Below, piece after piece: positions 1 through 32,938 of a DNA stretch of 32,938 nucleotides. Each line of letters begins with the position of its first letter. Position 1 is the stretch's first letter. The position numbers were made by a program, and so were the translations under genes. The notes under the pieces are model-generated. The model had not been told where the DNA came from, ran no database searches, and saw nothing but the letters and a program-made list of their open reading frames with translations. The stretch is from contig JANXSD010000019.1 of the NCBI GenBank assembly GCA_025352785.1, positions 1 through 32,938 of the forward strand, in the 5' to 3' direction. The DNA comes from Bacteroidota bacterium. Its GTDB lineage: Bacteria > Bacteroidota > Bacteroidia > AKYH767-A > OLB10.

Positions 1-724
<724 letters not shown>

Positions 725-773
725 AAAATTTGTTTATCTGCCGAAGCAAATATGATGTGCTCAGATTACCTAA

Positions 774-826
774 CATCTTAATTTAATTAAGATGGCTTAT
801 TATTTCCTACCAATCCTTCAAAGAAC
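774..826 (-). promoter_or_regulatory. 16S leader: hairpin and boxA-like element
   Basis: The transcribed leader between the rRNA promoters and the 16S 5' end contains GTTCTTTGA (complement of 818-826), which resembles the boxA antitermination/processing element of rRNA leaders in this phylum. Closer to the 16S lies a 10-bp inverted repeat around one central base (774-794, CATCTTAATT/AATTAAGATG), which could fold as a leader hairpin. The boxA assignment is by resemblance only. Confidence 0.45.
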
Positions 827-915
827 GTTTTAACAACTGACGCTTACTCCGCGCCTATAAACTTAATGTTGTAATAATCTATTTAGAACAATTTCCCGTT
901 GTTGTTATTGGGGGT

Positions 916-948
916 GCAAAAGTACAATCTCTTTTTCATCCTGCCAAA
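916..948 (-). promoter_or_regulatory. rRNA promoter P2 (proximal)
   Basis: On the minus strand a TTTG (complement of 945-948) is followed after 20 nt by TACTTTTGC (complement of 916-924). This fits the Bacteroidota primary-sigma pattern TTTG-N19-TAnnTTTG with one extra spacer base. Transcription would start near 909, about 185 nt before the mature 16S end. Confidence 0.7.
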
Positions 949-1010
949 TTTATTTGCAACTATTTTTAAGAACTTTTCACTGTGTGTTGCTTATATCCGT
1001 GAACGGGAGG

Positions 1011-1042
1011 GCAAAATTAGTACGACTTTCCGCATTGTCAAA
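1011..1042 (-). promoter_or_regulatory. rRNA promoter P1 (distal)
   Basis: On the minus strand TTTG (complement of 1039-1042) is followed after exactly 19 nt by TAATTTTGC (complement of 1011-1019). This is a full match to the Bacteroidota promoter consensus. It sits about 95 bp upstream of a second match, giving the tandem arrangement common for rRNA operons. Confidence 0.75.
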
Positions 1043-1451
1043 TAAATATGAAAGAAATATTCTAATTATTATCTAAGTTGTTGTTATTCATAGAGCTAAG
1101 TTTTAATCATACTCCAACTAACAACCTATTATATACCCAATACAGGCTTTTTTCTCTGTTATCTACCTTATACTTTCCCCAATTATTACCCTAAAACGTC
1201 ATTTATTTCTTCAGTGAAGTCAAAAAAATTTGAAGAAATCAATAAGAAATCGCTAAACAAAGCCCGAAATCGACTGAATATTTAATCTCCAGCCTACAAA
1301 TTCCATCAACTATACCTAAGAAATTGACTTTGCATACCATCAAACTCAACTTTAAAAATTCACAAGTCACCTTCTTTGCCGAATATTTATTTCTTTACCG
1401 CCATGCCAAATGGGGACATAAAACAGTTTTAAGACCAATCATGTTATCATT
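1043..1451. other. AT-rich intergenic region, no gene seen
   Basis: This is the divergent spacer between the rRNA promoters (minus) and the ABC transporter gene (plus). Neither strand shows a protein-like reading frame or a recognisable RNA gene. Confidence 0.6.
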
Positions 1452-1460
1452 TAAATTTGC
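1452..1460 (+). promoter_or_regulatory. Candidate -7 promoter box for the ABC transporter operon
   Basis: TAAATTTGC matches the TAnnTTTG(C) -7 element exactly and would give a leader of about 70 nt before the ATG at 1538. No clear -33 TTTG is found 17-20 nt upstream, so the call is tentative. The box also contains the TTG that would be the start of a longer reading frame, which argues against that longer start. Confidence 0.45.
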
Positions 1461-1537
1461 ATTTCAACTTTTTATGTCGCGCCGTAATCTATTTTAGTGC
1501 CCGTTTACAATTTGTACCGATACTATATATAATATGT

Positions 1538-2461
1538 ATGAATGCAATAATTGAAGTAAAAGATGTGACTAAAGCTTATGCAAGTCATATTGCACTTAAA
1601 AATGTTAGCCTTGTAATTCCTCAAAGTTCTGTTTTTGGATTGCTCGGACCCAATGGAGCAGGGAAAACCTCTCTTATCCGAATTATAAATCAGATCACTG
1701 CTCCAGATTCTGGAGAAATACTCCTTAATGGACATCGGTTACATAACGATCACACTAAAGAAATTGGATATTTACCTGAGGAAAGGGGACTATATAAGAA
1801 GATGGAAGTTGGAGAGCAGGCGCTATATCTAGCTAGACTCAAAGGTTTAAGTAGACCAGATGCTATCAAAAGGCTCAAGTATTGGTTTGAAAAATTTGAA
1901 ATTACGGAATGGTGGAGCAAGAAAATCGAAGAGTTAAGCAAAGGAATGCAGCAAAAAGTTCAATTTATTGTGACTGTTGTACATGAGCCCAAGCTTTTAA
2001 TTCTTGATGAACCTTTTACTGGATTTGATCCTTTGAATGCGAATCTTGTTAAGGATGAACTTCTAGACTTAAAACGAAAAGGAACTTCTATCATCTTATC
2101 GACTCACAGGATGGAATCGGTAGAAGAATTATGTACCCATATCGCGTTAATTCATAAGTCGCATAAATTATTGGATGGTGAGGTCGCAAGCATTCGAAAA
2201 TCCTATCGTACTAATACCTATGAAATCGAATATGAAGGAAATAATATAAGCTTGGCGAATAGTCTTTGGGGTGATTTTGAATTAATGGAAAATGAACATC
2301 AAGGAGAATATAAAAAAGCAAGAGTTAAATTTACTGGACAAGTGGCTACGAACCAACTTCTTCAATCACTCATTAATAATGTAAATGTAATTAGCTTTAA
2401 AGAGGTGGTTCCTAGTATGAGTGATATCTTCATTAAAACAGTTAGTCCTTTAGAAGCATAA
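1538..2461 (+). CDS. ABC transporter ATP-binding protein, NatA-like
   Basis: This is the cytoplasmic ATPase subunit of an ABC-2 type exporter; it would power the permease encoded 7 nt downstream. Numbering from the ATG at 1538 (307 residues), the Walker A motif GPNGAGKT is at 37-44, the signature LSKGMQQ at 133-139, Walker B with LLILDEP at 153-159, and the switch histidine in STHRM further on. The C-terminal 80 or so residues resemble the extension found in NatA/YhaQ-type ATPases. The frame is open further upstream from a TTG at 1457, but that TTG lies inside a likely promoter box and family proteins start near the MNAIIEVKDV segment, so 1538 is preferred. NatA/NatB pairs are associated with sodium or drug export in Firmicutes; the substrate here is unknown. 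Confidence 0.93.
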   Translation: MNAIIEVKDVTKAYASHIALKNVSLVIPQSSVFGLLGPNGAGKTSLIRIINQITAPDSGEILLNGHRLHNDHTKEIGYLPEERGLYKKMEVGEQALYLARLKGLSRPDAIKRLKYWFEKFEITEWWSKKIEELSKGMQQKVQFIVTVVHEPKLLILDEPFTGFDPLNANLVKDELLDLKRKGTSIILSTHRMESVEELCTHIALIHKSHKLLDGEVASIRKSYRTNTYEIEYEGNNISLANSLWGDFELMENEHQGEYKKARVKFTGQVATNQLLQSLINNVNVISFKEVVPSMSDIFIKTVSPLEA

Positions 2462-2468
2462 AAAGATT

Positions 2469-3797
2469 ATGAATAAAATATTATTAATAGTTCAAAGAGA
2501 ATATCTCACTAGAGTGAAGAAAAAGTCATTCATTATAATGACTATCCTTGGACCACTTTTGATGGCTACCATTTTTATTGCTCCAGTAGTGATTTCTAAG
2601 TATTCAAAAGATGATGGTTATAAAGTACATATTATTGACCAAGCCCCTAAAATTTTCACGACAATTCTACCGTCTTCCACGACTGTACAGTTTGTCAATG
2701 ATACTATAAATCTAGAAGCGGCGAAAAAGGCTTTTGATACGGATAAGGAATACGGGATTCTATATATACCTGCCGACATCATTAAAAATCCTGGTGGAGT
2801 GGTTCTTTACACAGAAAAGCAGGCGAATATTAAAGTCACTAGTTATATAGAACGTGTTTTAAAAGAAGATATCGAAAAGGCCAAACTAAAGTATGAAGGA
2901 ATATCTGCCCAAACCCTTGAATCGATCAAGACAGAAATAGATTTAAAAACACTTACTCTTAAAGGAGAAGAAAATGATTCCTCACTAAACACGATTGTTG
3001 GATTTGCCGCAGGGATTATGATTTATATGTTTATTTTTCTTTATGGTGTTCAAGTGATGCGAGGAGTTATTGAAGAGAAAACAAATAGAATTGTTGAGGT
3101 TATTATTTCTTCTGTAAAGCCATTTCAATTGATGATGGGCAAAATTATTGGGATTGCTTTAGTAGGATTCACTCAATTTCTACTATGGATTGTATTAACA
3201 TTCACTATTTCATCAATAGTAAATACCATCGTTTACAATAAAAAAAACGATCCAAAAGAAATTGTACAAGCCCTTCAGCACCAATCAACGAGTGGAAGTG
3301 TAGCACCTACTACAGGAGAATCGCCAACACAAAGCAAGGATCTACTTAAAATGATGGGGAATCTTTCGTCGATCAATTTTCCTCGGATTCTTGTTTGTTT
3401 TATAATTTACTTTTTGGGTGGATACCTCTTATATTCGGCATTATTTGCAGCAATTGGGGCTGCGGTAGACAATGAAACAGAGACACAACAATTTATGTTA
3501 CCTGTTACAATTCCTTTGATTTTATCATTTATGGTTGCACAAACGGTAGTTACTAATCCAGATAGTCAACTAGGATTTTGGTTTTCAATGATTCCACTTA
3601 CTTCTCCTGTTGTGATGATGGTTCGAATTCCATTTGGGGTTCCTGATTGGCAAATAGCCTTATCCATGTCATTATTAATTCTTGGTTTTATCGGAACAAC
3701 GTGGTTAGCTGGAAAAATTTACCGTACTGGCATCCTTCTTTACGGAAAAAAAATTAGTTATCGTGAAATTTCGAAATGGCTATTTTACAAAGATTGA
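2469..3797 (+). CDS. ABC-2 type permease, NatB-like
   Basis: This 442-residue integral membrane protein is the partner of the preceding ATPase. It has the ABC-2 permease layout: a short cytoplasmic N-terminus, one membrane helix at about residues 20-42, a large extracytoplasmic domain to about 170, then a group of five or so hydrophobic helices from about 175 to the C-terminus. The motif GVIEEKTNRIVEVIISS, just after the second helix, is typical of the NatB/YhaP branch. A hydrophilic, Gln/Ser/Thr-rich loop (about 255-295) separates two helices. The gene is 7 nt from the ATPase gene and 4 nt before the Ppx/GppA gene, so the three are probably cotranscribed. The transported substrate cannot be read from the sequence. 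Confidence 0.9.
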   Translation: MNKILLIVQREYLTRVKKKSFIIMTILGPLLMATIFIAPVVISKYSKDDGYKVHIIDQAPKIFTTILPSSTTVQFVNDTINLEAAKKAFDTDKEYGILYIPADIIKNPGGVVLYTEKQANIKVTSYIERVLKEDIEKAKLKYEGISAQTLESIKTEIDLKTLTLKGEENDSSLNTIVGFAAGIMIYMFIFLYGVQVMRGVIEEKTNRIVEVIISSVKPFQLMMGKIIGIALVGFTQFLLWIVLTFTISSIVNTIVYNKKNDPKEIVQALQHQSTSGSVAPTTGESPTQSKDLLKMMGNLSSINFPRILVCFIIYFLGGYLLYSALFAAIGAAVDNETETQQFMLPVTIPLILSFMVAQTVVTNPDSQLGFWFSMIPLTSPVVMMVRIPFGVPDWQIALSMSLLILGFIGTTWLAGKIYRTGILLYGKKISYREISKWLFYKD

Positions 3798-3801
3798 TTT
3801 A

Positions 3802-4719
3802 ATGAAAGTTGCTATAATTGATTGTGGAACAAATACATTTAACTTATTGATTGCTGAAAATCACGACGATCAATGGAAGCATCTTTATCGAAATAAACGA
3901 GTTGTAAAATTAGGATCTGGAGGTATTATTGGGAGAGTCATTGCAGAAGAGCCTGTTAATAAAGCTGTTGAAGCGCTTAAGGCCTACAAGAAAATTATCG
4001 TAAAACATAAAGTAGCCAAAACACTTATTGTTGGTACCTCTGCAATAAGAGATGCGAAAAACAGATATGCATTTCTAGAGAAAGTAAAAAAAGAAACTGG
4101 ATTTTCGATTCAACTTATTACCGGAGCCACGGAAGCAAAACTTATCTACAAAGGCGTTTGTGAAGCGATTATAATAGGTGAAGAAACTTCTCTCATTTTA
4201 GATATTGGAGGGGGAAGTGTTGAATTTATTATTTGCAATGACAAAAAAATTTATTGGAAGAAGAGTTTTAGATTGGGCGCAGCAAGATTAATAGAGAAGA
4301 TTCAGCCCTCTGATCCTATTCAATTATCAGAAATCAAAAAATTGAATACTTATTTAAATGAAAATCTAATTGGATTTGGTGAGGCTGTAGCCAAGTTTAA
4401 ACCTAAAAAATTGATAGGATCTAGTGGTTCATTTGGCACATTCGCTGCTTTAATCTTAAATAAGACTGAGGACCTTAATTTGATTCGAAGTAAAACGCAA
4501 TATCAGTTTAATTTAAAGGAATATAAAACACTTCATAAAGAATTAGTAAAATCGACTTATCGAGAACGGTTGATCATGAAAGGAATGCTTCGTATGAGAG
4601 CTGATATGATTGTTGTGTCTTCTCTATTACTTACATTTGCGCTCTCAAAAACAGGAATACGTAAATTACATCTTTCTACTTATGCATTGAAAGAAGGATT
4701 ATTAATGAGTATTCAATAG
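3802..4719 (+). CDS. Ppx/GppA family exopolyphosphatase-like protein
   Basis: The predicted protein has 305 residues and the ASKHA (actin-like ATPase) fold of Ppx/GppA phosphatases, which hydrolyse inorganic polyphosphate or pppGpp. The first phosphate loop DCGTNTFNLL lies at the N-terminus, the conserved GTSAIRDAKN follows near residue 75, the second phosphate loop LDIGGGSVEF is near 130-140, and GSSGSFGTFAAL appears around 208. It is the short, two-domain form without the C-terminal HD-like domain of E. coli Ppx, as is usual in Bacteroidota. The start at 3802 (MKVAIIDCG) follows the permease stop by 4 nt; a longer frame beginning inside the permease gene is less likely. Polyphosphatase and pppGpp phosphatase activity cannot be told apart here. 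Confidence 0.9.
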   Translation: MKVAIIDCGTNTFNLLIAENHDDQWKHLYRNKRVVKLGSGGIIGRVIAEEPVNKAVEALKAYKKIIVKHKVAKTLIVGTSAIRDAKNRYAFLEKVKKETGFSIQLITGATEAKLIYKGVCEAIIIGEETSLILDIGGGSVEFIICNDKKIYWKKSFRLGAARLIEKIQPSDPIQLSEIKKLNTYLNENLIGFGEAVAKFKPKKLIGSSGSFGTFAALILNKTEDLNLIRSKTQYQFNLKEYKTLHKELVKSTYRERLIMKGMLRMRADMIVVSSLLLTFALSKTGIRKLHLSTYALKEGLLMSIQ

Positions 4720-4752
4720 TTAACCATAATTAAATTATTAATCAATTGCGAT

Positions 4753-5919
4753 ATGGCTAAGATTTTAGTGATCGATGATGAAAAAAGCATTCGAAATACT
4801 TTAAAAGAAATTCTAGAATACGAAGGCCACGATATTAAAGATGCCCCTGATGGTATTGCAGGATTAGACTTAGCGTTCGCTGAGAAATTTGATATTATTT
4901 TATGTGATATTAAAATGCCAAAAATGGATGGCATTGAGGTTCTTGAGAAACTACTTGATCGCATTCCTGATATTCCCATTATCATGATCTCAGGACATGG
5001 CACTATTGAAACTGCAGTTGAAGCAATAAAAAAAGGAGCTTATGATTTTATATCAAAGCCTCTTGATTTAAATAGAATGTTGATTACACTGCGTAATGCA
5101 ATGGAAAAAACATCATTAGTCACTGAAACGAAATCGTTGAAACGTAAGATCAATCGGTCAACGGAAATGGTTGGGGCTTCGGAGCCGATTCAAAAAATTA
5201 AAGATATGATTAGTAGGGTTGCTCCTACTGATGCTCGAGTTTTAATTACTGGTGAAAATGGAACAGGAAAAGAATTAGTTGCTCGGTGGATTCATGAACA
5301 AAGTAATAGAAATCAACTCCCGTTAATTGAGGTAAATTGTGCTGCGATTCCTTCTGAGCTTATCGAAAGTGAATTATTCGGTCATGAAAAAGGGGCTTTC
5401 ACCTCTGCCATTAAACAACGTATTGGTAAATTCGAACAAGCGAATGGTGGCACTTTATTTTTAGATGAAATTGGTGATATGAGTTTATCTGCACAAGCGA
5501 AAGTTTTACGTGCACTTCAAGAAAATAAGATTACACGTGTTGGTGGTGAAAAAGAAATCACTGTAAATGTTCGTGTAATTGCGGCTACTAATAAAGATTT
5601 GAAAAAAGAAATTGAGTACAATAATTTTCGAGAAGATTTATATCATCGCTTGAGTGTAATTTTTATACAAGTACCTTCATTAAATGAACGTAAGGATGAT
5701 ATTCCTTTAATTGCAAATCATTTCTTACAACAAATTTGCGAAGATTATGCTATACCCATTAAAAATTTCACTGAGGATGCAATTACCGAGCTAAAAAAGA
5801 TTAATTGGACTGGAAATATTCGTGAACTAAGGAACGTTGTTGAACGACTTATTATTTTGTGCGACAAAACAATTACAGGAAGCGATGTTCAAAATTTTGC
5901 TTCAAAAGCGATTACATAA
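4753..5919 (+). CDS. Sigma-54-type response regulator without a DNA-binding domain
   Basis: This 388-residue protein is built like NtrC but stops early. Residues 1-120 are a receiver domain with the acidic pocket D8-D9, the phosphorylation site D52 and K102. Residues 140-365 are an AAA+ sigma-54 interaction domain with Walker A GENGTGKE (167-174) and Walker B GGTLFLDE (about 232-239). The sigma-54 contact loop, normally GAFTGA, reads GAFTSA (214-219). The protein ends shortly after the AAA+ lid (NVVERLIIL and a short tail) and has no Fis-type helix-turn-helix. The gene is followed by a hairpin terminator, so the absence of the HTH is not an obvious truncation. I recall similar HTH-less members in other Bacteroidota. 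The partner kinase is not in the window. Confidence 0.9.
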   Translation: MAKILVIDDEKSIRNTLKEILEYEGHDIKDAPDGIAGLDLAFAEKFDIILCDIKMPKMDGIEVLEKLLDRIPDIPIIMISGHGTIETAVEAIKKGAYDFISKPLDLNRMLITLRNAMEKTSLVTETKSLKRKINRSTEMVGASEPIQKIKDMISRVAPTDARVLITGENGTGKELVARWIHEQSNRNQLPLIEVNCAAIPSELIESELFGHEKGAFTSAIKQRIGKFEQANGGTLFLDEIGDMSLSAQAKVLRALQENKITRVGGEKEITVNVRVIAATNKDLKKEIEYNNFREDLYHRLSVIFIQVPSLNERKDDIPLIANHFLQQICEDYAIPIKNFTEDAITELKKINWTGNIRELRNVVERLIILCDKTITGSDVQNFASKAIT

Positions 5920-5942
5920 TTTTCATTAAAGTATGCTTAGAA

Positions 5943-5977
5943 AAAAAAGCCATGACAGTAAATTTCATGGCTTTTTT
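5943..5977. terminator. Bidirectional rho-independent terminator
   Basis: GCCATGA (5949-5955) pairs with TCATGGC (5965-5971), flanked by A6 on the left and T6 on the right. It therefore works in both directions and separates the convergent sigma-54 response regulator (plus) from the HMA protein gene (minus). Confidence 0.85.
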
Positions 5978-5988
5978 CTTAAAAAATT

Positions 5989-6327
5989 TTATTTATTTTT
6001 CTTGGGTGCATCCTTTAAACAACAAGACTTTAGTTTTTTGTATGCTTTTAGATCCGCAGGAATTGAATCCGCATCGTAGCCTATTGATGCAATGGATTTA
6101 CGTAAAATATCAGGATTTGTTTTTTCTGCGTTGTAAAAAATGGTTACTATTTTTGTATCATTATCAAGCTCCGCAGATTTAACTCCTTTCTCATAATTTA
6201 ATTGTCTCTCAATAGCTTCTTTACATTCGCCACATCGAGCGGAAGTTTGAATTTTTATATTTGATGTTTGTGCATTAACATGAATTGTAAGGAATGCAAA
6301 TAAGAACAAGAGGATTGTATTTTTCAT
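5989..6327 (-). CDS. Exported HMA-domain heavy-metal-binding protein
   Basis: This 112-residue protein has a signal peptide (residues 1-19, ending VNA before QTS) followed by a heavy-metal-associated (HMA, MerP/CopZ-like) ferredoxin-like domain. The metal site is CGEC (C32 and C35), in place of the usual CxxC in GMTCxxC. The C-terminus adds a second Cys pair (KSCCLKD) before a Lys-rich end. It is likely a periplasmic chaperone or sensor for copper or a similar soft metal. It lies 10 nt downstream of the TonB-dependent receptor gene on the same strand, so the two are probably cotranscribed and act on the same metal. Its end abuts the shared bidirectional terminator. Confidence 0.85.
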   Translation of the reverse strand: MKNTILLFLFAFLTIHVNAQTSNIKIQTSARCGECKEAIERQLNYEKGVKSAELDNDTKIVTIFYNAEKTNPDILRKSIASIGYDADSIPADLKAYKKLKSCCLKDAPKKNK

Positions 6328-6337
6328 AATTAGTTTG

Positions 6338-8572
6338 TTATTTTATTGATAAACGAATGCCAAGATAAATTTTTCTTCCCATAATCGGACCCCAAACTCT
6401 TGTAGCATCGAAGTCATTGCTGAAAGGATTTTGTGAGGAGATGATTGGATTTTGTTGTGTAAAGTTTAATAAATTTTCACCTCCCAAATAAAGATCCCAT
6501 TTTTTAAAGGCACGTGTTATTTGTGCTTGCAGCATAAAATAATCAGGTGATTCTTCAGAGGCAAAGTCTAATTGCGAACTTGTAGCAGGAAGAGGCTTTG
6601 CTCCTTCCCATTGCAATGTAGCATCAAAAATCCAGAACTTTTTATTTGTTTTGTATGAAACATTTAAGAGTGCCTTATCTCTCGCAACCAACGGTTTTGC
6701 TTTATTTTTAATTGATAAATAATCGGTGTGTACATCATCCATTTTGTAGGCAAGTTTTATATCCAAATGTTCCACAAGTTCGTAAGTAAAAGTTGTTTGA
6801 AAACTATTTGCATACGATTTACCTTTCAAATTATAATACAGTACGGCATCATTTCTTGAATATTGATCGAGTATCAATTGATGGCGGAATTCCGTTCTGT
6901 AATAATCGAGTGCTAAACTACCTTCATGATCAAAAATCTTAAATCGAGAAGTGATGTTTACACCTCCATTCCAAGCATCTTCCAATTCTGGATTTTCCAC
7001 TATTATTAATTTTTTCGCACTCACCATTACACCGATATTATCTGCAAATGGATTTGCGGATCGATAACCTCTTCCTCCAGAGACACGCACAATAAATTCG
7101 GGGGCAAAATTATATTTTAGGTGCAATCGAGGTGTGAAGAGCCATCCATATTTATTATGATAATCGATTCGTGCACCTAAAATGGCCCCAAACTTTTTGG
7201 AATCGCCACCAAAAGTATATTCACCAAAAACTCCAGGCACTAACTCCGTACGATTAAAAGCTGAATCATTGTAACTCTCCACATAATCATCTAATTTATA
7301 ATCTGCTCCTGCTTTTATGTGGTGATCAGTAGTTGAAATTATATTAATGAAACTGTAATTCAAATAAAGAGATCGTTGCGTTCCAGAATATTTTTTCAAC
7401 CCAAAAAAACCATCTTGTTGGTGATATGTCCAAGATGTTTGTAGGCCCATTGATTTGAATGGTGTTTTGGGATAGATCAAACCAGTTTTCGTATAAAGCT
7501 CTAATCGTTTTGTTAGGATCCCAAAGCCATAAGAATTTGTTGTGCCCTTATCTATTTCTTTATCAAAAGAAATCTGACCACCTAAACGATCTTCGTACAA
7601 ACTCTTTAATCCAATTTGTCCCTCTAGTTTTTTTCCATCGTGGTAAAAAAAGCGATTGTAAACATGGAACTGTTTGGTGAGCGGTTGATCTAAAAATCCA
7701 TCATTATTATGATCACTCTTCACACCAACATAATCGGCATGTGTCATCAACATATATTTCCATTTTTTACTGAGCGAAATAGTATTGATATTATTAAATT
7801 CAATCTTCCCCTCGTTGTCGGTATAAATATTTATTAAAAAAGGAACTGTTTTCTCTGGCTTTTTAAATTCAACATTTATTTGTCCGGTGATTGCTTCGTA
7901 TCCATTTGCTACTGACCCTGCACCTTTACTTATTTGAATGGATTCCATCCATGGACCAGGAACATAGCTTAATCCGTAAGGCACTGCTAATCCTTTAAGT
8001 GTTGGAATGTTTTCGGCTAAAGTTTGCGTATAAATTCCAGATAAACCGAGCAATTGGATTTCTTTGGAACCTGTTACTGCATCATTATAATTTACATCTA
8101 CAGATGGGTTTGTTTCGAAACTTTCGGATAAATTACAACATGCTGCTTTTAACAATTCTCCCTCTGTGATTAATTCAGAATTAATAGGTTTTAATGTAGA
8201 GATTTCAGTATTTTGACGCCTTGCTTTTATCTCGACAGTTTTTAATTCAAGCGACTTCAATTGCACCTTTATATTTTGCTGTGCATCGGAAACTTGAATA
8301 GTGTCAGTGAGATATCCCACATAACTTATTATTAAATTATGTGGAAGAGAAACTTTCACATCTAGTTTGAATTCCCCTATTTCATTTGTAACCGAACCAA
8401 TTGTGGTACTCTCCCAAAACACATTTGCAAATGGCAACGAATATTGCGTTCCACTTCTTTCTGTTCCGAATACTTTTCCAGTAATTTGTAAATCTTGAGC
8501 TTGTGCAATAATAATCTGCAATAGAAAGATCATTATCAATAAAATTTTATCAATTATTTTGAATGATTTCAT
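6338..8572 (-). CDS. TonB-dependent outer-membrane receptor, probably metal-related
   Basis: The protein has 744 residues. A signal peptide (1-25) is followed by a CarboxypepD_reg-like beta domain (about 28-112), a plug domain (about 120-235) and a 22-strand-type beta-barrel to a C-terminus ending in a hydrophobic/basic strand (GIRLSIK). The plug carries an adjacent cysteine pair, C145-C146, near its start, and the segments LLGLSGIYTQTL and YVPGPWMESIQISKG. This receptor type is often found next to HMA and Cys-rich exported proteins in Bacteroidota. It is expected to take up a chelated metal or metal complex through the outer membrane using TonB energy. Neighbours on both sides bind soft metals, which suggests copper; the ligand is inferred from context only. 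Confidence 0.9.
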   Translation of the reverse strand: MKSFKIIDKILLIMIFLLQIIIAQAQDLQITGKVFGTERSGTQYSLPFANVFWESTTIGSVTNEIGEFKLDVKVSLPHNLIISYVGYLTDTIQVSDAQQNIKVQLKSLELKTVEIKARRQNTEISTLKPINSELITEGELLKAACCNLSESFETNPSVDVNYNDAVTGSKEIQLLGLSGIYTQTLAENIPTLKGLAVPYGLSYVPGPWMESIQISKGAGSVANGYEAITGQINVEFKKPEKTVPFLINIYTDNEGKIEFNNINTISLSKKWKYMLMTHADYVGVKSDHNNDGFLDQPLTKQFHVYNRFFYHDGKKLEGQIGLKSLYEDRLGGQISFDKEIDKGTTNSYGFGILTKRLELYTKTGLIYPKTPFKSMGLQTSWTYHQQDGFFGLKKYSGTQRSLYLNYSFINIISTTDHHIKAGADYKLDDYVESYNDSAFNRTELVPGVFGEYTFGGDSKKFGAILGARIDYHNKYGWLFTPRLHLKYNFAPEFIVRVSGGRGYRSANPFADNIGVMVSAKKLIIVENPELEDAWNGGVNITSRFKIFDHEGSLALDYYRTEFRHQLILDQYSRNDAVLYYNLKGKSYANSFQTTFTYELVEHLDIKLAYKMDDVHTDYLSIKNKAKPLVARDKALLNVSYKTNKKFWIFDATLQWEGAKPLPATSSQLDFASEESPDYFMLQAQITRAFKKWDLYLGGENLLNFTQQNPIISSQNPFSNDFDATRVWGPIMGRKIYLGIRLSIK

Positions 8573-8651
8573 TAGGTTTTCTTATAATAATTAAACAGTG
8601 TTAGATCATCCACAGCTTTAATTTCTGTAGATTTAAAAAATCTAATTTGTT

Positions 8652-9125
8652 TCAAATTAAAAAAACACAATGACGAATAATAATTTCATTGCTACAACTC
8701 TCTTGTTGAATATCTAGAGGTAAAAAAAACTTATCTTCATTAAAGTAGGAAACAGATAATTGTTGATCGACGAAAGTAAAATTATTGACCAGAGATTGAT
8801 CCAAAAATAATTTGTAATCAAGATTTGATGAATGATAAAGCGGAATATTAAAATATGCATTAATATTGAGGCAACAGGATGATTTGTTGGAAGTAAAAGA
8901 TTCAGCACTCAAATCCTTTTTCATATTATATGTTTCGCCTGCATTCGTGGATTTTGAACAACAGCACCTTTTAGAAGCATCCTTAATTTCTTTCGTTTCG
9001 CAAGATATATTCGACATATTTGCCTTTTCAACACATAAATGAACAGAATAAACTGATCCCAAGCCACCTAAAAAAAGGATAGTGATAAGGAGATAAGATA
9101 AGAGAATATGCTGCAAATATTTCAT
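8652..9125 (-). CDS. Small Cys-rich exported protein of the metal cluster
   Basis: This 157-residue protein has an N-terminal hydrophobic segment (signal peptide or anchor, about residues 5-27) followed by several cysteine groups: HLC near the cleavage region, CCC about 30 residues later, then SCC, and a C-terminal HC. The layout resembles the small Bacteroidota family annotated HYC_CC_PP, which occurs beside TonB receptors and HMA proteins, but the first motif is VHLC rather than HYC, so the assignment is tentative. The frame also opens at a TTG at 9134; the ATG at 9125 is preferred because a -7-like box lies right in front of it. It is on the same strand as the receptor, 79 nt upstream. The biochemical role is unknown; metal binding is inferred from the cysteines. 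Confidence 0.7.
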   Translation of the reverse strand: MKYLQHILLSYLLITILFLGGLGSVYSVHLCVEKANMSNISCETKEIKDASKRCCCSKSTNAGETYNMKKDLSAESFTSNKSSCCLNINAYFNIPLYHSSNLDYKLFLDQSLVNNFTFVDQQLSVSYFNEDKFFLPLDIQQESCSNEIIIRHCVFLI

Positions 9126-9131
9126 ACTATA

Positions 9132-9139
9132 CAAAGATA
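9132..9139 (-). promoter_or_regulatory. Candidate -7 box for the metal cluster; mRNA may be leaderless
   Basis: On the minus strand TATCTTTG fits TAnnTTTG and lies 6 nt before the ATG at 9125, so the transcript would begin at or next to the start codon. No good -33 TTTG is visible at the expected distance. Confidence 0.35.
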
Positions 9140-9311
9140 AGGTTAATCTGTGCGATAACGGTGTGACGGACCCTTGTGGTGATTAATTTTAGATGGTTAA
9201 TTCAAGTGGACAAAAATAATAGTGTTTATTTTATCCATTATTGGACGAGGTATTTAAATATATGATTGCTTTGAAAATTTCTTGCTTAAAATATTGCTTA
9301 TAAAATATTTT

Positions 9312-9710
9312 TCAACTGTGGTTGTCTTTATACACCATCACACCAAATTTTCGTCCCAAATAAGTGGTATCCTTCAGCACATTTGAGACCCTTGGAAAGG
9401 AGCTCTTTTTCGGTGGTAGTACAGTATCTAGTTTTCTTTGAATAGTTTTTATAGAACAACCATATTTCATGACAATTTGCCAATACGTTTATTGGACTTC
9501 ATGATAATCAGCCCAAATTAAAAAACTATTTAGCCGTTTGCCACCAATAAAGTATTTTCGACAGTTCCCACATTTATAGCGTTGTTCCCCTTTCTCAAAA
9601 CCATCTTTTGGAACTATTTTGCTCGAGCAATAAAAACAGTTTTTTCCTTCATAACCTTTCATTTCTGCAAAGCTATATTCTTCAAGAATTCCAGAACTTT
9701 TTATCACCAC
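9312..9710 (-). pseudogene. Transposase relic, zinc-ribbon plus DDE start (IS256/IS1249-like)
   Basis: The minus-strand frame encodes a zinc ribbon (CFYC...CGNC, within about 9560-9640) typical of transposases that bind their ends through an N-terminal zinc finger. The frame is interrupted by a TAA at 9489-9491. In the same frame it then continues with TYWQIVMKYG, IQRKLDTV and DTTYLGRKFGVMVYKD, which looks like the first DDE strand of IS1249-type transposases. It stops at 9312 well before the rest of the catalytic domain. It is thus inactivated by a nonsense mutation and a 3' truncation. The original start may be the ATG at 9660-9662. Family naming is by recall of the motif style. Confidence 0.7.
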
Positions 9711-9713
9711 AAA

Positions 9714-10085
9714 TGTAATTTAGCTCGAAATATTTCGCAAAGCAATTCGGCTACTTTTCAATTTTTATTAAATGAATTTTCCAATGCTAATCCCGATAAA
9801 TTTAAAATTCTCCTCCTTGATAATGGTGTTTTTCAAAAAGCTAAATCAATGCAAATTCCAGAAAATATTGCTTTGCATTTTATACCACCTTATTCCCCAG
9901 AACTAAATCTGGCTGAAAAAATATGGTGGAAAATGAAAAGAGCCTTTTCTGGTAAGCTACACAAAACTCTAGATTACGCTAGTGAATTTATAAAAAGACA
10001 AGTGTCTATTCTAACTCATCGCCAAGTGAAAAGTATCTGTTTGTTTGCGTATATCGCAAATTGTAAATATTGGATTATTACTTAT
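9714..10085 (+). pseudogene. IS630-family transposase relic (C-terminal part)
   Basis: The plus-strand frame encodes the last third of an IS630/Tc1-type DDE transposase. It contains ILLLDNGVFQKAK (second catalytic Asp) and FIPPYSPELNLAEKIW (third catalytic residue, Glu). The N-terminal helix-turn-helix and first Asp are missing. The left edge abuts the 5' edge of the zinc-ribbon transposase relic on the other strand at about 9710-9720. The right edge has lost its stop codon, so the frame runs on to 10175 across the end of the Met-rich protein gene. The reading frame left of 9714 is a shadow of the other relic. Confidence 0.8.
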
Positions 10086-10113
10086 AAAGTAACAGTATTA
10101 GTACAGATTTATT

Positions 10114-10575
10114 TTATTTCTTCTCCACTAAATCCATTCCACACTTTGGACATTTACCAGGCTTGTCGCTTGTAAATTCAGGATGCATGGTGCATGTATA
10201 AGTCATAGCCACATCCTTTTTATCGCTTTTCTTTTCTGTTGAGCTTTTGGTGTCCTTATTCATCATTGAGCACTTATCCATCTTGCCACTCATATCCATA
10301 CAATCTCCTTCTTTCATCATCATTTTTTTTCCGTCCTTCATCATACATTCGCCATTGGTCATACACTTAGTTCCATTTTTCATCGTCATTTCTTTTTCCA
10401 TAGGCATCATTTTCCCATCTATCATTTGCATCATTTTACCTTCTTTCATCATGCAACAATCTTTCATCGGTGTGGATTTTTTGGGAGTTTGTCCGAAATT
10501 GTTACTAGCATTAAAACACATTACCAACATGAGCATTGAAGCAAACATAGTAGCAATCAATTTTTGATTTTTCAT
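10114..10575 (-). CDS. Exported Met/Cys-rich heavy-metal-binding protein
   Basis: The protein has 153 residues, of which about 30 are Met and about 10 Cys. It has a signal peptide (about 1-28), a central region of short repeats around M-x-DGKMM, CMxxGECM and KMMMKEGDCM (resembling DUF6799-type repeats), a Lys/Ser linker, and a C-terminal heavy-metal-binding domain with YTCTMHPE and GKCPKCGMDL. That last module also occurs in CusB/CopB-type copper efflux proteins. It most likely buffers or hands over Cu(I)/Ag(I) in the periplasm. It is on the same strand as the HMA/TonB group but separated by transposase relics. A 19-bp direct repeat pair sits 22-63 nt upstream of its ATG and may control it. 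Confidence 0.85.
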   Translation of the reverse strand: MKNQKLIATMFASMLMLVMCFNASNNFGQTPKKSTPMKDCCMMKEGKMMQMIDGKMMPMEKEMTMKNGTKCMTNGECMMKDGKKMMMKEGDCMDMSGKMDKCSMMNKDTKSSTEKKSDKKDVAMTYTCTMHPEFTSDKPGKCPKCGMDLVEKK

Positions 10576-10596
10576 ATCTATTTTTCTTTATTTTTT

Positions 10597-10638
10597 TTCA
10601 GTTGCGCTGTTACCCGTTCTTCAGTATTGCTGTTACCC
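10597..10638 (-). repeat. Tandem 19-bp direct repeat before the Met-rich gene (possible operator)
   Basis: Read on the minus strand, two copies of GGGTAACAGC-N3-ACTGAA occur at 10620-10638 and 10597-10615, starting 23 bp apart (about two helical turns) and differing only in the three middle bases. They lie 22-63 bp upstream of the ATG at 10575, where a regulator could bind. Confidence 0.6.
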
Positions 10639-11184
10639 AATTTTTTAATTTTATATTTGCTGAACTAAATCGGCAAACGTGATATCGTAGAGAAATAAAA
10701 TAGTATTCAATATTAATAAATACTTCAATCATACATTCTAATTTTCAAAATTTAATTTTAATCTGAAAAGAAACGATGAATTTGATAGAGTAATGCAATA
10801 AGATAGGCAATGAAGGGTTGGTTTTGTGTTGCATAGTAACCGCCAACGTTTTATTTTACTGAGGTAATAGCGTACTGGCTTTGATTTATATCGTGATGCA
10901 AGTTACAGTCATATTATTGCCTATAAAAAATCATTCCTGCAATCACTAAACGACCCACTGCATACTAACAATTGTTTCAGCCTATTTAAGTGAGACTCAT
11001 TCTACTCTATTCGGTTCTTACAATTGGTCATAGTTCGATCTCCCATTCATCTATCATCTTAATAAAATTGTTAGTGTTAATGATCGGCTCTAACTAACCA
11101 CTCATGTTTCATCCTTGGGTGCATTGTAAAAATATCTAAATTCAAATATAACTAAGTTTGCAGTTCTGAATACCAAGATTATTA
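10639..11184. other. Intergenic stretch without a recognised gene
   Basis: AT-rich sequence with no protein-like frame on either strand and no RNA gene that I recognise. TATATTTGC at 10652-10660 matches a plus-strand -7 box but leads into no gene and lacks a properly spaced -33. The sequence may be decayed mobile DNA, given the relics next door, but no residual homology could be read. Confidence 0.5.
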
Positions 11185-11919
11185 TCATTTACTCATTTTC
11201 ATTCGTCTCAAATTAAACTCCACAATAAGTGGTGAATGATCACTGTGTGCAATCCAATTTTCATAGGTTCCCACTTCAAAATTTTTAATAATAGAAAGTA
11301 AATCGTCAGACACAAAAAAATAATCAAGATGATAGGTTTTGTTTTTATCACGATGTAGATAAAAAGTAGCATGCTTTTCGTCCCCTTGATTCTGCAAAAA
11401 ATACTTGTGATAAATACTATGTATTTTTTTACCCGCTAAAGCTTCAACAACTGTCGAATGATTCCCTTCCCTACTTGGCCTATCCCAAATTGTATTGCTA
11501 TTAAAATCTCCAGTAAGTATTGTTGGTCCGACATTAAGAATAGCGTCATAATGCTTAATTGCTTTCCATACCTGACCGACATACTGATTTTTTTTGTCTT
11601 GTGGATTATTAGCCCAAACAGCAAAGAGCGTAAAGTCGATTGCACCCCCTGAAACTGAAATTGGTGCTATGATTTTGAATTCAGGATTATAATCGTCTAG
11701 CAACTTAAATCTATATTTGCTATAAGAGAAAACACCAATTCCTTTATGTTCATTTTCTCCAAACCATAATAGATCTTTCGGTTGTTGAATACTCGAATTA
11801 AAAATTAATTTACTAGGATGTTCACATTCCTGAACCACCAAAATATCAGGGTTATGTTTAAGAATCTCATTAGCCTTTTTCCTAAAAGCACCTTGACAAT
11901 TCCAGGTTATTAATTTCAT
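11185..11919 (-). CDS. Endonuclease/exonuclease/phosphatase (EEP) fold protein
   Basis: The protein has 244 residues and carries the EEP catalytic motifs in order: TWNCQG at the N-terminus (Asn), VVQECE near residue 30 (metal-binding Glu), TGDFNSN near 140 (Asp/Asn), YHLDYFFVS near 200 (Asp) and SDHSPL near 225 (catalytic Asp-His). These residues indicate an active Mg-dependent phosphodiesterase of the DNase I / ExoIII superfamily. There is no signal peptide, so it acts in the cytoplasm. The exact substrate (DNA, RNA, nucleotide or phospholipid headgroup) cannot be told. It stands alone between two intergenic gaps, with a 12-bp palindrome 22 nt in front of its start. Confidence 0.88.
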   Translation of the reverse strand: MKLITWNCQGAFRKKANEILKHNPDILVVQECEHPSKLIFNSSIQQPKDLLWFGENEHKGIGVFSYSKYRFKLLDDYNPEFKIIAPISVSGGAIDFTLFAVWANNPQDKKNQYVGQVWKAIKHYDAILNVGPTILTGDFNSNTIWDRPSREGNHSTVVEALAGKKIHSIYHKYFLQNQGDEKHATFYLHRDKNKTYHLDYFFVSDDLLSIIKNFEVGTYENWIAHSDHSPLIVEFNLRRMKMSK

Positions 11920-11940
11920 TAAACGGTTAGGTGATTTACA

Positions 11941-11952
11941 TTAGCATGCTAA
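11941..11952 (-). promoter_or_regulatory. Perfect 12-bp palindrome upstream of the EEP gene
   Basis: TTAGCATGCTAA is its own reverse complement and lies 22 bp before the ATG at 11919. It could be an operator. A near -7 box (TACATTTAG on the minus strand, complement of 11948-11956) overlaps it, which would suit repression, but both assignments are speculative. Confidence 0.3.
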
Positions 11953-12233
11953 ATGTACAAAAGATCACGAAAATTCTTGATTGAGTTCCTTTAAACATTT
12001 TATTGAAATAATTATTATGTTTTTAATACTAGATCGCAAATTTAACTTCATTCATTTAAATCTAAATTATCTTTTTTTTGCGTTTAAAAGAAATAGTAAA
12101 ATTCTCCTGTTTTGCCAAAAGAAAAAACACATTTGACTTCCAGAAATATTTAGTGATGGATACAAATAAAAATAAGGTTAGATTTGAATTTGAGCATACT
12201 CCAAAGGTTTCAGTGAGGGGATTAATGTAACTC
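11953..12233. other. Intergenic, no gene seen
   Basis: AT-rich spacer between the EEP gene and the end of the T9SS operon. A 79-codon minus-strand frame crosses the terminator at 12234-12266 and has no protein-like features, so it is not called. Confidence 0.5.
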
Positions 12234-12266
12234 CAAAAAAAAATGGCCACCCTTTCAGGCAGCCAT
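12234..12266 (-). terminator. Rho-independent terminator of the T9SS operon
   Basis: On the minus strand a 9-bp stem (ATGGCTGCC pairing with GGTGGCCAT, two G-T wobbles, loop TGAAAG) is followed by a run of nine T. It starts 23 nt after the gldN stop codon, so it closes the porP-gldKLMN unit. Confidence 0.8.
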
Positions 12267-12288
12267 TGCTTTAATACTTTATCAAGAA

Positions 12289-13137
12289 TTAATATTCCCA
12301 AAGATCAATTTCGAAGTTGATCATATCTTGTTTTATTCTTTCCGATTCTAACAATGCATCCAGTGGATTCGTTTTGTAATCATCAACGCGACGATTGTAA
12401 ACGTTATCTTCTTTTGTGATGTAGCTATTAAACATTCGTTTCATAAAAATATCTTCGAAGGTTAGTCGCATAGAACTGTTATAACGATTTGCTACTTCTG
12501 CGTTAGCAAATATTCTACGAGCTTCCGGATAGTAGATCCAGAATAATAATTTCTTCTGTCCACCTTCAATAAGGTTTCCATCCTGATCACGAGCCAAAAC
12601 CATAGGGCAAATTCCTATAATTCTGCAATCCATCACCGAACGTTGCTTATCAAAGAACCACTCTTCCTTCAAACGATATTGAACTACGTCATCTGGGTTG
12701 AACTTACGAAATACAGTAGAGTCATATTCATCATACGGAGGATCTGGACGCGTTACTTTGATGGCAACAGAATCGGCTCCTCCAACTTTAGAAAACTCAC
12801 CAGCAGTCATCGGAAGAGTGAACTCGTCATCTTGTGGATCATAAGCTGTTAAACTTCCTTCATTCACAGCGTCCATCATTACGCTGATTAAATTTTTGCG
12901 GTCTTTCGTCTCACCCGACTTAGGGTATCTTAAAGGAGCATTAATTTTTTCGTTCAAATCAATATGTCTCCAGATTTTCTTTGACCACATTACGTCAGCT
13001 TCCCTGAGATATGGATAAGGGATCACGCGGCGAGCCGGATTGTTCTCTCTTACATATATCCCATCAAGTACATTTTGTGCACTCGCTATGGCAGTAAAAC
13101 CAATAACTGTCACTAATAACAGGATGAACTTTTTCAT
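12289..13137 (-). CDS. gldN: T9SS component GldN/PorN
   Basis: This 282-residue periplasmic protein has a signal peptide (MKKFILLLVTVIG...ASAQ) and the family core ADVMWSKKIWRHIDLNEK shortly after cleavage. GldN/PorN binds GldK/PorK to form the large periplasmic ring under the outer membrane that is part of the T9SS. A longer frame begins at 13179, but the start at 13137 gives a normal signal peptide and is preferred. It is the last gene of the cluster, 73 nt after gldM. A perfect -7 box (complement of 13176-13184) lies in that gap, but with no -33 element it is weak evidence for a separate gldN promoter. Confidence 0.95.
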   Translation of the reverse strand: MKKFILLLVTVIGFTAIASAQNVLDGIYVRENNPARRVIPYPYLREADVMWSKKIWRHIDLNEKINAPLRYPKSGETKDRKNLISVMMDAVNEGSLTAYDPQDDEFTLPMTAGEFSKVGGADSVAIKVTRPDPPYDEYDSTVFRKFNPDDVVQYRLKEEWFFDKQRSVMDCRIIGICPMVLARDQDGNLIEGGQKKLLFWIYYPEARRIFANAEVANRYNSSMRLTFEDIFMKRMFNSYITKEDNVYNRRVDDYKTNPLDALLESERIKQDMINFEIDLWEY

Positions 13138-13210
13138 GGGATGAATTTGTGTTAATTGCACCGTTTCAAGTAAACGCAAAATTATGAATTAATGTTGCGG
13201 ATTTATTTTT

Positions 13211-14797
13211 TTATTGAACTGTCAATGGAATGGCATTTACCTGGCGTTTTGTACCATCAGGCATCGATACATTAATGTATTCAAATAGAATTTTATCACC
13301 AGGACGGGATTGATCAATAATCGTTTTCATGTCGCCAGTTAAGGTTCCACTTTCGGCCGTTTTCTCTATTGGATCACGACCTTTTCCATAACGACTCATC
13401 TTAAAGGAAACTACTCGAGGATAAAGATCAAAATCAAATCCTTCCATCGTTGGGATAATACCTTGCTGAGCCGCTAACTGTGCTTTCGGAATGTTACCAT
13501 CTTTCTTACCACCTATCTTAGCTACTGGATCAGGAATTCTCTTTAAACGAAACTTGAATTCACCCATTTTGGTAGGCTTATCGTTAAAGTCAGCATTTAC
13601 GGTGATCGTAGCTTCTCCTGGTTGTCCTTTCGCTTCAGCAATAAAATGGCCTTTCGGTAATTTAGGATCTTGCGTTAACGTTAATGATCCAGCAACTGAA
13701 TATTTCACTTTCTCATCAGGAACTCCTGGTACCGATATCGTCATTGGATTCGGAACACCAATGTAAATTACATTCATCTTATCCGCAGATACTGTTGAAC
13801 TTGGCTTAGCCACGATGTATTTTATCGGACCAAAAGGAATTGGCTTTACAACACCATCCGGACCCTTTACTTTAATAATACCTGCATACGTTTTCTCACC
13901 AACTCCTGATGCAGATAAAGTATACGTACCAACACCACCATCTACTTTCAATGGGCTACCATTAACAGTAATTTCTGGATCACTCGTAGAACTCATTGCG
14001 GCTAAAAAGATATCTGCAGTATACTGTTGTCCTTCGATAAGATAACTCGATGGTGCAATAACTTTTGCTGTAAGAGTATCAAATTTAAAATCGGCAGCAT
14101 TGATAGACGATAATAAATGCGTTATCAGTTCTGACTCAGCATTCTTAACATCTGATTTAGTTTTTGTAATTAATGCTACTGTAGCAACAACTGGATTATG
14201 GTAGAAATTAGCCATTTCCCATGTACGCTTTCCGTCTTCTGGAACTTTTGGATCATCCGTATTAAATAATGCATTCAATCGTTTTTCAAACTTAGGACGA
14301 TCACCCGCATCAAGGGTAATTAAAATACCCTTTTTGTAGTCAATAATCTTCTTTTTCATTTCTGATGCTTTGTGCCCCAAACCATCGTTCTTATCACCAC
14401 ACATGTAATTAGTCGGGATATCATAGTTATCCGTTCCTTTCATGTCATGTAAACTTATTGATTTTGCTGATGGCTCCAGTTTATCAGTTTTACGGATAAG
14501 TTCGTCTGTCAAACTTGTCAAATACTTATCCATATCATCAGACAATTTTTTTATCTGTTGCGCTTTTTCAAATAGCGGCTTTGTCTTTTTGGGATCTACT
14601 TCCATTTGTTTTTGGAAAGCAGCATATGCTTGAGCATTTTTTCCTGTAAGGTTACTTACAGTAGTCTCAAGACTATCGTTAATTGTAATGAAAGCATTGA
14701 TAATTTCTTTGGACACGTTCAATGCTAACAATGCTGTTAACACCAGATACATCATCCCAATCATCTTCTGCCTCGGGGAGAGGTTATTTCCAGCCAT
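13211..14797 (-). CDS. gldM: T9SS motor component GldM/PorM
   Basis: The protein has 528 residues, close to the usual GldM length. The N-terminal cytoplasmic stretch MAGNNLSPRQKMIGM carries Arg9, at the position described as coupling to the GldL glutamate. One membrane helix follows (about 13-33). The long periplasmic part contains a helical domain and several beta-rich domains that reach the GldK/GldN ring. GldL and GldM form the proton-driven inner-membrane motor that powers secretion and, in gliding species, movement. The gap to gldL is 50 nt. Nothing appears truncated. Confidence 0.96.
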   Translation of the reverse strand: MAGNNLSPRQKMIGMMYLVLTALLALNVSKEIINAFITINDSLETTVSNLTGKNAQAYAAFQKQMEVDPKKTKPLFEKAQQIKKLSDDMDKYLTSLTDELIRKTDKLEPSAKSISLHDMKGTDNYDIPTNYMCGDKNDGLGHKASEMKKKIIDYKKGILITLDAGDRPKFEKRLNALFNTDDPKVPEDGKRTWEMANFYHNPVVATVALITKTKSDVKNAESELITHLLSSINAADFKFDTLTAKVIAPSSYLIEGQQYTADIFLAAMSSTSDPEITVNGSPLKVDGGVGTYTLSASGVGEKTYAGIIKVKGPDGVVKPIPFGPIKYIVAKPSSTVSADKMNVIYIGVPNPMTISVPGVPDEKVKYSVAGSLTLTQDPKLPKGHFIAEAKGQPGEATITVNADFNDKPTKMGEFKFRLKRIPDPVAKIGGKKDGNIPKAQLAAQQGIIPTMEGFDFDLYPRVVSFKMSRYGKGRDPIEKTAESGTLTGDMKTIIDQSRPGDKILFEYINVSMPDGTKRQVNAIPLTVQ

Positions 14798-14847
14798 TTC
14801 TCGTTTCTAGGTTTTGGGTTAGTAAAATATTATTAAGAAACGGAATG

Positions 14848-15657
14848 TTATTTACCAGAATTCGTGTTCATGGCTGATAACATATTGCCATAAACTGTAT
14901 TAAGAGCGCCAAGGTTTTTAGCTAACTTACCAACTTCCTCTTTGTACTTTTTAGTATCTTCAACTGTATTATTTAAATTGGATAGTAATTGACCAATTCC
15001 ATCATAAAACTTAGTTGTCTCTTTCATGCGTGTACTAGCCTCCTGTAATTGAAGCTCATAAACCGCATTCAAAGCAGCCATATTTTTACCTGCTGATTTC
15101 ATTTGGTCACCATAAATCTTTACTTCCTCTTGTGAAGAACTCATCGCGTTCATCGCTTGAGCTGCCTTATCATAAGATGCAGATAATGAAGAAACCTTTT
15201 GTGATGCTGCAGTCACGTTTTTTGCATATTCGTCTGTTGCTACTGCCGCATTCGAAATGTTTGCCAACTTAGAAGTATTCTCACTTAATGCTTTTAATCC
15301 TGTTCCTAAACTTTGAATTAAATCAGGTCCGATCTTAGCTTCAGATAATAACTTATCCAATTCTTGTGCTACTGGATCTCCAGCTTTCTTATGCTTCTTT
15401 TTGTCTGTACCATCATGCATTCCCGCTAATTCAGGATACACTAATGACCAATCCACATCTTCATGTGGTGGTTCAAATGCAGAAAAGAAGAAGATTACTG
15501 CCTCTGTCAAAAGTCCTACTGTTAACATTAATCCAGCACCTTCCCAGTGTTGAATTTTAAAGAGGGCTCCTACGATTACGATTGCTGCACCGAAACCATA
15601 AAGCTTAGCCATGAATTGTTTAAACGCTTTCCCTTGCGTTATTTGAGCTATCCCCAT
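14848..15657 (-). CDS. gldL: T9SS motor component GldL/PorL
   Basis: This 269-residue inner-membrane protein has two adjacent helices at about residues 18-36 and 42-62. The second contains Glu52 within LLTEAVIFFF, corresponding to the conserved membrane glutamate implicated in proton flow. The motif FKIQHWEGAG between the helices is a family hallmark. The remaining ~200 residues are cytoplasmic and largely helical, with a coiled-coil look and many Ala, Ser and Lys. It forms the pentameric stator-like unit around the GldM dimer helices. It is 97 nt downstream of gldK, in a gap that holds a hairpin. Confidence 0.96.
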   Translation of the reverse strand: MGIAQITQGKAFKQFMAKLYGFGAAIVIVGALFKIQHWEGAGLMLTVGLLTEAVIFFFSAFEPPHEDVDWSLVYPELAGMHDGTDKKKHKKAGDPVAQELDKLLSEAKIGPDLIQSLGTGLKALSENTSKLANISNAAVATDEYAKNVTAASQKVSSLSASYDKAAQAMNAMSSSQEEVKIYGDQMKSAGKNMAALNAVYELQLQEASTRMKETTKFYDGIGQLLSNLNNTVEDTKKYKEEVGKLAKNLGALNTVYGNMLSAMNTNSGK

Positions 15658-15704
15658 TGTTGTCCCGTTTTTTTAGATGTTTTGGTTAATTGAATAAATT
15701 ATTT

Positions 15705-15731
15705 AAGCGAATTGTGGTATTTCGCTTTTTT
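15705..15731 (+). terminator. Terminator-like hairpin between gldK and gldL, in antisense orientation
   Basis: AAGCGAA (15705-15711) pairs perfectly with TTCGCTT (15721-15727), with a 9-nt loop; on the plus strand it continues into a run of T to 15731. The operon runs on the minus strand, where the hairpin has no downstream T run. It would therefore stop antisense transcription, while in the operon mRNA it would be a simple intergenic stem-loop. Confidence 0.5.
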
Positions 15732-15754
15732 AGAATGTAATAGTAAATAAAATT

Positions 15755-17056
15755 TTAGAAATCAGACTTGTCGCGTCCCATGAAATCCATTACGCAACGA
15801 AATCCAATGTACGATTTACAAGAATCCTGAAATTCATAGCTACGTGTCCCTGTTTGAAGGAAATAACCAATGTCCTTCCAAGATCCGCCACGAATCACCT
15901 TACGTTTTAACGCAGAAGGATCATTATCTTTTGCTTCATACGTATAATCAGGATTCAAATCGTGCATAAAATTATAAGCTGATTCATCAAAGGCGTTGCT
16001 TGTCCATTCCGCAACGTTTCCTGCCATACAATACAAACCATAATCGTTTGGCCAATAAGAAGTTGCTTTTACAGTATAGAAACCTCCATCATCGATATAA
16101 TTACCACGTAATGGCTTGAAATTCGCTAAGAAACATCCTCTACTATTACGGATGTAAGGACCTCCCCAAGGATATGGATTGTTTTGTAATCCTCCACGTG
16201 ATGCATATTCCCACTCACTTTCTGATGGAAGACGGAAATCTTGTACTATCTCTTCCCCATCTTCTTCAAGATAACTATTTAATAGGCGAGTACGCCAAAC
16301 GCAAAATGCTTTTGCTTGTTTCCAATTTACTCCCACAACAGGGTAATCATCATAAGCTGGATGCCAAAAATATGCTTTAGTAATTGGATCATTAAATGAA
16401 TACGTGAAATCATGAATCCAAGCCAACGTGTCTGGATAAATGTTGATAATTTCCTTTTTTATGTATACTGATCTATCTGTTCTACCTTGTGGTCTGTTGG
16501 CTAAAGAACCAGCAGCTCCATCACGATCCTTGCTATAATCCTTTTGGGCCGCAGCTTGAAGATCTAGCCAGTAAAATTCAAAGTTTAATTTGCGTGAGTC
16601 GATTTCTTTACGACGATAAAAACGTTCACTTTCTGGCAAATAAAGCTCTGATAATGTTTCTACATTGGCTTCATCGTCCCATTTAATTCTTTGATCCCAG
16701 TCAATATGTTCTCCATATTCTCCTTCATCAACAATGTGATCGCCTCCAATTAGTCGGTGAGCAAGAGAATCCCTCACCCAATAAACAAATTGGCGATACT
16801 CATTGTTCGTTATTTCTGTATTGTCCATATAAAAAGCATGTACTGTTACGCTTTTTGTTTGAGCAATTTGAGAATAAGGAACATCTTGGTCACCAGGACC
16901 CATGTTGAATGAGCCTTGTGGAATAAATACCATCCCGTATGGGTCTGCTTGGTACCATTTTTGCCTTCCCTGGACTCCTACTAGTTGTCCGCGGTTACCG
17001 CCTCCACAACTACTGAGCAACAGCACTGTTAAAGAAGCAATAATCAGGTTTTTCAT
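15755..17056 (-). CDS. gldK: T9SS outer-membrane lipoprotein GldK/PorK
   Basis: This 433-residue lipoprotein has a signal sequence ending in LLLSSC with lipidated Cys17, followed by GGGN. The main body is an FGE-sulfatase (formylglycine-generating-enzyme-like) fold: GMVFIPQGSFNMG near the start, LPSESEWEYASRGG and MAGNVAEW in the middle, and RGGSWKD...GFRCVMD at the end. GldK/PorK lines the periplasmic face of the outer membrane and forms the ring with GldN. The open frame reaches back to 17260, overlapping porP, but the lipoprotein signal fixes the start at 17056. It lies 146 nt downstream of the PorP-like gene. Confidence 0.95.
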   Translation of the reverse strand: MKNLIIASLTVLLLSSCGGGNRGQLVGVQGRQKWYQADPYGMVFIPQGSFNMGPGDQDVPYSQIAQTKSVTVHAFYMDNTEITNNEYRQFVYWVRDSLAHRLIGGDHIVDEGEYGEHIDWDQRIKWDDEANVETLSELYLPESERFYRRKEIDSRKLNFEFYWLDLQAAAQKDYSKDRDGAAGSLANRPQGRTDRSVYIKKEIINIYPDTLAWIHDFTYSFNDPITKAYFWHPAYDDYPVVGVNWKQAKAFCVWRTRLLNSYLEEDGEEIVQDFRLPSESEWEYASRGGLQNNPYPWGGPYIRNSRGCFLANFKPLRGNYIDDGGFYTVKATSYWPNDYGLYCMAGNVAEWTSNAFDESAYNFMHDLNPDYTYEAKDNDPSALKRKVIRGGSWKDIGYFLQTGTRSYEFQDSCKSYIGFRCVMDFMGRDKSDF

Positions 17057-17202
17057 GCTTTGTTTGCTTTTGGGTTCTGGATACACTAAAAACGTAAACA
17101 TCGAACGTTGAAAATCCAGCTTTAGTATATGCGACATTTTCAGTTTGATGATACGTTTAGGCTCCAATTTAAGTTGCTTTCCGGGTGAAATAATTCCTAT
17201 TA

Positions 17203-18114
17203 CTATAGAAACCTTACATTTCTGATTACAGGGGTAATTTTCTTTTTCACTTTGAAACAATAGCCAAGCATAATCTCATGACTACCATCACTATATTTCT
17301 TAAGATTTGATGTTGTGAAATCGTAAGAGTATCCAATGCGTAAATTGTCTGTAATATTTAATCCTATTAATGCTACGATAGCATCATCATTGCGATAAGA
17401 AGCACCTAACCAAAAACGATTATTAACATAAGCGTTCAAATTAATATCAGCTGTTGTGTTTCCTGCAATTGTCTTTACAAATATCGAAGGCTTTAAAGTG
17501 ATCATCGGCGTTACTTCTGCCGAATATCCAATCATTGCATAATAATGACGCTCGAATTTAATCGAAGAATTGTCTAAGGTTACACTTGGCTCCGATAAAT
17601 GTGATGCCGAAACTCCAACATATAATTTTTCAGAATTGTAATATAATCCTGCTCCAACATCAAATGCTGAACCACTAGAATTAGCTGGAATAGAAGCATC
17701 ATTAGGATCAACGGGCTTAAATCCTGAAGCATCAACCTTATCTTGCAATAAGCCTAAATCAACTCCAATTCCTAATTTGCCATTGCCTACATCAAATTTA
17801 TATGCGCCAGCGAGTTTTGCATTAAAGGTTTGGAATGCTCCGTTCTTATCTGAGGCAATGCTTAACCCTAAGCCTACTTTGTTGTTTGCAAATGGAGCTT
17901 CAACACCAAGAACTCCTGTCTTTGGGGCTCCGTCTCCAAAGCCAACCCATTGTGAACGGTAAAGCAGGTGTGCGCAAATCGCTTCGTTACTTCCAGCATA
18001 AGCTGGATTCACGTATAAACGGTTAAACATATTCTGGCTGAACTGGGGGTCTTGTTGTGCTAGGGCTAAGGTGGATATACAACCAGCTACTAAAACAGCT
18101 AAAATTTTCTTCAT
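17203..18114 (-). CDS. porP: PorP/SprF family outer-membrane protein
   Basis: This 303-residue protein has a signal peptide (MKKILAVLVAG...LALAQ) followed by QDPQFSQNMFNRLYVNPA, the hallmark of the PorP/SprF family. The body alternates polar and hydrophobic residues as a beta-barrel, with repeated Gly-rich turns (for example GNGKLGIGVDLGLL). PorP/SprF proteins associate with the T9SS core or with the secretion and surface assembly of particular cargo such as SprB. Its position directly before gldKLMN matches the porPKLMN order known from Porphyromonas gingivalis. The ATG at 18114 is chosen over an upstream frame opening at 18186 because it gives a clean signal peptide. Upstream, 18115-18348 is AT-rich; no promoter there is convincing. 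Confidence 0.92.
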   Translation of the reverse strand: MKKILAVLVAGCISTLALAQQDPQFSQNMFNRLYVNPAYAGSNEAICAHLLYRSQWVGFGDGAPKTGVLGVEAPFANNKVGLGLSIASDKNGAFQTFNAKLAGAYKFDVGNGKLGIGVDLGLLQDKVDASGFKPVDPNDASIPANSSGSAFDVGAGLYYNSEKLYVGVSASHLSEPSVTLDNSSIKFERHYYAMIGYSAEVTPMITLKPSIFVKTIAGNTTADINLNAYVNNRFWLGASYRNDDAIVALIGLNITDNLRIGYSYDFTTSNLKKYSDGSHEIMLGYCFKVKKKITPVIRNVRFL

Positions 18115-18348
18115 ACAGTGCGATCGATTTTTCGGATGATTCTGGGGGATAAAGTAAGTAAATATTATTCTAAATTTCAAAACCATATCATGCGAACATT
18201 GCCTTTATTAATTTATTCACAAGATCAATAATTACCATTTTTTTGTCATTTTGAGAGGCAAAACGCGATATTTTAACATCTCGAAATTACTCTAAAACCT
18301 GCATAAATTATTTTCAAAAGAAATTTATTTGAACGTCTCAATAAGCCA

Positions 18349-19521
18349 TTATGCTAGTTTTTGAAGCGCATTCCATAGCCGATCAGGTACTTCATTGTTA
18401 CATGCTTGTTGATAATCTTTATAAGAACATGGCAGTAAATGTTGACTTAAATACCGATTTCTGCTCCCTTCCATCGGAAGTTTCATCCACCATCGGTCAC
18501 TCTTAGTACTCTTTATAAAGGTAATTTCATGCTCTACATTCGCAATAGCTACTATATAAGTAATGTAATTATTGGCATTTAATAGAGGTAAATCTTGCTT
18601 TCTGCTAGATACTCCTTCTATAAAATACCAAAGCATTTGTGCCACTAAACTAGCTGTTTGACCATTAACATCAAATTTAGGATTGTATTCGTAAATCCCA
18701 AGCCCGCTCAACTTATCACTCACTCCAGCATACATCATTATTTGACAAGCTTCTTCACCAAAAAAACCATTAGGCGAGGCTTGTGAATTCCCAGGAGCAT
18801 CACTTTGTCGAATTGCCGATAAATCAACTGTCACCAAGTCAGCATTACGAACGATGGGCTCTGTTTCTTGAATATCATCACGCACTTGACCTAACCTAAA
18901 GGTGTCGAAAAATAATTTTTTCATGAGCTCAACACTTTCTGTACCTACATAATAAGTTTGGTATCCAATGTTGCTAAAATTAAAAAGGTAATTTGGTTGC
19001 TCAAGTATTATTTTACCAAGAAATGTCTCTGCATTTACTGGGTCTTCGGGTTGCCCCAAGTCAAATTGCGAATCAACACTTACGATGTTTATGATTTGCT
19101 CTAGCATTTTATAACCAGCATAATGCCCATAAGTTAAATCTTGACTTCCTCCTAGAATCACCGGTATAATTTTCAATGGGATCAATTCATAAATTACCGT
19201 AGCTATTGCGGCATATGTATCTTCAAGTGTTGCTCCACGACGGATATTTCCTAAATCAATAATGCGTTGTGGATGTTGATGAACCTTCAAACTATAAAAT
19301 TTTTCACGAATGAGGTCCATCCCATCGGCAGCTCCTATGTTTAGTTGGTTCCCTCTATCCTCCCCTACTCCAATGATGGCTAAACGAACACCCTCAAAAT
19401 CAGGAAACTTTCCTTCTTGATAATAGGATTGGATAGTAGTGCCCAAAGCATCCGAAGGGAGTGCTTGACCATTGTGCCATAATAGGCCAGCATCGAGTGG
19501 TTGGAAATAAGCTTCCAGCAT
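18349..19521 (-). CDS. Arginase/formimidoylglutamase-fold protein with degraded metal site
   Basis: This 390-residue protein belongs to the ureohydrolase (arginase/agmatinase/formimidoylglutamase) superfamily by length and motif order. However, the metal ligands are altered. The GGxHD motif reads GGSQD (124-128, Gln127 for His). The DAHxD motif reads DSQFD (150-154, Gln152 for His). The DxD of the third motif reads DLS (Asp233 kept, Ser235 in place of Asp). Asp150, Asp154, Asp233 and a downstream Glu278 are kept. Three of the six classical manganese ligands are thus replaced, so ordinary hydrolysis is doubtful. It lies 21 nt downstream of topA on the same strand and 234 nt upstream of porP. 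Automated annotation would probably call it formimidoylglutamase; the sequence argues for a different or non-enzymatic role. Confidence 0.85.
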   Translation of the reverse strand: MLEAYFQPLDAGLLWHNGQALPSDALGTTIQSYYQEGKFPDFEGVRLAIIGVGEDRGNQLNIGAADGMDLIREKFYSLKVHQHPQRIIDLGNIRRGATLEDTYAAIATVIYELIPLKIIPVILGGSQDLTYGHYAGYKMLEQIINIVSVDSQFDLGQPEDPVNAETFLGKIILEQPNYLFNFSNIGYQTYYVGTESVELMKKLFFDTFRLGQVRDDIQETEPIVRNADLVTVDLSAIRQSDAPGNSQASPNGFFGEEACQIMMYAGVSDKLSGLGIYEYNPKFDVNGQTASLVAQMLWYFIEGVSSRKQDLPLLNANNYITYIVAIANVEHEITFIKSTKSDRWWMKLPMEGSRNRYLSQHLLPCSYKDYQQACNNEVPDRLWNALQKLA

Positions 19522-19542
19522 AAAGCCTAATTTTTTTTAAAA

Positions 19543-22086
19543 CTATTTCGTCTTTTTTCTTGCAGTAGCTGTTTTCGAGGCTGCTGCCTTTACTGGAGCT
19601 TTCGCTACAGTTTTGGTAGCCTTTTTCTTTGCAGGGACTTTTGAAATCGTTTTCGCAACAGAAGTTTTCGCACCTGTTGTTGCAGGAGTTTTCTTTGCTA
19701 CCGTTTTCTTTGCAGGAACTTTCTTCGCTGCAAAAGGAGCAGCCTTTCTGCCAAACGAACGCTTTGGCTTGCCTCCATTTTCACCAGCAGCTATAATAAT
19801 GTCCAAACAATCCTGTAAGGTTAAGGCATTGGGATCTTTGTCTTTTGGCAGCTTATAATTAAGTTCATTAGCAACCAAATAAGGTCCCCAGCGTCCATTC
19901 AATAACTTCACATCCGGACGCTCCTCAAAAATTCGAATAATACGCTCTCGATCTGTCTTACGTTTGCCCTCTATAAGTTCAATGGCACGATCAATTTCAA
20001 TGGTATAGGGATCATCCGCTTTTGCTAATGAAACAAAAATTCCATTATGACGAGCATACGGCCCAAATCTTCCAATGCTGATGGTCACATCTTCTTCTTC
20101 GTAATTACCAATATTGCGCGGCATCTTAAAAAGATCTAAAGCCTCTTCAAGAGTAATTGTTTCAAGGCGCTGACCGGGTCGTAATTTGGCAAATTGAGGC
20201 TTCTCATCTTCTGTCTCTCCAGTAATCTGAACCAATGGTCCGAATCGTCCAATACGAGCGGATATTTTTTTACCATTCTCTGGATGAACACCAAGGATTC
20301 GCTCACCGGTAGCACGCTCACTATTTTTCTCCGTGTCTTCTACCAATTTATGAAAAGGTCCGTAGAATTTCTTTATCATTTTCGCCCATTGCAAATTACC
20401 TTGAGCGATCTCATCAAATTCTCTTTCCACATTCGCAGTGAAATTATAATCAAGAATTTCAGGGAAGTTTAAAACCAGGAAATCAGTTACCACAGTTCCG
20501 ATGTCTGTAGGAAACATTTTCGATTTTTCTGCAGCATAATTCTCCGTTCGGTCTTCTGTACTAACCTTACCATTTCTCAAAGTAAGAACAGTAAAAATTC
20601 GCTCTTTGCCAGGACGATCTTCTTTAATCACATAACCTCTCTTTTGAACAGTAGAGATCGTCGGCGCATACGTTGAAGGTCGACCAATTCCCAACTCTTC
20701 CAATTTCTTTACCAAACTAGCTTCTGTATAGCGAGCAGGAGGTGATGAGAATCGTTGTGTTCCCGTGATCGTATCTAAATCCAACATTTGACCGATCGTT
20801 AAAGGAGGTAATAATCCATCTTTTTCTTTCTCAGTATCATTCTCCTCATTTTCATCATCAGTAGATTCAAGATACACACGAAGAAAACCATCGAAACGAA
20901 TTACTTCGCCAGTAGCAATAAATAATTCTTTCGATTTATTGTTTTCAATATTTACAACGGTACGCTCTAATTGGGCATCTGCCATTTGTGATGCAATTGT
21001 TCGTTTCCAGATCAGTTCATATAAACGACGATCCGCATTTTCACCGTCAATAGTTGACAAATCTAAATATGCAGGTCGGATCGCCTCATGAGCCTCTTGT
21101 GCATTTGCTGATTTGGTCTTGAATTGTCGTGTGAAAGAATATTCCTTCCCATACATTTTACTGATGGCAACTTTTGCCTCGTCCAAAGCAAGTTGTGATA
21201 AATTCACTGAATCCGTTCTCATATAAGTGATCTTTCCACTCTCATAAAGACGTTGTGCAACAACCATTGTTTGAGCAACTGAAAAGCCTAATTTACGACT
21301 AGCTTCTTGTTGTAATGTAGAAGTAGTAAAAGGTGCGGCCGGCGATTTTTTTCCTGGCTTCACTTCAAGGTTAGATATCTTGAAATTTGCATTTGCTAAT
21401 TTATTCAATAATGCCTCTGCATCTTCTTTAACTGGGAATCGTTGAGAAAGCTCTGCCTTAAGCAACGTGCTATTTCCCTTTTTATCTTTAACAATAAAAT
21501 GAGCTACTAACTTATATGCCGATTGTGATTTATGACCTTCTACATCACGCTCACGCTCTACAATTAATCTCACCGAAACAGACTGCACTCTGCCAGCAGA
21601 AAGTGATGGCTTAATTTTTTTCCAAAGTATTGGTGACAATTCGAAACCCACCAATCGATCAAGAATACGACGAGCCTGTTGCGCATCTACCAAATGCATA
21701 TCTATAAAACGTGGTTTACTAATCGCCTCCTGAATGGCTTTTTTTGTGATCTCATGAAAAACGATACGTTTCGTATTACTTTCTTTAAGATTAAGTGTTT
21801 CAAATAAATGCCATGAAATAGCTTCTCCTTCGCGATCCTCGTCAGTTGCTAACCAAACCGTTTTTGCTTTTTTACTCAACGACTTTAATTCGTTCACCAC
21901 CTTTTCCTTGTCAGGGGATACTTCATATAAAGGAGAAAAACCATTGCCAATGTCAATGCCTTTGTCATTTTTCACAAGGTCACGTACATGGCCATAACTG
22001 GACTTCACCTGAAAATCTTTTCCAAGAAATCCTTCAATTGTCTTCGCTTTTGCGGGGGACTCCACTATCACAAGATTATCAGCCAT
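19543..22086 (-). CDS. topA: DNA topoisomerase I with basic histone-H1-like tail
   Basis: The protein has 847 residues. The TOPRIM domain opens with VIVESPAKAKTIEGFLG and contains the acidic motif TDEDREGEA (81-89). The catalytic tyrosine is Y288 in GKITYMRTDS, and LSAGRVQSV (162-170) is also conserved. It relaxes negative supercoils by a type IA mechanism. The C-terminal part has three topoisomerase repeats (RFGPLVQI, RFGPYARH, RWGPYLVA) but no four-Cys zinc fingers as in the E. coli enzyme. Instead it ends, from about residue 785, in a Lys/Ala/Pro/Thr tail of PAKK- and VAKK-type repeats that should bind DNA nonspecifically. It probably forms a transcription unit with the arginase-fold gene 21 nt downstream. 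Confidence 0.97.
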   Translation of the reverse strand: MADNLVIVESPAKAKTIEGFLGKDFQVKSSYGHVRDLVKNDKGIDIGNGFSPLYEVSPDKEKVVNELKSLSKKAKTVWLATDEDREGEAISWHLFETLNLKESNTKRIVFHEITKKAIQEAISKPRFIDMHLVDAQQARRILDRLVGFELSPILWKKIKPSLSAGRVQSVSVRLIVERERDVEGHKSQSAYKLVAHFIVKDKKGNSTLLKAELSQRFPVKEDAEALLNKLANANFKISNLEVKPGKKSPAAPFTTSTLQQEASRKLGFSVAQTMVVAQRLYESGKITYMRTDSVNLSQLALDEAKVAISKMYGKEYSFTRQFKTKSANAQEAHEAIRPAYLDLSTIDGENADRRLYELIWKRTIASQMADAQLERTVVNIENNKSKELFIATGEVIRFDGFLRVYLESTDDENEENDTEKEKDGLLPPLTIGQMLDLDTITGTQRFSSPPARYTEASLVKKLEELGIGRPSTYAPTISTVQKRGYVIKEDRPGKERIFTVLTLRNGKVSTEDRTENYAAEKSKMFPTDIGTVVTDFLVLNFPEILDYNFTANVEREFDEIAQGNLQWAKMIKKFYGPFHKLVEDTEKNSERATGERILGVHPENGKKISARIGRFGPLVQITGETEDEKPQFAKLRPGQRLETITLEEALDLFKMPRNIGNYEEEDVTISIGRFGPYARHNGIFVSLAKADDPYTIEIDRAIELIEGKRKTDRERIIRIFEERPDVKLLNGRWGPYLVANELNYKLPKDKDPNALTLQDCLDIIIAAGENGGKPKRSFGRKAAPFAAKKVPAKKTVAKKTPATTGAKTSVAKTISKVPAKKKATKTVAKAPVKAAASKTATARKKTK

Positions 22087-22191
22087 GCAGATTTAATAGA
22101 AATTATTTATAGATTTTTAACAATAATTGACAGGGTTCCAATGGATGATAATGTACTTCATCAGTTTATTATTCCTTAAACCCATTGGGGC

Positions 22192-22219
22192 GCAAAGTAA
22201 CAAAATTTAAATTTTCAAA
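22192..22219 (-). promoter_or_regulatory. Weak candidate promoter for topA
   Basis: On the minus strand TTTG (complement of 22216-22219) precedes TTACTTTGC (complement of 22192-22200) by 15 nt. The -7 element is imperfect and the spacing short. It would give a leader of about 100 nt. The 386-nt divergent region 22087-22472 otherwise holds only AT-rich sequence and the miaB promoter. Confidence 0.3.
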
Positions 22220-22424
22220 ATTTTCCGAATTCAAATGTAATACCATTTAATTGGGATTATATTGTTTATCAATATATTAACATTTTAATAGAATTGATTT
22301 AATCTTTAAAAATGTCTAAAAACCATCCTTTCTGCAAATTTTAGGAAGCTTTAATTCTAATTAAAAATGAAAAATGGAAGAATTATATTAATCTTTATTA
22401 GTTGCATATAAAATGATCTGACAT

Positions 22425-22456
22425 TTTGACACCAGCGCTCCTTTTTGCTACCTTTG
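22425..22456 (+). promoter_or_regulatory. Promoter of the miaB-secG operon
   Basis: TTTG (22425-22428, within TTTTGACA) is followed after 20 nt by TACCTTTG (22449-22456). This is a good fit to the Bacteroidota primary-sigma promoter. The start site would fall near 22463, leaving a leader of only about 10 nt before the ATG at 22473. Confidence 0.7.
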
Positions 22457-22472
22457 TGCAAATATTTTTAGA

Positions 22473-23948
22473 ATGATTGAGGGTGAGTTAAAAGTAATAG
22501 ATGAGTCGAGGCAAGGAGAATCCATTACGATGGAATCAAAGGGAAAATCTTCTAGCAAGAAATTATTTTTAGAAAGTTATGGCTGTTCCATGAACTTCGC
22601 AGATAGTGAAGTGGTTGCTGCTATATTAATTGGTCAGGGTTTTGAAACTACCAAAGACATGAACGATGCTGACGTAATATTTGTAAATACTTGTGCGATT
22701 CGAGACAATGCGGAGCAAAAAATTCGATCTCGTCTTTTCGAATTTAAAAAAGCAAAGAAAAACAAGCCTGGAATGATCATCGGGATTTTGGGATGTATGG
22801 CAGAGCGTTTGAAATCCAAATTATTAGAAGAAGAAAAATTAGTTGATATTGTTGCTGGGCCAGATTCCTATCGTGACTTACCCAATTTATTAGTTCAAGT
22901 AGAAAATGGACATCGTGCAGTAAATGTACTTCTATCACGGGAAGAAACTTATGCAGATATTAGTCCTGTTCGTTTAGATAAAAATGGCGTAACAGCATTT
23001 GTTTCAATTATGCGTGGTTGCGATAATATGTGTTCGTTTTGTGTAGTACCATTTACTCGAGGAAGAGAAAGAAGTAGAGATCCCGAAAGTATCATAAATG
23101 AAGCAAAACAATTGTTTGAGGATGGTTATCGTGAAGTAACACTTTTAGGACAAAATGTAGATTCATATCTATGGTGGGGAGGTGGACAAAAGAAAGAATT
23201 AGCAGTTGAAACTGTTCACGCTGCATTGAACCACTTATTGAAACCAGAAGAACAATCCAAATACACAACCTTCGCCGACTTATTAGAATTAGTTGCTCAA
23301 GTTAATCCTGAACTACGTGTTCGTTTTTCTACAAGTAACCCTCGCGACATGACAGATGCCGTTCTTCATAGCATGACGAAGTATGAAAATATTTGTAAAT
23401 ACATTCATCTTCCGGTACAATCTGGTAATTCGAGAGTATTAGCAAAAATGAACCGTGGTTATTCGCGTGAGGATTATATTAAACGTATCGAATCCATTAG
23501 AGTAATTATGCCTGAATGCAGTATTTCAACCGATATTATTACAGGCTTTTGTAGTGAAACTGAAGAAGAACATCAAGATACACTTTCATTGATGAAATGG
23601 TCGAAGTATTTTTATGCATATATGTTTAGTTATTCGGAACGGCCTGGAACTGCAGCGGAGAAAAAATTCGAAGATGATATTTCTACAGAGGTAAAAGCAA
23701 GACGATTGCAAGAAATTGTAGACTTACAACGATTACTTTCAGAAGAGCAAACGAAATTAGGATTAGGGAAAATTCATCGTGTTTTGATTGAATCCATTTC
23801 AAAAAAATCGACCGATATGTTTTGTGGACGAAATACACAAAATACGGTAGTCGTTTTCCCGAAAGGAAATCACAAGCGTGGTGATTATGTTAATGTTCTC
23901 GCAACTAATTGTACATCTGCAACCTTAATTGGTGAAGTGATTTCATAA
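22473..23948 (+). CDS. miaB: tRNA-2-methylthio-N6-dimethylallyladenosine synthase
   Basis: MiaB adds the 2-methylthio group to i6A37 of tRNAs reading UNN codons, using two [4Fe-4S] clusters and S-adenosylmethionine. Of 491 residues, the N-terminal MTTase domain supplies Cys38, Cys74 and Cys108 (YGCSMN, NTCAIR, GCMAE). The radical-SAM motif is Cys183-x3-Cys187-x2-Cys190 in [10 protein letters not shown], and a TRAM domain closes the C-terminus. An insert of about 35 residues after [10 protein letters not shown] separates radical-SAM segments and is common in Bacteroidota MiaB. The start at 22473 is supported by the promoter 17 nt upstream and by the conserved IDESRQGES segment that a later start would lose. 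It heads an operon with the sigma-54 activator, lptE, an acidic TPR protein and secG. Confidence 0.97.
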
Positions 23949-23981
23949 AATAAATTTCAATAATTCACAATAAATTTTAAG

Positions 23982-25223
23982 GTGAAGATTCAAGATTTAA
24001 AACAACGTTTTGGCATCATAGGAAATTCTCCTACACTTGATCATGCAATTGATATTGCCCGACAAGTTGCACCTACTGATTTATCAGTTTTGATTACGGG
24101 AGAAAGTGGAACTGGAAAGGAAATATTTCCGCAAATCATTCACTTTTTGAGTTCTAGAAAGCATGGACCTTACATTGCAGTTAATTGCGGAGCTATACCA
24201 GAAGGAACAATCGACTCTGAATTATTCGGACATGAGAAAGGTTCTTTTACTGGAGCACATGATGCGCGTAAGGGATATTTTGAGGCTGGCAACGGCGGAA
24301 CAATATTCTTAGATGAAGTGGCGGAATTACCAATCCTTACTCAAGTACGATTACTTCGTGTTTTAGAGACCGGAGAATTTTTACGCGTAGGATCAAGTAA
24401 AGTGCAAAAAACAAATGTGCGCGTAGTTGCTGCAACAAACGTAAATGTTACTGATGCAATTGAGCGAGGAAAATTTAGAGAAGATTTATATTATCGATTA
24501 AATACAGTTCCAATTCATGTTTCATCGTTGCGTGATCGTAGCGAAGATATATTTCTATTGTTTAGAAAATTTGCTGCTGATTTTGCAGATCGTTACAAGA
24601 TGCCTATCATTCATTTGCAACCGGAAGCGCAACGATTACTTATCGAATACCGTTGGCCAGGAAATGTTCGTCAGCTAAAAAACGTAACCGAACAATTATC
24701 AATTCTTGAGCAAAACAAAATAGTAACAGCAGAAGTATTGCTAAAATATTTACCAAAAGACAGCAACTCTACCTTACCTATGGTACTTCGAGAAGAAGCA
24801 AAGAATTCAGGTGAGTTTTCGGAACGTGAATTATTGTACAAAGTTCTTTTCGAGATGAAGAAAGATCTTTCAGAACTTAAAAAAGTAGTAGGTACAATTG
24901 TATCTGGTGGAGGTATCAATTTAGCTGTTGACGAAACCCCACTCAATTACAATGCTTCAGTTTATAATGATTCGAATACAAATTCAAATCAACATTCGAA
25001 TATCATTCAATCACAACCAGGAGTTACTATTCAATCCGCACCAATGAAAATTCATGCGCATGAAGAGATGATTGATGAGTCATTATCTTTATCAGATAAA
25101 GAAAAAGAGATGATTATTAAAGCGATTGAAAAACATAAAGGTAAACGCAAATATGCAGCTCAAGAATTAGGAATTTCGGAGCGTACGCTTTACCGTAAAA
25201 TTAATGAGTACAATATCAAATAA
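23982..25223 (+). CDS. Orphan sigma-54-dependent transcriptional activator (Fis-type HTH)
   Basis: This 413-residue enhancer-binding protein has no receiver or other sensor domain. The AAA+ domain begins at once, with Walker A GESGTGKE (40-47), the sigma-54 contact loop GSFTGA (87-92, intact apart from Ala to Ser) and Walker B GGTIFLDE (105-112). A variable linker at about 270-370 includes an Asn/Ser/Gln-rich stretch. A Fis-type helix-turn-helix (KYAAQELGISERTLYRKINEY) ends the protein. The start is GTG at 23982, 33 nt after miaB; no ATG is available before the conserved KQRFGIIGNSP segment. Without a sensor domain its activity may be set by its level or by a partner. It needs RpoN, which is not in this window. 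lptE follows 3 nt downstream, so it is tied to envelope genes. Confidence 0.93.
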   Translation: MKIQDLKQRFGIIGNSPTLDHAIDIARQVAPTDLSVLITGESGTGKEIFPQIIHFLSSRKHGPYIAVNCGAIPEGTIDSELFGHEKGSFTGAHDARKGYFEAGNGGTIFLDEVAELPILTQVRLLRVLETGEFLRVGSSKVQKTNVRVVAATNVNVTDAIERGKFREDLYYRLNTVPIHVSSLRDRSEDIFLLFRKFAADFADRYKMPIIHLQPEAQRLLIEYRWPGNVRQLKNVTEQLSILEQNKIVTAEVLLKYLPKDSNSTLPMVLREEAKNSGEFSERELLYKVLFEMKKDLSELKKVVGTIVSGGGINLAVDETPLNYNASVYNDSNTNSNQHSNIIQSQPGVTIQSAPMKIHAHEEMIDESLSLSDKEKEMIIKAIEKHKGKRKYAAQELGISERTLYRKINEYNIK

Positions 25224-25226
25224 AGC

Positions 25227-25730
25227 ATGCGCCAACCTTTAGCTTGTATTTTATTACTATATCTAATTTCCATTTATGGATGTGGTGTGTATTCATTTAC
25301 GGGAGCTTCAATTGCACCTGACGTGAAGACAGTTACTATTCAATATTTTCAAAATAGAGCAAGTATCATTGAACCAACATTGAGTCAGAAATTTACGGAG
25401 AAATTAAAAGATAAATTTGTTTCACAAACAAGTTTAAGAGTGGTTGAATCGAATGCTGATTTATTATTTGAAGGTCAGATTTCAGATTACCGAACACAAC
25501 CAATTGCGATTCAAGGTGACCAAACTGCTGCTCAAAATAGATTAACAATAACAGTAAATGTGAAGTTCAGCAACACAAAAGATAATAAACAAAATTTTGA
25601 GACATCTTTCTCACGTTTTGCGGATTATCCCAGCGATAAAAGTTTAAATGAAGTAGAGCAAAATTTAATTGAAGAAATAAACAAGCAATTGGTAGACGAT
25701 ATTTTTAATAAAGCTGTTAGTAACTGGTAA
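25227..25730 (+). CDS. lptE: LPS assembly lipoprotein LptE
   Basis: This 167-residue lipoprotein has a signal sequence ending ISIYGC with Cys19 as the lipidation site, followed by GVYSFTGASI. The LptE family fold is suggested by the pattern VKTVTIQYFQNRA, LTQKF-type helix, SNADLLFEGQISDY and an amphipathic C-terminal helix. LptE plugs the LptD barrel and helps place lipopolysaccharide in the outer leaflet. The gene starts 3 nt after the sigma-54 activator and its stop overlaps the next ATG by one base (TAATG), so translation of the two is probably coupled. LptD is not in the window. Confidence 0.88.
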   Translation: MRQPLACILLLYLISIYGCGVYSFTGASIAPDVKTVTIQYFQNRASIIEPTLSQKFTEKLKDKFVSQTSLRVVESNADLLFEGQISDYRTQPIAIQGDQTAAQNRLTITVNVKFSNTKDNKQNFETSFSRFADYPSDKSLNEVEQNLIEEINKQLVDDIFNKAVSNW

Positions 25731-27655
25731 TGACACGCGAACAATTCCTCGAATTAGTACGAGAGCCTGCAACGGTATCTCAGTTAACGGGCTCCTCGCT
25801 TAATGGTTTGCTCGAGCAATTTCCTTATTGCCAACCTTTACGAATGTTACAATTACGACAACTTCGTGATCAAAATTCTGTACGTTATTCGCAACAGTTA
25901 AAGATTGCATCTGCTTATGCACCTGATCGTACACGCTTGTTTAATCTCATGCATGAGAAAGCAGAAGTTGTTCGTCAGAAAAATGAATATACAGCAATAG
26001 ATACGGTAAGTGATTTACTATTAAATACCGATTCAGAATCGATCTATCAGGAAGTAATTGTTTCTGCAGTTGAAACAATTGATATTTCTGAAAATCCCTT
26101 AGTTGATTTATCTCTTGAAGAGAAAGCATATATCATTCCTCCTATCGTTCACGAAGAAGAAAAAGGTATTGATAGTATAGATGAATCAGAATTAAGTCCG
26201 CAACAAATTGTTGATTTACGCCTTAAGGAACTTAATATATGGAGGGAAGAAATACGTGAGATTCCAGTAATTAAAATAAGGAATAGTGAAGAAGAAATTG
26301 TTACTGAAGTTGCACAAGAATTCGTTGGGCAAGAAGAGGAAATTAGTGCAATGAATGAAGAAGAATTTCTTTCGCAGGAATCAACGGTTGAAAATTTTGC
26401 TCCGGTAGTTGTTGTAGAAATTGAGACTCCGATTGAAAACAATTTTGATCCACTTGAAGCACTAATTTTAGAAGGCCTTCAGAAAACAAAAAACAACAAT
26501 ACTGATTATTTTTCTTCGCAAGAAGTTTTTGTTCCAGAAGAAATATCTGAAGATAGAATTGAGGCGAATGAAAATTTAGCTAAAGAAGAAAAAATAATAA
26601 CACTGGAATCTTCATTAGAACTTGATGATGAAAGATTTGAAGCTGTAATGGCAAGTGATGTTCCTAAGCCATTAATTGTTGCCGATATTCCTTCTCTAAA
26701 AATTATTGAAAGTAACATTAAAGAAATTCCACTTGAAAATAAATTTATAGCTGAAGAAGGAATTATTTCTCGCAATGAAAGTAACACTCCTATAGGTACT
26801 GAAGTACATTCTTTTTCTGAGTGGTTACATGCTAAAAAGGATCAGGATGAACAGAAAGCAATAGAAAATGCAACTCCTGTACATATTGAGGAAATAAAAG
26901 TTGCGCAACCCATCATTGTTGATATTAAAGTTAATGAAGTTGTTGCTCCACAAAATAGTATTTCGAAATCTGTGATTGTTGAAGAGGTAAAACATGTTTC
27001 GCAGGAAGTTGAGAAAGGAATTAGTCCTGTTGTTATTGATTCTTATGTAAAAAAGAAAGAAGAAATTATTGAGCCTTTTAAGTCGCGGTTGATTTATGTA
27101 AAAAGTCAAACTACTCCATCCGTTGAAACGAAGGAAGAACCGATAAAAACTGAAAGAGGAATCAAGCCAGCTATTGTTTTTGTACAGGAAGAAGTACAAA
27201 TGGATCTTGTTACGAAACCATCTCCACACTTAGAGAATCCAATTCAAGAAACTGAACAGGAAAGCTCGCCAAATATGGTGAGGATGATTTTAAAGGAAGA
27301 AAACATTTCTGCTGAAGACCTTGAAAACAGGAAGCTTATTTCTGAGCGCATTGCCTCATCACCTATCCCTGATATTCCGCAGACAAAAACGGATAAAGTG
27401 GAGCTCATTGAAAGGTTTATCAAGGAAGATCCGCGAATCACACCGGCGAAAAGCACGTTTTATTCACCCATCAACATGGCTAGGAAGAGTATTGAAGAGC
27501 CAGAAGATATTGTTTCTGAGACACTTGCAAAAATTTATGCGCAACAGGGAAACACCAATAAAGCAATTTCATTCTATGAAAAGCTATCCTTGAAATTTCC
27601 AGAAAAAAGCCGTTACTTTGCAGCCCTTATTGAAGATTTGAAAAATAAAACTTAA
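25730..27655 (+). CDS. Large acidic protein of unknown function with TPR-like C-terminus
   Basis: The function of this 641-residue protein is unknown. It has no signal peptide or membrane segment. The N-terminal ~75 residues are ordered and basic (REQFLELVREPATV, LLEQFPYCQPLRMLQLRQL, IASAYAPDRTRLFNLM). The middle, about 90-560, is rich in Glu, Ile, Val and Ser, of low complexity and probably disordered. The last ~50 residues form a TPR-like unit (ETLAKIYAQQGNTNKAISFYEKLSLKFPEKSRYF). I recall proteins with the same N- and C-terminal parts at this locus in other Bacteroidota, usually labelled hypothetical or TPR. It overlaps lptE by one base and lies 14 nt before secG, so it is made together with an LPS-transport lipoprotein and a translocase subunit. 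An envelope-related scaffold role is an inference. Confidence 0.85.
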   Translation: MTREQFLELVREPATVSQLTGSSLNGLLEQFPYCQPLRMLQLRQLRDQNSVRYSQQLKIASAYAPDRTRLFNLMHEKAEVVRQKNEYTAIDTVSDLLLNTDSESIYQEVIVSAVETIDISENPLVDLSLEEKAYIIPPIVHEEEKGIDSIDESELSPQQIVDLRLKELNIWREEIREIPVIKIRNSEEEIVTEVAQEFVGQEEEISAMNEEEFLSQESTVENFAPVVVVEIETPIENNFDPLEALILEGLQKTKNNNTDYFSSQEVFVPEEISEDRIEANENLAKEEKIITLESSLELDDERFEAVMASDVPKPLIVADIPSLKIIESNIKEIPLENKFIAEEGIISRNESNTPIGTEVHSFSEWLHAKKDQDEQKAIENATPVHIEEIKVAQPIIVDIKVNEVVAPQNSISKSVIVEEVKHVSQEVEKGISPVVIDSYVKKKEEIIEPFKSRLIYVKSQTTPSVETKEEPIKTERGIKPAIVFVQEEVQMDLVTKPSPHLENPIQETEQESSPNMVRMILKEENISAEDLENRKLISERIASSPIPDIPQTKTDKVELIERFIKEDPRITPAKSTFYSPINMARKSIEEPEDIVSETLAKIYAQQGNTNKAISFYEKLSLKFPEKSRYFAALIEDLKNKT

Positions 27656-27669
27656 TTCCTGACAGATAA

Positions 27670-28059
27670 ATGTACACCTTCGTTGTAGTTCTCATAGTAA
27701 TCGTTAGTATCCTTTTAGGATTAATTGTTTTAGTACAAAATTCTAAAGGTGGTGGTCTTGCTTCTGGGCTTTCTGCCTCTAACCAAGTGATGGGAGTTCG
27801 CAAAACAACAGATTTCCTAGAGAAATTAACGTGGGGTTTTGCAATCAGTTTGATTGTTCTTGCAATCGTTGGAAACCTTGTTCTTCCCAAAGGTGGAAAG
27901 AACGCAGAAAACCAATCGTTGATTCAACAACAAATCGATAATACTGCAGCTCCAACGACAACCGGTGCTCCTGCTCCTGGTGCGGCACAAGGACAAAAAC
28001 CTGCACAACCTGCTGGTAAAGGACAACCACAACCTGCTGCTCCAACTCCAGGGAAATAA
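27670..28059 (+). CDS. secG: Protein translocase subunit SecG
   Basis: This 129-residue protein has two membrane helices (about 2-22 and 55-75) joined by the conserved loop QNSKGGGLASGLSASNQVMG, the SecG signature. SecG is the accessory subunit of the SecYEG channel in the inner membrane. The C-terminal ~45 residues are Pro/Ala/Gln/Gly-rich and likely disordered, a common extension in this phylum. It is the last gene of the miaB operon, followed after 5 nt by a hairpin and then by a terminator. Confidence 0.95.
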   Translation: MYTFVVVLIVIVSILLGLIVLVQNSKGGGLASGLSASNQVMGVRKTTDFLEKLTWGFAISLIVLAIVGNLVLPKGGKNAENQSLIQQQIDNTAAPTTTGAPAPGAAQGQKPAQPAGKGQPQPAAPTPGK

Positions 28060-28064
28060 TCTAA

Positions 28065-28089
28065 TGACAGATTGACTATCAATCTGTCA
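28065..28089 (+). repeat. Perfect 10-bp hairpin after secG
   Basis: TGACAGATTG (28065-28074) pairs perfectly with CAATCTGTCA (28080-28089) around a 5-nt loop. No T run follows, so it is not a classical terminator alone; it may protect the 3' end of the secG mRNA. Its TGACAG/CTGTCA outer arms recur in the next hairpin. Confidence 0.7.
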
Positions 28090-28095
28090 ATAAAG

Positions 28096-28139
28096 ATGCT
28101 GTCATAACTCTCTACAGGGGAAATTTTGACAGCATTTTT
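28096..28139 (+). terminator. Terminator between secG and groES
   Basis: ATGCTGTCA (28096-28104) pairs with TGACAGCAT (28127-28135) across a 22-nt loop and is followed by T5. It probably ends the miaB-secG operon. Confidence 0.65.
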
Positions 28140-28160
28140 CATTTATTTCCTATTGGCACA

Positions 28161-28190
28161 ATTGCTGAATAGTCATTAAAGATAATTTTT
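28161..28190 (+). promoter_or_regulatory. Candidate groESL promoter
   Basis: ATTG (28161-28164) is followed after 18 nt by TAATTTTT (28183-28190), an imperfect TTTG/TAnnTTTG pair 40 nt before the groES ATG. No CIRCE (HrcA) inverted repeat is present in 28060-28229, so heat-shock control, if any, works another way. Confidence 0.35.
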
Positions 28191-28229
28191 ATCATAAAAA
28201 TCTAAACCCAATTATTAAATATTTAAACC

Positions 28230-28508
28230 ATGAGCTCAGTAAGTATTAAACCATTGGCTGACCGTGTGATCGTTGAAGTATCACCGGCTGAAGAAAAAAC
28301 TGCTAGCGGAATCATCATTCCCGATACAGCAAAAGAAAAACCACAAAAAGGCAAAGTAGTAGCCGTTGGAGATGGTAAAAAAGACGAACCAATGTCGGTA
28401 AAAGTTGGTGACACTGTACTTTACGGAAAATATTCAGGAACAGAAATCGCAGTTGATGGAAAAGATTTTCTTATCATGCGTGAATCGGACATTTTCGCAG
28501 TTATTTAA
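28230..28508 (+). CDS. groES: Co-chaperonin GroES (Hsp10)
   Basis: This 92-residue protein starts with the N-terminal [11 protein letters not shown] strand. It then has the mobile loop region [19 protein letters not shown], the [10 protein letters not shown] turn and the C-terminal [14 protein letters not shown]. It forms the heptameric lid of the GroEL chamber in the cytoplasm. Length and motifs are standard. groEL follows 69 nt downstream on the same strand. Confidence 0.97.
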
Positions 28509-28562
28509 ATTTCGGAACGGTAACAATCGGTATTAAAAATTTCTCACTTTAAAAAAATCTAA

Positions 28563-30209
<1,647 letters not shown>

Positions 30210-30224
30210 GAATAATTTATTTTC

Positions 30225-30262
30225 TAAGAGCCCATGTTATTTTTTTTTAACATGGGCTCTTA
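30225..30262 (+). terminator. Strong hairpin after groEL, with T8 loop
   Basis: TAAGAGCCCATGTTA (30225-30239) pairs perfectly with TAACATGGGCTCTTA (30248-30262). The loop is eight T, and no long T run follows. The 15-bp stem probably ends or protects groESL mRNA; as a symmetrical palindrome it looks the same from either strand. Confidence 0.7.
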
Positions 30263-30352
30263 GTTTATATGGTTGTGCTATATTTAGTTTTTTATAAAAA
30301 CGATGTAAATTTCTTTCTGATTTAAAATACGGAAACTTTACACCAACTAATT

Positions 30353-30980
30353 ATGGATAAAATAAAAATTTTTATTGTTGAAGTGATAAAGATGTTCGGC
30401 AGATGATGGAAGCATTTTTTAATTTGCAACACGACATGCATGTAGAAAAAACTTTTGCGAATGGAAATCTGTTTTTAAATGAATTCAACAATGAAAACTG
30501 TGATGTGGTAATTATGGATATTAATATGCCAGGAAAAAATGGAATTGAATGCATCGAATTGGCTAAAAATATTCGTAATGATATACAATACATTATTTCT
30601 ACCTCCTTTGAAAATCATGAATTTATATTTCAAGCATTATGTGCCGGAGCAAATGGTTACCTTTTAAAATCGGATACAGCCGAATGCCTTGTTTCAGCTG
30701 TACGCGATGTTATGCAAGGTGGTTCACCTATGACTCCTCAAATTGCAAGGTTAGTAGTCAATTCTTTTCAGAAACCTGTTGCCAAAAACTGATGCTTTTA
30801 ATCAATTAAGTGCGCGAGAAAAAGACACCATCACATTTTGGTCTCACGGATTAAATTACATTGAAATAAGTGAAAAATTATTTATCAGGCCGCAGACTGT
30901 ACGAACACATATTCTCAATATTTATGAGAAGCTTCAGGTAAAGACAAAAACTGAGGCGATAAATAAGATTTTTCCAAGAA
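30353..30980 (+). pseudogene. LuxR/NarL-type response regulator broken by two frameshifts
   Basis: The ATG at 30353 opens MDKIKIFIVE and then hits a frameshift. Restoring one A between 30383 and 30384 gives the expected acidic pocket (VEDDKDVRQMMEAF) and joins the frame from 30403, which has the phosphorylation Asp in VVIMDINMPG and the Lys in YLLKSD. That frame stops at 30792. Removing one A from the A5 run at 30784-30788 joins it to LSAREKDTI and the LuxR helix-turn-helix (EISEKLFIRPQTVRTHILNIYEKL). The last codons are cut by the IS4-family element at about 30981. The intact protein would be about 210 residues. Sequencing error at the A run is possible, but the IS insertion supports real decay. 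Confidence 0.85.
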
Positions 30981-32287
30981 TTTTCACTAGCGTCCTAATG
31001 ACAAAATTAATTGTTCTTTGAATAGATTGATAATAAAGCACTTTAGGGTATTTTAAAGTTCAAACGATTTCAATTTACTCTTGAATAAATTGGTTGAATG
31101 AATACGGGAAAATATGTATTTGCTCAAGTAGTTTCGTTAATAGATCCTAACGATTTCAAAAAGTGTGTTGAACGATACGGAGGTAATTATAAAGTAAAAG
31201 ATTTTACATGCTGGCATCAGCTATTGTGCATGATGTTCGGACAATTATCTAATCGTGAAAGTCTTAGTGATTTGACGCTTTGTTTACAAACACAAAAAAG
31301 TAAATGGTATCATTTGGGAATTGGGAGCGCTATTTCAAAATCTAATTTGGCATATGCAAATGAAAATCGAAATTGGAGAATATTTGCTGATTATGCTAAC
31401 ATATTAATCGCTGAGGCTCGGCAAAGTATTATTCCAAATGATGAATTATCTTGTTTCGAAAACCATGCGATTTACGCTATAGATACGACAACTATTGATT
31501 TGTATCTAAACGTATTTTGGTGGGCGAAATTCAGGAAACATAAAGCAGCTATTAAGCTGCATACTATGTTGGATATGAAAACAGAAATACCATGTTATAT
31601 TCATATTACAGATGGTAAAACACATGAAGTAAATGTATTAGACACCATCGAATTTGAAACAAATGGTTTCTATATAATGGATAGAGGTTTTGTAGATTAC
31701 GAACGATTGTTTAATATTAATCAACGTCAAGCTTACTTTATTACAAGAGTAAAAACTAATATGAAATGCAGAAGAGTTTACTCTGCTAGAGTTGATAAGG
31801 CAACAGGCGTATTATGTGACCAAACGATACAATTAATAAATCATTATGCTTTAAAAGAATACCCTGAAAAACTCAGGCGAGTAAAATATTATGACACTGA
31901 AACAAATAAGAAACTTATGTTTCTAACAAATAACTTCGAACTAACTGCATTACAAATTGCATTGCTTTACAAGTATAGATGGAAAATAGAATTGTTCTTT
32001 AAATGGATAAAGCAACATCTAAAAGTGAAATCTTTTTGGGGCCATTCAGAAAATGCTGTGAAGATGCAAATATATATTGCCATTATCACTTTTGTAACAG
32101 TTGCTATTGTAAAACAAAAATTAAAAACGCCCCTCACTCAATACCAAATATTACAGATTTTAAGTTTAACTTTACTCAACAAAACACCCATTGACAGACT
32201 GTTTGAAGATGCCATATTACAATACGTCAAAGAGACTGAACCTAACCAACAGAAACTGTTCTAACTATATTAGGACGCTAATGAAAA
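30981..32287 (+). mobile_element. Complete IS4-family insertion sequence
   Basis: The terminal inverted repeats are TTTTCACTAGCGTCCTAAT at 30981-30999 and its complement at 32269-32287; 18 of 19 positions match, with a perfect 12-bp core TAGCGTCCTAAT. They enclose one intact transposase gene. The element is about 1.3 kb and sits in the 3' end of a response regulator gene. No convincing target-site duplication is visible next to the repeats. Confidence 0.88.
31098..32264 (+). CDS. IS4-family transposase (DUF4372 N-terminus)
   Basis: This intact 388-residue DDE transposase has an N-terminal DUF4372-like domain (DFTCWHQLLCMMFGQLSNRE). The catalytic Asp residues lie in YAIDTTTIDL (about 130-140) and FYIMDRGFVDYERL (about 195). 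The catalytic Glu is in the YREK-type motif YKYRWKIELFFKWIKQHLK (about 300). It cuts and pastes the element between its inverted repeats. No frameshift or stop interrupts it, so the copy may still be active, unlike the two relics at 9.3-10.1 kb. Confidence 0.93.
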   Translation: MNTGKYVFAQVVSLIDPNDFKKCVERYGGNYKVKDFTCWHQLLCMMFGQLSNRESLSDLTLCLQTQKSKWYHLGIGSAISKSNLAYANENRNWRIFADYANILIAEARQSIIPNDELSCFENHAIYAIDTTTIDLYLNVFWWAKFRKHKAAIKLHTMLDMKTEIPCYIHITDGKTHEVNVLDTIEFETNGFYIMDRGFVDYERLFNINQRQAYFITRVKTNMKCRRVYSARVDKATGVLCDQTIQLINHYALKEYPEKLRRVKYYDTETNKKLMFLTNNFELTALQIALLYKYRWKIELFFKWIKQHLKVKSFWGHSENAVKMQIYIAIITFVTVAIVKQKLKTPLTQYQILQILSLTLLNKTPIDRLFEDAILQYVKETEPNQQKLF

Positions 32288-32428
32288 AATTTATAAAGTA
32301 ACCTTTCAAAAATTGCTGGACATTTTAGTTTATTTCCTTTAATTGGGCGTAAATTATCCGTTCTGTAAGGAATTCTTGTGATCGCGCTTAGCAATTGATT
32401 ATTTTATGTAAATTCGGCTTTGTTAATA

Positions 32429-32938
32429 ATGAACTACCTAAAGCTCGAAACCTACGTATTAAACATGTTGAAGAAGGATTTATCTCCTGATCTCACCTAT
32501 CACCATGCTGAACATACCCAAGATGTGTTACATGCAGTGGTAGAGTTAGGTCAATCGGAAAAAGTTACTGAGGATGAAATGTGTTTGCTTAAAACTGCTG
32601 CTTTATTTCATGATTCCGGGTTTCTCTTGGGGTATCACCACCATGAAATGAGTAGCTGTAATCTTGCCAAAGAAATTTTACCTAAATATAATTATCCTGA
32701 AGGCGATATTAAAATAATTTGCGAATTGATAATGGCAACTCAAGTGCCTCAACGACCAACAAATAAATTAGAAGAAATTATTTGTGACGCAGATCTTGAT
32801 TACCTCGGTCGAGATGATTTTGATCCAATATCAGAAAGCTTATTTTTAGAATTCTTAACGCATAATATTGTTACTGATCGCAATCACTGGAATAAAGTAC
32901 AACGTTCTTTTTTTGAATCACATCACTACTGGACAAAC
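32429..32938 (+). CDS. HD-domain phosphohydrolase, partial (runs off the right edge)
   Basis: The frame opens at ATG 32429 and is still open after 170 codons at the window end. It has the HD-superfamily metal ligands in order: His in LTYHHAEHT, the His-Asp pair in AALFHDSGF, a further His in GYHHHE, and the distal Asp in CDADLDYLG. This is a metal-dependent phosphohydrolase fold, often acting on nucleotides or cyclic nucleotides. In Bacteroidota such domains can be followed by further signalling domains, which would lie beyond the window. Upstream, 32288-32428 shows no clear promoter. Confidence 0.85.
   Translation, partial: MNYLKLETYVLNMLKKDLSPDLTYHHAEHTQDVLHAVVELGQSEKVTEDEMCLLKTAALFHDSGFLLGYHHHEMSSCNLAKEILPKYNYPEGDIKIICELIMATQVPQRPTNKLEEIICDADLDYLGRDDFDPISESLFLEFLTHNIVTDRNHWNKVQRSFFESHHYWTN

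Follow-up and report, generated by a model that had tools for sequence, protein, structure and literature searches.

An arginase-fold gene that had been described as lacking half of its metal ligands lies beside genes of the type IX secretion system (T9SS) in a Bacteroidota bacterium, which raises the question of what a ureohydrolase fold does at such a locus. The preliminary description, made from the letters of the DNA, proposed a repurposed structural or regulatory protein possibly linked to secretion. We examined this gene, here called pArg, in its window (the whole 32,938-nucleotide stretch of DNA that was analysed) and in its relatives.

Reading frame, fold and metal ligands of pArg

Inspection of the open reading frame (18349-19521, minus strand) indicated that pArg is uninterrupted from ATG to TAA and encodes 390 aa, with a core at approximately residues 13-309 and a C-terminal extension of roughly 80 residues (approximately 306-390). 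The features of the locus are as follows.

18349..19521, minus strand: pArg, arginase-fold protein with the B metal site lost (open reading frame; PF00491; AlphaFold2 model; superposition on formiminoglutamases)
19138..19152, minus strand: GGSQD motif, residues 124-128, with Q127 at the position of the site-A His (residue numbers converted to window coordinates; family counts)
19060..19074, minus strand: DSQFD motif, residues 150-154, with Q152 instead of the site-B His (residue numbers; family counts)
18817..18825, minus strand: DLS motif, residues 233-235, with S235 instead of the second Asp of DxD (residue numbers; family counts)
18352..18606, minus strand: C-terminal extension of pArg with invariant W344, W345, P364, C365, A373, and P379 (conservation; beyond the aligned range of solved ureohydrolases)
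19543..22086, minus strand: topA, codirectional, 21 bp upstream of pArg (window gene list; commonest neighbour in relatives)
17203..18186, minus strand: PorP/SprF family T9SS membrane protein (TIGR03519, 297 bits)
15755..17260, minus strand: gldK/porK (TIGR03525, 614 bits)
14848..15657, minus strand: gldL/porL (TIGR03513, 245 bits)
13211..14797, minus strand: gldM/porM (TIGR03517, 371 bits)
12289..13179, minus strand: gldN/porN (TIGR03523, 231 bits)

The gene order, miaB / topA-pArg-porP-gldK-gldL-gldM-gldN, agreed with the position between topA and porP-gldKLMN given previously, and the family profiles matched. In a promoter/terminator scan around pArg, terminator-like sites were no commoner than in shuffled sequences and none lay on the pArg strand. 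Near the window end, an IS4 family transposase (31098-32264, plus strand) was preceded by a response-regulator receiver-like ORF (30403-30792).

In the profile search, pArg matched PF00491 at 80.7 bits against a cut-off of 22 and belongs to the arginase/ureohydrolase family. Its score against TIGR01227, the HutG equivalog, was 106.5 bits, less than half of the cut-off of 229.15, which places it outside that family. The AlphaFold2 model, calculated with 65 aligned sequences as input, had a mean pLDDT of 92.5, and residues 13-309 (approximately) were superposed on the Trypanosoma cruzi formiminoglutamase with a Z score of 36.9 and 2.0 Å over 277 residues; Z scores against the solved formiminoglutamases (PDB 4mxr, 3m1r, and 1xfk) were 32-37. 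Residues 310-390 were ordered in the full model and lay outside the range of those structural matches. The modelled fold of pArg is that of an arginase.

In arginases, site A is formed by the first His, both Asp of DxHxD, and the first Asp of DxD, and the site-B ligands not shared with site A are the second His and the second Asp of DxD. The six canonical positions of pArg are occupied by Q127, D150, Q152, D154, D233, and S235; the residue numbering agreed with the earlier reading of the motifs, in which three of six ligands are replaced. Site A has one change, and both non-shared ligands of site B are gone. E278 is part of an EYNP motif (residues 278-281).

The two His losses named in the preliminary description differ as evidence. 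In the alignment, the first His is Asn in the formimidoylglutamases of Bacillus subtilis (3m1r, GGDN) and T. cruzi (4mxr/2a0m, GGGN), although both 3m1r and 4mxr retain DxHxD and DxD. Because true formimidoylglutamases carry Asn there, loss of the first His is poor evidence of inactivity, and only that of the DAHxD His counts. The site-B His and both Asp of DxD are present in the aligned 3m1r, 1xfk, and 4mxr, where pArg has Q152 and S235; at the first motif pArg has Gln, neither the His nor the Asn expected of a HutG. Judged by these alignments, it is the missing DAHxD His and the missing second DxD Asp that are decisive. Compared with HutG (TIGR01227; 4mxr, 3m1r, and 1xfk), pArg is alike in the fold of its core and has it as the nearest family by sequence profile, whereas it lacks this site-B pair, carries the additional C-terminal extension, and has no hut genes nearby.

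As a separate point, it is unsafe to call a ureohydrolase 'dead' on the strength of its GGxH motif alone, given that Asn in 3m1r and 4mxr. The PDB title of a further entry, 4myn, names an N114H variant.

Distribution and genomic neighbourhood

Of the 247 Bacteroidia genomes sampled, 233 had a pArg ortholog (~94%; a few matches were weak), in single copy as a rule, and 59 of the 61 relatives gave a match. Homologues from other classes of the phylum covered the enzyme core alone (mostly query residues 30-325); as they did not reach the extension, they were not counted as members. The 39 members sampled for a tree grouped together, apart from the three paralogs of the window genome (92/96 support), in a topology whose root is unsure owing to the long paralog branches. 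One 80%-complete genome (G018) contained three pArg copies, on contigs C19, C20, and C88 and 57-66% identical to the window protein, through either duplication or a mixed bin.

Among 80 named loci, in some of which the contig ends too early to tell the neighbours, topA was located within 1.5 kb upstream of pArg in 49, often a few bases away and even where gldKLMN was elsewhere, and porP or gldK was directly downstream in 25. In 198 Bacteroidales genomes, GldM was present in 135 carriers of pArg and absent from 2, the corresponding numbers for non-carriers being 46 and 15 (Fisher p ~4e-7, with relatedness ignored). Furthermore, in all 61 of the listed same-contig pairs from Bacteroidales, gldM was 4.2-5.8 kb downstream of pArg on the same strand. 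GldK exceeded its family cut-off in 232 of the 247 genomes of the class; as T9SS is near-universal in the class, co-occurrence is weak evidence.

The proposed link with gldKLMN and secretion was thus upheld statistically and by position, but only in part. Of the 181 GldM-positive Bacteroidales genomes, 46 were without pArg, seemingly mostly one derived group (which includes most of the top GldM scores) and a few others, and T9SS-positive genomes of other families (G058, G248, and G405) were also without it. Because such genomes exist, pArg is dispensable for T9SS in those lineages; together with the fact that topA is the commoner neighbour, the 46 genomes indicate that pArg is not a core T9SS part. 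At two loci of one genus (L067 and L068), pArg was away from gldKLMN and beside murF-gldJ-porP-porU-porV, and in Pedobacter xixiisoli (L152) it was near gldJ and porV, again away from gldKLMN. Several other families retained neither the topA nor the gldKLMN link. The conserved gene order around pArg partly reflects shared ancestry, and the link to T9SS is plausible but partial.

These data bear on the possibility that pArg is a housekeeping protein, connected with topA or with none of its neighbours, with the adjacent T9SS genes a remnant of ancestral gene order. The frequency of topA directly upstream, irrespective of gldKLMN, and the many T9SS-positive genomes without pArg favour this explanation. 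However, it accounts poorly for the rarity of carriers without GldM (2 of 137) and for the second T9SS locus that adjoins pArg in other lineages, and topA, which is universal, predicts nothing on which genomes lose pArg. We consider a housekeeping role unlikely, although far from negligible.

A different neighbourhood was observed at Sphingobacteriaceae-type loci (L129, L140, L144-L146, L148, L152, L156, L158, and L162), where pArg is divergently paired with an HpnA-like NAD-dependent epimerase, itself adjoined by a SerB-like phosphatase. A related epimerase also neighbours pArg in two other families (L069 and L073).

Metal pocket, C-terminal extension and paralogs

The ligand positions were compared in 81 aligned sequences, consisting of the window protein and those of named public genomes. 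None of the 81 kept all six ligands, and substitutions unique to the window genome are ruled out, the pattern being found in relatives and across the class. D150 and D233 were invariant (81 each). Position 127 was Gln in 76, Asn in 3, and His in 2 sequences, and position 154 was Asp in 75 and Asn in 6. Position 152 contained 17 residue types (Arg in 17, Met in 11, His in 9, and fourteen other types). Position 235 was Ser in 62, Gly in 10, Thr in 7, Ala in 1, and Arg in 1, i.e., mostly small residues and not free, and position 278 was Glu in 80 and Asp in 1. In a wider, more divergent set of 78 sequences, E278 was replaced by Asn or Gly in 26, about a third, and in one family of that set (f27) D150, D154, and D233 were all altered. 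The family follows the rule Q-D-any-D-D-small, with no fixed Gln/Gln/Ser signature. The pattern suggested previously is clade-wide but not exact: Gln is common at the first position, the second may vary freely, and a small residue occupies the third; similarly, Asp154 and Glu278 are kept in pArg but not family-wide.

Site B is lost throughout the pArg family of Bacteroidia. The earlier statement that two Mn ions cannot be bound is likely right for that reason, as far as residues at ligand positions can tell, but site A (Gln-Asp-Asp-Asp) is largely kept and may bind one metal or a ligand. Since site A is mostly kept, there is room for some chemistry, and pArg might be a single-metal enzyme or a metal/ligand sensor that accommodates one divalent metal or a guanidino-type metabolite, with altered chemistry or sensing. 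The conservation of D150, D154, and D233, the Gln, Asn, or His at position 127, the E278 still lining the pocket in the main set, and the mostly small residues at position 235 are consistent with this idea, as is the absence of the site-A His from the solved formimidoylglutamases 3m1r and 4mxr. However, the pocket drifts in whole families, at E278 and in f27 at three Asp, where the extension stays, and many invariant columns of pArg sit outside the pocket. A function centred on one metal or ligand is accordingly quite unlikely.

The invariant positions comprise residues of the core scaffold (e.g., Q188, E221, P222, and R225) and of the extension (W344, W345, P364, C365, A373, and P379). The extension motif WW...PCSxxDY is among the best-conserved parts of pArg and is missing from the true enzymes. 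No reliable match was obtained when the extension alone was compared with Pfam, PDB sequences, and Foldseek. Its residues 331-370 (window 18412-18531, minus strand) had a faint SH3-like profile resemblance (spectrin, E 0.045); this resemblance gained no support at the level of fold, as the extension searched by itself, modelled at a pLDDT of only 75, found nothing. In the genus mentioned above, the members (L067:9454-10317 and L068:8900-9829) are approximately 280 aa long; a large portion of the arginase domain's N-terminal half is missing from them, whereas EPxxR and RWW...CSYEDY are still present in the retained C-terminal part.

Besides pArg, which is on contig C161, the window genome encodes three arginase-fold proteins, on contigs C106, C157, and C169; in each of them the DAHxD and DxD-type motifs are intact. 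The C169 paralog, a HutG with the motifs GGGHN, DAHSD, and DID, directly adjoins a gene that, named from its sequence, reads as imidazolonepropionase (hutI); the genome also encodes a histidine ammonia-lyase that scores above its family cut-off. Because a separate intact HutG lies beside hutI, histidine degradation in the genome can be explained without pArg; this and the TIGR01227 score bear out the warning that annotation as formimidoylglutamase would be misleading.

Arginase folds without metal are already known. The Trypanosoma brucei arginase-like protein TbARG has kept the arginase fold but departed in evolution from the binuclear cluster, with nearly all ligands lost; unlike pArg it is eukaryotic, and we know of no comparable extension or gene context for it. 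Such a protein may be a subunit: MetCb of metformin hydrolase is a metal-free arginase-fold partner of the catalytic subunit MetCa, and metCa and metCb are reported to be adjacent genes (PMC11271267). If pArg were likewise the pseudo-subunit of a heteromeric ureohydrolase, it would support an intact paralog. MetCb resembles pArg as an arginase-fold pseudoenzyme with several ligands lost, the absence of bound metal being a feature of MetCb (PMC11271267); its chains were among the structural matches of pArg, and all 61 sampled genomes had at least one arginase-fold match over the cut-off, most of them several, which left no genome where the absence of a paralog would speak against such a heteromer. 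In contrast to the metCa-metCb pair, pArg has no adjacent catalytic partner, its three intact paralogs being on other contigs, none was found among its annotated recurring neighbours, and it is spread through a whole class. A heteromer of the MetCb type is therefore highly unlikely.

Decay into a pseudogene, which the ligand losses and the shortened L067/L068 members might suggest, has a practically negligible probability and is ruled out by frames that are open throughout, by the presence of pArg in 233 of 247 genomes, and by pairwise dN/dS values of 0.02-0.07 (about 0.03) among close members, many pairs having large or saturated dS.

A proposed role of pArg at the T9SS/gliding machine

Purifying selection, conservation of the extension, and T9SS co-occurrence and synteny are observed features of pArg, and the view of a repurposed ureohydrolase fold, to which the PF00491 match, the superposition, and the family-wide ligand loss all speak, is supported; the ligand losses themselves are confirmed and reach wider than first described. 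pArg is most plausibly a pseudoenzyme found across the class, which descends from a formimidoylglutamase-like ancestor and has acquired a conserved C-terminal element. In this scenario, an ancestral formimidoylglutamase-like ureohydrolase in Bacteroidia would have lost the B metal site, and presumably two-metal chemistry with it, and gained the extension of ~80 residues; the protein as a whole has stayed under strong purifying selection. It would now assist or regulate the T9SS/gliding machine without catalysis, its arginase fold providing a (probably oligomeric) scaffold whose remaining acidic pocket perhaps still senses a ligand or one metal. We propose this explanation as a whole tentatively, at somewhat below an even chance. 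Its parts differ in strength: that pArg has a function other than that of a ureohydrolase is very probable, and catalysis is presumably absent, whereas a role in T9SS/gliding is the leading hypothesis, nearly balanced between acceptance and doubt.

The invariant C-terminal element (WW, PCSxxDY) may bind a partner. pArg is probably cytosolic because no signal peptide is evident at its N-terminus, as judged by eye, and since the cytosolic T9SS regulator PorX binds GldL/PorL (PMC10951265), the cytoplasmic domain of GldL is the obvious candidate. PorX shows that a cytosolic protein can act on the T9SS motor, but its fold (CheY-like and PglZ domains) is unrelated, and binding of GldL by pArg is a guess by analogy. 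The lengths of GldL and its tail overlapped in range between carriers and non-carriers of pArg, which gave no support for this partner; we regard GldL as very doubtful.

In a literature search that covered subscription papers sparsely, no secretion or gliding mutant phenotype was found for pArg, formimidoylglutamase was not linked with gldK or with Flavobacterium in any paper, and the papers on arginase and T9SS, or on formiminoglutamase and gliding or gldN, did not describe pArg. In the literature searched, the pArg clade, its extension, and its context appear to be undescribed.

It is conceivable, though unlikely, that the T9SS/gliding motor has in pArg a cytosolic regulator or docking protein not described so far, a retired ureohydrolase conserved across Bacteroidia that possibly couples a metabolite or single-metal signal to GldLM. 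The gene occurs in most sampled Bacteroidia, often beside the T9SS core operon, and could easily be misnamed as a histidine-degradation enzyme. If the role in T9SS/gliding is true, pArg would add a cytosolic player to a machine with a poorly known cytoplasmic side; if not, it would still stand for a pseudoenzyme clade of very wide distribution within the ureohydrolase fold.
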